Shown here in pieces: positions 1-64,000 of a stretch of 64,000 bases of DNA. The DNA comes from an uncultured Bacteroidales bacterium. Its GTDB lineage: Bacteria > Bacteroidota > Bacteroidia > Bacteroidales > Paludibacteraceae. The notes beneath the pieces were generated by a model. It had not been told where the DNA came from and searched no databases. It saw nothing but the letters and a program-made list of their open reading frames with translations. The position numbers and the translations under genes were made by a program. Within the stretch, counting starts at the first letter, position 1, and each line of letters begins with the position of its first letter. The stretch spans positions 90,937 through 154,936 of the forward strand of contig CACZOA010000009.1 in the NCBI GenBank assembly GCA_902782665.1. The letters run 5' to 3'.

Positions 1-926
1 TGGTGAAAGACTGGCATATTAGTGTACTTCGCTTAGCGATGTACGTAGAAGAGGGAGGATACAATTACAAACCCGAGATCAGAGAAGAGATGTGTAATCT
101 TATAGACATCTGTGAGGAACTTGGTATTTATTGTATTATGGACTGGCATATCCTAACTCCAGGCAACCCTCTAGATCCAAGATATTCGAAAGCAGAGGAT
201 TTCTTCAGATATATGGCAAAGCGTAATGCGAATAAGCAGAACGTGTTGTATGAGATATGTAATGAGCCAAACGGTTCGTCTGTAACATGGGACACAATCG
301 CTATTTATGCCAACAAGGTTATTCCAATCATCCACGCCGCATACGATAGCGTCGGAGCACCTCATCCTATTATTGTCGTAGGTACACCTCAGTGGTGCCA
401 GCTAGTGGATGCACCAATCAAAGAAGGCAGATTTCAAGGCAACGGAAAAGATTTGGACGCATACTTGCCAGATCGTGATGCCCGTTTGAAGTACGACAAT
501 ATAATGTACGCTTTCCATTTTTACGCTGCGTCTCACAACGAAGGATTTGAGAAAGACGGAAAGCCACACTATTATGACATGTACACATATCTGTACGACG
601 TGCTTGGCCGTCTACCAGTGTTCTGTACAGAATTCGGATGTGTGGAAGCATGGGGTGGCGGAGACGAGGATTTCGACCGTACCGACAAATGGTTGCACAT
701 GTTGTCTGGAAACAATGCAGGAAAACAAAGAGTTAGTTTCTGCAACTGGAGTTTCTGCGACAAAGAGGAAACCGCTTCTATTCTTCAACCAGGTTCATGC
801 AAAGCAAACGAATGGGACAGACGAACTCCAGCAGGAGAATACCTGAAGAGAGTGTTGGGTGTCATCAATTGGGGAGCTCAAGACACAACCGTATTAAAGA
901 AAGCAAATATTTACATTAAGAAGTAA
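1..926 (+). CDS. GH5 endoglucanase (cellulase), 5' end outside window
   Basis: Glycoside hydrolase family 5, probably the GH5_2 endo-beta-1,4-glucanase group. The frame is open from the left edge, so the N-terminus and any signal peptide lie upstream; the first codon seen in frame is a GTG at 3. Counting from that codon, the acid/base Glu is about residue 88 in YEICNEPNG and the nucleophile Glu about 210 in VFCTEFG. The beta-strand motif MDWHIL lies at 46-51. Both catalytic residues are present, so the visible part should be functional. No carbohydrate-binding module or T9SS tail follows the catalytic barrel. The stop is only 28 bases before the first GPH transporter, so the two are probably cotranscribed: depolymerase plus oligosaccharide uptake. 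The subfamily call is from motif recognition only. Confidence 0.9.
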   Translation, partial: VKDWHISVLRLAMYVEEGGYNYKPEIREEMCNLIDICEELGIYCIMDWHILTPGNPLDPRYSKAEDFFRYMAKRNANKQNVLYEICNEPNGSSVTWDTIAIYANKVIPIIHAAYDSVGAPHPIIVVGTPQWCQLVDAPIKEGRFQGNGKDLDAYLPDRDARLKYDNIMYAFHFYAASHNEGFEKDGKPHYYDMYTYLYDVLGRLPVFCTEFGCVEAWGGGDEDFDRTDKWLHMLSGNNAGKQRVSFCNWSFCDKEETASILQPGSCKANEWDRRTPAGEYLKRVLGVINWGAQDTTVLKKANIYIKK

Positions 927-954
927 AATAAAATACCTAAAACACAATTTTATC

Positions 955-2409
955 ATGGCTTTAATTGACCAAAACAATCACAAGCTATCCATACTAGAAA
1001 AATGCGCGTATGGAGCAGGAGATATGGCGTGCAATCTATTCTGGGGATTGATTTGTATCGCTTCTGCATTTTACACTGAGTACTTCGGTTTGGAGGCTGG
1101 AGTAGTAGCAACAATGATGTTGGTAGTAGCATGTATTGATATCGCGTTCGACGTTGTTATCGGTGCGGTTGCCGACAGACACAAAACAAAATGGGGACGT
1201 TTCCGTCCTTGGATCCTTTTTGGTGTCGTTCCATTCTGTATCATCGGAATTGTAACATTCACAACACCAGAGTTCGACACAACAGCAAAGACAGTGTACG
1301 CATACATAACATTCCTAATCATGCGTTTGATGTATTCAGTCGTAAATGTGCCATACGGTGCATTGATGGGTGTGATGAGTGCAGATTCAGACGAGCGTGA
1401 CAAGGTTTCAGCATTCCGTAACATCGGAGCTCAGATCGGTTGTATGGTCAGCTATGGTTTCGTTTTCACTATCGTACGTTTCATCATGGATACCATGAAT
1501 GTTAACGGACAGAAAGCGTTCTCTACAACAGCTCTTATCTACGCTACAGCAGCGTTCATCCTTTTGATGATCACATTCTTGTTCACAAGAGAGCGTGTAG
1601 AGCCAGCAGCTCAGGAGCAGTCTAATTTGTCACAGGACCTAAAGGATTTGGGTGCAAACAAGCCTTGGATCATGTTGACAATTGCAAATATCGCTATGTT
1701 GTTCTTTGTATTCGTACACAACGGTTTGATCGCATACTATGCAAAATATTATCTTGCTGACAGCTACGATACAGTAAACGACGTTGCTGTGTTCAACGCA
1801 ACATTGTTCGGATTCCAGCTTAACTGGGAGACAATCTCAACTATCCTATTGAGTATGGGTTCTATCCTTACTATCATCGGTACAATGCTTATCCGTCCAA
1901 TCGCATCTAAGTTTGGTAAGAAGCCAACATGGATCGGATGTTTCGTTTTGGCATCAGTATGCTCGATCATGTTGTTGTTCATCGACCGCACAAACATCGG
2001 TTTGGTTTTGTTGTTCAACCTATTGTTCTCTTTGACTATCGGACCTTCAGGTTACATGGTATGGAGTATGTATGCTGACGTTGCTGACAACGCTGAAGTA
2101 GAGACTGGACGCCGTGCTACTGGATTGATCTACTCTTCTGCTACAATGGCTCAGAAGCTTGGTCAGGCAGTTGCCAACTCACTTCCAATCTATTGTTTGG
2201 CTGCAGTAGGTTTTGTAGCAAACACTCAGCTTTCAGCAGAAACAATCGACTCTATCAAGACTATCTATACTCTTGCTCCAGTAGTAGGAGGTGTGATCGG
2301 TATCATTGCATTGTGCTTCTATACAATCGATGAAGATAAGGTTAAAGCAAATTCTGAGAAGCTTGCTCAGATGAAAGCAAATGGTGGTTCTGATGTTGTA
2401 GCACAGTAA
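955..2409 (+). CDS. GPH-family (MelB-like) sugar:cation symporter
   Basis: Major facilitator of the glycoside-pentoside-hexuronide (GPH) family, 484 aa, with about 12 hydrophobic segments. The N-terminal half carries the family signature: a FLxDVxxGxxADR-like segment near residues 63-75 and KWGRFRPWIL near 80-89. The C-terminal half has MVWSMYADVADNAEVETGRR. Members import oligosaccharides or glycosides with H+ or Na+ across the inner membrane. The gene follows the GH5 enzyme by 28 bases and has a close paralogue at 2728-4197, so beta-gluco- or xylo-oligosaccharides are plausible substrates; this is inference. The start ATG is followed by MALIDQNNHKLSILEKCAYG, which matches the paralogue's start at MEVIDRNNHK and supports the choice. 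Confidence 0.92.
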   Translation: MALIDQNNHKLSILEKCAYGAGDMACNLFWGLICIASAFYTEYFGLEAGVVATMMLVVACIDIAFDVVIGAVADRHKTKWGRFRPWILFGVVPFCIIGIVTFTTPEFDTTAKTVYAYITFLIMRLMYSVVNVPYGALMGVMSADSDERDKVSAFRNIGAQIGCMVSYGFVFTIVRFIMDTMNVNGQKAFSTTALIYATAAFILLMITFLFTRERVEPAAQEQSNLSQDLKDLGANKPWIMLTIANIAMLFFVFVHNGLIAYYAKYYLADSYDTVNDVAVFNATLFGFQLNWETISTILLSMGSILTIIGTMLIRPIASKFGKKPTWIGCFVLASVCSIMLLFIDRTNIGLVLLFNLLFSLTIGPSGYMVWSMYADVADNAEVETGRRATGLIYSSATMAQKLGQAVANSLPIYCLAAVGFVANTQLSAETIDSIKTIYTLAPVVGGVIGIIALCFYTIDEDKVKANSEKLAQMKANGGSDVVAQ

Positions 2410-2434
2410 TATCACTACTTTATAGATATAATTT

Positions 2435-2464
2435 GGAGACGCAAGTAATTGCGTCTCCTTTTTT
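2435..2464 (+). terminator. Rho-independent terminator after first GPH transporter
   Basis: Perfect 10-bp stem GGAGACGCAA / TTGCGTCTCC (2435-2444 and 2449-2458) with a GTAA loop, followed by six T. It ends the GH5-transporter transcript. The same GAGACG(CA) stem recurs in other terminators of this window. Confidence 0.88.
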
Positions 2465-2517
2465 ATCCTTAAAAATCATTTTTTTGCACTTTTAGAGATA
2501 CCATATTGTTTTTTAAG

Positions 2518-2525
2518 TACATTTG
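2518..2525 (+). promoter_or_regulatory. Possible -7 box (TACATTTG) for second GPH transporter
   Basis: TACATTTG matches the Bacteroidetes -7 consensus TAnnTTTG. If used, it gives a leader of about 200 bases before the ATG at 2728. No convincing -33 TTTG sits at normal spacing, so this is weak. The rest of 2465-2727 is AT-rich with no other structure I could support. Confidence 0.25.
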
Positions 2526-2727
2526 CAAACAAGAGAATTTCATCGATAATGTTGTTGCTTAGCAAATTGTATATCAGTCCTTACCAATAGACTTAATTAT
2601 ATAATTTAGGAATGTTTAGGGATTGTAAGATCAATATGTCAAGTGAATTTTTACGACATGAAATGTTCTCTCCTTGTTCCATGATAGGAAATTATTGTAT
2701 GTAAGATATAAAACAAAAACACATTTT

Positions 2728-4197
2728 ATGGAAGTAATTGATCGTAACAATCACAAAGTATCCGTACTTGAAAAGTGCGCATACGGAGCAGGAGATTTGG
2801 CTTGCAACCTATTCTGGGGAATTTCTGTTGTTGCAGCAATGTTTTACACCGACTATTTTGGAATCTCCGCAGCGGCGGCCGGTACAATGATGATGATAGT
2901 GTCGTACATTGATTTGATTTTCGACGTGTTCATCGGAGCAGCGGCAGACCGATCCAACAGTAAATGGGGAAAATTCCGTCCATGGATCCTCTATGGATTT
3001 GTTCCGTTCGTAGTCATCGGTTTTTTCACTTTTTATTCACCTGATTTTGCAGACACTTACAAAATCATCTATGCATACATCACATACCTGCTTTTCAGAA
3101 TCATGTATTCTGTGGTTAATGTTCCTTATGGAGCTCTGTTAGGTGTGATTTCAGATGATCCCAAAGTGCGTGATGAGGTATCAGCTTACAGAAATGTAGG
3201 AGCTCAGATAGGCAACTTGGTAAGTTATTCTATGGTATTTAAGTTTGCAGGCATGTGTAAAGATCACTTTGAAGTGTCCGCTTCAACTGGATTTTCATAC
3301 GTGGTGTTTATTTATGCCATCATCGCAGCTATACTGTTATTTTCATGTTTCTATTTCACAAGAGAACGTGTGACACCAGTCAAAGAAGAGAACAACAACT
3401 TGATGCAAGATATTAAGGACATCGTGACAAACAAGCAGTGGATCTGTTTGGCAATTGCAGGAATCTCCTTGATTCTCTTTACAAGCTGCCACAACACCAT
3501 GGTCGCCTACTATGCAAAATATTATATTGCTCAAATGGTGGTAAACCCAGAGTCTGTGGATGCGGTTGATTTTGTCATTTCTGGAAGATTTCTTGGAATA
3601 GAGTTGGATTGGGAATTGTTCTACTTATTGATTAGTGGAATGGGAACCATTCTGACAATTTTAGGTACAATGATGATCCAGCCTGTAGTAAGGATATATG
3701 GAAAAAAAGAGACTTGGATCGCATGTTTTGCGCTATCATCAATAATCACAATCTCATTGGCATTCATTCCTAAAGAAAATCTGACAACAATCATCCTTCT
3801 AAACTGGTTTTTCTCATTGATTATTGGTCCTACAGGTTACATTATGTGGAGTATGTATGCAGACGTTGCTGACGATGCAGAGGTCGCTACAGGACGTCGT
3901 GCAACAGGATTGATTTACTCATCTGCAACAATCTCACAAAAGTTCGGATATGCTAACGCCAATTCATTACCTTTGTTTGCCTTAGCTTCAATAGGATTCG
4001 TTGCTAACGATATCAACATGACAGCAGAGACACAAGAAACAGTCAAGAATATTTTTGCATTGGTTCCTTTGGCAGGTTCAATATTGGGTATAGTAGCATT
4101 GTTGTTCTACAACATCAATGAAAAGAAGATTGCTGAAAACTCAAAAAAACTTGCTGAGATGAAAGCAAACGGAGAATCTAATGTTGTTGCTAAATAA
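2728..4197 (+). CDS. GPH-family sugar:cation symporter, paralogue of upstream gene
   Basis: A second GPH-family transporter, 489 aa from the ATG at 2728. An in-frame ATG at 2674 would add 18 residues, but the alignable start MEVIDRNNHKVSVLEKCAYG matches the upstream paralogue, so 2728 is preferred. It shares GKFRPWILYG, RIMYSVVNVPYGALLG and IMWSMYADVADDAEVATGRR with its neighbour, and both proteins end in ...MKANG(G/E)S(D/N)VVA(Q/K), so the pair arose by tandem duplication. The pair may have diverged in substrate. It has its own terminator and probably its own promoter. Confidence 0.92.
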   Translation: MEVIDRNNHKVSVLEKCAYGAGDLACNLFWGISVVAAMFYTDYFGISAAAAGTMMMIVSYIDLIFDVFIGAAADRSNSKWGKFRPWILYGFVPFVVIGFFTFYSPDFADTYKIIYAYITYLLFRIMYSVVNVPYGALLGVISDDPKVRDEVSAYRNVGAQIGNLVSYSMVFKFAGMCKDHFEVSASTGFSYVVFIYAIIAAILLFSCFYFTRERVTPVKEENNNLMQDIKDIVTNKQWICLAIAGISLILFTSCHNTMVAYYAKYYIAQMVVNPESVDAVDFVISGRFLGIELDWELFYLLISGMGTILTILGTMMIQPVVRIYGKKETWIACFALSSIITISLAFIPKENLTTIILLNWFFSLIIGPTGYIMWSMYADVADDAEVATGRRATGLIYSSATISQKFGYANANSLPLFALASIGFVANDINMTAETQETVKNIFALVPLAGSILGIVALLFYNINEKKIAENSKKLAEMKANGESNVVAK

Positions 4198-4220
4198 TAT
4201 CACTATTCTATGATTTAAAA

Positions 4221-4249
4221 TGGAGACGCAGGGATTTGCGTCTCCATTT
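4221..4249 (+). terminator. Terminator hairpin after second GPH transporter
   Basis: 10-bp stem TGGAGACGCA / TGCGTCTCCA (4221-4230, 4237-4246) with loop GGGATT and a short T run. Its stem is nearly the same as that of the terminator at 2435-2464, as expected if gene and terminator were duplicated together. Confidence 0.8.
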
Positions 4250-4391
4250 ATAGATCATTTCACAATAGATAATTGTTTAAAATAAGTTTCAACATGTGAT
4301 TTTTAGTGTTTTTTTTCATATTTAGACTACTTTTTAAGATTATTTAGCATTTTTTTGCAATAACATAAATCTTTATATTGTTGCTTTTATG

Positions 4392-4399
4392 TATTTTTG
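4392..4399 (+). promoter_or_regulatory. -7 box TATTTTTG before lipoprotein gene
   Basis: Matches TAnnTTTG and ends 19 bases before the ATG at 4419. The upstream region is too AT-rich to single out a -33 element. Confidence 0.4.
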
Positions 4400-4418
4400 T
4401 GATGCAAAATAAAAATAT

Positions 4419-5030
4419 ATGAGGAAAATTTATGGCATACTATTTTTTTTCCTTACGTGCTTGTTATTTAGCAGTTGTTTGGAATCAACTTTGGAAGCAA
4501 ATGCTTTCAAAGCGCTGCGACCTACCATTAAAGATCCTTCCAGTTATAAACTAATCTCAATAGAAGCTGTTGATTCACTTACAGAATTCGAAAACATCAA
4601 CAATGCTATAATGCAGCATGTGCACATGCAAGAAATTACACTATCATTGATTGATGATGAGTTTAAAAGTGCAGAAGGCAAGACAGACAAGTCGGAAGAA
4701 TTAAAAAAAATTGACCAATATTTTATTGATGTCAGGACAGACAGTGCGTTAATCTCATTCTTGGATAGGAAATTGGGCATGGCAAGTAGAGCACGTGTTT
4801 GTGCCATCAAATACGTATATCGATTTCGTTATCTAAACGATGCCGGTTTAATGTCCCCTGGAATGTTTTATTTTTGGGCAAAACCAGACGACACTGTAAT
4901 TCAATTGGCAGAAAAAGAAGAGAGTTTAGACCCAGCACCAGTATCTATTCCAGGTTATGAGGAATTGATGGAGGAAGCTATAGAAATGGCTATATTGAAG
5001 AAAGATTCAATCGAAGCTTGCTTCGAATAA
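4419..5030 (+). CDS. Hypothetical lipoprotein
   Basis: 203 aa, family not recognised. The N-terminus is a lipoprotein signal peptide, with a hydrophobic stretch MRKIYGILFFFLTCLLFSSC and lipobox FSSC giving Cys20 as the likely lipidated residue. The mature part is charged and soluble, with short helices rich in Glu, Asp and Lys and no cysteine-based or catalytic motif that I recognise. It lies between the transporters and the GH8 gene, has its own promoter-like box, and is followed by 254 bases of AT-rich DNA. Its reading frame and signal peptide are convincing; its role is unknown. Confidence 0.75.
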   Translation: MRKIYGILFFFLTCLLFSSCLESTLEANAFKALRPTIKDPSSYKLISIEAVDSLTEFENINNAIMQHVHMQEITLSLIDDEFKSAEGKTDKSEELKKIDQYFIDVRTDSALISFLDRKLGMASRARVCAIKYVYRFRYLNDAGLMSPGMFYFWAKPDDTVIQLAEKEESLDPAPVSIPGYEELMEEAIEMAILKKDSIEACFE

Positions 5031-5185
5031 ATGGATTTGTGTTATTGATTTTACACAGCTTGATAAAAAACTACCCCACTTTGAAATCACCAGATGCTTG
5101 TTTATTCTGGAATGCACTTGTTTTTTGTTCAAAACAATTAAGTTTCTTTAACAAATAATCGATTATAAAAGGGTTAAGGAACAAG

Positions 5186-5213
5186 TTTGTATAGATAAAA
5201 AGGACTATCTTTG
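5186..5213 (+). promoter_or_regulatory. Bacteroidetes-type promoter of the GH8 gene
   Basis: A -7 box TATCTTTG (5206-5213) with TTTG at 5186-5189. The 16-base spacer is slightly short for the usual -33/-7 arrangement. The predicted leader before the ATG at 5285 is about 65 bases. Confidence 0.5.
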
Positions 5214-5284
5214 TAGCTGTACAAATTATGATGAGATCTATCGGTTTTGTTAATTTGAATCAATAACACAACACCATAAAAGCT

Positions 5285-8200
5285 ATGAATTTTCAAAAAG
5301 TAAAAGGATTAATCACAACCCTGACACTTATGGCTCTTACTCCTGTTCTATCAGGACTGAATGCAGCCAACTGCTACGACACAACCGCTTATATAAAAAC
5401 CGACATCAACTCGGGCAATCCTTCGTATCCATTCCCTCAATTCTTGGAATACAAAGGAGGAGGCAAAACATTAGCGAAATATAACGCAGAAGGTGTGACT
5501 CATGCAGATATGGAAAAGACAATGCGTGAAGCGTATCAGATAATGAGCCACCGTTGTAGATATGAAGATACCCTTTGCGGAGTGCCTTACATTACATTTA
5601 ACAATTTTGAAAAGCATGAAGGTTTGGATTATGGATTTAAATTCTGTACTGAAGGTGATGGCTATATGCTATTAGCCTCTGCCATTTTTGCCGACCAACC
5701 CACATTTAATGGTTTATGGATGTGGATTCACGATAACAGAATTCCTAAAGTTAAAAGATATTCAGACGGAGAAATTCTTTTCCCTAATTTTGAATATAAC
5801 CCTGGTTTAGCCTCTTGGGATGCTAATGGTGAAAATGGTACAAATTTTTTGGATGGTTCCGCTACTGATGGAGATGAAGATATAGCATTGGCATTGTTGA
5901 TCGCATACAAGCAGTGGGGAGATACCATGATGCAAAATGGCAAACCTGTGACTGATTTTAATGGCAACCCTATTTCTTACAGACAAATGGCGAAGGATTA
6001 TCTTTCAGCCTTTGTTGATACATTTATGTATACTTCAACTAATGGTGATGGCTCGATCTATAAAGGAGGTCACTCCAGTGGGGATATTGGTATTGATGGA
6101 TATGTAACAATGGGAAACAAAGGAGGTGAAATAACTACATGGAGATCTACACAAAAAGATTATCCTGACATTACGCCTAACTCTATTTTGGGCAATCATA
6201 ACGGATACTTTGACTATATGGCTCCAGCCTATTATCATGAGTTTGCCAAGTGGCTTGAAGAGGAGGGTGAAGGAACAGACTGGCAAATCAATCAGTATAG
6301 GCGAGGAGAAGCCTCTTCTGACTGGCTCATGGGTGAGGCTTACAAGCAAAATTTGATTCCTTCAATCGGCAAATTTGACATTGATGAAGAAGATGACACA
6401 AAAGTGATTTTTGAAAATTTTAGTGAAGGCGAAGATTTCCGAGGTGCATGGCGTACTATTCTGAATTATTTATGGCATGGCAATCCAAAAACGACTTGGA
6501 ATCCAAAGACACATCAAATTGATACCGCTGCCAACTCATTCGAATATGACATGGCTGTCCGTTATGCGGAATTTTTGAAAAGACCAACAATAGAAAGGTA
6601 TGAGAATGGATGTGGAAAACTTGGAGCAAGTCCAGAACCTAATAGTCTAAACTGGTTTGGTCCTGCACAAATTCTACAATGTTATAATATGGACGGCACT
6701 GCTGATCTTAATGTTCGTTCAAATTATGCCTTAGGGTGCTCTGCTCCGTCAGTAGTGGCTTTAGGTGATGAAGAATTATTGGCTGACATTTATCGTGAAT
6801 GCGAACTAAGATGGGATGCAAATTGTTTTGAAGATGATATTACAGATGATGAACGAAATACCAATGCCACTGCAAAGTATTTCCATGGTTGGTTCCGCAC
6901 CCTAGGCATGTTGGTGACATCAGGTAACCTTGCCGCACCAGCAGACATGAAAGCAAATGCCAATGTCAAGGTTTATATGTCTGTCGACAAGACTTTCGCC
7001 TATAAAGGTGAAAATGTCTCTTATGATGTTCAAGTCCGTAATTATGGTTCTGCCGACGCAAAAGATGCCATCATCACCACCAAACTTGATGCTGATTACG
7101 AATTTGTAAGTGCAACTAAGGAAGGAACATATAATGCAGCAAACCACTCTATAACATGGAATATTGCCAACATTCCTGGTTTTAAGACTGGCAATCTTTC
7201 TGCCACTATGGATACCGTAAGTTTCACAGTAAATGTGAAGAATACAGAAAACAAACTTGTTGGTCTGACCAGTACAATAAGTGGTTCTAACTTTGACACA
7301 TGGGAGAGCAACGCTTATCCAAATAATGCGACATACACTATGGAGCGCAACTTGGTGGATATTCTCGATAATCCGTTTGCTCTTGAAAAGAATGTTGACA
7401 CAACGGACGTTTCTGTGAACGACACAATAGAATTCACATTGAAGATAGCAGGAAACAATGTCGATTGGCTAAACGGTGGCCGTGATAATGTGCGTCTATC
7501 ATACGGGAACTATCTCCTTGAAAATGGATTTAATCTTTTTCAATTCTTCAAATTCTGGCATGACGCTCCTGAAGCCTATATCAATATGGGCAACTACCGT
7601 GTGTCTTACTATCTCAACGATACATGCGGGTTAGTTTCTGATAAAAATCAAGAAGGACTTATCTGCAGATTGGACAATGAAAATGATGCCTTAAAATATG
7701 GTTATCTCGAAGATGGAAATGGAATGGAATTTACGATGGAAGATATCCCTACTGGAGCTGATGAAGATGGAATATGTAACAAACGTATTATTATGAAATT
7801 TCCAAATATTCTTTCTGCTACCACATCCCACTTGGAAACGGCATCTAATTCAAAATATTTGATACACAAAGGAGTATGGGTTCCTGGCTTATATAGAACT
7901 TCAATGAAAAAGAATCCTTTTCCAATACAAGATAATGCCATGGCTGAAATGTTAGCAGACGACTGGTCTTTCTCAGATAGTGTTGCAACAAAGTATCTTG
8001 ATGGTATAGATGATAATTTCACACCAATCACCCCAGGATGGTATAATGAGGAGACTTTGGGAGATGAAATCACTAATTATGTTCGCCATACTTGTGACGA
8101 CGACGTTACTGGATTCAGCCGTATTGTAGTAGAAGAGTGGGATGGCTATACATGGCGAAGAATCCAAGGTAGAGGCCCAGTCAGTGGAATAAACTATCAG

Positions 8201-8623
8201 AATGTTGTTTTGACTGACAGTCTGCCAAAGGAACTTGAATTCATCAACCAGACTGATGAGAGTGGTATGGTTATCAAGGAAGAAAACGGAAAACTTAGCG
8301 TAGAGATTCCAGAAATCCAAACAGGAAAAGACATCGTTCTGAAATACCGTTGTAAGGTTGTGGAGAATAATGGATCCAACGTCATTGAGACAGGTGTCGC
8401 TAACCTATCGACAAGCAATAATACGATTGAATCTAACGCTCCTACATTGACAGTTAAGACTCTAACAAATGTGAACAATGTAGAAGTCAGTCTAAACGAA
8501 TTGGTCGATGTATATAATACCAACGGAGCTCTTTTGAAAAAGCAAGTTGAATACAAAAATGCTTTGAATGGACTTCTGCCTGGTGTTTATATGGTAAACG
8601 GCGTTAAAACTATCGTGAAATAA
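5285..8623 (+). CDS. Secreted GH8 glycoside hydrolase with DUF11-like domains
   Basis: 1112 aa multidomain secreted enzyme. Residues 1-28 form a signal peptide. Residues about 50-560 are a glycoside hydrolase family 8 barrel, with the acid Glu123 in CTEGDGYMLLA and the ATDGDEDIALALL motif around 193-203. GH8 enzymes are inverting endo- or exo-hydrolases of cellulose, xylan, chitosan or mixed-linkage glucan; the substrate cannot be told here. Residues about 565-690 and 985-1065 resemble DUF11/CARDB-like beta-sandwich domains, as in NYGSADAKDAIITTKLDADY. The last 40 residues (VDVYNTNGALLKKQ...PGVYMVNGVK) look like a short T9SS-type sorting tail. The catalytic domain sits in one locus with GH5 and two sugar transporters, which suggests a beta-glucan or xylan pathway. 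Confidence 0.88.
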   Translation: MNFQKVKGLITTLTLMALTPVLSGLNAANCYDTTAYIKTDINSGNPSYPFPQFLEYKGGGKTLAKYNAEGVTHADMEKTMREAYQIMSHRCRYEDTLCGVPYITFNNFEKHEGLDYGFKFCTEGDGYMLLASAIFADQPTFNGLWMWIHDNRIPKVKRYSDGEILFPNFEYNPGLASWDANGENGTNFLDGSATDGDEDIALALLIAYKQWGDTMMQNGKPVTDFNGNPISYRQMAKDYLSAFVDTFMYTSTNGDGSIYKGGHSSGDIGIDGYVTMGNKGGEITTWRSTQKDYPDITPNSILGNHNGYFDYMAPAYYHEFAKWLEEEGEGTDWQINQYRRGEASSDWLMGEAYKQNLIPSIGKFDIDEEDDTKVIFENFSEGEDFRGAWRTILNYLWHGNPKTTWNPKTHQIDTAANSFEYDMAVRYAEFLKRPTIERYENGCGKLGASPEPNSLNWFGPAQILQCYNMDGTADLNVRSNYALGCSAPSVVALGDEELLADIYRECELRWDANCFEDDITDDERNTNATAKYFHGWFRTLGMLVTSGNLAAPADMKANANVKVYMSVDKTFAYKGENVSYDVQVRNYGSADAKDAIITTKLDADYEFVSATKEGTYNAANHSITWNIANIPGFKTGNLSATMDTVSFTVNVKNTENKLVGLTSTISGSNFDTWESNAYPNNATYTMERNLVDILDNPFALEKNVDTTDVSVNDTIEFTLKIAGNNVDWLNGGRDNVRLSYGNYLLENGFNLFQFFKFWHDAPEAYINMGNYRVSYYLNDTCGLVSDKNQEGLICRLDNENDALKYGYLEDGNGMEFTMEDIPTGADEDGICNKRIIMKFPNILSATTSHLETASNSKYLIHKGVWVPGLYRTSMKKNPFPIQDNAMAEMLADDWSFSDSVATKYLDGIDDNFTPITPGWYNEETLGDEITNYVRHTCDDDVTGFSRIVVEEWDGYTWRRIQGRGPVSGINYQNVVLTDSLPKELEFINQTDESGMVIKEENGKLSVEIPEIQTGKDIVLKYRCKVVENNGSNVIETGVANLSTSNNTIESNAPTLTVKTLTNVNNVEVSLNELVDVYNTNGALLKKQVEYKNALNGLLPGVYMVNGVKTIVK

Positions 8624-8652
8624 AACAAACTCCACAAGCAAAAACAAACAAC

Positions 8653-8680
8653 AAAGGCATGCTTTATCGGCATGCCTTTT
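8653..8680. terminator. Bidirectional terminator between convergent genes
   Basis: 10-bp stem AAAGGCATGC / GCATGCCTTT (8653-8662, 8670-8679) with a 7-base loop. It has T residues on the plus side and A residues upstream, so it can serve both the GH8 gene and the acyl-CoA synthetase gene that converges on it. Confidence 0.85.
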
Positions 8681-8737
8681 ATTATATTCAATACGCTGGT
8701 TTACGATGCGAAATCCAGCATTTATTATTATCAGTAG

Positions 8738-10396
8738 TTAGATCACCTCAATGCCTTGTTGTTTGCAAAGTTCTAGACCAATACCTCCAAGCTTAAACTT
8801 CTGGATCTTGCCAGAACCTGTCAATGGGAACTGATCAATGAAGAATACATATTTAGGTATCTTGAATCTAGCAATCTTACCTTTGCAATAATCTACCACA
8901 TCCTCCTCTTTGATGTCAGCACCGTCGTGCTTGATGATGAAAGCACCCACCTGCTCACCATACTTCTTGCTTGGAATACCAGCCACCTGCACATCTCTGA
9001 TGCCCGGCATACTCAACAAGTATTCCTCTATCTCACGTGGATAGATGTTCTCTCCACCACGAATGATCATATCTTTTATACGGCCTGTGATGCGATAGTA
9101 ACCGTCTTCATCCTTGATTCCCAAGTCACCCGAATGAAGGAATCCGTTAGCGTCAATTGTCTCTCTCGTCGCCTCTTCATTTTTATAATATCCCTTCATC
9201 AAATTGTAACCTTTGCAGCACATCTCACCCTGCTCTCCTACTCCACACTCTTTTCCAGTTTCAGGGTTGACCACCTTGACCTCCACTTCAGGATAGTCGA
9301 CACCTACAGTTGTGCAACGTTTCTCAAATGTATCGTGAATGTTTGTATGAGTCATTCCTGGAGACGTCTCAGTAAGTCCATATACAGATGTCATCTTCAT
9401 GAACATCTCCTTCTCAACACGCTTCATCAACTCCACAGGACATAAAGCACCTGCCATGATACCAGTACGCAGACAAGTAAGGTCGAACATACTGAACATT
9501 GGATGGTTGAGCTCTGCGATGAACATTGTAGGCACGCCATAAAGCACCGTACAGCGCTCTTTATGCACAGACGCGAGTACAATCAACGGATCAAATTTCT
9601 CCACCATCACCATTGTGGCTCCGTGAGTAAGACATGCCATTGTGGCAAGCACCACACCAAAGCAATGGAACAAAGGCACACAAGTACAAAGTTTATCGTT
9701 CTGAGTAAACTCCATCTGCTCTCCCGTCGCATAACCATTATTGGTGATATTATGATGAGTAAGCATAACACCCTTAGGAAAACCTGTCGTGCCAGAAGTA
9801 TACTGCATATTTACAACATCGTGACACTTCACATTCGCACGCGCAGCTTTAAGTTCATCGTCTGCTGTCATCTCACCCAAAAGCAGCAACTCATGTGTGT
9901 TGTACATTCCACGATGTTTCTCAGAGCCTATATACACCACCGTCTTCAACAAAGGCAATTTATCGCTGCTCAGATGTCCTCTCTGCGACGTTTTTAGTTC
10001 CGGCAGCATCGTATAGGTCATATCCACGAAATCGGATTCCCACGTACCGTCGATGATAAACAGTGCATTTAGATCCGCATTCTTACAAAGATATTCTAGT
10101 TCGTTCTGCTTGTAATTAGTATTGACAGTAACCGCAATAGCACCGATTTTCGCGCATGCATAAAGCACAATCAGCCAGTCTGGAACATTTGTCGCCCATA
10201 TACCGACGTGGTATCCAGGTTTGATTCCGACCGCCAACATTCCTTTTGCCATATTATTGACACGAGTGTCCGTCTCTTTCCATGTCAGGCGGAAATCTCT
10301 GTCGGAGTAGACGATGCATTCCCTATCAGGAGTTTCACTCGCCCATTTCTCCAACCAGTCAGCGATCGTGTTGTCAGAAAGTATAGATGATGCCAT
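8738..10396 (-). CDS. AMP-binding acyl-CoA synthetase (fatty-acid or medium-chain type)
   Basis: Adenylate-forming ligase of the ANL superfamily, 552 aa, a normal length for fatty-acyl-CoA or medium-chain acyl-CoA synthetases. It activates a carboxylic acid with ATP and transfers it to CoA in the cytoplasm. The A3 P-loop is [11 protein letters not shown] at residues 199-209, the A5 motif is YGLTETSPG, and the C-terminal catalytic Lys is about residue 530 in [11 protein letters not shown]. The start lies 4 bases after the stop of the XRE-cupin regulator, so the two form an operon. The pairing suggests that the regulator senses an acyl ligand or its product. The chain length of the substrate cannot be read from the sequence. 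Confidence 0.92.
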
Positions 10397-10400
10397 AATA

Positions 10401-10961
10401 TTAATCGATTGGAGAGTATAACACCGCTAATAATTTCACTGAGCCACCATTCTTAGCCTTAACGCAGTGTGACACAACAGAATCAAAATATAGGCTGTCT
10501 CCTTTTTCCAAAGAGTAGGTTTGGTTGCCGTATACAACTTCCGCACTTCCCTCCAACACATATATGAATTCTTCACCTTCGTGGCTCGACATTGTTTGGT
10601 TATTGTCGTTGATATCAACAATGAATGGATTTATTCTACAGTCGCTTCTGCCTTGTGTAAGAGAACTGTAGTTGACATAATCATGCTTTGAAGTCTTTCC
10701 ATTGCTGAAGTTAGTAGAATTGTGAACCTCTCCAGCTTTTGTAAACACAGGGCCTAATACGCTATCAACCTCCAATAATGTGTCAACACGCAAACCTAAT
10801 GCTCTCGACACTTTTATAATGACTGCAGATGATGGAGTTTCGTTGCCTTTCTCTATCGCAGAAAGTACGTCCACAGAGACACCACTTCGTTCAGCCACTT
10901 CTTCTATGCTCAGATTTTTCTGTTCTCTGAACTGTTTGATTTTATCGTTTATTAAACCCAT
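10401..10961 (-). CDS. XRE-family regulator with C-terminal cupin domain
   Basis: 186 aa transcriptional regulator. Residues about 8-62 are a lambda-repressor-type helix-turn-helix ([20 protein letters not shown], followed by [20 protein letters not shown]). Residues about 110-183 form a small beta-barrel cupin ([20 protein letters not shown]), the usual ligand-sensing domain of this family. It is the first gene of a two-gene operon with the acyl-CoA synthetase. Regulators of this architecture usually control the adjacent operon and often themselves. The 415-base upstream region has repeated TTGCACA-type sites and a TCATCAT palindrome that could be operators. Confidence 0.9.
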
Positions 10962-11321
10962 AATATAATGTATCTTGTCTCAAAAACGAATTGATTGTTC
11001 AAATTTTCGCTTTTTTGACATTGTTCTGTTTTTCTTTTCAGTTCATCATTTTTTCATCATATGATGACATTACAAACTTACCTTTTCGAAATTAGAAAAA
11101 AAGCATTTGGAAGATTTTTTTTAGTCGCAAAGTGATCATTTTTTAATTTTTTTTGTCGCGTTGCACACATCATTTTTCTTTGTGCAAGAAATCAATGCAC
11201 ACTTAATTGCCGTTTGTGCTATTTTCATTTTTTCGCCTTTTTTGTTCAAATTTTCTCCGTTGCACATTTCAAACAAAAATGAGCGAAACCGTTGATTAAT
11301 TGTCGGCTTCTCATTAAACAG
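10962..11321 (-). promoter_or_regulatory. Long regulatory gap with repeated TTGCACA/TGTGCAA sites
   Basis: No gene is visible here. Sites resembling TTGCACA occur in both orientations at 11161-11167, 11181-11187 (TGTGCAA), about 11195-11201, about 11213-11219 and 11260-11266. A perfect 14-bp palindrome TCATCATATGATGA lies at 11054-11067, beside a direct copy of TTCATCAT at 11042. No clear TAnnTTTG box was found upstream of 10961. The region probably holds the promoter and operators of the XRE-cupin operon; which protein binds is unknown. Confidence 0.4.
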
Positions 11322-11354
11322 AAAAAAGGAGACGACACGATTGCCGTCTCCTTT
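11322..11354 (-). terminator. Terminator of rubrerythrin gene
   Basis: 10-bp stem AAAGGAGACG / CGTCTCCTTT (11325-11334, 11345-11354). On the minus strand it is followed by a T run. It lies 22 bases beyond the rubrerythrin stop. Confidence 0.85.
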
Positions 11355-11376
11355 CTTCTGTATTTAATCAACAAAA

Positions 11377-11925
11377 TTACTTTCCAAAGTATCTGTTGTA
11401 TAGGCCACGGAAGCCCTGTCCATGACGTGCCTCATCCTTAGCCATCTCATGTACTGTGTCGTGGATAGCGTCTAGATTCTGAGCCTTTGCGTTCTTTGCG
11501 ATACGGAACTTGTCTTCACAAGCACCAGCCTCAGCGTTCATTCTCTTCTCAAGGTTTGTCTTTGTATCCCAAACAACATCACCTAGAAGCTCTGCAAACT
11601 TAGCTGCGTGCTCAGCCTCCTCAAATGCGTAACGCTTGAATGCCTCAGCAATTTCTGGATAACCCTCACGATCAGCCTGACGGCTCATTGCCAAATACAT
11701 ACCTACCTCTGAACACTCTCCTGTGAAATGTGCGTTAAGATCCTTGATCATCTCTGGATCACAACCCTTTGCCACTCCTAACTCATGCTCTGTCGCATAG
11801 TTGACTTCTGCATTCTCATCTAGCTCCTTAAACTTGCTTGCAGGGACTTTACACTGTGGACATCTCTCTGGTGCGCTGTCGCCTTCGTGGACATATCCAC
11901 ATACTGTACAAATGAACTTTGCCAT
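11377..11925 (-). CDS. Reverse rubrerythrin (N-terminal rubredoxin domain)
   Basis: 182 aa. An N-terminal rubredoxin-like domain with two CxxC pairs ([10 protein letters not shown] and CPQCKVP, residues 6-25) binds one iron. The rest is a ferritin-like four-helix domain with a diiron site ([41 protein letters not shown]). This rubredoxin-first order defines reverse rubrerythrins, which reduce hydrogen peroxide to water in anaerobes. It is third in a minus-strand cluster after a Fur/PerR regulator and a flavodiiron protein, a classic peroxide and oxygen defence set. The 137-base gap before it has no strong promoter box, so it may be cotranscribed or have a weak promoter of its own. Confidence 0.93.
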
Positions 11926-12062
11926 AATAATTTAGTTTTAGTTTTTGAATTGTTTTGTTTTATTGCGGAGGTTGGTTCACCAATCCTGCATTCCGCACTT
12001 TTTTGCAGAAATCATCATGCCAATTTTTGCAATTCAGCATTCTGCATTTATAAATTCTAATT

Positions 12063-13223
12063 TTAAGCCAACACCTCTTTTGCCAACGCAACAAGGCTAT
12101 CCTCCTGATTCTCCTTCAATGCCGACTTGATTGTCACCACCGTCTCACAGATCTTGATATCTTTCATCGCCTCGAGTGCAGCCTTCATAAATTTACCCGA
12201 CATTGGAGCCCAAGTACCGTTTTCTATGATTCCTACAGTACGTTTCTGATAGTTCTTGCTCTTCAAATGAGACAGGAAGCTCTCCATTGGAGGGAATAGA
12301 CCTCCGTCGTAAGTAGGAGCGGCTATAATCATTCTGCCATAACGGAACGCATCTTCGATCACTTCCGCTTCATCGTCACGGCTAAGATCGCTCACTACGA
12401 CCTTCTTCGCACCCTGTTTTTCAAGGATCGACGCGATTTTTTCAGCCGCCTTTCTTGTATTTCCATGGATCGACGCGAATGCTACCAACACTCCCTCACT
12501 TTCAACACCGTATGAACTCCATGTATTGTAAAGATCGATATAATATCCAAGATTCTCCTTCAACACTGGACCGTGAAGTGGAGCTATAGTCTTGATATCA
12601 AGAGCACCAGCCTTCTTCAACAACGACTGCACCTGCACTCCATATTTACCGCAGATGTTGAAATAGTAGCGTCTCGCCTCACATGCCCAATCTCCATCAT
12701 CTTTTGAGATCGCTCCAAACTTTCCAAATGCGTCGGCAGCAAACAACACTTTCTCGCTGCTCTCGTATGCCACCATCACCTCTGGCCAATGCACCATAGG
12801 AGCACACACAAATGTCAGGTTATGATTTCCGAGGCTTAACGACTCACCGTCTTTCACCTCTACTTTTTTACCTTCAAGATTGACATCGAAGAACTGAGCC
12901 ATATAAGTGAATGTCTTCGCATTGCCAACCACTTTTGCAGTTGGGAATGTCTCCAAAGCCTTCATCATCGAACCTGCATGATCTGGCTCCATGTGTAAAC
13001 ACACAATATAATCAAGGTTTCTGCCACCTAATGCTGCTTTCACATTGTTGATCCACTCGTCTGTCTTTCTTGCGTCGACTGTATCCATCACAACAGTCTT
13101 TTCATCAAGGATGACATATGAATTATACGACATGCCTTCTGGCACTACATATTGGCTCTCGAACAAATCGATATCCAAATCGTCGACACCAACATACTTG
13201 ATGTTATCTGAAACATTCATCAT
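12063..13223 (-). CDS. A-type flavodiiron protein (oxygen/NO reductase)
   Basis: 386 aa. The N-terminal metallo-beta-lactamase fold carries the diiron ligand motif HMEPDH (H-x-E-x-D-H) and HWPEVM. The C-terminal flavodoxin domain begins near residue 248 (VLVAFASIHGNTRKAAEKIA) and binds FMN. Flavodiiron proteins reduce O2 or NO to water or N2O, with electrons from rubredoxin-type donors. It starts 17 bases after the Fur/PerR stop and is followed by rubrerythrin, so it is very likely under that regulator's control. All expected domains are intact. Confidence 0.93.
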   Translation of the reverse strand: MMNVSDNIKYVGVDDLDIDLFESQYVVPEGMSYNSYVILDEKTVVMDTVDARKTDEWINNVKAALGGRNLDYIVCLHMEPDHAGSMMKALETFPTAKVVGNAKTFTYMAQFFDVNLEGKKVEVKDGESLSLGNHNLTFVCAPMVHWPEVMVAYESSEKVLFAADAFGKFGAISKDDGDWACEARRYYFNICGKYGVQVQSLLKKAGALDIKTIAPLHGPVLKENLGYYIDLYNTWSSYGVESEGVLVAFASIHGNTRKAAEKIASILEKQGAKKVVVSDLSRDDEAEVIEDAFRYGRMIIAAPTYDGGLFPPMESFLSHLKSKNYQKRTVGIIENGTWAPMSGKFMKAALEAMKDIKICETVVTIKSALKENQEDSLVALAKEVLA

Positions 13224-13240
13224 AGTCTATATAATTAGAT

Positions 13241-13678
13241 TTATTTCTGTTTTGATTCTTTATTTTTGTTTTTCATACACCTTTCACAAATGCCAATAAG
13301 ATTAAGCTGTACGTTCTGCACGTTATGCGCACCAAACTGTAATGAAGCGAAATCCTCAATAATCGGCATTTTTGAAGGGAATATATCGTAAATAGTTCCG
13401 CAACGCTGACACATGAAATGAGCATGAGTAGAAATGTCTCCGTCGAAATGCACACACTTGTCCTCAATGTTAAGCTGAGCTGCCGCACCCTTCTCCACAA
13501 ATAGTTTCAAAGTGTTGTAGATTGTGGTTTTGGAGAGCGTGGCTATCTCATCATGAAGGGCATCGTAGATTTCTTCCACTGTTGGATGCGTCTTATGCGT
13601 CAACAGATATTTCATCACCGCCACTCTCTGAACTGACGGTTTAATTCCAAATTTCGATATGTAATCTTCAGCTCTCAC
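13241..13678 (-). CDS. Fur/PerR-family metal-dependent regulator
   Basis: 145 aa ferric-uptake-regulator family protein. The winged helix lies at residues about 5-80 (KPSVQRVAVMKYLLTHKTHP, KTTIYNTLKLFVEKG). The metal and dimerisation domain has the HFDGDISTHAHF ligand cluster and two structural-zinc CxxC pairs (CQRCG, CERC). The gene order regulator, flavodiiron protein, rubrerythrin suggests PerR-type peroxide sensing rather than iron uptake, but the metal specificity cannot be settled from the sequence. Its -7 box overlaps an imperfect inverted repeat, as expected for autorepression. Confidence 0.9.
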   Translation of the reverse strand: MRAEDYISKFGIKPSVQRVAVMKYLLTHKTHPTVEEIYDALHDEIATLSKTTIYNTLKLFVEKGAAAQLNIEDKCVHFDGDISTHAHFMCQRCGTIYDIFPSKMPIIEDFASLQFGAHNVQNVQLNLIGICERCMKNKNKESKQK

Positions 13679-13687
13679 GCGAATACG

Positions 13688-13709
13688 ATTTGATATGATT
13701 ACAAATTTA
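13688..13709 (-). promoter_or_regulatory. Fur/PerR promoter with overlapping inverted repeat
   Basis: On the minus strand TAAATTTG (13709 to 13702) matches the -7 consensus, 23 bases from the ATG. ATTTG at 13688-13692 and CAAAT at 13702-13706 form an inverted repeat that overlaps the box, so it is a plausible autoregulatory operator. The match to a canonical PerR box is poor. Confidence 0.4.
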
Positions 13710-13792
13710 CAATGATTTTAAACAAATCCAAATTATTTTTGAGATTTTTCATAAAGATACAACATTATTTTTTACACAAACATTATTCTTCA

Positions 13793-13831
13793 AAAAAAAT
13801 GTAGGGGCAAGTCGCTAAAACCTGCCCCTAC
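13793..13831 (-). terminator. Terminator downstream of branched-chain aminotransferase
   Basis: A 9-bp stem GTAGGGGCA / TGCCCCTAC (13801-13809, 13823-13831) with a 13-base loop. On the minus strand it is followed by a run of T (A run at 13792-13799). Confidence 0.75.
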
Positions 13832-13870
13832 ATAATATATCTTTTTGAATTTACGTATAACCTTAATATT

Positions 13871-13890
13871 AGACGCACGTCCATGCGTCT
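13871..13890. repeat. Small GAGACGCA-type hairpin
   Basis: AGACGCA / TGCGTCT (13871-13877, 13884-13890) around CGTCCA. It is the same stem motif as the GPH terminators, but without a good T run on either side. It may be a secondary terminator of the aminotransferase or a decayed repeat. Confidence 0.45.
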
Positions 13891-13907
13891 CTATGCGGGT
13901 ATCGTAA

Positions 13908-14930
13908 TTAATCAAGGATCATCACCCAACCGTGCTTGTCCTCAATCTCACCATACTGGATTCCACGAATTGTCTTGTACAATTTCTCGCTGATAGGACC
14001 AGGAGTTCCATTCTTAGCGATGACGTAGCTCTTACCAGCATCTGGATCATCGATACGTGAGATAGGGCTGATAACGGCAGCCGTACCACATGCACCAGCC
14101 TCCTCCATTGTCTCAAGCTCCTCGATAGGAACTGGTCTCTGCTCAACGTTCAAACCAAGATCACGTGCGATCTGCATCAAACTGTTGTTAGTGATTGATG
14201 GAAGGATTGATGTTGATTTTGGAGTGATGTAAGTATTGTTCTTGATACCGAAGAAGTTTGCGGCACCAGCCTCATCAATATACTTCTTTTCCTTAGCGTC
14301 AAGATAGAACTCACATGAGTAACCAAGATCGTGAGCATTCTTGTTAGCCAAAAGGCTAGCTGCATAGTTACCACCTACTTTATATATACCTGTTCCAAGA
14401 GGAGCAGAACGGTCGTACTTACGAGTAACAACGTAAGGAGTAGTTGCAAATCCACCCTTGAAGTATGGACCTACTGGTGTAACGAACATCATACATAGGT
14501 ACTCTGTTGCAGGACGTACACCTACCTGTGCGCCGATACCGATGAACAACGGACGAATATACAAAGATGCACCGCTCTCATATGGTGGAATGAAACGCTC
14601 GTTAAGCTTGACAACCTTCTTAACCATCTCAAGGAATGTTTCTGTAGGAAGTTCAGGCATCAAGATTCCTCTACAAGTATGCTGAAGACGCTCTGCGTTT
14701 GCCTGTGGGCGAAAGACTCGGATCTTTCCATCTTTGCATCTGTAAGCCTTCAAACCTTCAAATGCTTCCTGTCCATAGTGAAGACATGTAGCAGCCATAT
14801 GGATGTTCAATGTCTCCTCTGAACTAACTTCGATTTCGCCCCATTTGCCATCTCTCCAATAGCAACGAACGTTGTAATCCGTCTTTCTATAGCCAAATCC
14901 CAAATTTGACCAATCAAGTGTATCAGCCAT
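13908..14930 (-). CDS. ilvE: Branched-chain amino acid aminotransferase
   Basis: Class IV PLP aminotransferase, 340 aa from the ATG at 14930, interconverting Leu, Ile and Val with their 2-oxo acids. The PLP Lys is in GTGIYKVGGNYAASL. CLHYGQEAFEGLKAYR, YIRPLFIGIGAQVGV and EEAGACGTAAVISP are hallmark BCAT segments. An in-frame start at 14963 falls inside the -7 box (14963-14970), so 14930 (MADTLDWSNLG) is the better start. The gene is a monocistron with its own promoter and a terminator at 13793-13831. Confidence 0.94.
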   Translation of the reverse strand: MADTLDWSNLGFGYRKTDYNVRCYWRDGKWGEIEVSSEETLNIHMAATCLHYGQEAFEGLKAYRCKDGKIRVFRPQANAERLQHTCRGILMPELPTETFLEMVKKVVKLNERFIPPYESGASLYIRPLFIGIGAQVGVRPATEYLCMMFVTPVGPYFKGGFATTPYVVTRKYDRSAPLGTGIYKVGGNYAASLLANKNAHDLGYSCEFYLDAKEKKYIDEAGAANFFGIKNNTYITPKSTSILPSITNNSLMQIARDLGLNVEQRPVPIEELETMEEAGACGTAAVISPISRIDDPDAGKSYVIAKNGTPGPISEKLYKTIRGIQYGEIEDKHGWVMILD

Positions 14931-14962
14931 AATAACTAATTTTATGATTTCTTTACTTAGCA

Positions 14963-14970
14963 CAAAAGTA
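14963..14970 (-). promoter_or_regulatory. -7 box TACTTTTG of ilvE
   Basis: Reads TACTTTTG on the minus strand, 32 bases before the ATG at 14930. It excludes the upstream in-frame start at 14963. Confidence 0.5.
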
Positions 14971-15081
14971 ACGACTTTTTCAGTATGTTATTTTCAAAAC
15001 GGGGATTTTTTTAATTTTATATTAAAATCGACACTGGAAAAAATTCACTAAAGAGACGCAAACAAGATATAGAATATCAGT

Positions 15082-16173
15082 CTACTTTTTGTTGACCCAT
15101 TCTCCTATGGCATATAATGGAATGATATCGATGTCTCCTAGTGAACCAAAATTTTCAAGCGAGGTCCTGATTCCTTTGGAAATTTTTTTAGATCCATAAA
15201 ATAACGCATACTCTGCATCGAACCTTTTGTGCCTGATTTCACTTCTATTGGGACTATCTGTCCCTTTTTCTCTACAACAAAGTCGATTTCTGAATTTCCT
15301 TGCTTGTCTTCTCTATGCCAACAATGTAATTCAGTTTGAGTGTACGGAGACATCGATTTTATTAATTCTTCTGCCACATATACCTCTGCCATAGCACCCT
15401 TATTGATTGTGTTTGTATCAGAATCCATTAGGTATGGAGTAAGGTCAAGATTCAAAAGGCGTTGCACAATACCAGTATCAAGCATGACTATTCTGCAGTA
15501 TTTTCGGTCAACTTCTGCTCCAAGAGGTATCCCATTGGCAGAAGTATGCACAACACTATTGGCTAATCCTGCCATCATCAACGTTTGAACCGCCTGTTTG
15601 ATAACGTCGGTCCTTAGATCTCCGTTTACACGAGAATAGACAAATTTTCCTACACCTTGTTCGGCTATTGACATCCATGCGTCGTTAATGAGAATTGGAT
15701 CGACTTTTTTTTCTGTATTTTTTGAAATCAGCACGAAATGAGTTGACCAAAGAGTCAAGTAAAACCTGACACCGTGAGATACTTTCTGTTTTAATGTATT
15801 CAGAGACAATCTCTGGCATTCCTCCTATAGCCATAAATACCTTAAGCAATGACACCGCCTTTGCATGAACTGCATCATGTAAAGGTTGAAGGGGAGGTCC
15901 TAATTTTATGATAGTCAACAAAGAAGTGTTGCCCGTTGCGTTAAGGAACTCAGAGAATGAAAACGGATACATGAATATAGAGTCTATTCGTCCAACTCCA
16001 AATGAAGGCAATTCCTCCAATGCAAACTCTAAAAGAGAACCCGTGGCTATGACATGTAATTGTGGATATCGTTCATAGAAATATCTAAGTTTGTTGATGG
16101 CTTCTGGACAAGCTTGAATTTCGTCAAACATTAAAAGAGTCTCTCCAGGAATTATTTCACAACCAAGTATCAC
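15082..16173 (-). pseudogene. Decayed AAA ATPase with DUF4143 domain
   Basis: Remnant of an AAA/DUF4143 ATPase. The visible part starts at a GTG-encoded VILGCEIIPGETLLMFDEIQ, which is the Walker B region. The N-terminal ~70 residues with the Walker A loop are missing, and a stop (TAA) lies just upstream. Two frame changes follow. One is at a run of eight T (plus strand 15705-15712), after KKYRKK, where the other frame continues with VDPILINDAWMSIAEQGVG. The second is at seven T (15183-15189), where the frame ending in LKILVH should continue as GIRTSLENFG to a stop at 15082. The C-terminal nuclease-like motif EIDFVVEKKGQIVPIEVKSG is still readable. Homopolymer sequencing errors could explain the frame changes but not the missing Walker A. 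An intact relative is at 27503-28807. Confidence 0.85.
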
Positions 16174-16251
16174 ACTTAGAGTCTATTCATCTTAGAAAAG
16201 TTTAATTCTTTATTTGTATTTGCAAAGTAGTTTATTAACAATTTAATTTTT

Positions 16252-16680
16252 ATGAGTGTTTGGAGGATAGGTTCTCGTTGGAGTAAAAAAGGAGACGAAA
16301 CCAAGAGCCTTATTCAAGTCTTTATCAAGAATAAGGTAGTTTTTTGTGGATCTGATGTTGCAGACGAAGACGGTATAAAGTCTGGCGATATCGTTGCTAT
16401 TGCAGATGGGCACAAGATTATTGCTGTATGCAGAGCTATTACTGATCAAGCTAAAGTATCTGGTAATTTAGGATTTACTTCTACAGATATTGAGAATCTT
16501 GGAAATGATGTTTTTGAGATTATCAAACATGCTGTCGGAGTTAAAGTTGACAATATAATTAAACTATCAGAACCAATTACGTATAATTATCCTGCTACAA
16601 TGACATTAATCCAAGATGCAGAGGTAAGGAATAAGGTACAGGAAGTGTATGATAAATGTACATGGAGCGAATTAGATTAG
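16252..16680 (+). CDS. Hypothetical protein, possible PUA/EVE-like fold
   Basis: 142 aa, not confidently recognised. No signal peptide or membrane segment. The central part alternates short beta-strand-like stretches (VFIKNKVVFCGSD, GDIVAIADGHKIIAVCRA), which recalls PUA/EVE-like nucleic-acid-binding barrels such as those at the N-terminus of some McrB proteins; this is a guess from pattern only. The gene runs divergently from the decayed AAA ATPase, 78 bases away, and ends with a strong terminator. Frame length, a clean start and the terminator support a real gene. Confidence 0.6.
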   Translation: MSVWRIGSRWSKKGDETKSLIQVFIKNKVVFCGSDVADEDGIKSGDIVAIADGHKIIAVCRAITDQAKVSGNLGFTSTDIENLGNDVFEIIKHAVGVKVDNIIKLSEPITYNYPATMTLIQDAEVRNKVQEVYDKCTWSELD

Positions 16681-16749
16681 TTCTGTCATTGTGTATCAGA
16701 ATGTGAAAAATGCTTAAATGTAGCTGTCACATTTTTGACATATTTAAAG

Positions 16750-16789
16750 CCGTTTTAGAGATTTGATTTAATCTCTGAAACGGTTTTTT
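16750..16789 (+). terminator. Strong terminator after hypothetical gene
   Basis: 14-bp stem with one mismatch (16750-16763 and 16770-16783), a 6-base loop, then six T at 16784-16789. Confidence 0.88.
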
Positions 16790-16857
16790 AAATCGCCCCC
16801 CTCAAACCTTAATCATAAAATCAATTAAAATTAGGTGTTATTTGGAACAAAGTAGAT

Positions 16858-17169
16858 ATGGTGGGGAAAAACCTTGTCGATAATGGATTCTATAAAGCAG
16901 TTGGGAATCATTATGGATTTATCAATGGAGCAACCGCATGGGTGGCAGTACCAATGTCGATTAAACAATGGAATGATGTTTGTCTTTGCTTGGTGTCAAG
17001 ACCACATGAACTTTATTCGAGGATTAACTGGAAAACAAGAACTATCACGGTTAGATACTTAGACGATGACGAGATTTACATTGTGTTTAAGGTTCATCGT
17101 CATTACATATATGTGATGTCATTCTCCGAATTGTATGGATTATATCCTTCACTTATAGATTCGAAATAA
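16858..17169 (+). CDS. Small hypothetical protein
   Basis: 103 aa, not recognised. It is rich in aromatic residues and beta-prone stretches (GFINGATAWVAVPMS, IYIVFKVHRHYIYVMSF) with no signal peptide. An overlapping frame at 16874 is shorter and less protein-like. It sits between a terminator on the left and paired hairpins on the right, so it would be a single-gene transcript. Coding status is moderately supported only. Confidence 0.4.
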   Translation: MVGKNLVDNGFYKAVGNHYGFINGATAWVAVPMSIKQWNDVCLCLVSRPHELYSRINWKTRTITVRYLDDDEIYIVFKVHRHYIYVMSFSELYGLYPSLIDSK

Positions 17170-17214
17170 GGCAATTATATACAAGTCGTCCAAACAAACA
17201 CGCTTCTTTTAATT

Positions 17215-17308
17215 CGCTATGAACAATAAAAATATGGTTTCATAGCGTAATAAATAACCGTATATTCCGCTACGAATATCTAAAAATTTACTTTCGTAGC
17301 GGAATATA
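17215..17308. repeat. Two consecutive hairpins between convergent genes
   Basis: A first stem CGCTATGAA / TTCATAGCG (17215-17223, 17239-17247) is followed by a second, perfect 16-bp stem (17261-17276 and 17293-17308) with a 16-base loop. Both share a G-C-T-A-y-G-A-A core. Neither has a proper T run. They lie between the small gene on plus and the histidine kinase on minus, and may act as bidirectional terminators or mRNA end stabilisers. Confidence 0.6.
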
Positions 17309-17330
17309 ATATATCTATCCTATTTCTAAC

Positions 17331-18518
17331 TTAACGGATCTTTCCAAAATCCACGACGACCGACGTCCCTCTGCCCAATTCAGATACGAATGATATATCT
17401 ACATTGAACCTGCTGAGAATTTCTCTCGACAATGCTAAACCTATGCCTGCCCCTTTGGCATCGGATGTGTTTGATGCCCTATAAAATGGTTGTGTGATAT
17501 TTTTCAATTCATCCTTTGGTATACCTATCCCATTGTCGTTGATGATTATCTTACGATTGTTCACGCTGACTTTGACAGGTTCATGTTTTGAATATTTATG
17601 GGCATTGCTGATGATGTTTCGTATCGCAATACGCAATAGGTCTTCTTTGATTTTTATGGAAAAATTGTTTACGACTTCTATGTTAGTCTTATCGTCTGCA
17701 AACGACTGCATAAAATTGCCAACATTCACTTCATTCAATGAGTCTGGATCAAAATGTTCCGAACGAGTATGAGAGAAGAGCAACAGATTTTTCATGATGC
17801 TTATTACTCGCTCAGCCTCGAGACTGATTTTCTGAAGCGATTGTTTGTATTCGTCGACGGTACGTGTTTTGATCAAAGCCACCTCACACTCTCCTTGAAT
17901 AGCAGTCAGAGGGTTGTTGATTTCATGGGATGCATTATTGACGAAGAGCTTTTCCGTCTGATAATTGTGGTCAATCTTTTTATAAACTTTTATGGCATAA
18001 AGTCTGCTAATTAAGAACAGGACAATGCCTGTGGCAAAAACCAACAACACTAGTGAGTAACCGAATGTTTTGCTTATTTCAGAGATATATGGATTACGGC
18101 TCAACACAACTACCGCAAACACTCCTTCATTATCGTCGTAGACAAGGGTCAATCCGATCTCTCCGTCTTTATGGAATCTTACAATACTATCGTTAGTGAG
18201 TTCTTCAATTTCATTTTTTGTGAGAAATTCTCCAAGATGGGATTCTGCCTCCGCTCTATTCTGCATATTGATGAATAATTCGCGCGACGTGGGAATGCTT
18301 TGTTCTCGATTGTACACTATCCGTCGGTATTTTTCCGCGCTCAACTCGTCTTTTTCAAAACGCTCCATGGCTACGGCTATTGCCTTCTCTTCCAAATAAC
18401 GGAAATAGATCTTCTCTGCATAGTGCGACTGCAACACAAAGAATATCACACCTGCAACGACAACCAGTGAAATGGTGATTGCAGAATAGATTAAAGAAAC
18501 TTGTTGACCTTTATTCAT
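17331..18518 (-). CDS. Sensor histidine kinase of metal-efflux locus
   Basis: 395 aa membrane sensor kinase. Transmembrane segments lie at about residues 8-30 and 153-172, bracketing a ~120-residue periplasmic sensor. HisKA has the phospho-acceptor His198 in SHEINNPL. HATPase has N305 in NIISNAHKYS, DNGIGIP at 328-334 and GAGIGLAL at 356-363. All catalytic boxes are intact. It overlaps the response regulator gene by 4 bases (ATGA type). Position after a CzcCBA-type efflux set suggests a CusS/CzcS-like role sensing periplasmic metal. The sensor region has no obvious His or Cys cluster, so the metal is unknown. Confidence 0.93.
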   Translation of the reverse strand: MNKGQQVSLIYSAITISLVVVAGVIFFVLQSHYAEKIYFRYLEEKAIAVAMERFEKDELSAEKYRRIVYNREQSIPTSRELFINMQNRAEAESHLGEFLTKNEIEELTNDSIVRFHKDGEIGLTLVYDDNEGVFAVVVLSRNPYISEISKTFGYSLVLLVFATGIVLFLISRLYAIKVYKKIDHNYQTEKLFVNNASHEINNPLTAIQGECEVALIKTRTVDEYKQSLQKISLEAERVISIMKNLLLFSHTRSEHFDPDSLNEVNVGNFMQSFADDKTNIEVVNNFSIKIKEDLLRIAIRNIISNAHKYSKHEPVKVSVNNRKIIINDNGIGIPKDELKNITQPFYRASNTSDAKGAGIGLALSREILSRFNVDISFVSELGRGTSVVVDFGKIR

Positions 18519-19207
18519 TGTTTTTTCATCATATATCCCATTCCGACAACAGTATGGATTAGTTTGTCGGGAAATGGATCATCAATCTTGTTTCTAATGT
18601 AGCGGACATACACGTCGACTATATTAGTGTTGGTGTCAAAGTCTTTATCCCACACGTCACGCAACAATTGGCTGCGCGAGAGCACTTCGTCGTGATGCAA
18701 TACGAAATATTCAAGCAGACGGTACTCTCTGACGCTTAGCTCCACATCCAGACTGCCTCTTGATGCTTTATGTGTCGATGGATCACATTTCAAGTCGGCA
18801 TATTGGACCAGATTATTATTAGCTGCGAATGAAGATCGTCGCAACAATGCTTCTATGCGCGCAAGAAGCTCCACAAACTTGAATGGTTTGACCAAGTAAT
18901 CATCCGCACCCGCGTGAAGCCCCATCACAACGTCGTCCGTAGTGCCTAATGCCGTCAGCATCAACACTGGCACAGAGTAGGAATAGTTGGCTCGGATGAG
19001 TTTGCATACGTCTAATCCGCTCTTTCCTGGCATGCGTATGTCAAGAATGACAAGATCAAAAAGACATTCTTCGCTTAAAATATTCCAAGCCTCATCCCCG
19101 TTGTTAGCTACGGTGACGGAATATCCATAATCCTCCAATCCACGTTTTACAAAATCGCAGATGTTTAGTTCATCTTCAGCAATGAATATTTTCTTCTTTT
19201 CTGCCAT
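18515..19207 (-). CDS. OmpR-family response regulator of metal-efflux locus
   Basis: 230 aa. Receiver domain with phospho-acceptor Asp56 (LVILDIRMPG), Thr85 and Lys107 (VKPF). C-terminal OmpR/PhoB winged helix from about residue 135 (VREYRLLEYFVLHHDEVLSRSQ pattern, then YVRYIRNKIDDP and HTVVGMGYMM). It is 89 bases downstream of the pump gene and translationally coupled to the kinase. It probably controls the upstream efflux genes; a candidate binding site is the inverted repeat at 24827-24846. Confidence 0.93.
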   Translation of the reverse strand: MAEKKKIFIAEDELNICDFVKRGLEDYGYSVTVANNGDEAWNILSEECLFDLVILDIRMPGKSGLDVCKLIRANYSYSVPVLMLTALGTTDDVVMGLHAGADDYLVKPFKFVELLARIEALLRRSSFAANNNLVQYADLKCDPSTHKASRGSLDVELSVREYRLLEYFVLHHDEVLSRSQLLRDVWDKDFDTNTNIVDVYVRYIRNKIDDPFPDKLIHTVVGMGYMMKKQ

Positions 19208-19296
19208 AGAATTTTCACGTAAAGAAAGTTCCGTTTTGATGGAACTCCCTTCTAAATAAACTTAACTAACACAAAGAAAATAAATATCTTGCATGG

Positions 19297-22200
19297 TTAC
19301 AACTTTCGACGTTGCAATATGCCTGTTTTGTCGTAGATTCTCCAACTGTATATCTTCTCCACGAAAAGAGGGAATATAAGAAGTGTGAAAATCGTAGCGA
19401 ATATCAGTCCGCCAATGATGACGATTGCCAATGGCCGTTGGCTCTCACTACCGATTCCATGACTTAAGGCTGCTGGAATCAAACCGAATATTGCCATCAT
19501 TGCGGTCATCAGCACAGCGCGTGTGCGGCTATGAACACTCATGTCGATTGAATCTTGCAACGTCTCGCCATGACGTATGAAATGCTTGATATCCATAATC
19601 ATTATCACTCCGTTCTGGATGCAGATACCAAACAGACAGATGAATCCGATTCCTGCGGAAATGGAGAAATTGAAGCCTGTAATGAGTAAGATCAGGATTC
19701 CTCCGACAGCGGCGAATGGGACATTGAGCAACACAAGTGAGGCGTCTCTGGCGTTCCCGAACAGTATGTATAAAATGGCGAATATAATCAGAATACTGAT
19801 TGGCACCACTTGTGCCAGACGCGATGATGCTCGTTGTTGATTCTCAAAATCACCTTTCCATTCTATCCTGTATCCTTCGGACAGTGGCACATTCATACTC
19901 ACTTTCTTCTGCGACTCCGCCACCGCACTTCCCATATCTCTGTCGCGCACGGAGAACTTCACCGCACAGTAGCGTTCTTGTCCATCACGATAGATAATCA
20001 GCGGACCGGTGATTAGACGGATGTCTGCCAGTTCACCAATAGGAATCATTGCTCCTTCACAATTCTCTACTTTGATCTTTGCAATTTCATTCTCGTCTTT
20101 ACGAAAAGGTTTGTCGTAACGGACAACAAGATCAAATTTTCGCTCTTCTTCATATACTTGCGACGCAACTTTGCCACCAATAGCCATCTCGATAGTAGAC
20201 TGCACATCATCTTTGCTTACGCCATAACGAGCCAATCGACTTTCGTCCAAGTTAATCTGAATCTCTGGTTGACCAATATTACGCAACACACCAAGGTCGG
20301 CAATTCCAGGGATAGGCTGCATTGTCTTTGCCACCTTCTCCGCTATACGTTCTGATTCATACAGATCTTTTCCATAAATCTTAGCGACGATTGCTCCTTT
20401 CACTCCGCTCACAGCCTCTTCAACATTATCACTGATCGGTTGTGAGAAATTGAAATCTATGCCTTTATGTTGGCTCAATTTCTGATTCATCTTCTCCATA
20501 AGCTCCTCCTTTGTCATTCCAGATTTCCACTCGTTTTCTGGATGAATCTTGACGAACAACTCGATATTATAGAATCCGGTAGCGTCGGTGCCATCGTTCG
20601 GGCGGCCAGTCTGGGTGATAACCTCCTTCACTTCCGCAAACTCTCCGACTTCTGATCTTAGCTGTTTGGCCATTTTCGTGCTTTCGGCAAGTGAGATACT
20701 TTGTGGCATTGTAGCTCTGATATAGATGCTTCCCTCGTTCATTTCGGGAAGGAATTCAGTTCCCAACAGGGCGAAAGCAGATAGCCCGGCTATCATCACC
20801 ACCGTCGCCCCAACGATTACCTTGCAGGCATTCCTATGGCACCATGCAAACGTTTTGTCTGTGATATCGTATACAAGTTCAAGGAAACGATTGCGTTTCT
20901 CCTTCACATTCTTACCAAGTAGCATTCGGGAGAGGACAGGCACAAGCGTAAGTGTGAAAAGCAGAGCCCCAAGTAGTGCGAATCCAAGTGTGAAAGCAAG
21001 TGGAGAAAACATTTTGCCCTCCACTTTCTGGAACGAGAAAATCGGAATCAGAGCTGTGATTATGATAAGTTTGGAGAAAAACACCGACTTGGCTTTTGTC
21101 CTTGCTGTAGTACGGATGACTCCTCCCTTGCTAAGTTTGCCAAAAGCCTCCATTCCTATTGCCCTTGCTTTTTCATCCAGTGCGACGAAGAGTGCCTCCA
21201 CCATCACCACAGCACCGTCTATTATGATTCCGAAATCGATCGATCCCATAGATAATAGGTTGGCACTCATTCCTTTCAAATGCAGACAGATGAATGCGAA
21301 AAGTAGAGCAAGGGGTATAACAATGGCCACAATGAATGTCGTTCTCCAATCCTTCATAAATAGGAATACAATGAGTGTGACGAGAAAAATCCCTTCCAAC
21401 ACATTGTGGAAAACAGTCCCGACGGCAAGATCCACCAGGTCTTCACGGTCGTAGAATGGTTTTATTTCAACACCGTCAGGAAGGAGTTCCTTCTGGATAT
21501 AGCTGATCTTTTCTTTAAGAGCGGTGATGACTTCCTGTGCATTTTCGCCTTTTCGCATCACAACAATTCCTTCCACCACATCGTCCTCTTCTCCACGTCC
21601 TACTTGTCCGAGTCGTGGCTGGCACGATTCATTCACTTTGGCTAAGTTTTTCACGAGGATTGGCGTGCCACCGATATTCTTCACGACAATATTGCCTATC
21701 TCCTCTATGTTGTTGATCAACCCAATTCCTCTGACGACGTATGATTGTTGACATTTCTCAATGACGTCGCCACCAACGTTGGTATTGCTTTTTGATATCG
21801 CTTCAAAGAGTTCAAGTGAACTTATTCCGTATGTGGCAAGTTTATTAGGATTGACACTCACTTCAAATGTCTTTACCTCTCCACCAAAACTGACGACATC
21901 AGCCACTCCCGACACTGCGCGGATATTCCTTTCTACAACCCAGTCCTGAATAGTCTTAAGTTCACGGACAGAATGAGTTTCGCTGCTTAATGTATATCTG
22001 AACACCTCGCCCGTAGGCCCTTGCAAAGGCTGGACTTCCGGTTCGACATCATTAGGCAAATCAGCATCTTTAAGCAGGTTATACACCTGTTGTCGAGCAA
22101 ACTCGTCGTCGACATCATCTTCAAACATTATCGTCACCACTGACAAGCCAAACAATGTCACGCTGCGGATATCCGTCTTCTTCTGAGTAGCGTTCATTGC

Positions 22201-22422
22201 TATCTCAATCGGGATGGTCACGAATTTCTCAATCTCCTCCGCACTTCTTCCCGACCATTGTGTTATAACAGTGACTTTTGTGTTAGTGACGTCGGGGAAC
22301 GCATCCACTGGAGTATGCTTAAAGCAGAACACTCCTGTGATTATCATTAGCAAAGTGATACAGAGTATCAGATATTTCCTGTTGAGAGAAAAGGAAATAA
22401 TAAAATCGATCAGTTTATTCAT
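19297..22422 (-). CDS. CzcA-type heavy-metal efflux RND pump
   Basis: 1041 aa inner-membrane proton-driven pump of the heavy-metal efflux (HME) RND group. The TM4 proton-relay motif DFGIIIDGAVVMVE has Asp396, Asp402 and Glu409, as in CzcA-type pumps. The N-terminus FSLNRKYLI..TPVDAFPDVTNTKVTVITQW is typical, and 12 membrane segments can be laid out around two large periplasmic loops. It exports divalent or monovalent metal ions through the tripartite complex with the adjoining adaptor and outer-membrane channel. Its ATG overlaps the adaptor stop by one base (TAATG). The DFG..DGAVV pattern is closer to Czc/Ncc pumps than to CusA, but the ion is not proven. Confidence 0.95.
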   Translation of the reverse strand: MNKLIDFIISFSLNRKYLILCITLLMIITGVFCFKHTPVDAFPDVTNTKVTVITQWSGRSAEEIEKFVTIPIEIAMNATQKKTDIRSVTLFGLSVVTIMFEDDVDDEFARQQVYNLLKDADLPNDVEPEVQPLQGPTGEVFRYTLSSETHSVRELKTIQDWVVERNIRAVSGVADVVSFGGEVKTFEVSVNPNKLATYGISSLELFEAISKSNTNVGGDVIEKCQQSYVVRGIGLINNIEEIGNIVVKNIGGTPILVKNLAKVNESCQPRLGQVGRGEEDDVVEGIVVMRKGENAQEVITALKEKISYIQKELLPDGVEIKPFYDREDLVDLAVGTVFHNVLEGIFLVTLIVFLFMKDWRTTFIVAIVIPLALLFAFICLHLKGMSANLLSMGSIDFGIIIDGAVVMVEALFVALDEKARAIGMEAFGKLSKGGVIRTTARTKAKSVFFSKLIIITALIPIFSFQKVEGKMFSPLAFTLGFALLGALLFTLTLVPVLSRMLLGKNVKEKRNRFLELVYDITDKTFAWCHRNACKVIVGATVVMIAGLSAFALLGTEFLPEMNEGSIYIRATMPQSISLAESTKMAKQLRSEVGEFAEVKEVITQTGRPNDGTDATGFYNIELFVKIHPENEWKSGMTKEELMEKMNQKLSQHKGIDFNFSQPISDNVEEAVSGVKGAIVAKIYGKDLYESERIAEKVAKTMQPIPGIADLGVLRNIGQPEIQINLDESRLARYGVSKDDVQSTIEMAIGGKVASQVYEEERKFDLVVRYDKPFRKDENEIAKIKVENCEGAMIPIGELADIRLITGPLIIYRDGQERYCAVKFSVRDRDMGSAVAESQKKVSMNVPLSEGYRIEWKGDFENQQRASSRLAQVVPISILIIFAILYILFGNARDASLVLLNVPFAAVGGILILLITGFNFSISAGIGFICLFGICIQNGVIMIMDIKHFIRHGETLQDSIDMSVHSRTRAVLMTAMMAIFGLIPAALSHGIGSESQRPLAIVIIGGLIFATIFTLLIFPLFVEKIYSWRIYDKTGILQRRKL

Positions 22423-23483
22423 TATCTTAATGCTTCAAACTCCAACAATGCGTTTTCACTTACTACCATTTCACCTTTGCTGAGGCCAGACGATACAAAT
22501 GCACACATATCGCCATATCCTTCTATTTTTATCAGCTGTCGACGCAGATGCTTTTCGTCGTCGCATACCACAACATAGTCATGGCCGTTTTCAAAGATTA
22601 TGCTTTTCGTCGGCACTTGTAGCATCGGACGGATATCATCGGAGATGGAAATATGGACTGTGGCAAACATACCCGGCTTGAGCAAGCCTTGTTTGTTGTC
22701 TAAGCAAACCCTTACTTTCATTGTTTTGCTCACATTGTCAAGGATATTGTAGACTTTATTGATGACTCCGTGAAATTTCACATTAGGATATGCCACTACT
22801 TCCACAGTCACACTATCTCCCGATTTGACTTTCCAGATGTCGCTTTCGTAGACATCCGCTATCACCCATACCGTACTGAGGTCTGCTATCTCAAAAGCAG
22901 GAGCATCATTGTTGGTCGCATCTATATATGAGTCGTTAAAGACAGATTTGCCGACAACAAAACCATTGATTGGAGAAACGAGAGAGGCCGTTGACATTTT
23001 ACTATATCCGTTTACTTTCGCCACATTTTCTAATCTTGCCATCTCGGCTCGCAAAATTGTCAGCCCCTCTCTTGCTTCCTGGACGTCCTTGGCTGTTGCC
23101 ATTTTGTCTGCATACATCTCCTCCAATTGGTTGAGATTTCTTTCCGCCATACGGATTTGTGCATTAGTCTCACTTATCTGCTTCACATGTTCTGCCGCAT
23201 CTGTGCTGAACACCGTCGCTAACGTCTGTTCTTTCACAACTGGGTCTCCAATCTCCACCTGAATGTTTTGGATTTTACCGGTGCATGGCACAAATATCTT
23301 TGCAAGTTTGCGTTCATCACAAGCGATATCTCCATTCAGAACCAATTTCCCACGCATTTCTCCAGCAATGACCTCGGTTGTCACAAGATCAACACGACTT
23401 TCCGTCTCTTTAACATCTTCTTTTGACTCTCCTGAGCATGAAGACAGAACTAAAAGTGCAGTTGCAATATATAAGTTTTTCAT
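22422..23483 (-). CDS. RND efflux periplasmic adaptor lipoprotein (CzcB-like)
   Basis: 353 aa membrane-fusion protein. A lipoprotein signal ends at LVLSSC (Cys16), so it is anchored to the inner membrane. It has the split biotinyl-lipoyl domain (CTGKIQNIQVEIGDPVVKEQ and ASLVSPINGFVVGKSV), a coiled-coil hairpin at about 100-150 and a beta-barrel (VWVIADVYESDIWKVKSGDS). It joins the CzcA-type pump to the outer-membrane channel. There are 2 bases between the channel gene stop and this start, and a one-base overlap with the pump gene. No His-rich metal-binding extension is seen. Confidence 0.93.
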   Translation of the reverse strand: MKNLYIATALLVLSSCSGESKEDVKETESRVDLVTTEVIAGEMRGKLVLNGDIACDERKLAKIFVPCTGKIQNIQVEIGDPVVKEQTLATVFSTDAAEHVKQISETNAQIRMAERNLNQLEEMYADKMATAKDVQEAREGLTILRAEMARLENVAKVNGYSKMSTASLVSPINGFVVGKSVFNDSYIDATNNDAPAFEIADLSTVWVIADVYESDIWKVKSGDSVTVEVVAYPNVKFHGVINKVYNILDNVSKTMKVRVCLDNKQGLLKPGMFATVHISISDDIRPMLQVPTKSIIFENGHDYVVVCDDEKHLRRQLIKIEGYGDMCAFVSSGLSKGEMVVSENALLEFEALR

Positions 23484-23485
23484 TT

Positions 23486-24745
23486 TTAGTTGTTTTGTAT
23501 ATCAAGTGAAACAAATGCTTTGATTAATTCAAGTTTATTCTCGGTGTGTGTGAACTGAACCTCTTTGTAAGTATCAAGGATATCAATCAGTTCAATCAAT
23601 GAAATATTATGATTCATATATTGACGTTGTACATTCAATATGATCTGTTGCGACATCTCCTCCGCCACCTTGCTCGTTTCATCAACCATCTCTTGAAGTT
23701 TCAACAGTCTATTCCAATTTTGATCTTTTTCGATAGCTATCACGTCATGTAGATGTTCCTTTTCCAACATTTGAGCTTCAAGATTGTGTTGCGCTGCTTT
23801 CACTGTCCCCTGATTACGGTTGAATATCGGGATCGTAAAAGTGACTCCTGCACCAAAATAGTTATGCCCGATGTTTCCGTTCTTATCCCACTCTCCATTT
23901 ACAGACAATTCTGGCAACCCATTGGCTTTCTGCAGTTTTACATTGTGCTCTGCCATCTCAACCTTTTGTTTAGCCATCTCCAAGTCTGGACGACGTTCAA
24001 TACCCTCTATGATTTCATCTTTTGTAAGATTTTTTATTTGCCCAAGGATTTCTTTTTCATTGATTTGTGGGACGATATGTGTATTCACATCAAATCTAAG
24101 CATTGTCCGCAACTCATTTGTCTTTGACATCATGTCTATCTCAAGACCTCTAACCTCCTTTTGCAGTTGAACCATTTGACTTTTAAGTCTCACGACCTCC
24201 ACCGCCGAGATATTCCCTTTATTATATTGAGAGTCATAAGACAACAGAATCTTATCAATCACATCTGTTTCCTTTTGCATGATTGAAATTTTCTGCTTAC
24301 AATAAAAAATGTCCGCCATTGTGGAATAAAGATCTCTACGCAATAATCTTTTTGTGTCAGCCAATGTCGATTTTGAAAGACGCACATTAGCTTCTGCAAT
24401 TTTGATTCTGTTTGAGCGTTGTCCACCAATGTATATTCTTTGAGATATTTGAATATCGCTCTGTCCCTCTTTCCCACATTCAAAATAACGTCCAGTGACA
24501 GGATTATTGATGTTATGCTGGATACTGATCTCTGGATTTTCAAACAATTTTTCCTGACGTAGTTCAGCCTCCGACATTTTCATTTCAACATTTTGCTGAT
24601 TTATATTGACATTCTTATCACTCAATATCTTTTCTGCATCATCAAAAGATAGATACAATGTGTCTTGCTTCGGATATGAATGTGTGGCATATACAACAAA
24701 ACAATTAAATGTCAGTATGCAACATAAAGATTTCAGTAAATTCAT
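23486..24745 (-). CDS. Outer-membrane efflux channel (CzcC/TolC family)
   Basis: 419 aa outer-membrane factor. The N-terminal signal peptide is MNLLKSLCCILTFNCFVVYA. Two OEP repeats of long helices (LRQEKLFENPEISIQHNINN...; NVKLQKANGLPELSVNGEWD, then FTIPIFNRNQGTVKAA) form the trimeric channel. The PELSV...FTIPIFNRNQG segment is typical of CzcC-type proteins. It is the first gene of the efflux operon, preceded by a good -7 box on the minus strand, so the whole five-gene unit (channel, adaptor, pump, regulator, kinase) could be one transcript. Confidence 0.92.
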   Translation of the reverse strand: MNLLKSLCCILTFNCFVVYATHSYPKQDTLYLSFDDAEKILSDKNVNINQQNVEMKMSEAELRQEKLFENPEISIQHNINNPVTGRYFECGKEGQSDIQISQRIYIGGQRSNRIKIAEANVRLSKSTLADTKRLLRRDLYSTMADIFYCKQKISIMQKETDVIDKILLSYDSQYNKGNISAVEVVRLKSQMVQLQKEVRGLEIDMMSKTNELRTMLRFDVNTHIVPQINEKEILGQIKNLTKDEIIEGIERRPDLEMAKQKVEMAEHNVKLQKANGLPELSVNGEWDKNGNIGHNYFGAGVTFTIPIFNRNQGTVKAAQHNLEAQMLEKEHLHDVIAIEKDQNWNRLLKLQEMVDETSKVAEEMSQQIILNVQRQYMNHNISLIELIDILDTYKEVQFTHTENKLELIKAFVSLDIQNN

Positions 24746-24767
24746 AATACCTGTTTTAATTATGCTG

Positions 24768-24775
24768 CAAAGTTA
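24768..24775 (-). promoter_or_regulatory. -7 box TAACTTTG of the efflux operon
   Basis: Reads TAACTTTG on the minus strand (24775 to 24768), 22 bases before the ATG at 24745. It matches TAnnTTTG. Confidence 0.5.
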
Positions 24776-24826
24776 TTTGATATGCCTTTTATATTGAAAA
24801 ATAATAAGTTAGAAGACTATAATATC

Positions 24827-24846
24827 AAATTAGAAAATTCTAATTT
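24827..24846. promoter_or_regulatory. Perfect inverted repeat between divergent promoters
   Basis: AAATTAGAA-AA-TTCTAATTT, a 9+2+9 palindrome. It lies about 52 bases upstream of the efflux -7 box and 34 bases upstream of the -7 box of the methyltransferase gene. It is a candidate operator for the metal-responsive regulator. Confidence 0.4.
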
Positions 24847-24879
24847 CCCTCTCGCAACCAAGTTGCATTTCCTATTCCA

Positions 24880-24887
24880 TACTTTTG
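24880..24887 (+). promoter_or_regulatory. -7 box TACTTTTG of methyltransferase gene
   Basis: Matches TAnnTTTG and lies 42 bases before the ATG at 24930. A TTG at 24863-24865 is at short spacing. Confidence 0.45.
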
Positions 24888-24929
24888 CATCGTAATCAAA
24901 AACAAAAAGGGTAATCAAAATTTTGGATT

Positions 24930-25538
24930 ATGATTTGGGATGTTCTTTCTCCTCTTTACGACTTTTTTGAAACAGTCTACAACGGCAAGTGCTTCAAGGG
25001 CATTGCGGAGGAAATAAAAAAGTATGTCAATAAAGACGACGTGGTGCTTGAATGCGCTTGCGGCACTGGTCTGCTCACTCTGCCAATGGCTCAGATATGC
25101 AAAGAGATCGTAGCTACTGACTATTCCGATGGGATGCTGAGACAGACTCAGAAGAAGGTCAGCGGATACAATAATGTCAGGATTCAAAAAGCAAGTATTC
25201 TGGAAATTCCATTCGACGACAACAAATTCGACGTGGTTGTGGCAGCCAATGTGATCCATTTGTTGGAAGACCCGGGCAAAGCTCTCGCTGAAATGAAACG
25301 GGTATGCAAACCTGGTGGCAAACTGATTATTCCTACTTATATTAATAAGGAAAGCAAGAATTCAATGGTGGCAGCCAAACTGCTTTCTATGTTTGGCGTG
25401 GATTTCAAACGCCAATTCAGTTTAGCGTCGTACAAGGAGTTTTTCGTTGATCATCACGTCGACGTGAAGGAATACCGCATCGTCGACGGAAGGATGCCAT
25501 GTGCGTTTGCGATAAGCCCAAGCCCCCTAACCCCCTAA
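24930..25538 (+). CDS. SAM-dependent class I methyltransferase, 3' end altered by repeat
   Basis: 202 aa. Motif I is VLECACGTGLLTLPMA (SAM binding), with motif II VATDYSDGML and post-II VVVAANVIHLLEDPGKALAE. This is a UbiE/Methyltransf_11-type small-molecule methyltransferase; the substrate is unknown. The last residues, PSPLTP and the stop, are encoded by the first copy of the C-tract repeat at 25522-25548. The natural C-terminus after GRMPCAFAI therefore appears replaced by repeat sequence. The core fold is complete, so activity is likely kept. It is divergent from the metal-efflux operon, but no functional link is evident. Confidence 0.85.
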   Translation: MIWDVLSPLYDFFETVYNGKCFKGIAEEIKKYVNKDDVVLECACGTGLLTLPMAQICKEIVATDYSDGMLRQTQKKVSGYNNVRIQKASILEIPFDDNKFDVVVAANVIHLLEDPGKALAEMKRVCKPGGKLIIPTYINKESKNSMVAAKLLSMFGVDFKRQFSLASYKEFFVDHHVDVKEYRIVDGRMPCAFAISPSPLTP

Positions 25539-25578
25539 AGGGGGAAATGCGGCCCCCTAACCCCCTAAAGGGGGAAAT
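25522..25578 (+). repeat. Tandem pair of 27-bp C-tract palindromic repeats (copies A, B)
   Basis: Two identical 27-bp units, 25522-25548 and 25552-25578, separated by 3 bases. Each has GCCCCCTAA followed by the hairpin CCCCCTAAAGGGGG and then AAAT. Copy A encodes the end of the methyltransferase; copy B ends 33 bases before the DUF559 nuclease start. Near-copies in opposite orientation lie at 26044-26101. The complementary strand has pairs of G5 tracts separated by TTA, so four G5 tracts across the pair could form a quadruplex. Confidence 0.9.
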
Positions 25579-25599
25579 TGTAACCTAAAATATATTTTA

Positions 25600-25607
25600 T
25601 AAATTTG
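25600..25607 (+). promoter_or_regulatory. -7 box TAAATTTG abutting nuclease start
   Basis: Matches TAnnTTTG, with only 4 bases to the ATG at 25612. If used, transcription would start at or near the A of the ATG, giving a leaderless mRNA. Confidence 0.45.
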
Positions 25608-25611
25608 CGAT

Positions 25612-25977
25612 ATGAATAGTGCAGATCCTGTATATTACGAAGAATTGAAATTGCGAGCAAGACATAATCGCAATAATCCAACAGAAGCAGAATCTTATTT
25701 ATGGGAGATGCTTCGTGATAAAAAAATGGACGGATACAAATTCCGTCGTCAGCATATTATCGGCAAATATATTGTCGATTTCATTTGCTTAAGTAAATCT
25801 CTTATTGTTGAGGTCGACGGTGGGTATCATGATTCACCAGACCAACAATATGATGATTCAGTCCGTACCGCTTTCCTTGAAGGACATGGTTATAAAGTCA
25901 TAAGATTTAGAAATGAGGATGTTATTGCAAACACAGATTTTGTCCTCCAATCAATAAAGACAAATCTCTTCAAATAA
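25612..25977 (+). CDS. DUF559 (Vsr-like) endonuclease-domain protein
   Basis: 121 aa protein of the DUF559 group, related to very-short-patch-repair and PD-(D/E)XK nucleases. RARHNRNNPTEAESYLWEML, FRRQHIIGKYIVDFICLS, LIVEVDGGYHD and GYKVIRFRNEDV are the family hallmarks; the Asp in YIVDF and Glu in VEVDGG are the likely metal-binding residues. The protein is full length for the family. Its cellular role is not established. It sits alone between two inverted pairs of G/C-tract repeats, an arrangement that recalls repeat-associated transposases with their REP elements; that comparison is inference. Confidence 0.88.
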   Translation: MNSADPVYYEELKLRARHNRNNPTEAESYLWEMLRDKKMDGYKFRRQHIIGKYIVDFICLSKSLIVEVDGGYHDSPDQQYDDSVRTAFLEGHGYKVIRFRNEDVIANTDFVLQSIKTNLFK

Positions 25978-25984
25978 ATTTTTA

Positions 25985-25992
25985 TAATTTTG
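25985..25992 (+). promoter_or_regulatory. -7 box TAATTTTG of antiporter gene
   Basis: Matches TAnnTTTG, 20 bases before the ATG at 26013. It falls within the repeat-flanked segment, so the present promoter of the antiporter may have come with the inserted unit. Confidence 0.5.
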
Positions 25993-26012
25993 CACAAATA
26001 ATATCCTACAAA

Positions 26013-27356
26013 ATGGAAGAAACAAAAAATAATAATAGATCACAACTCCCCCTTCAGGGGGCTGGGGGGCTACAACTTCCCCCTTCAGGGGGCAAGGGGG
26101 CTGCTTTGGCTCTTTCTCCCCTACTCCTCTTTTTTATATGTTATGTCGGAGGCAGTATCGCGCTGCATGATTTCTACGCCATCCCAATTATCGTGGCATT
26201 CGTGGTGACATGTCTTTACGCCCTCTTTATTTTCCGCAACGACACTTTCAACAACCGTGTGATGGCATTCGGACGTGGGGCCGGCAACGAGAATATCATG
26301 TATATGGTGTTGATATTCATTCTTGCCGGTGGTTTCGCTTCCCTTGCCAAAAGTATAGGTGCAGTCGACGCTACTGTCAACATGTGTCTTCATTTTCTCC
26401 CCACTGCACTTTTGCTTCCTGGTCTGTTCCTCGCAACATGTCTGGTGTCGATGAGTATCGGAACATCAGTAGGTTCGATCGCAGCATTGGTGCCTCTGGC
26501 AGCTGGACTTGCAGCACAGACAGGAAACAGTGTGGCACTCTACACTGCCTGCATCGTCGGCGGAGCATTCTTCGGAGATAATCTTTCCTTCATCAGCGAC
26601 ACAACCATCGTCGCCACTCGCACACAAGGGATTGCCATGCATGAGAAATTCAAGGCCAATATAAGGATTGTCCTTCCCGCCGCATTGATTGCGATGATGG
26701 TATACGTGGTGATAGGATTCGGTTCGAATGCCAACCACACAGTTGAAGCCCCTGATTTCATACGTGTTCTGCCATACATAGTAGTGTTGGTGACCGCCAT
26801 TTGCGGAATCAATGTCATTATCGTGCTGACAATAGGAATCATCCTTTGCACTATCCTTGCCCTTTGCCTAGACGGTGCAGCATTCACCTCTATCCTGCAA
26901 TCTATCGACGGTGGTGTGAAAGGAATGAGTGAACTGATTATTGTGACATTGCTTGCAGGCGGACTGATGGAACTGATCCGCATCAACGGAGGTATAGACA
27001 TTCTGATGAATGCCATAAAGAGCAAAGTCACCAAACGTCGTGGTGCGGAATTGAGCATCGGAGCACTCGTGACAGCAGCCGATTTCTGTACTGCCAACAA
27101 CACAATCGCAATCCTTACTGTAAGCAGTCTGGCGAAAGAGATTGCCGAGCGATTCAACATTCCCCCTCGTCGAGTGGCAAGTCTGCTCGATACATGGAGC
27201 TGCATCGCACAATCGATCATTCCGTATGGAGCGCAACTCCTCATCGCCTCCGGGCTTGCGGCTATCGCGCCGACCGAGATCATAAGCCATCTCGTCTACC
27301 CATATATATTAGCAGTCATTACGCTTGGTGTAAGTGTGGTGAAGGGGAAAGATTAA
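26013..27356 (+). CDS. NhaC-family Na+/H+ antiporter with repeat-encoded N-terminus
   Basis: 447 aa polytopic inner-membrane antiporter with about 11 hydrophobic segments. GGAFFGDNLSFISDTTIVATRTQG is the conserved NhaC-type segment, and AADFCTANNTIAIL and DTWSCIAQSIIPYG lie in the later core. NhaC-type proteins exchange Na+ (or organic acids) for H+. Residues about 10-32 (SQLPLQGAGGLQLPPSGGKG) are read from two inverted copies of the C-tract repeat. Normal family members begin a few residues before the LALSPLLLFF helix. The extension is cytoplasmic or periplasmic tail sequence and probably tolerated. No other in-frame ATG precedes the first helix. Confidence 0.88.
   Translation: MEETKNNNRSQLPLQGAGGLQLPPSGGKGAALALSPLLLFFICYVGGSIALHDFYAIPIIVAFVVTCLYALFIFRNDTFNNRVMAFGRGAGNENIMYMVLIFILAGGFASLAKSIGAVDATVNMCLHFLPTALLLPGLFLATCLVSMSIGTSVGSIAALVPLAAGLAAQTGNSVALYTACIVGGAFFGDNLSFISDTTIVATRTQGIAMHEKFKANIRIVLPAALIAMMVYVVIGFGSNANHTVEAPDFIRVLPYIVVLVTAICGINVIIVLTIGIILCTILALCLDGAAFTSILQSIDGGVKGMSELIIVTLLAGGLMELIRINGGIDILMNAIKSKVTKRRGAELSIGALVTAADFCTANNTIAILTVSSLAKEIAERFNIPPRRVASLLDTWSCIAQSIIPYGAQLLIASGLAAIAPTEIISHLVYPYILAVITLGVSVVKGKD
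26044..26101 (-). repeat. Inverted pair of C-tract repeats inside antiporter gene (copies C, D)
   Basis: Two units, about 26044-26070 and 26074-26101, each with C5TTCAG5 followed by CT or CA and a further G tract. They are near-copies of the 25522-25578 units in reverse orientation, with a few substitutions (TTCA for TTTA). Both lie within the coding frame of the antiporter N-terminus. Confidence 0.85.
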
Positions 27357-27362
27357 AGGCCA

Positions 27363-27477
27363 ATCTCCAAAAAAGTGTCGAGTAACTGCATTTCTATCTC
27401 CAAAAAAGTGTAATATCTGCATGAATTTATCTCCAAAAAAGTGTAGTGTTATTGTGTTTTTATCTCCAAAAAAGTGT
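27363..27477 (+). repeat. Four-copy tandem array, exact 33-bp period
   Basis: The 16-mer ATCTCCAAAAAAGTGT occurs at 27363-27378, 27396-27411, 27429-27444 and 27462-27477, each exactly 33 bases apart. The 17-base intervals vary but keep traces of a TAATnnTG(CAT) segment. Only after the last copy is a perfect -7 box (TAATTTTG) formed. The array starts 7 bases after the antiporter stop and ends 25 bases before the AAA ATPase start. It looks like a promoter module duplicated in tandem. Confidence 0.92.
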
Positions 27478-27484
27478 AATTTTG
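27477..27484 (+). promoter_or_regulatory. -7 box TAATTTTG of AAA ATPase gene
   Basis: A perfect TAnnTTTG match that overlaps the end of the last array repeat, 18 bases before the ATG at 27503. Confidence 0.6.
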
Positions 27485-27502
27485 CCTAAAATTCAATAAT
27501 TT

Positions 27503-28807
27503 ATGAAACGAGAGATATATAACGATTTATTACATTGGAAAAACAATGAAGATAGAAAGCCTTTGATAATTCAAGGAGCTCGACAGGTTGGCAAAACATG
27601 GATGATGAAAGAATTTGGAGCACAGGAATACAAACATACTATTTATATCAACTGTGACGACGAACCTTTAATGCAAAATGTATTTGAAAAGGATTATGAT
27701 ATGGAACGCATCCTTTTTGAAATACAAGTCATAAGTGGAATCAAGCCCGAACCTGAAAAAACGCTTATTATTTTAGACGAAATACAAGAAGTACCAAGAG
27801 GAATACATGCCTTAAAATATTTTTGTGAAAAGGCTCGTGAATACCACATAATGGTGGCAGGTTCTTTTTTAGGAATTGCACTACAAGACGGGACGTCTTT
27901 CCCTGTTGGGAAAGTAGATTTACTATATATGTATCCGATGAATTTTTCCGAATTCATCAATGAAATCAATCCAACTCTTGGTGATTTATTAAAAAGCCAG
28001 AGATGGGACAGTATTGCTACTTTTCATGATAAATTAGTCGAGATTCTACGACTCTATTATTTTTTAGGAGGAATGCCAGAAGTAGTGCAATCATATATAA
28101 ATAATAAAGATTTGAGTAAAGTTCGACAAAAACAGAAAAATATTCTTGCCACATACAGAAACGATTTTTCCAAACATAGCGGCAACAACGTAGCTATCAA
28201 GATAAGGCAAACATTTGACTCAATTCCATCACAATTGGCTAAAGAAAACAAAAAGTTTATCTTTAACGTCATAAAGAAAGGTGCTAGGGCAGCAGAGTAT
28301 GAATTAGCCATACAATGGTTGATAGATTGTGGAATTGTATACAAAGTCAACAGAATCAGAGAATTCCGTCAGCCCTTGAAATTCTATGAAGATCTTTCAG
28401 CATTCAAGTTATTTCTTTTGGATTGCGGATTATTCGGATGTATGAACGAAACGGCTCCTGAAGACGTATTATTAAGCAATAACGCATTTGTAGAATACAA
28501 AGGTGCTTTTACCGAAATCTTTGTGATGCAACAATTAGTGTCTGAAGGTTACACACCATACTATTGGAGTAAAGAACAATCTGATGGAGAATTGGATTTT
28601 ATAATACAAATGGATGGGGGAATAGTCCCAATTGAAGTGAAAGCCGAAGAAAATGTCAGAGCAAAATCACTACATCAATTTATTAAAGAACATCCAGAAT
28701 TTAAAGGTCTTAGATTTTCCATGAAAGGATTCCAAGAACAAGATTGGATGACAAACATTCCTTTGTACGCCATCAACCAATATATCAGAAGAAAGAACAA
28801 GAATTGA
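27503..28807 (+). CDS. AAA ATPase with DUF4143 domain
   Basis: 434 aa. The N-terminal AAA (AAA_14-type) ATPase has Walker A GARQVGKT at 25-32, Walker B LIILDEIQ with Asp92-Glu93, and a sensor Ser121 in VAGSFLG. A helical linker follows. The C-terminal DUF4143 region includes a PD-(D/E)XK-like motif, GELDFIIQMDGGIVPIEVKA, at about 364-383. All motifs are intact. Family members are common accessory genes in Bacteroidetes, and their function is not established. The gene has a four-copy 33-bp promoter array in front and a hairpin after it, so it is a single-gene unit. A decayed relative lies at 15082-16173. Confidence 0.9.
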   Translation: MKREIYNDLLHWKNNEDRKPLIIQGARQVGKTWMMKEFGAQEYKHTIYINCDDEPLMQNVFEKDYDMERILFEIQVISGIKPEPEKTLIILDEIQEVPRGIHALKYFCEKAREYHIMVAGSFLGIALQDGTSFPVGKVDLLYMYPMNFSEFINEINPTLGDLLKSQRWDSIATFHDKLVEILRLYYFLGGMPEVVQSYINNKDLSKVRQKQKNILATYRNDFSKHSGNNVAIKIRQTFDSIPSQLAKENKKFIFNVIKKGARAAEYELAIQWLIDCGIVYKVNRIREFRQPLKFYEDLSAFKLFLLDCGLFGCMNETAPEDVLLSNNAFVEYKGAFTEIFVMQQLVSEGYTPYYWSKEQSDGELDFIIQMDGGIVPIEVKAEENVRAKSLHQFIKEHPEFKGLRFSMKGFQEQDWMTNIPLYAINQYIRRKNKN

Positions 28808-28867
28808 CGCGCTAGATAAGAAATCAAGTTCTTTCTGCAAAAATAAGATCGAACTGTCATAATATCT

Positions 28868-28896
28868 GTTGAGACGTCACATTATGGCGTCTCAAC
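28868..28896 (+). terminator. Hairpin after AAA ATPase gene
   Basis: 9-bp stem GTTGAGACG / CGTCTCAAC with an 11-base loop. The T run is poor. It shares the GAGACG stem motif with other terminators of the window. Confidence 0.55.
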
Positions 28897-29016
28897 CCCA
28901 TTCTTCAAACCGTACAAAAAAGTTCATTTTATAGAATATACTTCCATAGATTTAACCTATTTCTAAAATCATATTCTAATTTTTCAAATCTTCATAGTCA
29001 ATATATCAAGTCGCCA

Positions 29017-29024
29017 TACCTTTG
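29017..29024 (+). promoter_or_regulatory. -7 box TACCTTTG of metY
   Basis: Matches TAnnTTTG, 58 bases before the ATG at 29083. No SAM-riboswitch structure was recognised in the leader. Confidence 0.5.
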
Positions 29025-29082
29025 CAATGTCAAAAGACAAGAAGAAATAACAAATTGGTTTAACTAAAAAAAGATAAAGATT

Positions 29083-30372
29083 ATGGCACAGAAAAAACTT
29101 CATTTCGAGACACTACAACTTCATGTAGGACAGGAGAATCCAGATCCAGCAACAGGTTCACGCGCAGTACCTATTTACCAGACTGCTTCTTACGTATTCA
29201 ACAATGCACAGCACGCTGCCGATCGTTTCGGTCTTCGTGACGCAGGTAATATATACGGTCGTTTGACTAACACTACTCAGAGTGTTTTCGAAGAAAGAGT
29301 AGCAGCACTTGAAGGTGGAGTTGCAGGACTTGCAGTAGCATCAGGAGCAGCGTCGATCACATACGCATTACAGAACATTCTTCAGAACGGTGATCACCTA
29401 GTTGCAGCAGACAACCTTTACGGTGGATCTTACAACCTTATCACACATACACTTTCAACTCAGGGAATCAGCAATACAATCGTAGACTTCTCAGATTTCG
29501 ATGCAATTGAGAAGGCAATCAAGCCAAACACAAAAGCCCTATACGCTGAGACACTTGGTAATCCTAACAGTGATGTGCTTGACATCGACAAGGTAGCGGC
29601 TATCGCACACAAGCATAACATTCCATTGATCGTCGACAACACATTCGGAACTCCATTCCTAATCCGTCCAATCGAGCACGGTGCAGATATCGTTGTTCAC
29701 TCAGCGACTAAGTTTATCGGTGGACACGGAACATCTCTTGGAGGAGTTATTGTAGACGGTGGAACATTCAACTGGAAGGCAAACGCAGACAAGTTCCCTA
29801 CTCTAGCAAAACCAGATCCATCATACCATGGAGCTGTATTCGCAGACGTTGCTGGAGCCGCAGCATTCGTGACACGTATCCGTGCGGTGATCCTTCGTGA
29901 CACAGGAGCTACACTTTCTCCATTCAACGCGTTCATCCTTCTTCAGGGTCTTGAGACTCTATCATTGAGAGTAGAGCGTCACGTTGAGAACACATTGAAG
30001 GTTGTAGACTTCCTTAACAACCATCCAAAAGTATCTAAAGTCAACCATCCAGCTCTTTCAAGCCACAGAGACAATGCTCTTTACAAGAAGTATTTCCCTA
30101 ACGGAGGAGCATCTATCTTCACATTCGAGATCAAGGGCGGACAAAACGAGGCATGGAAGTTTATCGACTCATTGAAGATCTTCTCTCTTCTTGCAAACGT
30201 TGCAGACGTGAAGAGCCTTGTGATCCATCCATACACAACAACTCACTCACAGTTGTCACCAGAAGAGTTGGCTCAGCAGCACATCACACCTTCTACAGTC
30301 AGATTGAGTATCGGAACAGAGCACATCGACGATATTCTTGATGACTTGAAGCAGGCTTTGGATCAGATTTAA
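29083..30372 (+). CDS. metY: O-acetylhomoserine sulfhydrylase / aminocarboxypropyltransferase
   Basis: 429 aa PLP enzyme of the Cys/Met metabolism family. It makes homocysteine from O-acetylhomoserine and sulfide in the cytoplasm. The PLP Lys is Lys210 in HSATKFIGGHG. ENLYGGSY-type substrate motif (DNLYGGSYNLI), the YAETLGNP segment and the N-terminal FETLQLHVGQENPDPATGSR identify the O-acetylhomoserine branch rather than cystathionine enzymes. Homocysteine is the substrate of MetE, encoded at 35531-37822, so this region holds the last two steps of methionine synthesis in separate transcripts. Codon use is strongly biased (many ATC, GAC, GCA), which fits high expression. Confidence 0.95.
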   Translation: MAQKKLHFETLQLHVGQENPDPATGSRAVPIYQTASYVFNNAQHAADRFGLRDAGNIYGRLTNTTQSVFEERVAALEGGVAGLAVASGAASITYALQNILQNGDHLVAADNLYGGSYNLITHTLSTQGISNTIVDFSDFDAIEKAIKPNTKALYAETLGNPNSDVLDIDKVAAIAHKHNIPLIVDNTFGTPFLIRPIEHGADIVVHSATKFIGGHGTSLGGVIVDGGTFNWKANADKFPTLAKPDPSYHGAVFADVAGAAAFVTRIRAVILRDTGATLSPFNAFILLQGLETLSLRVERHVENTLKVVDFLNNHPKVSKVNHPALSSHRDNALYKKYFPNGGASIFTFEIKGGQNEAWKFIDSLKIFSLLANVADVKSLVIHPYTTTHSQLSPEELAQQHITPSTVRLSIGTEHIDDILDDLKQALDQI

Positions 30373-30389
30373 TATTGTCACACTAAAAG

Positions 30390-30434
30390 GAGGATTGTTA
30401 AGGGCCTTGTTTGATAAATTTGGGGCCCTAACTC
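30390..30434 (+). repeat. Dispersed repeat with GAGGATTGTTAAGGGC and GCCCTAACTC arms
   Basis: GAGGATTGTTAAGGGC (30390-30405) is followed after 19 bases by GCCCTAACTC (30425-30434). The same two arms occur in inverted orientation at 35350-35380. The GGGC/GCCC parts can pair, so the element may also act as a weak terminator of metY. Confidence 0.65.
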
Positions 30435-30564
30435 CCTTCTCCATTTGCTTTATGCAATGAATTCAATCGTATAGTATTTTGAGCATAAAATTAAAACAGT
30501 TCTTAAATTATAACAGAAAATGCGTCTATCTTTTTTAAGGAATCGGTTGTGGGCACTATGGAAT

Positions 30565-30581
30565 GTGTCATGACATGACAC
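30565..30581. promoter_or_regulatory. 17-bp palindrome upstream of GNAT gene
   Basis: GTGTCATGACATGACAC is a perfect palindrome around one central base, 96 bases before the GNAT start. Operator-like. The rest of 30435-30677 has no gene and no clear -7 box. Confidence 0.45.
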
Positions 30582-30677
30582 AAAATATTTGTGGGTTTTC
30601 CAAGCGTCTCTTTGCACAAAGGAATTGAATTAAAATCGGGCGTCATTTTCTGTTTCATGACTTAAAAATTAATTGAT

Positions 30678-31145
30678 ATGGCACAGATTGAAACTTGGAA
30701 ACCCCAATACACGAAATATTTTGAAGCTCTCAACCGTGGTTGGATTGTTCGCTTCTTTGACGAAAACACAATCGAGCCATTTGAAGTGGAACTTCTAACC
30801 AATCCTAAAAAAGAGATTCTCGATAAAGGAGGGCATCTGTTTTTTGCGACTGAAAGCGGAAATGTTCTTGGATGCGTCGCTCTTCTGAAGCATGGTGAGA
30901 CGGAATATGAAATCTCCAAACTGGCAGTGGATCCGTCGGCACAAGGCAAAGGTGTAGCCAAACAATTGTTTGACGCGATATTCAACTACGCAAAAAACAA
31001 CAACATCAGTAAATTAATCCTAGAAACCAACACCAAGTTGAAAGCGGCAATGGGTCTCTACAACAAGTATGGTTTCAGCGAAGTGAAAGATTTTACACCT
31101 CACTACACAAGAGTTAACATCAAATTCGAGAAACTACTAAGCTGA
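30678..31145 (+). CDS. GNAT-family N-acetyltransferase
   Basis: 155 aa. The acetyl-CoA binding motif A is ISKLAVDPSAQGKGVAKQLF (about residues 79-98), followed by the B region (KLILETNTKLKAAMGLYNKYGF). Members transfer acetyl groups to amines of small molecules or proteins; this substrate is unknown. It is a single-gene transcript, with a palindromic operator-like site upstream and a strong terminator downstream. Confidence 0.9.
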   Translation: MAQIETWKPQYTKYFEALNRGWIVRFFDENTIEPFEVELLTNPKKEILDKGGHLFFATESGNVLGCVALLKHGETEYEISKLAVDPSAQGKGVAKQLFDAIFNYAKNNNISKLILETNTKLKAAMGLYNKYGFSEVKDFTPHYTRVNIKFEKLLS

Positions 31146-31180
31146 CATAAAAAGTCATAATGCCATAATGTTAACCAGGG

Positions 31181-31210
31181 AGGGCATGTCATTACGACAT
31201 GCCCTTTCCT
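31181..31210 (+). terminator. Terminator after GNAT gene
   Basis: 10-bp stem AGGGCATGTC / GACATGCCCT (31181-31190, 31196-31205) with a 5-base loop and a T-rich tail. Confidence 0.85.
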
Positions 31211-31233
31211 TATTATAGTTCATACCACATTCA

Positions 31234-31308
31234 TCAAATCAAAATACATAGCGATGGCAGAATATTATGTTCCGAAGTCAGTCGAATGATTCCAGATTTC
31301 TGTTCCAT
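31234..31308 (-). pseudogene. Possible relic of a partner gene (24 codons)
   Basis: Three bases after the small gene stop, an ATG opens a 24-codon frame (MEQKSGIIRLTSEHNI...) that soon ends. The segment RLTSEHNI resembles the start of GNAT-type proteins that I associate with such small upstream genes. If so, this is the truncated remains of the partner. Evidence is slight. Confidence 0.25.
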
Positions 31309-31311
31309 AGA

Positions 31312-31479
31312 TTATTTGGGCAGTTTAGCCAACATTGTCTTAAATCTGTTCACACTATTTTCTAAACGTATACGCTCTGTCCTACGGATTGTCTCTGATG
31401 GAATTGTAGACGCTGCTTGAATAAAAGCTGTTGCATCTTTACCTGTAATAATAGGTGTGTTACGTATTGGTCTTGCCAT
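31312..31479 (-). CDS. Small 55-aa protein, possible antitoxin
   Basis: 55 aa, beginning MARPIRNTPIITGKDATAF. The N-terminus M-A-R-P-I-(K/R)-x-T-P-(V/I)-(I/L)-x-G-K-D-A is one I associate with short Bacteroidetes proteins encoded directly upstream of GNAT-domain or other small toxin-like genes, which suggests an antitoxin. That association is from memory and unverified. The rest is basic and helical (IRRTERIRLENSVNRFKTML). The downstream partner position holds only a short broken frame. The coding call rests on the N-terminal pattern. Confidence 0.55.
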   Translation of the reverse strand: MARPIRNTPIITGKDATAFIQAASTIPSETIRRTERIRLENSVNRFKTMLAKLPK

Positions 31480-31626
31480 AATAAAATTTTACTGTCCGTT
31501 TAAAAAAACGTCCCTCACATCAACTGCAAAAGTTAACTAACAAGACAAAAGTATGAATTTTTTTCATTAGCAAACAAGAATCAAATAAAAAAGCAGCAGA
31601 AGCACTGCCTCTACTGCTTTCCTTAT

Positions 31627-32180
31627 TTACTTTGGATCTAGCAAATGTCCATCATCATAACGTTCATCAAAAAAATTTCCTTTCTTTGCATATAAGCATA
31701 CGATAACACGTATGTACTTGTCGTTTATGTTATATGCCTTGACAAGCCAACTCTGATTATCTTTACAAAAAAGAACGCCTTATCTTTTCCTACTGTCCTT
31801 GGACCATCTAAAACTGTCTTAGATGAACTCATTCCTCCAATATTCAACCAATACAGACGCATCCCAGTATTCGTACTCACATTTTTTGCCTGTGCCGCAT
31901 AATCATTGGTTATCTGATTGATGTCTTCCTGAACGTTTGTTGATGCATACCACATTTCAAAACCATATCTATTGTCAATCACTGTGTCCTGTGGTCTCTC
32001 TATAGGAGTCATTGATGCTGTCCTACACTCACTGATACCAATGGAATCTTGCATAGACTTACTCATTGATGCATATAAGTCCTTTACTTCATCGTCATCA
32101 TCCTTATCACATGAGGATGCTAAAATAGACATACTGATAACCGAAATTATCAATAAAATAGTCTTAAAACTTTTTTTCAT
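31627..32180 (-). pseudogene. Frameshifted hypothetical lipoprotein
   Basis: The 5' part encodes a lipoprotein: signal peptide ending LASSC (Cys24), an Asp-rich linker, then a soluble domain. In the assembled sequence it stops at 31725 after KAFFFVKIIRVGLSRHIT. In the other frame after a run of six A (plus strand 31767-31772), translation continues sensibly as CKDNQSWLVKAYNIN...YIRVIVCLYAKKGNFFDERY, ending at 31627. One inserted T would restore a protein of about 185 residues. Either a real frameshift or a homopolymer error. The family is not recognised. The downstream reading frame is too protein-like to be chance. Confidence 0.75.
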
Positions 32181-32310
32181 ATTTTTGCTTTTTGTTGATT
32201 GGTTTTCGGCAAAAATAATGTTTTCAATGGCTCGCCAACTATTCGCTATATACTATATACTATATTTTAATATTTTTGTAACAACTATATCTCTCTTCCT
32301 CTGCCGACGT

Positions 32311-32778
32311 CTACTCCCCCCTCAACTCCTTCAGTTTCTCGACCCAAATTCTTGCGGCACACTCCACCATACGTGGACATGGACGTTTGGCGTAGTATTC
32401 AGCAGTGCGAGCTTCTGGCACATGCGTCGTCTTCTTTTCTTTCAACTGCCCTAACAGGTCAGCACACCTGATCGATCCGTTCTGCTCCTTAAACTTTGCA
32501 GCCAGCTCCTGCACCACCTTATAATTAAACGACTTTGACGCAGCATCTTCCGGCTCTGTCTGTCCACACTCCAATCCAGCGAGGAGGAACATTCCGCTCG
32601 CGGCTCCACACGTCTCCCTCATTCTGCCTATTCCAGCGCCAAACGACGCCGACATCCTCAACGCCTGCTCTTCCGTGAAACCATACATGTCGGCAAACGC
32701 CGCCACCACCGACTGCGAACAATTGAAGCCACTATTGAAAAGTGCTACCGCCTTCTCTATTCTTTCTTCGTAATCCAT
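32311..32778 (-). CDS. C_GCAxxG_C_C family (putative redox) protein
   Basis: 155 aa. The segment FNCSQSVVAAF, the RETCGAASGMFLLAG motif and later single cysteines (IRCADLL, RPCPRMVECAARIW) match the C_GCAxxG_C_C family, which has a conserved Cys set and is thought to be redox- or metal-related. Exact function is not established. It is a single gene with a well-placed -7 box and no obvious operon partner. Confidence 0.88.
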   Translation of the reverse strand: MDYEERIEKAVALFNSGFNCSQSVVAAFADMYGFTEEQALRMSASFGAGIGRMRETCGAASGMFLLAGLECGQTEPEDAASKSFNYKVVQELAAKFKEQNGSIRCADLLGQLKEKKTTHVPEARTAEYYAKRPCPRMVECAARIWVEKLKELRGE

Positions 32779-32801
32779 GACAATAAATGATTATTCTTAT
32801 G

Positions 32802-32809
32802 CAAAGATA
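32802..32809 (-). promoter_or_regulatory. -7 box TATCTTTG of C_GCAxxG_C_C gene
   Basis: TATCTTTG on the minus strand (32809 to 32802), 23 bases before the ATG at 32778. Confidence 0.5.
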
Positions 32810-33013
32810 ATGGATTTTTGTATAAGCTTCGATCCAATGCTTCTAATCGACTTGTCAAAAAGTTTATAGATACCGTCAGTCAAACAAAAAAAATCGATAA
32901 TTTTGGGCTCTGTAATTATGGCGTTGTTGTTTTTATTTTCTCTAGAGACAACACTTTAAACAAAATAATCAATCTGTAAATTCGTCGAATTGACGTTAAT
33001 ACTATCATAGCTT

Positions 33014-35095
33014 ATGAAAGGAGAAGCACAACCACTTATAAAATATTTTGATGGATCGGATAAAAGATTCATTATTCCTCTATATCAGCGTAACTATGAC
33101 TGGAAAGAGGAAAACTGCGAGCAATTGTTTCAAGACCTGATTAAGCTCCATAATAGTGATCGTAAAAGCCATTTCTTTGGCAGTATAGTATCAAGTATTC
33201 AGTCTGGCACAGAAGATCGTTATATCATTGATGGACAACAACGAATAACTACCGTGTCACTAATCCTTATTGCAATGGTTAATGCAATGAAGGAAGGCAT
33301 TATTGAAGCGGATGACTCAAAACTTGTTGAAAAGATATTTAAGCGTTATTTGGTAGATGAATATCAGGAAGATGAACGTAAGGTTAAATTGAAACCGATA
33401 AAGAAGGATATGCAGGCATTTGATGCCTTATTATATAAACCCAAAGATCAATATATTAAGGAATCAAATGTAACTCGCAACTATGATTTCTTCTATGATA
33501 AGATTACAAAGTGCGAACTTAACATTGACGAATTATTTGAGAGTATCAAGAAACTTGAGGTAATTAATATTCGTTTGGATGAAGATGATGATCCTCAATT
33601 GATATTTGAAAGTTTGAACTCAACAGGACTTGATCTTAGTGAAGCTGATAAGATTCGCAACTATCTGTTGATGTCTTTGTCTCCATCAGAACAAGATGAC
33701 TTATACACCAGATTCTGGAATCCAATAGAAGAAAATACTAAGTATGATCCATCTTCATTTGTTCGTGATTACTTGACTATGAAGCAAGGAAAGATTGGTC
33801 GTATTGATAAAATATATTTCATTTTTAAGGAGTATGCAGAAAGCGTAGGTTTAAGCAGAGCAGAATTACTTGAAGATATGCATCACTACGCTCGTATATA
33901 TAATCAGGTAGATAATGCAAAGGTAGGTTCTGAAAAACTAAACCGAAAGTTGAATCAGCTTCGTACATTAGATTCTACTATTGCATATCCTTTCTTTATG
34001 GCATTCTTTGATTATACTAAAAAATCAAATATGCCAGAAGATGAAATATACAAGGTTATTGATCTAGTTGAAGCATATTGGGCTCGCAGAATTATTTGCA
34101 ACCTCCCTTCAAATGCTCTTAATAAAGTATTTGCCACATTACATCGAGATATATTAAATCACATCAATAAAGCAGGAAACGATAATGTACCAACATATGT
34201 TTCTGTATTAACGTATGTCCTTCTTAAGAAAGGACGATCTTCTGTATTTCCATGTGATGAAGAGGTGATTGGAGATTTCGTTTCACGACAGGTATATAAG
34301 ATGCCAACAAACCTACGTGTGTTCATTATTGAACGTATGGAAAATCGTGATAATAACGAGCGTCATGATGTTGTGAAAGAATTGAGTGAAAAGGAAATCA
34401 CAATAGAACACATCATGCCTCAAACATTATCAGATAAATGGAAAAAGTCATTAGGTGAAGATTGGGAACGAGTTCACCGCCAGTATCTGCATACAATAGC
34501 TAACATTACATTGACTGGATATAATTCTCAGTATAGTAATCTTACGTTTGCTGAAAAAAGAGACATGGATAAAGGATTCAAAGACAGTTCCTTTCGCCTA
34601 AATAACTATGTAAAGAGTTGTGATCAATGGACGGAAAAGGAACTGAAAGAACGTCAGCAAGATCTGCTTAATGTATTTATGAACCTTTGGCCTATGCCAT
34701 CAACAACCTTTGAACCAGTAAAACAAGAAGTTGAGTCAGCATCTCTTGATGATGAGGATTTTGAATTTACAGGAAAGAAAATTCAAGCATATATTTTTCA
34801 TGGAGTAAGGTATAGTGTAAATAACTGGAAAGAGATGCTGGTACAAGTGTGTGGGCATATCTTATTAGAAAAACGTTCGACTATAGAATGGCTTTGTGCA
34901 AATGAAAAAAGTGGGTTCAATACACTTCCTGAATCCACGAGAAAAAAAATTGGACCTAATATGTATGTTTGGACAGACAACAGCACATCTTCAAAAATCA
35001 ACATTTTAAATGGAATGTTCGCAGAATGTAACATTCCAACATCAGAGTTGGTGTTTGAATTTAGGCCAGATGAAGATGGTGGTGATGAGGAATAA
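33014..35095 (+). CDS. DUF262/DUF1524 protein, GmrSD-like
   Basis: 693 aa. The N-terminal DUF262 (ParB/Srx-like) domain has IPLYQRNYDW at 21-30 and YIIDGQQRITTVSL at 70-83, the NTP-binding DGQQR signature. The DUF1524 domain (about 455-530) has the His-Me-finger nuclease motif IEHIMPQ and ANITLTGYNSQYSNLTFAEK. Fusions of this kind resemble GmrSD type IV restriction enzymes, which cleave DNA with modified (glucosylated) cytosines, and the BrxU-type relatives. A C-terminal ~100-residue domain (FHGVRYSVNNWKEML) resembles the small domain found at the ends of many DUF262 proteins. It is alone: no methylase or other defence gene adjoins it. Phage defence is the likely role, by family. Confidence 0.9.
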   Translation: MKGEAQPLIKYFDGSDKRFIIPLYQRNYDWKEENCEQLFQDLIKLHNSDRKSHFFGSIVSSIQSGTEDRYIIDGQQRITTVSLILIAMVNAMKEGIIEADDSKLVEKIFKRYLVDEYQEDERKVKLKPIKKDMQAFDALLYKPKDQYIKESNVTRNYDFFYDKITKCELNIDELFESIKKLEVINIRLDEDDDPQLIFESLNSTGLDLSEADKIRNYLLMSLSPSEQDDLYTRFWNPIEENTKYDPSSFVRDYLTMKQGKIGRIDKIYFIFKEYAESVGLSRAELLEDMHHYARIYNQVDNAKVGSEKLNRKLNQLRTLDSTIAYPFFMAFFDYTKKSNMPEDEIYKVIDLVEAYWARRIICNLPSNALNKVFATLHRDILNHINKAGNDNVPTYVSVLTYVLLKKGRSSVFPCDEEVIGDFVSRQVYKMPTNLRVFIIERMENRDNNERHDVVKELSEKEITIEHIMPQTLSDKWKKSLGEDWERVHRQYLHTIANITLTGYNSQYSNLTFAEKRDMDKGFKDSSFRLNNYVKSCDQWTEKELKERQQDLLNVFMNLWPMPSTTFEPVKQEVESASLDDEDFEFTGKKIQAYIFHGVRYSVNNWKEMLVQVCGHILLEKRSTIEWLCANEKSGFNTLPESTRKKIGPNMYVWTDNSTSSKINILNGMFAECNIPTSELVFEFRPDEDGGDEE

Positions 35096-35128
35096 ATAAA
35101 GTTTGTATTCAAATCCAAATAAATTCAC

Positions 35129-35160
35129 AAAAGCATCCGTATTCGGGATGCTTTTTTTTT
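35129..35160 (+). terminator. Terminator after DUF262 gene
   Basis: 10-bp stem AAAAGCATCC / GGATGCTTTT (35129-35138, 35146-35155) followed by a run of T. Confidence 0.9.
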
Positions 35161-35456
35161 GATTATCCATTTCGCAATCGTCCTTGATGTTTTTGGGAAA
35201 TATGCAGTATGCAAGAATAACTGTTCATGTGATTTCATTAGTTTATTTTGATGTGCTTTTACTAGTTTATTTTGCAATAAGGACCATAATCTGGCATGAA
35301 ATGACAAAGTTTTTTTACCGCTCGTCCTTACGGACTCGCGGAAAAGTGCGAGTTAGGGCGTTCCGCCCTTAACAATCCTCGACTAAAACACAGGCAATAT
35401 AAAATTGTCAGTTTGTCATTAGTTTTTTCTGTTCAGCAAAACCGAAATTCCACAAC
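35161..35456. other. Intergenic stretch without a gene
   Basis: AT-rich DNA between the DUF262 terminator and the metE terminator. It contains a GTCCTTACGGAC hairpin near 35325-35336 and the dispersed repeat at 35350-35380. No credible coding frame or promoter was found. Confidence 0.6.
35350..35380 (-). repeat. Second copy of dispersed GAGGATTGTTAAGGGC repeat
   Basis: GAGTTAGGGC (35350-35359) and GCCCTTAACAATCCTC (35365-35380) are the reverse complements of the arms at 30390-30434, with a shorter centre (5 instead of 19 bases). The GGGCG/CGCCC inner arms form a stable hairpin. Confidence 0.65.
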
Positions 35457-35499
35457 AAAAAAACTGTAGAACCATCATAAAATGACAGCCCTACAGTTT
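35457..35499 (-). terminator. Terminator of metE
   Basis: 9-bp stem AAACTGTAG / CTACAGTTT (35461-35469, 35491-35499). On the minus strand it is followed by seven T. It lies 31 bases beyond the metE stop. Confidence 0.75.
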
Positions 35500-35530
35500 C
35501 TAACTTACAATAACTACATAAATCAAATTA

Positions 35531-37822
35531 CTATCGGCGTAATACTTTTGCTGCTTCCACCATGTTTCTCAACGAGGCTTCAGTCTCAGCCCATCCACGC
35601 GTTTTAAGTCCACAATCTGGATTTACCCATAGTTGCGACGGTGCGATCACTTGCGCTGCTTTACGCATCAATGCCACCATCTCATCTACAGACGGAACTC
35701 GTGGAGAATGGATGTCGTAAACACCTGGACCGATTTCGTTAGGATATTTAAACTTTACAAATGATTCAAGCAATTCCATCTGGCTTCGTGCACACTCTAT
35801 CGTTATCACGTCTGCGTCCATCAAAGCGATGTGTTCTATTATATCGTTGAACTCACAGTAGCACATGTGTGTGTGTATCTGTGTCTCATCTTTCACTCCT
35901 GAAGCTGAGATACGGAACGACTCCACTGCATTGTCGAGATATGCCTTGCGGTCACTTTTTCTTAGTGGCAAGCCCTCACGTACTGCAGGCTCATCTATCT
36001 GGATCACCTTTATACCTGCCTTCTCTAGATCGACAACTTCGTCGCGGATAGCAAGCGCGATCTGCTTCATTGTGACTGCTCTTGGCTGGTCGTTACGGAC
36101 AAAACTCCACTGCAATATAGTGACTGGTCCTGTAAGCATTCCCTTTACTGGTTTGTCTGTCAAACTCTGGGCGTATGTTATCCAATCAATTGTCATTGCA
36201 TTAGGGCGATAGACATCTCCATAGATAACTGGCGGTTTCACACAACGGCTTCCATAACTCTGTACCCATCCGTTCTGTGTGAAGGCGAATCCACTCAACT
36301 GCTCACCGAAATACTCCACCATATCATTACGCTCAGCCTCACCGTGAACCAAGACGTCTAATCCGATCTCCTCCTGCTTGCGAATTGTTTTCTCTATCTC
36401 TCCCTTAAGCAATCTGTCGTACTCAGCTCTTGTGATCTCTCCTTTCTTGAATTTGCTACGCCATGAGCGGACCTCCACAGTCTGAGGGAATGATCCGATA
36501 GTTGTAGTTGGGAAAAGAGGAAGGTTCAACACCCTGCGCTGCTCTTTGATTCGCGTCGCAAACGGACTTTTTCTTTGAGAAAACGCAGGAGTTATGCCAG
36601 CGATTCTTTTCTTCACATCCTCATTATTCGTCAAAACTGAAGAACGACGGTTTTCTATGTCGGCGATATTGTTTTTCAAAGCCAACTTTGCTTTTTCAGA
36701 TGGGAAAATGTCAGCAAGATCAGCCAACGTCACCACTTCATTCACTTTCTGGCGAGCGAATGCCATCCATCGTTTCACCTCAGCAGGCAAAGATTTTTCA
36801 TTCTTCTCATTATCCAAATCGAATGGAGAATGAAGCAACGAACAGCTTGTAGAGATGATCACACGATTTTCCCCCAACTGTTTTCTTACATTCTCAATGA
36901 TCTCAAGCGACTGTGCGAAATCATTTTTCCAGATGTTTCTTCCATCAACGACTCCTAAGCTCAACACTGTGTTGCCCTTCAAACGTGCGACAACATCCTT
37001 CCACTGTTGAGGAGCTCGCACAAGATCTATATGCAACACGTCGACATTAAGATCAGTGGCAAGATCTGTATTATCGGCAAGGCTATCGAAATATGTGGCA
37101 AGGATAATCTTCAACTTTGTGGCTTTGGTAATCTCCGCATACACTCTTCGATAAAGATTCTTTATCTCCTCGCTGATGTCTGTGCTAAGAATAGGCTCGT
37201 CGATCTGGACATACTCCGCACCAAGGCTTTCAAGCTGTCTCAAAATCTCCAGATACACAGGCAAAAGTCTATCAATCAAGTCGACGCGATTGAAACCCTT
37301 CTCCTTCTCTTTTCCAAGAAGCAGATAGGTGATAGGTCCGATCAACACAGGTTTTGTCTTGATGCCAAGATCAAGAGCCTCCTTAAACTCCTCGGCTGCC
37401 TTATTGTATACAAGAGTGAACTTCTGATCCTTAGTAAACTCAGGGACAATATAATGATAGTTTGTGTCAAACCACTTAGTCATCTCCATGGCAGTAACGT
37501 CAATTCCATTCTTCTGGAATCCGTGAGCCATAGCAAAATAAAGATCAAGTCTGTCACTTTTCAACGCATTGTAACGCTCAGGAATCGCACCTACACAAAG
37601 AGACAAATCAAGTGTCTGATCATAAAACGAGAAGTCGTTGCTTGGAATCAAATCTATGCCAGCCTCCTTTTGTAGAAGCCAATTACCCTTACGTAGTTCC
37701 GCAGCTGTCTTCAACAATTCCTCTTTAGTGGACTTACCAGCCCAATATGCCTCTTCTACTTTTTTCAATTCGCGGTTGGCACCCACACGTGGATACCCTA
37801 ACACATTAGTTTTTAACGCCAT
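35531..37822 (-). CDS. metE: Cobalamin-independent methionine synthase
   Basis: 763 aa from the ATG at 37822 ([20 protein letters not shown]), close to the E. coli enzyme length. It transfers the methyl group of 5-methyltetrahydropteroyltriglutamate to homocysteine in the cytoplasm. The N-terminal domain has [13 protein letters not shown]. The catalytic C-terminal barrel has [11 protein letters not shown], the zinc-ligand segment [13 protein letters not shown] and the final Cys ligand in [11 protein letters not shown]. An upstream in-frame ATG at 37990 would include the promoter box at 37886-37893, so 37822 is chosen. It is divergent from an Lrp/AsnC regulator, with two copies of TTCGGCAAAAT between them, so regulation by that protein is likely. 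Confidence 0.96.
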
Positions 37823-37885
37823 ATATCCGATACGATTAAATTCAATTAATAAATCAACCAAACTGTTTTTTTCGCAATTGCAATG

Positions 37886-37893
37886 CAAAGATA
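37886..37893 (-). promoter_or_regulatory. -7 box TATCTTTG of metE
   Basis: TATCTTTG on the minus strand (37893 to 37886). The leader before the ATG at 37822 is about 60 bases, and the box lies inside the longer open frame, which fixes the start. Confidence 0.55.
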
Positions 37894-37929
37894 TGCCGTC
37901 TGTTTTAATCGTAAAAATATTTTGGAAAG

Positions 37930-37993
37930 TTCGGCAAAATATGCTTAATTTGCGGTAATTATCACCAATTACAAGAATATTATTCGGCAAAAT
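37930..37993. promoter_or_regulatory. Paired TTCGGCAAAAT sites between metE and Lrp gene
   Basis: The 11-mer TTCGGCAAAAT occurs at 37930-37940 and 37983-37993, 53 bases apart, which is about five DNA turns. The first lies just upstream of the metE promoter; the second ends 14 bases before the regulator ATG at 38008. Lrp-family octamers bind several phased sites, so these are candidate operators. Confidence 0.5.
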
Positions 37994-38007
37994 TCAGTTT
38001 TAATAAA

Positions 38008-38490
38008 ATGGAAAACAGCTATAAATTAGACGAGACAGACATTCGTATTCTGCGTGAACTACAAAAAAATTCGCAGCTGACAATAAAAGAACTTGCGGCA
38101 AAAGTGCATCTATCACCCTCTCCCACTTTCGAACGACAAAAGCGATTGGAACGAGAAGGATATATCACAAGGTATATGGCGGTAGTAGACGCGAAAAAAG
38201 TCGGCAACGGGATTATGGTATTGTGCAATATCCGTCTGAAGCAGCATTCTGAAGAGATGATACAACAATTTATAGATGCTGTTCAGGACATTGAAGAGAT
38301 CACAGAATGTTTCAACACCAGTGGAGATTACGATTTCTTGATAAAAGTTTACGCTCAAGACATGCACGCATACCAGCAGTTTATGCAGCACAAACTTGGA
38401 GCGATGAGTTGTTTGGGAAGCCTGCATAGCGTCTTTGTCATGAGTGAGACGAAGAACACCCGTGGAGTGCCGATTGTTGTGGAGAAATAA
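38008..38490 (+). CDS. Lrp/AsnC-family transcriptional regulator
   Basis: 160 aa. The N-terminal AsnC helix-turn-helix is at about residues 8-57 (DIRILRELQKNSQLTIKELA, HLSPSPTFERQKRLEREGYI). The C-terminal RAM/ACT-like ligand domain contains the ITECFNTSGDYDFLIKVYAQD segment. Such proteins are amino-acid-responsive octamers. It is transcribed divergently from metE, with two phased TTCGGCAAAAT sites in the shared 185-base region. Control of methionine synthesis, with methionine or another amino acid as effector, is a reasonable inference. Confidence 0.93.
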   Translation: MENSYKLDETDIRILRELQKNSQLTIKELAAKVHLSPSPTFERQKRLEREGYITRYMAVVDAKKVGNGIMVLCNIRLKQHSEEMIQQFIDAVQDIEEITECFNTSGDYDFLIKVYAQDMHAYQQFMQHKLGAMSCLGSLHSVFVMSETKNTRGVPIVVEK

Positions 38491-38614
38491 GCGTTTTCTT
38501 CAACAAAAAGAGGAAAACAATAGCGTTGCGGATGGAACGGTTTTTTGCCTATTCCGAAAATATGGCAATAATTTTGGATTAGAGTGTTTTTTTATCTTTT
38601 TTTGAATATGATAG

Positions 38615-38733
<119 letters not shown>

Positions 38734-38780
38734 ATTACCATCTAAGTCCTTATAAAACATAAAGATTTAACATACAGAAT

Positions 38781-39230
38781 ATGGAAGATTCATTCAAATT
38801 AAATCGCTTCATAGAGGTGCAAGACCATTTTGAAAATTATAACAGAGCTCTTGAAGAGGTAAGGAACAGCAAAAAGGAAGGTCATTGGATATGGTATATA
38901 TTTCCACAGATGGCAGGGTTAGGCCACAGCCATAATTCAAATTATTATGGGATAAAATCACTTCTTGAAGCGAAAGCCTATCTGGAAGAAGAGACACTCC
39001 GCAAAAGGCTTTACGAAATAACCAATGCCTTATATAACCAAGGCTGTTCGAATCCGGAATCAATTTTTGGAGGAATAGATGCAATGAAAGTGTGTTCTTG
39101 TATGACATTGTTTGAAATCGTTTCTCCTTCCGACATCTTCTCTTCTGTTCTTGAAAATATGTACAAAGGTAAAAGATGTGAGAGGACTCTAGCAATTGTC
39201 AAAAAAGAACTCGACTACTATAAGGCTTGA
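38781..39230 (+). CDS. DUF1810 family protein
   Basis: 149 aa. It matches the DUF1810 pattern (FIEVQDHFENYNRALEEVR, HWIWYIFPQMAGLG, SIFGGIDAMKVCSCMTLFE, KGKRCERTLAIVK). Family members have a calpastatin-like annotation in some databases but no established biochemical role. No signal peptide. It is a single gene convergent with the esterase gene, sharing the hairpin at 39336-39363 as terminator. Confidence 0.88.
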   Translation: MEDSFKLNRFIEVQDHFENYNRALEEVRNSKKEGHWIWYIFPQMAGLGHSHNSNYYGIKSLLEAKAYLEEETLRKRLYEITNALYNQGCSNPESIFGGIDAMKVCSCMTLFEIVSPSDIFSSVLENMYKGKRCERTLAIVKKELDYYKA

Positions 39231-39325
39231 ATCCACATTCAAACGTAATGGGATAGTTGCGTATCAAGACAGTCCATGGTTTGCAATCGTCGCAGACGGT
39301 TGGCTACTGTGGTCTAATTTATTTT

Positions 39326-39363
39326 AAAATAAAAAAGCTTGCCCCGGACTATGAGGGCAAGCT
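39326..39363 (-). terminator. Terminator of esterase gene
   Basis: 9-bp stem AGCTTGCCC / GGGCAAGCT (39336-39344, 39355-39363) with a T-rich tail on the minus strand and A-rich flank on the other, so it may serve both convergent genes. Confidence 0.8.
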
Positions 39364-39381
39364 AAAAATTAGTAAATCAAT

Positions 39382-41166
39382 TTATCTAATTACCATTACT
39401 TTCTTCACTACGACAGCATCATCTGTAGTCACCTCAACGAAATAGTAACCTGACGACAAATTAGAGACATCCACCGTCTTCTTATCTGACACTATCACTT
39501 CAACTCCAGTCACTGTCATCACACGGATATTCTTGATTGCAGAAGCAGTCTCAACCGTGAATTCGCTGCGGGCAGGATTAGGATAAATCGCAACTGATTT
39601 TGCGTCAAACATTACATCGTTCACATCAGATGGATCTACCTTCTCTCCAGTAAACTCTATGAAATCGAGATTTGTATAATTAGTATTGAAAACAACTCTG
39701 ATGACATGTTTTCCCTTAGTCAACGAAACTTTTGATTTAGACTTAACCATAGTGTATGTGTCCCAATCGGCTGTTTTCTCACCAGACAATGTAGCCAACT
39801 TCGTTCCATCAGCCAACACATCAAAATCAAAGCTGCTGCTTCCGTTAGATGCCGAAGCCTCGATTCCAAACTCAGCGTCTTTCAACACCTCAACTGTATA
39901 TTCAAGCCACTCACCTGAATTTGTATAGCCGATTGCGTAGTCGCCTTTCTTGTTGTCTACGATATCCACACCATCATTTCTATACTCCTTGCCTTCATTC
40001 TTATCGTCTGAATCAGAGAATGCGAATCCGTCACCACCCTCATCATAGTTTTCAGCCTCTATCTTATCTGGCATAACCGGAGCCTTTCCTCCGTATGGAG
40101 TCTGAGGAGCATTGACAGATATCTTTGTCTCCACTTCCATCTCCGAACCATCAGACATTGTAGCCACAGCCTTTACGACATGCTTACCCTGAGTAGCTGT
40201 CCACTCAGTCGACCAAGGTTCAGATGAAAGAGAAGCCAACTCCTCACCGTCAAGAGTGATAACTATCTTTGTAGCCTCAACCTTGCCACCAACCTTTACT
40301 GTGATTGGAAGGATATCTCCATCAGAATATTTTCCACTTGCAGAAGGAGACGAGAAATTAACGCCGCTCGAACCGACTTTTCCACACTCAAGAGAGTAGT
40401 TCTTCACGAAATTCCAGATTTCCCGGCTTGTGTGAAGAGCTCCAGAGTTGTTATGCTCATGGTCACGGCCATTGAATGAGATACGTACGACCTCAGTCTC
40501 ACATTCTCCATCTGTCCAAACCTCCTTTGTACAAGACGGATTGCCGTTTGAATATTTTGTTACGACAGGATCAGACTTACACTTGTTGTGTTCAGCGCAT
40601 TTCTTAACGTAGCTTTCAGATTGATCATAATTCACAACGCTATCACTCGTACCATGCACATGGATTAGAGGAAGAGGTCTGTTAGCTGTGTAACTTGGAG
40701 TACCCATCAAATGTCCAGATACAGGAGCAAAAGCCGCGATTTTATCGGGAAGTTTGTTCATCAAATGGTAAGTAAGCATACCACCCATTGAGAATCCCGA
40801 CATGTAGACGCGAGATTTGTCGATGTTGTACTTTTTAGCCATCTCATCAATAATAGCCGAAATGAAATTGGCATCTTTGTCTCCACTGATGTCCCATGTA
40901 GAGTAGCCTGTTCCACCACCAGGATAAACAACTAGGAAATTAGCCGTGTCGGCAACCGATTCCCACTGTGCCATGTTACGCTGATAGTTAATGTTCTGAT
41001 CCATACCATGACACGAAATAAGCAACGGACGGTTGTCTGTTAATCCACTTGGTGCGTGAACATAAATTTCACGGTTTGAGCCACCAACGTTAATGTACTC
41101 TGTGCCAGCTTGAGCAACCGGCACAATAAGTGCCGAACCAATGATTGAGTAAATAAGTTTTTTCAT
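39382..41166 (-). CDS. Secreted CE1-type esterase with CBM6 and T9SS sorting domain
   Basis: 594 aa from the ATG at 41166, which opens the signal peptide MKKLIYSIIGSALIVPVAQA. Residues ~21-285 are a PHB-depolymerase/feruloyl-esterase-like alpha/beta hydrolase with nucleophile Ser126 in GFSMGG. Residues ~300-390 form an Ig-like linker. Residues ~400-525 are a CBM6 domain (AENYDEGG...SGEWLEYTVEV), binding xylan or beta-glucan. The last ~75 residues (SVAIYPNPARSEFTVETA ... SSGYYFVEVTTD) are a T9SS type A sorting domain, so the enzyme is exported and probably surface-attached. Likely role: removing feruloyl or acetyl groups from plant polysaccharide. A longer in-frame start at 41265 would bury the signal peptide and is rejected. 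Confidence 0.92.
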   Translation of the reverse strand: MKKLIYSIIGSALIVPVAQAGTEYINVGGSNREIYVHAPSGLTDNRPLLISCHGMDQNINYQRNMAQWESVADTANFLVVYPGGGTGYSTWDISGDKDANFISAIIDEMAKKYNIDKSRVYMSGFSMGGMLTYHLMNKLPDKIAAFAPVSGHLMGTPSYTANRPLPLIHVHGTSDSVVNYDQSESYVKKCAEHNKCKSDPVVTKYSNGNPSCTKEVWTDGECETEVVRISFNGRDHEHNNSGALHTSREIWNFVKNYSLECGKVGSSGVNFSSPSASGKYSDGDILPITVKVGGKVEATKIVITLDGEELASLSSEPWSTEWTATQGKHVVKAVATMSDGSEMEVETKISVNAPQTPYGGKAPVMPDKIEAENYDEGGDGFAFSDSDDKNEGKEYRNDGVDIVDNKKGDYAIGYTNSGEWLEYTVEVLKDAEFGIEASASNGSSSFDFDVLADGTKLATLSGEKTADWDTYTMVKSKSKVSLTKGKHVIRVVFNTNYTNLDFIEFTGEKVDPSDVNDVMFDAKSVAIYPNPARSEFTVETASAIKNIRVMTVTGVEVIVSDKKTVDVSNLSSGYYFVEVTTDDAVVVKKVMVIR

Positions 41167-41305
41167 GTTTTTTATGTTATTAGAGTAGTAAGTTTCGAGG
41201 GTAAAATTAATGTAGTTTAACGCAACAAAAAGAATTTGACGTAAAAATTGCATTTTGAGAACCACATTTGACTGTTTTGTCCTAATTATGAAGGATTTTT
41301 AAAAC

Positions 41306-41340
41306 TGTGAAGTGCGAATTTTACAAATCCGCACTTCACA
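41306..41340 (-). terminator. Terminator of vsr-flavodoxin-DUF2461 operon
   Basis: 11-bp stem TGTGAAGTGCG / CGCACTTCACA (41306-41316, 41330-41340). On the minus strand it is followed by GTTTTAAAAATCC. It lies 25 bases beyond the DUF2461 stop. Confidence 0.7.
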
Positions 41341-41365
41341 TTTATATGATATAACTTTCACATTT

Positions 41366-42058
41366 TCAATCTTCATTCCCCTCCTTCACATATTCAATCG
41401 CACGATTGATATAGTCGAGGAATGGTTTTGTTGTCTTAAACTTCTCTGCCACATCATCGGCAAGCGTAGGAGATAAAATCTCTTCTGTCGACGGTTCGCT
41501 ACACAAGCAGAAAACCTTATATTTCACCAAATCTATATATGGTGTAGAGTCGTCATACCCTTTAGGCGGACGCTTCAATTGGAATGTTTTGTCGAGACAG
41601 AAAGATGGATCAACCTTAGTGTCAAGAATCTCCTGGAAATCACCACCACCGTCTACAATATCCTCTCTAAGCACCTTCAATGCCTTTGGATCAATACAAT
41701 AATCTCCGACTGCGAGCATGTGTCCTGTAGGATAAACATCACCTTGCTCTGTTGCGACGTGGAAATAATAACCGCTGTAGCCAGATTTCTTTCCTCCACG
41801 ACAGATATAGCATCCCATGTGAGTCTTGTATGGACTCTTATCTTTGCTAAACCTCACGTCGCGATATATACGGTATGTGCAATCCTTCACCGTCAAACCT
41901 TTGACCGTCGGATCAAATGCCTCAACCTTCGCTATCAACTGCTCCGTGAAATCCTCAAACACTTTTTTTGCCAAAAGGTATTCGTCTTTATGGGCATCAA
42001 ACCACACTTTGTTGTTGTTGGCAGCAAGATTCCTAAGATATTCGAGCACTCTTTTCAT
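41366..42058 (-). CDS. DUF2461 family protein
   Basis: 230 aa. The conserved segments NNNKVWFDAHKDEYLLAKK, RIYRDVRFSKDKSPYKTHMG and YYFHVATEQGDVYPTGHML identify DUF2461 (TIGR02453), a family without assigned biochemical function. There is one base between the flavodoxin gene stop and this start, so the genes are translationally coupled. It is the last gene of a three-gene operon. Confidence 0.9.
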   Translation of the reverse strand: MKRVLEYLRNLAANNNKVWFDAHKDEYLLAKKVFEDFTEQLIAKVEAFDPTVKGLTVKDCTYRIYRDVRFSKDKSPYKTHMGCYICRGGKKSGYSGYYFHVATEQGDVYPTGHMLAVGDYCIDPKALKVLREDIVDGGGDFQEILDTKVDPSFCLDKTFQLKRPPKGYDDSTPYIDLVKYKVFCLCSEPSTEEILSPTLADDVAEKFKTTKPFLDYINRAIEYVKEGNED

Positions 42059-42059
42059 A

Positions 42060-42905
42060 TCATCTCACCACTTTTGTGAACTCTGGGCCTACACCATCCT
42101 CGTTGCTCACGATCACATAAACCTCCGATCGAGCAGGTTTACCATCTTGGTCTTTACTGTCTGTGACATAACAATATTCAGTGCCATTCTTGACGGTGCG
42201 GCTAGAGACCAACACAGGCGTACCAAGTGGGAAAATATAGTCGCCACAAGCAGCGTCGAAAATAGACTTTTCCTCATCATTCAGACTTCTCTTCATTCCA
42301 AATGGTGGAATTTCCTCCACTGTTCCTGGTTTAATTCCGCTTCGGATAAGAAACTCATTTATCTCTTCCTCAGCCTTATCTATACGAACAGAACGAATTC
42401 CGAAACCATCCAAAATATTCACACTGGGAGCCATTCTCCTAAGTGCAGCAACACTCGTCTCCAATCCTCCACTACCGAATGTGCAGAAAGGAATCACCGT
42501 CTTTCCCCTCAAATCAAATCTCATAAACCATGCTTCAACAGGACGAGCAGCAACGCCAAACCATATAGGATATCCAAGATAAACAGTATCATATTCAGCA
42601 ACATCTACATTCATAGGCTTAATCAACTGAGGTTTTTCATTCCTCTCCATCTCCTTCTGACATCTCTCTATTGTCTCTGTGAAAGAGCCATTGTACGGCT
42701 CGACTGGCACAATCGAATCCAGATCCGCAGAAGTGGCTTCTGCGAACAATTTTGCAACCTTCTCCGTCACATGAGTCTGCGAATAATACAAAACAAGAGA
42801 TTTTGTATAGCGTCTTTGGCTACACTTCACCTCCGTAGGTTTCTGCTGATTTCCACATCCTACGAGAGATAACGCCACCAGAATTGCAAATAATGTTTTT
42901 TTCAT
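42060..42905 (-). CDS. Flavodoxin-like lipoprotein
   Basis: 281 aa. The lipoprotein signal peptide has lipobox SLVGC (Cys17). The flavodoxin fold follows: FMN phosphate loop LVLYYSQTHVTEKVAKLFA, then YDTVYLGYPIWFGVAARPVEAW and IPFCTFGSGG. A C-terminal ~100-residue extension continues past the flavodoxin core. Membrane-anchored periplasmic flavodoxin-like proteins of this type occur in Bacteroidetes as putative NAD(P)H- or quinone-linked electron carriers; the partner is unknown. It lies 13 bases after the Vsr gene and one base before the DUF2461 gene. Confidence 0.88.
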   Translation of the reverse strand: MKKTLFAILVALSLVGCGNQQKPTEVKCSQRRYTKSLVLYYSQTHVTEKVAKLFAEATSADLDSIVPVEPYNGSFTETIERCQKEMERNEKPQLIKPMNVDVAEYDTVYLGYPIWFGVAARPVEAWFMRFDLRGKTVIPFCTFGSGGLETSVAALRRMAPSVNILDGFGIRSVRIDKAEEEINEFLIRSGIKPGTVEEIPPFGMKRSLNDEEKSIFDAACGDYIFPLGTPVLVSSRTVKNGTEYCYVTDSKDQDGKPARSEVYVIVSNEDGVGPEFTKVVR

Positions 42906-42918
42906 ATATTGTTATGTT

Positions 42919-43470
42919 TCATTTCTTTTCGTAATCAAACGACTCCTCCGCCACCATCGCCATCTCCTCTTCAGGTTCAAAATCATACCTCTTGGGCAGA
43001 CGGTAGGAATCAAGAATAATGGAGTTGATTTTGTGCGACAATGCCATCAGTGTCTGAAGCTGTTGCTCCCTGCCCTTCAACTGGCATTCCCACACTGTCA
43101 ACACATGCCAGCCAGCCCTCTTATAACGCATGACGTTAACATAGTCTCGCTGCATATTGCGTGTGATTTTCTGAATCCAGAAATCTGTGCGAGTTTTGGG
43201 TATCCGACAGCACTTGCTATCGACAACATCCTCATTCTCACCTCTGTATACAAGATTATGACCATGCCAAAAACAACCGTTGATGAAAATCACTGTCTTA
43301 TACTTTTTCATCACGATATCTGGAGAACCAGGTAGACCCTTTACATAAAGTCTGTATCTAAACCCCTCAGCCCATAACCATTTCCGCACGACGACTTCGG
43401 GCTTCGTATCTTTGGCCCGTATATGCGACATACATTTATGACGCTGTTCAGGCGTGAGTTTATCCGACAT
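42919..43470 (-). CDS. vsr: Very short patch repair (Vsr) endonuclease
   Basis: 183 aa from the ATG at 43470 (MSDKLTPEQRHKCMSHIRAK). It nicks DNA at T:G mismatches arising from deaminated 5-methylcytosine. Hallmarks: the catalytic Asp in GLPGSPDIV, FINGCFWHGH with zinc and catalytic residues, and the final KRAGWHVLTVWEC strand. An in-frame ATG at 43521 would add 17 residues and is closer to the -7 box at 43535-43542, so it is possible. Vsr genes usually adjoin a cytosine methylase; none is in this neighbourhood. Confidence 0.92.
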   Translation of the reverse strand: MSDKLTPEQRHKCMSHIRAKDTKPEVVVRKWLWAEGFRYRLYVKGLPGSPDIVMKKYKTVIFINGCFWHGHNLVYRGENEDVVDSKCCRIPKTRTDFWIQKITRNMQRDYVNVMRYKRAGWHVLTVWECQLKGREQQLQTLMALSHKINSIILDSYRLPKRYDFEPEEEMAMVAEESFDYEKK

Positions 43471-43534
43471 TGACCATTTCCTTTTACTGGAATGTATGGA
43501 CAAAAAAGCCATTTCATTCATACATTCACATATG

Positions 43535-43542
43535 CAAAGTTA
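43535..43542 (-). promoter_or_regulatory. -7 box TAACTTTG of vsr operon
   Basis: TAACTTTG on the minus strand (43542 to 43535), 64 bases before the ATG at 43470 or 13 before the one at 43521. Confidence 0.5.
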
Positions 43543-43876
43543 ATAAGCAAAAACAATTCAAACAAATAAAGACGTAAAAAACAGCAAGAAATGAAGATAT
43601 ATCAAAATGTAAAATCTATTTTTCAGTCACTCAAGTTTCCCCACATTTAGTTTAAATGATTTCAAACAGAAAACAGCATTTATTATAATGCTTGGAAAAA
43701 CCACAAACTAATTTGTTTTTGAAAAACCTAAACGGGAAAAAACAAATAGTAGAAAACTGCATGTTTTCTTACGTTTTATTTTCTGCGTTAGGCTGTTTTC
43801 AATGTCATTTATGACATATTTTCCTGTACCAACAACGGAGTTGTTTTTATATAGGTGTGTTTTCTGTTAATCTTTC
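43543..43876. other. Intergenic region between divergent vsr and pabBC genes
   Basis: No gene. It holds a palindrome ATGTCAT-TT-ATGACAT (43802-43817) and a short AACAAC-GGA-GTTGTT hairpin followed by five T (43831-43848), the latter 29 bases upstream of the pabBC -7 box. The half-site TGTCAT is shared with the 30565-30581 palindrome. The rest is AT-rich without structure I could support. Confidence 0.5.
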
Positions 43877-43884
43877 GTATCTTT
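43877..43884 (+). promoter_or_regulatory. -7 box TATCTTTG of pabBC
   Basis: Matches TAnnTTTG and lies 30 bases before the ATG at 43915. Confidence 0.5.
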
Positions 43885-43914
43885 GCATTGTGAACAAAAA
43901 ATCAGTGATTCGAC

Positions 43915-45501
43915 ATGTTCTACTCTGATATTCATATCGTAGTAAGCAAGATGAATGAATGTGCAAAGCAAAACATTCCGTTCTTGTTCGCATTCAATTT
44001 TGAACTCAATGAAGCTCTTTTTATAGAGAATCCGTCTGAGCAAACCGAAATATTGTTTCAAACGACACTTGGAGGAAACGGTAAACCAGCGACTGCTTTA
44101 ACTAAGAAAACCGACAATATCAGTTTCCGCAGTGAACCGTTTGACGACTACGAACGACGCTTCAACATCGTAAAACAGGCATTGCAAAGAGGAGACAGTT
44201 TTCTTGTGAACCTGACATCAAGGACTCCCGTCTCCACAAATCTCTCCATCAAAGAGATCTTTGATTCCACAGATGCCCCATACCGTCTTTATGTGCCGGA
44301 GCGTTTTGTCTGCTTCTCGCCGGAGCGTTTTGTCTTGATTCAGGAAGACGGTACGATCTCGACAGATCCGATGAAGGGAACCATCGACGCCTCTCTGTCA
44401 AACGCTGAAGAGGCTATATTGAGTAATCCCAAGGAGACGGCTGAACATGCCACTGTGGTGGACCTTCTGAGAAACGACATCAGCATGAACGCATCCAACG
44501 TACACGTGGCTCGCTACAGATATATCACTCTGATCAAAGGTCAGGAGAAAAGCATCCTGCAAGTGAGTTCAGAGATAAAAGGTCAACTATCTGCAGACTG
44601 GAGATCGAAAGTAGGTGATATAATACTGGATATGTTACCAGCAGGAAGTATTTCAGGCGCACCTAAAAACTCCACCGTCGCCACAATAAAAAAAGCAGAG
44701 GCGACCGAACGTGGTTTCTACACAGGAGTGTTCGGCTACTACGACGGCAAATCATTGGACAGCGGCGTGCTTATCCGCTTCATTGAGCAAGATGCCGACG
44801 GGAATCTCTACTTCCGAAGTGGAGGTGGAATCACAGCGAAAAGTGATGTGAAGAGTGAATACGAAGAGGTAAAACAAAAAATATATCTTCCTACTATGGA
44901 GCCAAAATTTTCTGAAGTCATATGCGTCCGCGACGGTGAGCCTCAACATATCGGCTACCACATCCAACGTATGAACCGAACAACAAACCACTTTTTCGGT
45001 TCAGATATCGAAGTTTCGGATCTTTCCAAAAAGATTCCTGACGACGCGAAGAAAGGGAAATATAAATGTCGCATTGTATATGGCAAAGAGATAGAAAGCA
45101 TTGAATTCTCACCATACGAAGCCAAAATGAGAAAATCTGTGGCAGTCGTGGAAGATGACGCTATCGATTATACCTACAAGTCGACCAACCGTGATGAACT
45201 GAAACGTCTGGTTGCCAAAGCAGGGACAGACGACGTCATCATTATCCGCAATGGCATGGTGACGGACGCATCCTACTGCAACGTGGTGTTTGAAGATGCA
45301 GATGGAGGATTGTTCACTCCAGAAGAGACCCTGCTAAACGGAACTTGCCGTCAACGTCTTCTCGATAATGGAATTATAAAAATGCGTAAGATTCGACGCG
45401 AGGATATCCATCTTTACTCACACATCTATTTCATCAACGCAATGATGGACATCAACGAATGTCAGAAAATGGATGTGAAAGATATTCAAATGGTTTTCTA
45501 A
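43915..45501 (+). CDS. pabBC: Fused aminodeoxychorismate synthase component I / aminodeoxychorismate lyase
   Basis: 528 aa. Residues ~1-330 are a chorismate-binding PabB domain: KQALQRGDSFLVNLTSRTPV, CFSPERFVLI, TDPMKGTIDAS, VDLLRNDISM, LPAGSISGAPK and FRSGGGITAKSD are all present. Residues ~335-528 are a class IV aminotransferase-like PabC domain of the short type, with the PLP Lys probably in DYTYKSTNRDEL and the NGMVTDASYCNVVF segment. Together they make p-aminobenzoate for folate from chorismate, with a glutamine amidotransferase (PabA) that is not in the window. PabB and PabC are often separate genes, so this is a fusion. The serpin gene starts 11 bases downstream. Confidence 0.9.
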   Translation: MFYSDIHIVVSKMNECAKQNIPFLFAFNFELNEALFIENPSEQTEILFQTTLGGNGKPATALTKKTDNISFRSEPFDDYERRFNIVKQALQRGDSFLVNLTSRTPVSTNLSIKEIFDSTDAPYRLYVPERFVCFSPERFVLIQEDGTISTDPMKGTIDASLSNAEEAILSNPKETAEHATVVDLLRNDISMNASNVHVARYRYITLIKGQEKSILQVSSEIKGQLSADWRSKVGDIILDMLPAGSISGAPKNSTVATIKKAEATERGFYTGVFGYYDGKSLDSGVLIRFIEQDADGNLYFRSGGGITAKSDVKSEYEEVKQKIYLPTMEPKFSEVICVRDGEPQHIGYHIQRMNRTTNHFFGSDIEVSDLSKKIPDDAKKGKYKCRIVYGKEIESIEFSPYEAKMRKSVAVVEDDAIDYTYKSTNRDELKRLVAKAGTDDVIIIRNGMVTDASYCNVVFEDADGGLFTPEETLLNGTCRQRLLDNGIIKMRKIRREDIHLYSHIYFINAMMDINECQKMDVKDIQMVF

Positions 45502-45512
45502 CACATTAAATT

Positions 45513-46931
45513 ATGTTTACAATGAAGAATTTTATCTGTTTCATTCTGGTTTTATGTTGTTTTACATCGATGGCTGGTAATCCGTCGCAAACAGAGATAA
45601 ACAACCGACAAGGAGACTTTATCAACAAGTTTTTCCAATCTGTCGTCATGACAAAGAACAGTAACGAGAATTTCGTGTTCAGCCCCGTAAGCCTCAACCA
45701 ATCTCTGGGAGTGCTCTTAAACGGAGCAAACAAAAAAGCCAGAACTGAAATTATGCAAGCCCTCAACTATAACGGTTTGACTCTTTCAGATGTAAACAAC
45801 TACAACAATCAGATTTTGTCTTCGTCCGACCAATCGTCATACAACAAACTGTTGATAGCCAATGGACTATGGATTTCCGACACAATAAAAGGCAAAATCA
45901 AACGAGACTTCCTCAACACAGCATCACGTTTCTACAAAGCCGACATTCACGTCGCCGATTTTAAAAAACAAGAAGTCAAAGAGGAGATACAAAAATGGAT
46001 TGTTGAGCATACAAATGGATTCATCAATAACGCGCCATCCGTGAAGCCAGACGATGTTATGATAGGTATAAACAGCACCTATTTCAATGGTGTTTGGGAC
46101 ATAACCCCCCAAACCCCAAACACAGAAACGCCTTTCAAAAATAGAGACGGTAAGGAAGGCAAATGCAAATACCTGCAATACAAAAATGAAAAAATGTATT
46201 GCTATAGCAACTCCTATTTCAGAGCCATTAAACTGTTCTATAAGGATTCCGACTACAGCATGATCGTGGTCTTGCCTCAGTTGAGATACGGAATAAGTGA
46301 AGAATACTTTCAATCATTGAAAGACAATGATTTTTTGCAGACAAGCACCGTCTCACACAAATTTGATATTCAGCAACCCTATTTTTCCGACACTCCCAAT
46401 AACAGAGAATTCAACATATCCAGATTCGATAAAGAATCCAAATGGAACATAGACCCTAGTCTGTCTTTACAATCCGAGACAGTTACAGGGGAAAAAGATG
46501 ATAGAAAAAAAGCTTGTGATGACTACTACGACGTCGACTCCATCATAAACAAGATAGAGTGGAACAAAATGAAATTCACTGAGAAAAACTTTGATGAGGT
46601 TTTGGTTCCACATTTTGAAACTAAAACAAATATCGATCTGAAAAATCTATTGAAAGGGATGGGCGTTCAGTCTATATTCATTCAGTATGCCAATTCACTT
46701 AACCAAATTACTGACAGTCTTTATGTTTCAGAATACGAGCAAACCGCAAGGATTAAAGTTAACGAAAGAGGAACTGAAGCCGCAGCTGTCACTCATTGGA
46801 CGATGGCGATTTGGGGTGGCAAAAGTCCTGTTGAGCATAACATATTCATTGCCAACCATCCGTTCATTTATGCCATAGTCGACGAAAAGACAGGAGCCAT
46901 ACTGTTTGTCGGCAGAGTGGTGAATCTATAG
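45513..46931 (+). CDS. Serpin (serine protease inhibitor) with signal peptide
   Basis: 472 aa, longer than the usual ~380. The signal peptide is MKNFICFILVLCCFTSMAG; the ATG at 45522 is an equally good start. Serpin hallmarks: NENFVFSPVSLNQSLGVLLNGA, INSTYFNGVWD, SMIVVLPQ, and the C-terminal HPFIYAIVDEKTGAILFVGRV. The reactive-centre hinge ERGTEAAAVT fits inhibitory serpins (small residues at P12-P10), with the loop THWTMAIWGGKS; the P1 residue is not certain because the loop is about five residues longer than in alpha-1-antitrypsin. Residues ~285-345 are an acidic insertion with Lys/Asp-rich sequence. It may protect the cell from host or competitor proteases. It is probably cotranscribed with pabBC. 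Confidence 0.92.
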   Translation: MFTMKNFICFILVLCCFTSMAGNPSQTEINNRQGDFINKFFQSVVMTKNSNENFVFSPVSLNQSLGVLLNGANKKARTEIMQALNYNGLTLSDVNNYNNQILSSSDQSSYNKLLIANGLWISDTIKGKIKRDFLNTASRFYKADIHVADFKKQEVKEEIQKWIVEHTNGFINNAPSVKPDDVMIGINSTYFNGVWDITPQTPNTETPFKNRDGKEGKCKYLQYKNEKMYCYSNSYFRAIKLFYKDSDYSMIVVLPQLRYGISEEYFQSLKDNDFLQTSTVSHKFDIQQPYFSDTPNNREFNISRFDKESKWNIDPSLSLQSETVTGEKDDRKKACDDYYDVDSIINKIEWNKMKFTEKNFDEVLVPHFETKTNIDLKNLLKGMGVQSIFIQYANSLNQITDSLYVSEYEQTARIKVNERGTEAAAVTHWTMAIWGGKSPVEHNIFIANHPFIYAIVDEKTGAILFVGRVVNL

Positions 46932-47166
46932 GAAATTCCCCTACTAAAAGCACAAAACATTAAGACACAATCACACAAATAAGCAAAAAACAGCCACAAG
47001 AGGATACAATTTTGACGAGTTGGGAACAATTATACTAGATTACCAGAGTTTGATACCACATTACCATCCCAATTTGTCGTTTAGCACTATTTTTGACGGT
47101 GCAATTCAACATATATTTTATGTGAATTGCTACTCAATCTTTCACTTTATTATTAAGTTACAGTTT

Positions 47167-48330
47167 ATGAAAAAGCTATTACTTACTATTTTATCCCTGT
47201 GTGGCATGTATTCGTATGCACAGTATGGGTTTGGCGGATATGGCAACAGCGAAAATCTCAATTCGTATCCGTCTAAGAAAGACATCAACTATGCTGGAGA
47301 CGGCAAAACCTATCATGCAATGGATGTCTATTACCCTAAAGAGGCAAAAGACTCTTATCCTGTAATCATACACATCTATGGTAGTGCATGGTCGAGCAAC
47401 AACAGTAAAGGGAATGCAGATTTGGGATCCGTAGGAAAAGCGGCTGTGGAGGCTGGCTATATTTTCGTGACTCCAAACCATCGTTCGAACAGTGACGCGC
47501 AGTGGCCAGGTCAGATAAACGACATAAAGGCAGTAGCCCGTTATCTGAGAGGAAACGCAGAAGAATTAAAAGTGGACACATCATTCATAGCTATCTCTGG
47601 ATTCTCTTCAGGTGGCCATTTGGCGACAATGATGGGAACATCCCGCAATGTTGAAAATGAATACACGGTCGGTTCTACGACAATGGATATTGAAGGCAAT
47701 ATCGGCAATTTCACAGAATTCAGCAGCAGTGTGGATGCGGTGTGTGACTGGTCGGGACCTGTAATCCTGGATAAAGTGAACTGTGGAAACGCGATGGATT
47801 TGAACAGTTTCATCACACCATTGTTTGGCAACTGTTCAGCATCACAATGTCCGGACAAATATGCACTTGCCACAGCTGTCACATTTATTGACCCTAGCGA
47901 TCCTCCATATATGATTGTGCATGGCTCAGCAGACGCTATCGTGGCACAATGTCAAAGTGAGATGTTGTATGATGAGTTGAAAAAAGGAGGCGTCGAATGC
48001 GAATATATTCCGACGGGAGGGCAACATGGAGTCAGTGAAGACAAATGTCCGGATATGATTTCATTTTTCAACAAAGCACGAGAGAAAAAAGCAGAATCTC
48101 TGCATACCTCAATTGATAACATAAACACATTAAAAACTGACATCTATCTTGATGGGAACAAGATCTTTCTGGCAAACTGCGGGAAGCAATCATTTACCAT
48201 AATGATCGTGACAGGAAGCGTGGTATGCCAAGGATTCTCAGATGACTACAGCATAGACATCTCTCATCTTCCATCTGGAATCTATATACTGTGCCTGGAA
48301 AATGGAGCAGTATTTAAATTCACTAAATAA
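47167..48330 (+). CDS. Secreted alpha/beta hydrolase (esterase) with short sorting-type tail
   Basis: 387 aa from the ATG at 47167, which begins the signal peptide MKKLLLTILSLCGMYSYAQ; a longer in-frame start at 47020 is rejected. The hydrolase has nucleophile Ser147 in GFSSGG, an oxyanion region at VIIHIYGSAWSS, the Asp in DPPYMIVHGSADAIV and His in GGQHGVS. It resembles BD-FAE/acetyl-esterase proteins. The last ~70 residues (FTIMIVTGSVVCQGFSDDYS, ISHLPSGIYILCLENG) look like a T9SS type A sorting domain. Substrate unknown; an acyl or acetyl ester of plant polysaccharide is likely, given the other esterase at 39382-41166. Confidence 0.87.
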   Translation: MKKLLLTILSLCGMYSYAQYGFGGYGNSENLNSYPSKKDINYAGDGKTYHAMDVYYPKEAKDSYPVIIHIYGSAWSSNNSKGNADLGSVGKAAVEAGYIFVTPNHRSNSDAQWPGQINDIKAVARYLRGNAEELKVDTSFIAISGFSSGGHLATMMGTSRNVENEYTVGSTTMDIEGNIGNFTEFSSSVDAVCDWSGPVILDKVNCGNAMDLNSFITPLFGNCSASQCPDKYALATAVTFIDPSDPPYMIVHGSADAIVAQCQSEMLYDELKKGGVECEYIPTGGQHGVSEDKCPDMISFFNKAREKKAESLHTSIDNINTLKTDIYLDGNKIFLANCGKQSFTIMIVTGSVVCQGFSDDYSIDISHLPSGIYILCLENGAVFKFTK

Positions 48331-48349
48331 ATTATAGTACGTTAAAGAG

Positions 48350-48380
48350 AAATGTGTGGGGAGAGATTCTCACACATTTT
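48350..48380 (+). terminator. Terminator after secreted hydrolase
   Basis: 9-bp stem AAATGTGTG / CACACATTT (48350-48358, 48371-48379) with a short inner GAGA/TCTC pairing and a T-rich tail. Confidence 0.75.
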
Positions 48381-48554
48381 ACTTTGTTCTTTTCGCTCAT
48401 TAAAATCTCACAGGTGTCCGCCAATATCATCACTCCAATAATTTTTTGAAATCTTTCTCTTGATTTTCAAGCAATCTAAAACCAAATTCGACTTTATCGT
48501 TTGAATTTCAATTTAATTGTATATCTTCATATCACAAACCATGAGACATACACC

Positions 48555-51500
48555 ATGAGGCGAGCCTTGTTTCTAATATTTTCATTGATTGTTTTTTCCG
48601 TCTATTCAGCGGAGAATGTGAAATATGCAAGATTTGACCATTTTTCTTCAAAAGATGGGCTTTCTTCAAATCTTGTGTTTTCTCTCACAAAAGATTCGAC
48701 AGGCTTTCTTTGGATAGGAACAGATTTTGGACTCGACCGTTTTGATGGATCCCTGTTCAAACATTATCGTAAAAAAGAATATCCGTCCCTGCATAGAGAC
48801 GACATATACTACGTCAGACATATTGGACATAACCGTATCGTTTTTGGAGGGTTCGGCGGAATGTTCCAGGAATACGATCGCAAAAAAGATATTTTTGTAG
48901 AGTTGATGCCAGACGAAATGGACACACTGGGCTATTCTCAAATGAAGGGGACATGTGTTTCGCCATCAGGAGACTACTATGTGTTTTCAACCGAACATGT
49001 ATTCAAATATGATGAAAAAAGCGGACGGTTCAACTCTCATTTTGCCGCTTACGACTCAATCCATTCACCGTTCATCTCTTCATTATACGTAGACTCAAAC
49101 AACCACTTCTGGCTAGGATCTTTCAATCAGTTGACAATATATGATGAACATGGAGACGTGCTGCGTACATTTGATGAAGAGCATGATAATTGCCACCCTG
49201 TCACTTGTGTGATGCCAATTGATAAAGATAAAATAGCGGTGACTTTTATGGAAGATGAGATATGGATCTTTTCAAAAGACGACCTGTCTCAAAAAACATC
49301 AGTATCCGTACCATTCAAAAGTGTATCAAAATTTTTGCAAGGGAAAGACGGCCGCATATGGTTTGCCACAGATGGCGACGGATTATGGTATGCAGATTCG
49401 TTAACCGAAAATACAGTGTTCAATTCCATGATTCCTTACAACGGCACGTCTGATGAAATAAAAAAAATATATGGATTGGCAGAGGGCGACGATGGGGCGA
49501 TATGGATTGGCACACACAACACTGGATTATGGTGTGTACATCCACAAGATGACTACAACATTATCTTTTCCGGTGATTTCGGGTTTCCTGCCAACATGTG
49601 CACTTCTTTCGCTGAAGATGCGAATGGAAACCTATTGGTTGGCACCGACGGAAACGGAGTCTACTCTGTGTCGTCCGACCTAAGTCATATACAACACTAT
49701 TCTCTGAAAAACAACAATGTCACAGGAATCTGTTCGACGGGAGACGACATCTTTGTGTCGACGTGGGGAGGTGGCATTCAAACCCTGAATATAAAAACAG
49801 GCATTTCATCGGAGATCTCTTACGACACCATCTCTAATCCATCTAAAATTTTCTTCCATGTATCTAAATCGGAAGACGGCACGATCTGGGGAAACACCGC
49901 TAATGACGACCTTTATATGAAACGCCCGTCGGGACTATGGGAAAAACTAATATTGCAGGATGATTCCATAAAGAACCTGAATAGCAAATGGATAGTTCGT
50001 ACATATCAGGGAAAAGATTCTTACATGTGGATTTTGGCAACAAATATGCTGTGGCTCTACGATGGCAAAAAAGTCAAGGCAATCCGTCCAGAACTTTATG
50101 AAGAACGGTCACATTCACCCTATAACATCATCGATGCAGACACCGACGAAGACGGAAACCTATACGTCTGCTCCAACCATGGCATTTTCCGCTATTCATC
50201 AGACGGGACTCACTTCGACACACTCTCCTTTATCCCTGACGACAATTATCGAATTCTCAAATGTGGCGGTCACGATCGAATTTGGTTGGCTTCCTACAGC
50301 GCGATAATCTCTTTCGACCCCAAACAAAAGAATTTTGAATATCTTCCAGGCAACTACCATGATCTTTTCTATTTAAAATCAAGTTTCATAGATTCCAAAG
50401 GAAGAATCTGTCTGGGCACGACAAACGGATTCTACCGTTTCAATCCGTCGAAGATCTTTCCTGACACCACCGTCAAACATATCTCTTTCTCCAGTCTTTA
50501 CGTCGCAAGAAAAAAAATCATGCCAGGATCTTCTGTCCTGAAAGACGGTGCTTTGTCTGAAATGGACGGAATTGAATTGGAGTATTGGATGAAAGAGATC
50601 GGAATAGAAGTAGATGTGATAGACTACGCTAAGTATGATAAAGTGCAATTGCGATATCGTATGGTAGGACTACAAGACGAATGGATTCCTATGAAAGATA
50701 CCAGGACTCTCTCATTCAACTATATTCCCACTGGTACATACACACTGGAGGTGGAGGCATCACGTGCGAATATGAATTACAGCTATCCACGTATCGCTTT
50801 GAAAATAACTGTTTTGCCTCCATGGTGGAGAACATGGTGGTTCACTCTCATTGCCATTTCACTTTTGGTCCTTGGTCTTTCATTTTATATCAGGAAAAAG
50901 ACTCTCCTATTGAGACAAAAGATGGAACAGCAGACAAAAAAACTGAACCAGACAATTGAGGAGCGCAGAAAACTGATCAATGTGTTGTCTCACGACCTGA
51001 ACAACCCATTATTCTCAGTCATAAGCAGTAGCGACGACGAGATGACGCATCTGACTCATAATGAAGTGGTGGAGATGATAGAAGACAAGTCGGTATGGGA
51101 AGAGAACACCGTTCTTATTGTCGACAAGAATGAAAAGACCCGACTTGAGATAAAAGAAATGCTGAGCGACTACTTCAATGTCATCGTCACTTCAGACGGT
51201 GCAGAGGCTGTGAATGTGGCAGACTCACAACTGCCAGATATCATTGTGAGCGATATGGACAAATCTGAACTGAGTATGGCAGAAATGGCAAAACAACTGT
51301 ATGCTTCAGAACGGACAAAACATATTCCAATATTGTTTGTGTCATCGAAAAACGACGCTGTCGACCGTCTGTTGGGATTGCTCTGTGGAGCCATTGATTA
51401 TGTAGTCAAACCATTCAGTCAGCTGGAATTGTTACTGAAACTGACCAATATCCTAAAAGTGCGTCAGGAGCATCAGAAACTTATCATGCAGGCTTCTATG

Positions 51501-51884
51501 TCGACACGAATGAAAGAGCAGACGATGAACAAAGATGACGTGGAAAAGAATGAGATCCATCCATTTTTGCAGTCGTTCATGGAAAAAGTGTCTGAATGCT
51601 ACACAGACAGCACTATAACAGTCGACGAACTGGCTGGCAAACTTACCGTCAGCAAAGCCACACTGACAAGAAAAGTGAAGTCGATGACAGGAAAAACCCC
51701 GATGGAATGGCTGATGGAATATCGATTGAACAGTTCATTCCAGATTCTGCAAAACGCCAATTCCGACAAAACGATTTCAGAAGTGGCCTATGAGGTAGGA
51801 TTCAACGACCCTTCATATTTCACGAAAAAATTCAGAGATTACTATGGATTCCTTCCGTCTCAAATAGGAGAAAAGAAAAAATGA
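48555..51884 (+). CDS. Hybrid two-component-type sensor/regulator lacking its HATPase domain
   Basis: 1109 aa from the ATG at 48555 (signal peptide MRRALFLIFSLIVFSVYSA). Residues ~25-660 are a two-propeller Reg_prop sensor with repeated FLWIGTDFGLDRFDG-type blades, then a Y_Y_Y domain (~665-755). One membrane helix is at ~758-780. Next comes a HisKA fragment with His813 in LSHDLNNPL. The receiver domain begins ~40 residues later (VLIVDKNEKTRLEI; phospho-acceptor Asp about 900 in IIVSDMDKSE; Lys in YVVKPF). The C-terminal AraC helix-turn-helix is ~1005-1105. The HATPase domain (N, G1 and G2 boxes) and second DHp helix are missing, so it cannot phosphorylate itself. HTCS proteins usually regulate nearby glycan genes. 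The missing part could be an in-frame deletion in vivo or an assembly error. Confidence 0.9.
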   Translation: MRRALFLIFSLIVFSVYSAENVKYARFDHFSSKDGLSSNLVFSLTKDSTGFLWIGTDFGLDRFDGSLFKHYRKKEYPSLHRDDIYYVRHIGHNRIVFGGFGGMFQEYDRKKDIFVELMPDEMDTLGYSQMKGTCVSPSGDYYVFSTEHVFKYDEKSGRFNSHFAAYDSIHSPFISSLYVDSNNHFWLGSFNQLTIYDEHGDVLRTFDEEHDNCHPVTCVMPIDKDKIAVTFMEDEIWIFSKDDLSQKTSVSVPFKSVSKFLQGKDGRIWFATDGDGLWYADSLTENTVFNSMIPYNGTSDEIKKIYGLAEGDDGAIWIGTHNTGLWCVHPQDDYNIIFSGDFGFPANMCTSFAEDANGNLLVGTDGNGVYSVSSDLSHIQHYSLKNNNVTGICSTGDDIFVSTWGGGIQTLNIKTGISSEISYDTISNPSKIFFHVSKSEDGTIWGNTANDDLYMKRPSGLWEKLILQDDSIKNLNSKWIVRTYQGKDSYMWILATNMLWLYDGKKVKAIRPELYEERSHSPYNIIDADTDEDGNLYVCSNHGIFRYSSDGTHFDTLSFIPDDNYRILKCGGHDRIWLASYSAIISFDPKQKNFEYLPGNYHDLFYLKSSFIDSKGRICLGTTNGFYRFNPSKIFPDTTVKHISFSSLYVARKKIMPGSSVLKDGALSEMDGIELEYWMKEIGIEVDVIDYAKYDKVQLRYRMVGLQDEWIPMKDTRTLSFNYIPTGTYTLEVEASRANMNYSYPRIALKITVLPPWWRTWWFTLIAISLLVLGLSFYIRKKTLLLRQKMEQQTKKLNQTIEERRKLINVLSHDLNNPLFSVISSSDDEMTHLTHNEVVEMIEDKSVWEENTVLIVDKNEKTRLEIKEMLSDYFNVIVTSDGAEAVNVADSQLPDIIVSDMDKSELSMAEMAKQLYASERTKHIPILFVSSKNDAVDRLLGLLCGAIDYVVKPFSQLELLLKLTNILKVRQEHQKLIMQASMSTRMKEQTMNKDDVEKNEIHPFLQSFMEKVSECYTDSTITVDELAGKLTVSKATLTRKVKSMTGKTPMEWLMEYRLNSSFQILQNANSDKTISEVAYEVGFNDPSYFTKKFRDYYGFLPSQIGEKKK

Positions 51885-51927
51885 TATTTTCAGAGGGAAG
51901 CAATATAAAATCAAGAAATCCCCTTCA

Positions 51928-52839
51928 TCATCCCGTGATCTTTCGGAAATCCGACGGAGATGCTCCCGTAAAACGTTTGAAAAAGTTGGAAAGATGGGCT
52001 TGCGACGAGAATCCCAGTTGGGAGGCGATCTCCTGGATGGTCTTATCCGTTTTGAGCAGATCCTTTATTTTGCCCAGCAAAGTGGAATCAATGATTGATT
52101 TAGGAGATTGAGACGCTACTCTTCGCGTCACCTGCGACAAATATCGAGGAGACACATTAAGACGCGAAGCATAGTAATTGACATCACGGCTGTTTTTGCA
52201 TTCCACCTCCTGCATCTTGACAAAGCTGTTGTATAGAGAGGTGCAGCGGCTTGACATCTCAGAGTTCACTCCCGTCGGCAACACATTTTTAGCCTTCTTC
52301 ACCGCATCGTCGAACGACATCTCCCTGCAAAGCATAGTGGCGATAGCAGAGCACAACTCATTGCATCGTCCGTGGCTATTATCAGCCACGATAAGCCTTT
52401 TCGCGTCAAATCGCTCGCTGTCTCGTTCCCTCACCACCAACGCATCACACAACGGCACGAGAGTACGCTGGATCCTTTCGATCAGTTCGTCGCTCATCAA
52501 CACCTCATCGCAGCTGGAGTAGACAACCGGGGAGAAGAGCACCCACTTAGGTTTGTAGCGAGATATACATCTGACCACAGCCTCCAACGTGTATATATTT
52601 CGCACCAGACCGATTTTGAACACAAACGGAGTGATATCTTCAGCCACAGCATCAATCTGACGCTCGACGATCTCAGCCGGGATATCATAATAATCCTGGA
52701 TGCCGAGAGTGTTTTGCATTGTAAGAGTAGTGACGACGGAAAGAGCCTTTCCACCAAGAGAAGTGATTGTCTTGATATCCGCCTGAATGCCGGCTCCTCC
52801 GGCACTGTCCGATCCTGTGATTGTCAATATTGTGTTCAT
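51928..52839 (-). CDS. ThiD/PdxK-like domain fused to AraC helix-turn-helix
   Basis: 303 aa from the ATG at 52839. The N-terminal ~200 residues resemble hydroxymethylpyrimidine/pyridoxal kinases (ITGSDSAGGAGIQADIKTIT, FKIGLVRN, VLFSPVVYSSC). The middle of the kinase is shortened, with no normal TPNxxEA and VKGGH segments, and the anion-hole motif HGTGC is HGRCNELCSAIA. Kinase activity is therefore doubtful and a ligand-sensing role more likely. The last ~100 residues are an AraC HTH pair (VNYYASRLNVSPRYLSQVTR, TIQEIASQLGFSSQAHLSNF). A -7 box lies between 52839 and the in-frame ATG at 52863, which supports the 52839 start. It is convergent with the hybrid sensor, 43 bases away. Confidence 0.88.
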   Translation of the reverse strand: MNTILTITGSDSAGGAGIQADIKTITSLGGKALSVVTTLTMQNTLGIQDYYDIPAEIVERQIDAVAEDITPFVFKIGLVRNIYTLEAVVRCISRYKPKWVLFSPVVYSSCDEVLMSDELIERIQRTLVPLCDALVVRERDSERFDAKRLIVADNSHGRCNELCSAIATMLCREMSFDDAVKKAKNVLPTGVNSEMSSRCTSLYNSFVKMQEVECKNSRDVNYYASRLNVSPRYLSQVTRRVASQSPKSIIDSTLLGKIKDLLKTDKTIQEIASQLGFSSQAHLSNFFKRFTGASPSDFRKITG

Positions 52840-52844
52840 AGTTG

Positions 52845-52852
52845 CAAAGTTA
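52845..52852 (-). promoter_or_regulatory. -7 box TAACTTTG directly before ThiD-AraC start
   Basis: TAACTTTG on the minus strand (52852 to 52845), five bases from the ATG at 52839. If used, the mRNA is nearly leaderless. The in-frame ATG at 52863 lies upstream of the box. Confidence 0.5.
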
Positions 52853-52941
52853 ACGTTTTTCATCCCTTAAAAAACCATATTTGATCCGATTATTGCAAAA
52901 TTGGGAGAAAATATCAATTAGCTTTTATAAATGAAAAGGCG

Positions 52942-52978
52942 AAAAAGGCTGAATCCCAATTGGAGATCCAGCCTTTTT
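52942..52978 (-). terminator. Terminator of giant surface-protein gene
   Basis: 10-bp stem AAAAAGGCTG / CAGCCTTTTT (52942-52951, 52969-52978) with a 17-base loop. T residues follow on both strands. It lies 38 bases beyond the stop of the giant gene. Confidence 0.85.
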
Positions 52979-53016
52979 CATTTTACTTATTCTAAAAACA
53001 GATCCTTTATACAGAC

Positions 53017-56000
53017 CTACTTCTTCATAATCTTGATACGTTCTTGATTGTCAACAACAATAAAATATGAGCCACTGATATAATCATTCATCGAAATCTG
53101 GACAGATCCGTTGAACGACACAGTGTGAAGAATCCTTCCAAATTCATCAACCAGCATTGCATCATGAGGTAACACATCAGAAGATCTGACAGTCACAATA
53201 TCAGAGACAAACGTAGGGAAGACAACAAAACGGCCATAAACATTCAGTTCACTTTGGAACTCATTGTCTATATATTCCAACAAATCATTTTCCAACGACA
53301 TCGACACATTGAAACTTCTCAAAGAAGATTCTGAAATGTATAACGACGTATCTCTGATTGTCTTTTGGCAGAATCCATCCGAAATAATCAACGAAACAGG
53401 ATAACGACCGCCATTATAATAATAGCATGTAGGCTCCTTCATCTCACTTGTCAATCCATCTATACCATTTCTTCCTCCATATTTATTGAAGAAATCCTTG
53501 TTCAAAGGCTCTTCAAGAGACCATTGGTAAGACATACTTCCTTCCATGTTTGAAGTCACTATTGGTATAAATCGAACCCTGTCTCCCTGAGTAATTCTGT
53601 TGACGGTATTTTCGCCAACTATAATTTCAGGCTCATTTTCAATTGACATTGCAAATGTCGCATCAAAAGCGTCAACGTTTAGAGTGACAGAACGAGTTAC
53701 TGATAATCCACGTGCAGTGTCATGTCTTGTCACATACAATATGACATTATCATTTGGTAACATTCTGTTTCCAGTGCTATCCAATTCAGATATACTTACT
53801 CTATTGGAATAAGCCACCAAGGAGTTTTCCGTAATTATTGAATTTCCACACCATACAGACACATTGCTATTACTCTCAACTTTATAGGAGTATAAATACT
53901 TGTTATTTATTGCCACTTGAGTATTATTTGAATTTCCCGATACCAATCCGAATCTCAAACAATTTAATTTATTGTCATTCCTACAAACAAAAGTATCGGT
54001 GTTAGCCCAGTCAATCTGTCCGTCTGTTATCGGATCAATATTGGCTGTAAAGAGTTTTACAAACGAACTCGTATCCGCTCCACATGCACTTTCCGCAATA
54101 TATCTGTAATACACTAGCGATGTCGTGTCAACAACAAGCATAGAGTCATTATCTGTAGATTCTGTCTGCCAATCCATTTTATCATAGCTCTTCTGCCAAT
54201 AAGTGTGGTCAGCATTGTAAGCCGAATCGACGAGATACATTTCCATCACCTCTGCGTTAGGGATCCACTGGTATTCCTCATGTTGCTTATACACTAATCC
54301 CATATTTTTCATCGTCTCTTCTGCCAAACCACTCTCTATCTTAGCCACGCTTGGCAATGGTCGGATGCTCAAAGTAAGCTCATTACTGATAGACTTATAC
54401 ACTCCATCAGTCGCCACTCTTCTATAGGTTGTCGCAACATCAATAGCGGATGGAGTATAATACTTGTCCGTCGCATTCTCAATATTGACAAAATCTGGAG
54501 TTCTCTCGTTCTTATACTGCCACTGGTATGTGACAATTCCTATTCCACCCTCCAATTCCGTCGCCACAATATTTGAAATATCCTCGTTTCCACATATTTG
54601 CGTATTTCCGTCAAAACTTATAATTCCGCCCCTCAAAGGCTTTATCGCATAAGGTTTGACACAATAAGACTGATTTGCATAGACTTCAAGAATGGTGTCC
54701 TTGTAAGTGTCATACTTATATGGGAAACGAATATTGTTTGATGTGACGTTTGGCAATTCTCCATCTCCATCAAAACGATAACTTTCTCCGAATATTTTTG
54801 ATCCAAGGATGTTCATTGTGACGCTGCTATCAGCGACATTGCTCACCACCTCCATCGCCAACTCTTTCTCATAATCGTAATAAAACACCATCTGACCTTC
54901 AAGATGCAGGATATTGCTTGTATCGGTCGCACATCCGTTATTCGCTATTCTCTTTACATACATATCATCCTGTGCACGGAATTTCAAATCCGGGCCGAAA
55001 TTGCCGATTTGCTCCACATCATTCACATACCATGAATAAGAAATCTGATCCGAGTATAGACCTCCAAGTTTTGTTCCTTCCACCTTAGTATAGCTCTCGT
55101 TGCATGGAGTGAAATTATCTGTGGAAATAACATTCTCCCCCTTGATCAAAGATGGCTTGTTGTGTGCAGTAACGTTGACAGCCTCACTCTGGCATGTCAC
55201 TCCGTTTGTGTCTGTCACATAATGGATGAAAGCGTATTCCATACTGTCACCAGCGAATCCTTCCATCTGAATATACTTTCCTATAATGTCTATCGTATCC
55301 TGTCCGAGAGACCAGAACTCCGATGCGGCAAGACTGTCTTTGGTTGCGACAACCACTGCTGTAAATATTCCGTTAGGACACGAGAAATCATTAAACGACA
55401 AATCCTCTGGACTCACGGAAACCTTTTCTCGAACTCCGACATAGACAATTTCCGAAGTATCTGTGTCACACATGTCAACAACCACTCTTCTGAAATAAGA
55501 TCCTGTCTTCATGAATTTAGAAGGAAGAATCAGATTTTCATCCGTCGCATCCACGATGTCAGAGAAATCATTCGTCCTGCCAGTGACACTGATCTGCCAC
55601 TGGTAAGTTTTCTCTCCATTTCCACCGGACAACGTTCCTCCCTTTATCTCAAGATCACTTCCTTCGCATATTGCAGCAGGAGCCACAGGAGTTGTTTGAT
55701 CCAATTCTGGCAAACTGTCCACATTGAAGTAGTAATAGTCGCTCACACATTCCGTTTCATCATCAATACTCTTTATGCCATACAGACTAGTTGGCATTGA
55801 ATTTCTTACTATCATATTACTGTCTCCAACATAATTCCAGATGATTTTCTCTGTATATGTTGTGTCTGTCGGATCAATATAGATGGCAGACCAATGATAA
55901 GTCTTCTTCACATTCTCTTTGTATACTACAAGTTTGACAAGAGAAGCGTCACAGCTGTCATTGTTCTGATAGATTGACGGAGCCTCATTCTTACGATAGA

Positions 56001-59000
56001 ACACAACGTCCAAGCTATTGCTTTCCACCGTGTCACATTGATCGTAATACAGACATCTGATGCTGACGGTGTTGTTAATAGATCTGTTCTCAATATCGTA
56101 GGCAATATATCCAAGATATAAGCTGTCAAGACAATTTATCTCTTGCCAGCCTTTTCCATTTATACTATATTGCCAAATTATACCACGAATTCCATCTGTG
56201 CTACCTCCTGTCGACGGTGTAGTTTTCACATAACCCAATTCATCATAAGAACAGAACTTGTTTGATTCTGTTGTCAAAGACAACTCTCCTGGCACAAGAT
56301 CATCATAATGCACCAATGTGACAACGTTGCTGTAGCGAATCCTACCCTTCTCATTCATTGCCACACGACGGATAAGAAGCGGACTTGTCTCTGTCACAGA
56401 CATGGCAACAAGATTATTGACGACATCAGCAGGCAGGCTTTCTCCCGTCGCTCCATCAATAACACTCCATACAGCTTTATCCGACACATTACGTTTGAAT
56501 TCCCAGCCATACGTCCATTGCATCGCTACATTGTTCGGAGCAATATAATAACCTCCAGGCTTTCTGATATTCACGACATCTGAATAAGAATCCCATTTGC
56601 AAATTACAGTGTCCAATATACTGATAACACCACCATCAGAATGTGTTCCGTATTCAAACGGAATCTCCACCGTCTCTCCAAGACAATCACCTCTTTTAGC
56701 TTTCGCATAGATATATGCACCATCGGTAGACATCATTTCCGCAACTTCCTCTGTCAACACCAATGAACAGTATCTGTTGCCATCCATAAGCGTGTCAGTG
56801 CAAGACATATCCGAGAACCATACAAGATTGCTCACATCTCTGTCCTGATTAACAAATATTATTGAGTCTCCAATTTCATATCCCTCTCTTATTGCATCCT
56901 TCTCACTGATTCTATTAGTCATTTCCGGAGTGAAAGCATAAGTTTCAACTGTATCAGCATTAACTCTCTTATCAAACAGACTGAAAACCACCTCATTGCT
57001 TGTTATTACAGTACACCCATCACTCAAGACTCTTCTAACTGTATATGTTCCATCCAAAACATTGGTTGCAGTCGGAATGTAGTATTTGTCCATTCCTGCA
57101 TACTCATATTGTTTAGAGAAGTCGAAAGACTCTCCTTGAATCCACTCTCCTCCATTCTTAGAAGATTCATAATAGGTTGAGAATCCGCCCTTATGCTTCT
57201 TGTCATAAAGCCAAGGACCGATATAATTTTTGTAATCACTCCATAATGAGAAAAGGTTGTCATCATCTGCAAAATTGCCAACCACAGCATCTGGCATATC
57301 ACCTATACAATACTGCTTCTGTATACCACCATTCTCAATCTTTATTGTACCAGCAAGAGTACCGTGATCACCAAGCAGACCATCCAAAGCCTCACTCACA
57401 CTTTCCAATGTCGGAACGATATTGATCGTGATTGTGTCGCTGAACATATTGTTCTCCTTTCCATCAATATCAACAGTTGTCTTTCTGAAAATCTGTACAC
57501 GTTTAGTATTGCCATTTTTGTCATTCAACAAAACCTTCGATGCTAACGCAGTTGTGTCAAGTTTGATTTCTGGAGTCGTCACCGCTTTACCGTTACTCAT
57601 GATCGGTTGTTGAGTACTACCATCTATCATATAATACCAAAGAAAATCAGCAGCTCTCGCATATTCGTCGCTCAATATTTGGATGTCACTTTCACCACTG
57701 CATATCCAATAACCATTAGCTTTGCTATCCTCATCCTCAAAGAAAATGTGTCCTCCCGTCTGGTTGTAGACATAGATTTCCATCGGCAATTTATTTGTGC
57801 TTCGACAACCGTCCTTGATTGCCTGTGCGTAAAATGTGACCATAATGAAATCATCCCCAGCTGGAACAGACAACGGATCTGTCAATTTCGACTTATGGGC
57901 AGATGTTTTACCCTCCATCTCCTTCGTCTCTGATTTCCACCAGACGTACTCATAACCATCCGTGACACCTGTAAGCTCGGCTCTTCCATCATTCGTTACA
58001 ATTCTGCTGTAATCGACATCCTCAACCAAGACATCGAAACTTTCTCTTACATAGACAGTCTTGACTGCACTCTCCAAAGAGGTCTTACAAACTGTGTCTG
58101 TGACAATTCTCTTAAAGTATGTTGTGTTCTTCAGATTGTACGCCCCATTGAAGTTTCTTGGAGCGAAATAAGGATTGTTTTCTTCTCCCTTTACAATCTG
58201 CTCGAAATTCTTGTTATCCTCGCTGCTCCACCAAGTGTACAAATAGCCTCCGCTACCGCCTTCTGCTGCATATCCATTGATAGTGTCAACCGCAGTATTG
58301 TAGCATATCTCCTGTGTCGACAAATCTATTCCGTTATCCTTCAACGGTGTGTACACTTCCATCACCACATCATTCGATGACACATAGTCGCCAGGATATT
58401 TGTCTTTGTCACAAGCTACAATAGCTCGTACAATAATGGACTGAGTCTGATTCGTTATTGATATCGACTGAGAATAAAGATTAGCTGTCAGTTCAGATAT
58501 TTTATAAAATTCTGCGGAGAACAATCCCAAATTGTCACCTTCGTTCATCTTCATCCAATCAGATACCTCGTCCAATCTATACAACCATGTCACCTCATAG
58601 CTTGAAGGATCTCCGCCAGAAATGGCATTCAGAGTCAGGTATTTTGGAGTTTTCTCATTAGGGCAAGTGATAGTTTCGTCACTTCTTCCAAGTTTTGGAG
58701 TCGCTAATTTTTGATATATATTGTAAGTATAGTGCAAAGTGTCAGAGACACATTCCTCGTTCGATATTCTCGCAAGCTCAGTTCTGACCACATCCACACT
58801 GTTCTCTCCGAACTTCAGATCGCTGATATTCACTCTTTGCGTTGTTCCGCCAAGATCCTCAGTCTCACCACAGCCCACAAACTCATAAAGGTTCGTATGT
58901 GTGTACTTACGGTTGAAGTCAATAGCCTTTGGCAACGGATCCGCAGCTGAATATATCTTAGGACTTGCCATTGTAACAACAGGAAGCTCAACACTCTTCT

Positions 59001-62000
59001 TGATCTTTACCTGCAGCATGTTCTTACTTGTAGTCACACTGACATTGTCACATTTGTCCTTTGCTTCCACCTGGAAATAATAGTTCTCACCACCGTTTGA
59101 CACAAGAGAATCAACATGGACTGTGATCACCTTCGATTTCGTTGACTCTTTTCCGTTCCAAGTCTCTGGAACATTCTTCCAAGAATCTTTTGCTCCTGTC
59201 GTGCTGTATTTCCAAATGAAGTCGACGATAGCCGGATCAAGTTCACAAGACATCGATATTTTCTGATCACTATTCTTATTGTTGCAGAACTCTACAAAGT
59301 TCTGGGAAGAATAGGCTCCACCAAACGTGATCCTTCCTACTTCAATTCCAGAGCTTCCCTTCACAATAAATTCGTGACTGCTAACTTTTCGTTTCATTCC
59401 GTCGGCATCCTCTCCACTGAACACAACAGTATAAGAATGAGTCTTGCCAACCTTTGCCTGAACCTTATACTCTGCAGCATCTGTTGTTTTTGCGACAACA
59501 CTATTGTCTCTGAACCATGTCCACGTCGGATTACCCATACTTGTGATTGGTTTGTCAGCAAACGTCATCTTGTCAAAATTCTCAACGGCCAATTCAACAT
59601 CCGTCTCTCCACAAACTTCTATTTCCTGATCCTGGCCATTTCCTGTCAGTGCAGGCACTCCTTCGAAACCATCATTCAAAACAAAAATCTTGTTTGCATC
59701 ACTTGTACAGCTCGATAGTATAGAACCACTTCTGTTCACTATTAGATTGACCCTGTTGTTGATTTCAAACAGACTTTCTGCCATATCAATAGAAAATGCT
59801 CCAGCATAAGTGATTGTTGTGTCATTTTCTCCATTCAATGTATAATTAATGGATTCTCCTTTTTCCACTCCTTCACAAGATACTGGAATTGACACAACCC
59901 CATCCTTGAACTCATCTCTTGTGATCACATTTTTCGTTGACGTGATTTTAAACGCAAGATCCTTTTCTACCGAGACTTTAACTTTCTCACTCTGAGTCTT
60001 ATAATAATCCTGATCAGAATTACATCTGTTGTCGGATGCCACAACGTAGAATGTAGAGTCTTTTGTCAATCCACTCAATTCGAAATCCACACTGCCATTA
60101 GGCAAAATCTTCTCGGAAGAGACAACTGTTCCAGGCATCAGAACAAAACTATATGAAGACGCACTTCCTCCTTCTTTAGCTGTAGCCGTCAATATAACAT
60201 TCTCTCCGTTACAGATCTTTGTATCAGACAGTGACAACACAGGCGCATCAATCTTAGGATAGGTACTGATGGTTGCCTTGTCTGTCACCGTATAACACAA
60301 TTCATTTCCTATATAATAGAAACACTCCCTCACAACCTCATAGTCCTTTCCTTCGACAAGGAATTTGTACGTTGCTGATGCGTTATTACCATCCTCTATA
60401 TATACTCCGTCGACACTCCATTCATATCGTTTGTACTGTTCGTCAGTAGTAGCACTTGATAGTGACACATCCACTCCAGCACAAACCGTCTCCTTAGAAT
60501 TTCCGTTAGGACCAATTGGCTTTGGGGTAAGTTTATCTTTTATCTCAGTGTTCTGTATATGTTTCGTCACTGTGGCCTTACATCCGGTAACAGTGTTTTC
60601 CAGATCCACAGTGTATGTATATGTCTGCTTCTTGTCCAAAAGGATTGTAGCGACAGACTTGTCTGCCTCATCTGGATAGGTGACACCATTTCCACCTATT
60701 GTGCATTCTATATCCTCTGCAGAAGCTTTGATTGTCACATTCTGACCGACAATCTTACAGACACTGACAGAAGGTCTGACATCCATATCATCATACGAAC
60801 TTACTGACACACCCGTCTTTGAATAGATTGTGCTGCCACAGAACTTCACTCCTGAATACAACGAATATTTTCCCTTCACAGAGAGATCATACTCACTGCT
60901 TGACACAAAAGTCTGTAAAGCTTTGTATTTGTCTCCTTCATAATTATAGAACGCATAATCAGATAAACATGACGACTGCATCGCTTTTTGTTGATCCAAC
61001 AAAGTCTGGTTCACCGTCATCGTCAACTTTACATTTTCTCCATAACACTTCGTTGTCTTTGTATTATCGGAAATCATTTCTATTGTTGGATTTGGCGACG
61101 CATATGTCGAGACAGCCAAAGAATTGCTATTATGAGAGCCTATCTCCACTCCATTCAGATAAGCCTTCACCTCACGTCTTATATAAACCTTGCTTTCGGA
61201 AGTCACCTTGCCATCCCATGTGCCGTCATAATTTTTATCTGTGAAACGCGTCTCTTTTCCTGCAGCATCTGTGTTTACCATCTCCTTCCATGTCGTATTG
61301 TCGTTGCTGTACATCCATCTGTATGTATACGTCACACCTTCCGCTTTCATCATCGGATCGGAAATGTTTTCAGAGTTCAAAGCAGGAACTTTTGATTCGG
61401 GACATATGTATATAGCAGTTGAGCCAAACTCGTTTCCTTGGATTTCCTCAATATCCACAACCTTAACCTTGACAGGTTTACTCATGCATTGGAATCCATT
61501 CTTGGTTTCCTTAAAAATATAAAGAATTTTAGACGCTACTGCTTCCTTATATGTTGTCAGTTTCTTTTTATTCGCACCGTCTTCACTTTCGCTGTAATAA
61601 TAGTTGTAAGAACTTTTGTCTTCATCAGAGATTGTTATGTCATATTGTCTACCTTTCATACCCTTGATAAGGACATAATCGTCCTTTGTAACTTCATCAA
61701 TCTCATATGTAAGGCTTACATTGCTACTTTGACATATTATGTTTTCTGCGGAAAATGCAGGCAGTTCATGGACCTCAAGACACGCTTCCTTTTCGATTGT
61801 GTTGTTACAACCGTCTGTCAAAGAGACACTGAAGCAATGATTCTCCTTTACAGGGAAATAGTTTCTTTCCTCGCTGACAGCCCCATAGGATTGACCTTCC
61901 TTGCCATCCATTGACCATGCAAACTTAAACCCTTTCTCATTTAGACAATAGTCTTTATAGTTCTCAGAATCCTCATACTCGGCTTTGAATACGACATTCT

Positions 62001-63627
62001 CCAGATTCTCTCCATAACAAGCTTCATTTTGACTTACATCCAGCTTAAGTTTTTCGTCATTCAAACCCTTGCTTAATCTTACAGTATAGAATTTTTTCAA
62101 GCCACTCTCCTCAGGAATAGTAGCCTCAACCACCGCATTTTCGAAATTTTTCAGTTTTACATACTGTTCAAAATAATAAGTCACACCGGGCTTCAACGCA
62201 GAGAGAGGGAAATACAAATCCGGTCCTTCTCCGTCAAGATTATAATCAAAAATCTCGTCCGCAGACACAACATTGTCTTCCTTGCTTTTTATCGCCAATA
62301 GATTATGAGAACTGTTTCTGTTTGTCCAATATCTCCAACCATACACGACACCATAGGTCGAGCTGTACTCCTCAAATCCCTTAAAGTCACATCTGTTTCC
62401 TTTTAATCTGGCATACAATACAGTAGAATCCTGTTCATTTAGTTTCTTGCCTACCTCAAGAGGAGTCTTTGCCTGACAAAACACAGTATCCGTTTCACTC
62501 GCATCAAATCCTTCTAAATATGGTTCTGGGAAAACGGTGAAATTCAACTTATTGCTACTTTTACATACTATATTTTGTTCCTGTGTATTATTGAAATAAA
62601 CCAATCGTTGAAGTTCTAACTGAGAGCCTGGATGTACGGAATTCAAATTTAATTCTATTGAATTTGAAACTTCGCCAGCCAGATTCGATGAATTGTAAAC
62701 TCTATAAAAAATAGAGTGTTCACTATCTTCTATCTGCATGTCTCCAACTGAGAGCTTATCATATCGTGCTACTTCAGAACTGACTTGAATGTCAGATGTC
62801 ATCTTTTCATATATAGCATAACCATTTAAAGTATCTCCATTTATAGCAGGCGTATTTTTACTTTTTAAGCTATATCCATTTACATTGCATCGATTAACCG
62901 TCACACTACACCATTTGTTGTCTGGTTGACGAAGATACCCGGTTCTAGTTTTTGCTGTACCATGTCTATTGGTTTTATAACCAACTACCACATAATATAC
63001 AAATCTAAAGTAGATTGTTATGCTTCCTTTAGAATTATATTGATTTATGGCAAAAGAATTATTACAAACATCCTTCCATAAATCTTTAGAAAATAATATA
63101 TACTCACCTTCAGTAAATGTATAATGTTGATTATACGCCCAACTCGTTGTGACTCTTATTTCTTCTGGCTTTATTGTCAATAAATCATCAGCACAATACC
63201 ATGTAGTACCATCACAGCTCCATTCCACACTTGCAGTAAGAGATACAGATCCAAATTGAACAGCACTTGTATAATTACCTCCTGTATTTCTACCATATGA
63301 TGTGATTTCTCCTCTTCTTAAAGTTATTCTTAATGGATTATTAGCAAATCTATTTTCTGTGAAAACATTCGTTGATTCACCAGCAATATTTATTGAATAA
63401 ATAACTTTATCTTCATTGGCTTCTCCATTCTTATCACAAGGTATTGTAAACATGCTCGCATGGTTTTCTCCCTTGTTGAAAAGTTCTTTCCAATTTGTTA
63501 TTCCAGGACATTCATCTTTATTCTGAGAACTCTTTTTTATTCCTCCATTCTGACATAATTCTACGCTTAATGAACTAACACAATATCCCCATAAAAGGAC
63601 TAAAAGTAATATAATTCTATTTTTCAT
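53017..63627 (-). CDS. Giant T9SS-exported surface protein with many Ig-like modules
   Basis: 3536 aa in one uninterrupted frame. The signal peptide is MKNRIILLLVLLWGYCVSSL. The body is a long series of beta-sandwich modules, each ~80-120 residues and many with a TYQWQ- or WKYS-type core and paired cysteines, for example GGTLSGGNGEKTYQWQISV and GIGIVTYQWQYKNERTPDF. The C-terminal ~75 residues (GRFVVFPTFVSDIVTVRSSD, DYISGSYFIVVDNQERIKI) are a T9SS type A sorting domain, so it is exported by type IX secretion and probably displayed on the surface. Likely role: adhesin or gliding-type filament, by analogy to SprB-like proteins; no catalytic domain is seen. Its promoter was not identified. A terminator follows at 52942-52978. 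Confidence 0.92.
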   Translation of the reverse strand: MKNRIILLLVLLWGYCVSSLSVELCQNGGIKKSSQNKDECPGITNWKELFNKGENHASMFTIPCDKNGEANEDKVIYSINIAGESTNVFTENRFANNPLRITLRRGEITSYGRNTGGNYTSAVQFGSVSLTASVEWSCDGTTWYCADDLLTIKPEEIRVTTSWAYNQHYTFTEGEYILFSKDLWKDVCNNSFAINQYNSKGSITIYFRFVYYVVVGYKTNRHGTAKTRTGYLRQPDNKWCSVTVNRCNVNGYSLKSKNTPAINGDTLNGYAIYEKMTSDIQVSSEVARYDKLSVGDMQIEDSEHSIFYRVYNSSNLAGEVSNSIELNLNSVHPGSQLELQRLVYFNNTQEQNIVCKSSNKLNFTVFPEPYLEGFDASETDTVFCQAKTPLEVGKKLNEQDSTVLYARLKGNRCDFKGFEEYSSTYGVVYGWRYWTNRNSSHNLLAIKSKEDNVVSADEIFDYNLDGEGPDLYFPLSALKPGVTYYFEQYVKLKNFENAVVEATIPEESGLKKFYTVRLSKGLNDEKLKLDVSQNEACYGENLENVVFKAEYEDSENYKDYCLNEKGFKFAWSMDGKEGQSYGAVSEERNYFPVKENHCFSVSLTDGCNNTIEKEACLEVHELPAFSAENIICQSSNVSLTYEIDEVTKDDYVLIKGMKGRQYDITISDEDKSSYNYYYSESEDGANKKKLTTYKEAVASKILYIFKETKNGFQCMSKPVKVKVVDIEEIQGNEFGSTAIYICPESKVPALNSENISDPMMKAEGVTYTYRWMYSNDNTTWKEMVNTDAAGKETRFTDKNYDGTWDGKVTSESKVYIRREVKAYLNGVEIGSHNSNSLAVSTYASPNPTIEMISDNTKTTKCYGENVKLTMTVNQTLLDQQKAMQSSCLSDYAFYNYEGDKYKALQTFVSSSEYDLSVKGKYSLYSGVKFCGSTIYSKTGVSVSSYDDMDVRPSVSVCKIVGQNVTIKASAEDIECTIGGNGVTYPDEADKSVATILLDKKQTYTYTVDLENTVTGCKATVTKHIQNTEIKDKLTPKPIGPNGNSKETVCAGVDVSLSSATTDEQYKRYEWSVDGVYIEDGNNASATYKFLVEGKDYEVVRECFYYIGNELCYTVTDKATISTYPKIDAPVLSLSDTKICNGENVILTATAKEGGSASSYSFVLMPGTVVSSEKILPNGSVDFELSGLTKDSTFYVVASDNRCNSDQDYYKTQSEKVKVSVEKDLAFKITSTKNVITRDEFKDGVVSIPVSCEGVEKGESINYTLNGENDTTITYAGAFSIDMAESLFEINNRVNLIVNRSGSILSSCTSDANKIFVLNDGFEGVPALTGNGQDQEIEVCGETDVELAVENFDKMTFADKPITSMGNPTWTWFRDNSVVAKTTDAAEYKVQAKVGKTHSYTVVFSGEDADGMKRKVSSHEFIVKGSSGIEVGRITFGGAYSSQNFVEFCNNKNSDQKISMSCELDPAIVDFIWKYSTTGAKDSWKNVPETWNGKESTKSKVITVHVDSLVSNGGENYYFQVEAKDKCDNVSVTTSKNMLQVKIKKSVELPVVTMASPKIYSAADPLPKAIDFNRKYTHTNLYEFVGCGETEDLGGTTQRVNISDLKFGENSVDVVRTELARISNEECVSDTLHYTYNIYQKLATPKLGRSDETITCPNEKTPKYLTLNAISGGDPSSYEVTWLYRLDEVSDWMKMNEGDNLGLFSAEFYKISELTANLYSQSISITNQTQSIIVRAIVACDKDKYPGDYVSSNDVVMEVYTPLKDNGIDLSTQEICYNTAVDTINGYAAEGGSGGYLYTWWSSEDNKNFEQIVKGEENNPYFAPRNFNGAYNLKNTTYFKRIVTDTVCKTSLESAVKTVYVRESFDVLVEDVDYSRIVTNDGRAELTGVTDGYEYVWWKSETKEMEGKTSAHKSKLTDPLSVPAGDDFIMVTFYAQAIKDGCRSTNKLPMEIYVYNQTGGHIFFEDEDSKANGYWICSGESDIQILSDEYARAADFLWYYMIDGSTQQPIMSNGKAVTTPEIKLDTTALASKVLLNDKNGNTKRVQIFRKTTVDIDGKENNMFSDTITINIVPTLESVSEALDGLLGDHGTLAGTIKIENGGIQKQYCIGDMPDAVVGNFADDDNLFSLWSDYKNYIGPWLYDKKHKGGFSTYYESSKNGGEWIQGESFDFSKQYEYAGMDKYYIPTATNVLDGTYTVRRVLSDGCTVITSNEVVFSLFDKRVNADTVETYAFTPEMTNRISEKDAIREGYEIGDSIIFVNQDRDVSNLVWFSDMSCTDTLMDGNRYCSLVLTEEVAEMMSTDGAYIYAKAKRGDCLGETVEIPFEYGTHSDGGVISILDTVICKWDSYSDVVNIRKPGGYYIAPNNVAMQWTYGWEFKRNVSDKAVWSVIDGATGESLPADVVNNLVAMSVTETSPLLIRRVAMNEKGRIRYSNVVTLVHYDDLVPGELSLTTESNKFCSYDELGYVKTTPSTGGSTDGIRGIIWQYSINGKGWQEINCLDSLYLGYIAYDIENRSINNTVSIRCLYYDQCDTVESNSLDVVFYRKNEAPSIYQNNDSCDASLVKLVVYKENVKKTYHWSAIYIDPTDTTYTEKIIWNYVGDSNMIVRNSMPTSLYGIKSIDDETECVSDYYYFNVDSLPELDQTTPVAPAAICEGSDLEIKGGTLSGGNGEKTYQWQISVTGRTNDFSDIVDATDENLILPSKFMKTGSYFRRVVVDMCDTDTSEIVYVGVREKVSVSPEDLSFNDFSCPNGIFTAVVVATKDSLAASEFWSLGQDTIDIIGKYIQMEGFAGDSMEYAFIHYVTDTNGVTCQSEAVNVTAHNKPSLIKGENVISTDNFTPCNESYTKVEGTKLGGLYSDQISYSWYVNDVEQIGNFGPDLKFRAQDDMYVKRIANNGCATDTSNILHLEGQMVFYYDYEKELAMEVVSNVADSSVTMNILGSKIFGESYRFDGDGELPNVTSNNIRFPYKYDTYKDTILEVYANQSYCVKPYAIKPLRGGIISFDGNTQICGNEDISNIVATELEGGIGIVTYQWQYKNERTPDFVNIENATDKYYTPSAIDVATTYRRVATDGVYKSISNELTLSIRPLPSVAKIESGLAEETMKNMGLVYKQHEEYQWIPNAEVMEMYLVDSAYNADHTYWQKSYDKMDWQTESTDNDSMLVVDTTSLVYYRYIAESACGADTSSFVKLFTANIDPITDGQIDWANTDTFVCRNDNKLNCLRFGLVSGNSNNTQVAINNKYLYSYKVESNSNVSVWCGNSIITENSLVAYSNRVSISELDSTGNRMLPNDNVILYVTRHDTARGLSVTRSVTLNVDAFDATFAMSIENEPEIIVGENTVNRITQGDRVRFIPIVTSNMEGSMSYQWSLEEPLNKDFFNKYGGRNGIDGLTSEMKEPTCYYYNGGRYPVSLIISDGFCQKTIRDTSLYISESSLRSFNVSMSLENDLLEYIDNEFQSELNVYGRFVVFPTFVSDIVTVRSSDVLPHDAMLVDEFGRILHTVSFNGSVQISMNDYISGSYFIVVDNQERIKIMKK

Positions 63628-63723
63628 TTTGAAGACTATAAATAAGATTAAAATTAAAAAAACTAATTTTAATCAGTAACTTAAGAGCATTCCAAATAAC
63701 AATATTTTAATTCATTCAATATA

Positions 63724-64000
63724 TCACCAATTAACCTTCACACCCAAAGAGAAATCAGGCTTTACATAGTTCATGCCCTTTCCGAATATCAAAAATTCTC
63801 TTGCTTTTACAACAAAAGATAGAAAATGCCAAGGATATACTTCAATAGACCATCCTCCATTAACACCTCCGACAACATGCTTTTCCTGCCAATCCATGAT
63901 TGTACAATCCCACTGGTCATAGCCTATGTTACCTGCCAAACTCAGATTCATGTAGAATCGAGGACGAGGATTCCATATCACGGCTTCACAACCAACTCCA
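63724..64000 (-). CDS. C-terminal part of outer-membrane barrel protein, 5' end outside window
   Basis: About 92 codons are visible, open through the right edge on the minus strand, ending at a TGA at 63724. The sequence alternates beta strands (FYMNLSLAGNIGYDQWDC, GGVNGGWSIEVYPWHFLSFV, FLIFGKGMNYVKPDFSLGVK) and ends in an aromatic residue (VNW), as outer-membrane barrels do. It is 96 bases upstream of the giant surface-protein gene on the same strand. It could be a PorP/SprF-like or OmpA-type partner that anchors or exports the giant protein; the N-terminal part is needed to decide. Confidence 0.6.
   Translation of the reverse strand, partial: GVGCEAVIWNPRPRFYMNLSLAGNIGYDQWDCTIMDWQEKHVVGGVNGGWSIEVYPWHFLSFVVKAREFLIFGKGMNYVKPDFSLGVKVNW

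Follow-up and report, generated by a model that had tools for sequence, protein, structure and literature searches.

A unit of approximately 580 bp, in which a small DUF559 gene is bracketed by inverted pairs of palindromic repeats, was analyzed in a 64,000-nucleotide stretch of DNA from an uncultured Bacteroidales bacterium (hereafter, the window). We consider it reasonably probable that this unit is a minimal mobile element, in which a homing-type nuclease is bracketed by inverted palindromic repeats that serve as its ends and probably as the substrate of the enzyme. On the best reading, the element resembles REPIN-RAYT systems in layout and homing endonucleases in its enzyme, and departs from each in some defining features.

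Organization of the element

The element spans positions 25,522-26,102. Two 27-bp units located 5' of the gene and two inverted near-copies 3' of it had been described in an earlier note on this DNA, and both coordinates and pattern search confirmed this arrangement. The left units (25,522-25,548 and 25,552-25,578, plus strand) are identical and have the sequence GCCCCCTAACCCCCTAAAGGGGGAAAT, i.e., C5-TAA-C5-TAAA-G5 followed by a tail. The right units, which are inverted relative to the left ones and whose ends were set by eye, occupy 26,045-26,071 and 26,076-26,102 on the minus strand. A 5' spacer (25,579-25,611) and a 3' spacer (25,978-26,044), which holds the ATG (26,013) opening the listed NhaC open reading frame (ORF), separate the units from the gene. 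When one mismatch at most was allowed, the hairpin core matched eight times in the 64 kb (four sites on both strands) versus 0.01 expected, and all four matches to the unit pattern in the window's own genome lie at the DUF559 locus. As single strands, the repeat stretches of the window fold only marginally more stably than shuffles (z -1.2 for three stretches). No conserved GTAG or CGTC tag was found at the ends of the window units. A single GTAG is present in the window element, between the two right units only.

It is highly improbable that the hairpins serve small genes mainly as transcription terminators or mRNA-stability elements. Terminators commonly include G/C-rich hairpins, and several of the hairpins are intergenic, but others lie 5' of the gene and in frame within coding regions, they are rare at control positions, and no Rfam match to the repeats was found at E-values up to 1.

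The DUF559 gene and its predicted product

The gene between the repeats (25,612-25,977, plus strand) encodes a single-domain protein of 121 aa, identified by profile match and structure model. Its ORF matched PF04480 with an E-value of 5.9e-38 and 129.5 bits (curated cut-off 20.6), the DUF559 domain covers residues 11-119, and D56, E67, D69, and H73 are among the invariant residues in an alignment of 27 sequences. When the protein model was searched with Foldseek, 3hrl was the best solved fold (E 3.4e-8), followed by I-Bth0305I (E 1.1e-4, TM 0.62/0.76), with Vsr a weak match (E 0.29). As modeled, the protein has a Vsr/I-Bth0305I-like fold and is a putative nuclease. Pfam still lists DUF559 as "unknown function".

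Among known defence proteins no full-length match was found, the sole match being one of 55 residues to DpdF (25.1 bits), and PHROGs yielded weak matches only. Three of 50,697 phage records matched, one of which is named homing endonuclease, and no plasmid match to the 580-bp element was detected.

Junctions and in-frame copies in coding regions

As had been claimed, the junctions fall in coding DNA on both sides. Upstream, a Methyltransf_11-type SAM methyltransferase (24,930-25,538, plus strand) has its C-terminus encoded by repeat sequence, its ORF ending at a TAA inside left unit 1. Downstream, an NhaC-like Na+/H+ antiporter (26,013-27,356, plus strand) has part of its N-terminal region encoded by repeats, the ORF passing in frame through both right units. 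This frame is open across the right units at six of the seven loci at this site, the window's included, and the seventh (L002) was outside the reading. The repeat-coded stretch of 22 aa comes after a possible NhaC N-terminus (MEETKNNNR..LALSPLLLF). Since NhaC relatives, whose DNA was translated by eye, have a short variable start followed by AL-x-PL, the right repeat pair may represent an in-frame insert in NhaC, judging from the listed ORF start.

Copies of the gene itself were also observed within conserved genes. In a class sample of 23 parsed LeuRS genes, four have a gap of 158-189 aa that holds DUF559, and the remaining 19 have 19-46 aa at that gap; DUF559 is also present in frame inside MetH. 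Together with turnover at one orthologous site (see below), these copies support the earlier proposal that the unit has been inserted.

Neither a clean empty site nor a target duplication was found at the loci examined. NhaC was matched in 77 of the order's 149 genomes, and in the 15 best of these besides the window's, the 1.5 kb upstream of NhaC lacked the exact motif GTGLLT of the window's methyltransferase in every case, so no empty site is present among them. The congener G006, which has neither the DUF559 gene nor the repeat, also has no NhaC match (assembly 91% complete). E. coli ycjD was tried as an empty-site case and set aside, one strain without the ycjD region having the eef operon there (PMC12817139). 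The E. coli tkt-ypfG repeat is polymorphic (six sequences aligned), and no target duplication could be read because the other alleles have REP-type sequence at this position.

Association of DUF559 genes with flanking repeats

The association of DUF559 with such repeats across genomes, which had been named beforehand as a test, was scored by a sequence-free repeat score oriented by gene strand, with control positions from the same loci and a threshold of 30; this threshold originated in earlier scoring blind to gene strand, and the oriented rescoring was used for the counts. Matching repeats on both sides, either inverted or direct, were found at 73 of 89 sampled Bacteroidota DUF559 loci vs 4 of 169 control positions, and at 37 of 44 named loci drawn from several phyla vs 3 of 153. 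The association is supported by this test; a repeat pair at threshold was absent from 16 of the Bacteroidota and 7 of the named loci. Considered separately in Bacteroidota, inverted flanks reached a score of at least 30 at 54 loci (1 control position) and direct flanks at 56 (3 control positions), and pyrimidine-rich hairpins occurred on both sides of 54 loci and at none of the 169 controls.

At the genome level, the CCCTCTCC hairpin was present in 77 of 163 genomes with a strong DUF559 match vs 25 of 232 without one (odds ratio 7.4), the latter 25 carrying up to 54 copies. There were 39 hairpin matches in G174, and E. coli genomes have a median of 19 repeat places each under a permissive E-value limit of 0.1. 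Solo repeat copies exist in both the window's genus and E. coli. The repeat sequence varies by lineage while the overall plan is similar, and for this reason a fixed 23-bp pattern was dropped as a general marker. Two further candidate regularities were not retained. A C-tract consistently facing the gene, as expected from the window and G174, is not general (tracts pointing right/left/unclear: 46/33/13 on the left flank and 33/37/19 on the right), and the arms of an element resembled each other more than those of other elements in the same genome in 22 of 31 cases (p 0.01), which is not a rule.

These distributions bear on the alternative in which Y1 tyrosine transposases (RAYT family) mobilize the repeats in trans as ordinary REPs, with DUF559 as cargo or a chance neighbour. 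The repeats are REP-like and form inverted pairs as in REPINs (PMC3116915), and Y1_Tnp matches (37 in all) occur across all nine genomes of the window's genus. On the other hand, 21 of 35 repeat matches in this genus lie within ~200 bp of DUF559, and just two of the Y1_Tnp matches are on contigs that also hold repeat matches, at distances of ~67 and 178 kb, the contigs being fragmentary. Moreover, G006 has Y1_Tnp yet no repeat, and the units are without the conserved tag. We regard this explanation as very unlikely.

Turnover and identity at orthologous sites

At one intergenic site in 20 congeneric genomes of a second genus, DUF559 is present in 9 and absent from 11. The nine carriers fall into two sequence lineages, and two of the genomes without the gene carry a gene-less inverted pair of the same kind (L255 and L260).

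A different explanation is that DUF559 is a domesticated host nuclease policing palindromes or mismatches, with repeats gathering as regulatory or substrate sites and the pair not being mobile. In the window's genus, the gene is single-copy in eight of nine genomes and at the same site in seven of eight, implying that the element is not visibly multiplying there; the gene also evolves under purifying selection (dN/dS of 0.07-0.08 in the comparison with G007, where dS exceeds 1), which is in line with the mobile reading as well, and Caulobacter VsrA, a DUF559 protein, has been proposed for mismatch repair (PMC12907096). Against this stand the presence of as many as 10 matches in single genomes elsewhere, the in-frame LeuRS and MetH copies, the two DUF559 lineages at one orthologous site, and the repeats on both sides of most loci, so that domestication appears unlikely.

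Within the window's genus, the element forms an island of high identity. In five of the six congeners, DUF559 had a lower dS (0-0.028) than either flanking gene (0.077-0.724); relative to G002 and G001, its dS was 0.028 and 0.000, compared with 0.54 and 0.52 for the methyltransferase and 0.72 and 0.66 for NhaC. The 5' spacer is 100% identical in four of six congeners (G002, G008, G004, and G001), 91% in G003, and 64% in G007. Other comparison windows were equally similar in 0 of 855 cases vs G002 and 2.1% of 792 vs G001, and the island is unremarkable vs G004, G003, and G008, where 42, 45, and 62% of comparison windows are as similar.

Such an island could reflect ordinary homologous recombination among congeners with the gene as a passive passenger, an alternative that seems rather doubtful but has some weight. 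The locus is a recombination mosaic with other stretches near identical in some genome pairs, and 97% identity in four congeners is attained by 8 of 476 comparison windows outside the element. Windows near 31.5-32.0 kb almost equal the element in minimum identity, and an island is missing from the second genus, so that a homing island was rejected as a general feature; across six carriers of that genus, the similarity of DUF559 lay below that of flanking gene A in all 15 pairs and below that of flanking gene B in 14 of 15. Nevertheless, among comparison windows with coverage in four congeners, minimum identity peaks at the element (0.983; the 476 others reach 0.979 at most), and identity falls off near the repeats. 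Recombination would account for the island and not for the association or the insertions.

Proposed mode of spread and implications

For the mobile element favored here, we infer a route of cutting at repeats and copying by repair. DUF559 would nick or cut DNA at a repeat hairpin or cruciform, or next to one; recombination repair, templated by an element-bearing copy paired via repeats and flanks, would then copy the gene and repeats into the cut site. The outcome would be allelic homing at an existing site and ectopic insertion at solo repeats. Gene-less inverted pairs and solo repeats may be non-autonomous or decayed copies, and insertions in coding DNA, which could survive because the units are readable in frame, would persist as extra protein segments.

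More tentatively, and with the balance tipped slightly against it, DUF559 and its palindromes may constitute one ancient and widespread class of minimal mobile elements, parallel to REPIN-RAYT, in which a PD-(D/E)XK nuclease of homing type cuts at repeat hairpins; the class would be represented in E. coli K-12 by ycjD and a scattered repeat family, and its repeats would occur in frame in essential proteins such as LeuRS. Some short palindromic repeat families have no known mover. A nuclease-repeat pairing across several phyla would supply one for a further large group of repeats, account for peptides encoded by repeats within conserved proteins, and assign a function to DUF559, and E. coli YcjD would offer a testable model of it. 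In the literature searched, mostly without subscription papers, no earlier link of DUF559 to such flanking repeats was found.

Comparison with known systems

The likeness to REP elements and their RAYTs, in which a nuclease would be the sole protein, had been pointed out in the earlier note and fits the present data. A small gene is flanked by short palindromes in the window element, and gene-less inverted pairs and lineage-specific repeats are shared features. Repeat copies are scattered in some genomes; in the window's own genome, the four pattern matches all lie at the gene. In contrast to REPIN-RAYT systems, the DUF559 enzyme is PD-(D/E)XK/Vsr-like and not a Y1 HUH tyrosine transposase, and the window units have no conserved GTAG/CGTC tag. 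As far as the contigs of the window's genus extend, no Y1 tyrosine transposase match adjoins the repeats, DUF559 being the only protein between those of the window.

With the EDxHD homing endonuclease I-Bth0305I, the modeled protein shares the predicted catalytic fold. A cyanobacterial DUF559 gene has already been placed in the EDxHD family (PMC9403480), and the tie of the DUF559 family to homing is therefore not new. In EDxHD enzymes, the catalytic domain is accompanied by an extended DNA-binding region (PMC3943268), whereas the 121-aa DUF559 protein has none; furthermore, no intron or intein was seen, the flanks are palindromes, and the sites are many and unrelated.

The window protein also belongs to the same superfamily as Vsr, VsrA, and YcjD; the last is annotated as DUF559 in E. 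coli, and its profile detected Vsr (PMC1189080). Unlike Vsr, the window gene has no adjoining DNA cytosine methyltransferase, none being found among 11 Pfam matches or among the 25 of 54 NCBIfam matches listed.

Short inverted-repeat pairs without a gene recall MITEs, although the unit has no transposase gene and no target duplication was found at the loci examined. Rickettsia palindromic elements are palindromic repeats that have inserted in frame within genes (PMC3733652), and the repeats described here are likewise read in frame in genes, with the difference that a nuclease gene lies between those of the window.

Organization of the element in the window

The element is composed of a DUF559 gene (25612-25977, 121 aa) situated between two pairs of palindromic repeat units. 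The earlier note described C-tract units before this gene and inverted near-copies after it, and this arrangement was confirmed: two identical 27-bp units (25522-25548 and 25552-25578) lie on the left and two inverted near-copies (about 26045-26071 and 26076-26102) on the right. Each unit is built of a C5 tract, a C5/G5 hairpin and a tail, and shuffles predict only 0.01 chance occurrences of its core in 64 kb. The suggestion that both junctions fall in coding DNA also held, with the stop of the upstream methyltransferase ORF contained in unit 1 and both right units read through by the ORF of an NhaC-like antiporter. Seven loci occupy this site, and in six of them, that of the window included, the NhaC frame is open across the right units (L002 was unparsed). 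A single DUF559 gene was found in the window's genome (3.33 Mb in 114 contigs, 87.7% complete), whose four matches to the unit pattern are all at the element. Elsewhere in the window, four direct copies of CTCCAAAAAAGTGT, spaced by exactly 33 bp (27365-27477) and the only ones in the entire window, directly precede an AAA_14/DUF4143 ATPase gene (27503-28807).

Distribution and recent exchange within the genus

One DUF559 gene each was detected in eight of the nine genomes of the genus, and the repeat is likewise present in eight; G006 contained neither, nor any NhaC match. The methyltransferase-NhaC site holds seven of the eight genes, where the search expressions detected either one or two units on each side, and in G005 the gene lies at a different place, near repeats of another kind. 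Among the 35 pattern matches in the genus, 21 are within about 200 bp of a DUF559 gene and 14 are away from it (eight in G003, four in G005, and one each in G004 and G007). Y1 tyrosine transposase matches (37 in total) occur in all nine genomes; two are on repeat-bearing contigs, at distances of about 67 and 178 kb. The eight units of G003 lie on the same strand and extend over 32 kb of one contig (L011; G003:C18:103677-136041), apart from the DUF559 gene of this congener.

The stretch between the repeats (25579-26046) is at least 97.0% identical in all 15 pairs of six genus members; identity among the same six is 82-98% for a methyltransferase stretch (24930-25400) and 86-97% for NhaC. Relative to the window, dS in five congeners is 0-0.028 for DUF559, 0.08-0.64 for the methyltransferase and 0.15-0.72 for NhaC. 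G007 diverges evenly across the compared stretches (about 80% identity), with dS of 1.2-1.4 for all three genes. Among other, overlapping windows taken over wider stretches, similarity as high as that of the element was found in none of 855 for G002 and in 2.1% of 792 for G001. The element was therefore exchanged recently with the G001 and G002 lineages. The corresponding proportions for G004, G003 and G008 are 42%, 45% and 62%, and for these genomes the wider comparison says little about the island. Homing would produce such an island, as would ordinary recombination. A segment at 31513-32059, overlapping a minus-strand ORF (31728-32252, small and lipoprotein-like by eye), shows nearly element-level conservation among four congeners.

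Turnover at one site of a second genus

A 73-base query from G174, lying mostly inside a flanking gene, matched 20 of 41 genomes of a second genus, all at one intergenic site. Between the flanking genes, DUF559 is present in nine of the 20 genomes, in two sequence lineages, and absent from 11. Two of these 11 (L255 and L260) carry a gene-less inverted pair of the same repeat kind, and L257, also without DUF559, carries a strong inverted pair of a different family (CATGCTGAGCGCAGCCGAAGCATCTC; about 1620-1760 of the plus-oriented locus). No identity island was found among six carriers (15 pairs); their DUF559 genes are 74-88% identical, lower than flanking gene A in all 15 pairs and than flanking gene B in 14. 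The five elements of G174 show within-element arm matches of 100, 98, 98, 91 and 73%, but of 31 elements from 12 genomes only 22 have arms that match each other better than they match those of any other element.

Association of DUF559 with repeats across phyla

DUF559 matches were detected in 222 of 395 sampled genomes, with a maximum of ten per genome. The association with repeats proposed from the window was examined in 89 loci, 29 delivered by the genome search (beyond the window's own) and 60 taken in list order, excluding three contig-end places and all places lower on the list, which is score-ordered and truncated. This sample therefore covers the best-scoring members, with weaker ones outside it, and some genomes contribute several loci (G174 five). 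The 300-bp flanks were compared at a score threshold of 30, chosen after a first look, and controls were positions of equal spacing within the same loci. The association extends well beyond the genus: inverted flank repeats were found at 54 of 89 loci versus 1 of 169 controls, direct repeats at 56 versus 3, and either type at 73 versus 4. Pyrimidine-rich hairpins were located on the left of 65 loci, on the right of 65 and on both sides of 54, compared with 7, 5 and 0 of the 169 controls.

A GTDB search using the protein of the window supplied 44 further named loci, and 37 of these have repeats on both sides (3 of 153 controls); the set includes five genus members, and several of its loci belong to a shared lineage. 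Their titles include Bacteroidota, Acidobacteriota, Aminicenantes, Nitrospinota, Nitrospirae, Melainabacteria, Moranbacteria, Saccharibacteria, several proteobacteria and others. The repeat sequence varies by lineage. Of the 163 genomes in which DUF559 is strong (E below 1e-10, our own cut), 77 carry the CCCTCTCC hairpin, versus 25 of the other 232 (odds ratio 7.4, p 5e-16, uncorrected for relatedness), and five genomes without strong DUF559 carry at least 12 copies. Long direct, rather than inverted, repeats flank the DUF559 genes of L057, L063, L065 and L119; in L063 the units recur on either side with a period of about 154 bp.

In-frame copies in conserved genes

DUF559 also lies in frame within conserved genes, namely in MetH and in LeuRS, where its position is at or immediately ahead of the beginning of the editing domain. 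In a class-level genome sample, 148 genomes matched a DUF559-bearing LeuRS query; of the best 30 loci, 23 had a hinge that could be parsed: four have a gap of 158-189 aa with DUF559, and 19 a gap of 19-46 aa. With two additional loci chosen because they bear DUF559 (L043 and L067), six were inspected for G/C-rich hairpins (stem of 7 or more) at the insert edges. Such hairpins are present at both edges in L067, L144 and L165 and at one edge in L137 and L163; L043 has none at this cut-off, with a repeat-like stretch visible on its right. DUF559 also lies within long frames of L040 and L048, which by eye resemble a type III methylase and an HsdR-like protein, respectively.

The DUF559 protein and its relation to known systems

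Across 27 diverse sequences, 18 residues are invariant, including R46, Q47, D56, E67, D69, G70 and H73. Comparison with G007 gave a dN/dS of 0.07-0.08, with dS near saturation. AlphaFold models the protein with high confidence (mean pLDDT 89.6), and the nearest solved folds are 3hrl (42% identity, sequence E 8.7e-23), followed by the domain of the homing endonuclease I-Bth0305I; matches to PvuRts1I/AbaSI, mitoribosomal proteins and Vsr are weaker than E 0.001.

The component parts, the repeat association, the in-frame copies, the turnover at one site and the fold are established by these data. Cutting by DUF559 at the repeats, and copying of the element through repair, are inferred. The layout resembles that of REPIN-RAYT systems and the chemistry perhaps that of homing endonucleases, but the element lacks defining features of both: it has neither the Y1 transposase nor the tag of the former, and not the extended DNA-binding region of the latter. 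A DUF559 gene has already been placed in the homing (EDxHD) family in a published report (PMC9403480); no earlier report of DUF559 paired with palindromes was found in the limited literature collection searched.

The DUF559 gene ycjD and similar stretches in E. coli

E. coli YcjD carries the DUF559 annotation, and stretches built on the same plan can be seen by eye downstream of ycjD. A 61-base query holding one such stretch had matches in 5375 of 5426 genomes (E up to 0.1), at a median of 19 places in each, and the ycjD region was found at 80% query cover or more in 3362 of the 5426. One strain without this region has the eef operon in its place, an arrangement also described in a published report (PMC12817139). 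At tkt-ypfG, the unit is present in one allele and REP-type sequence in others.
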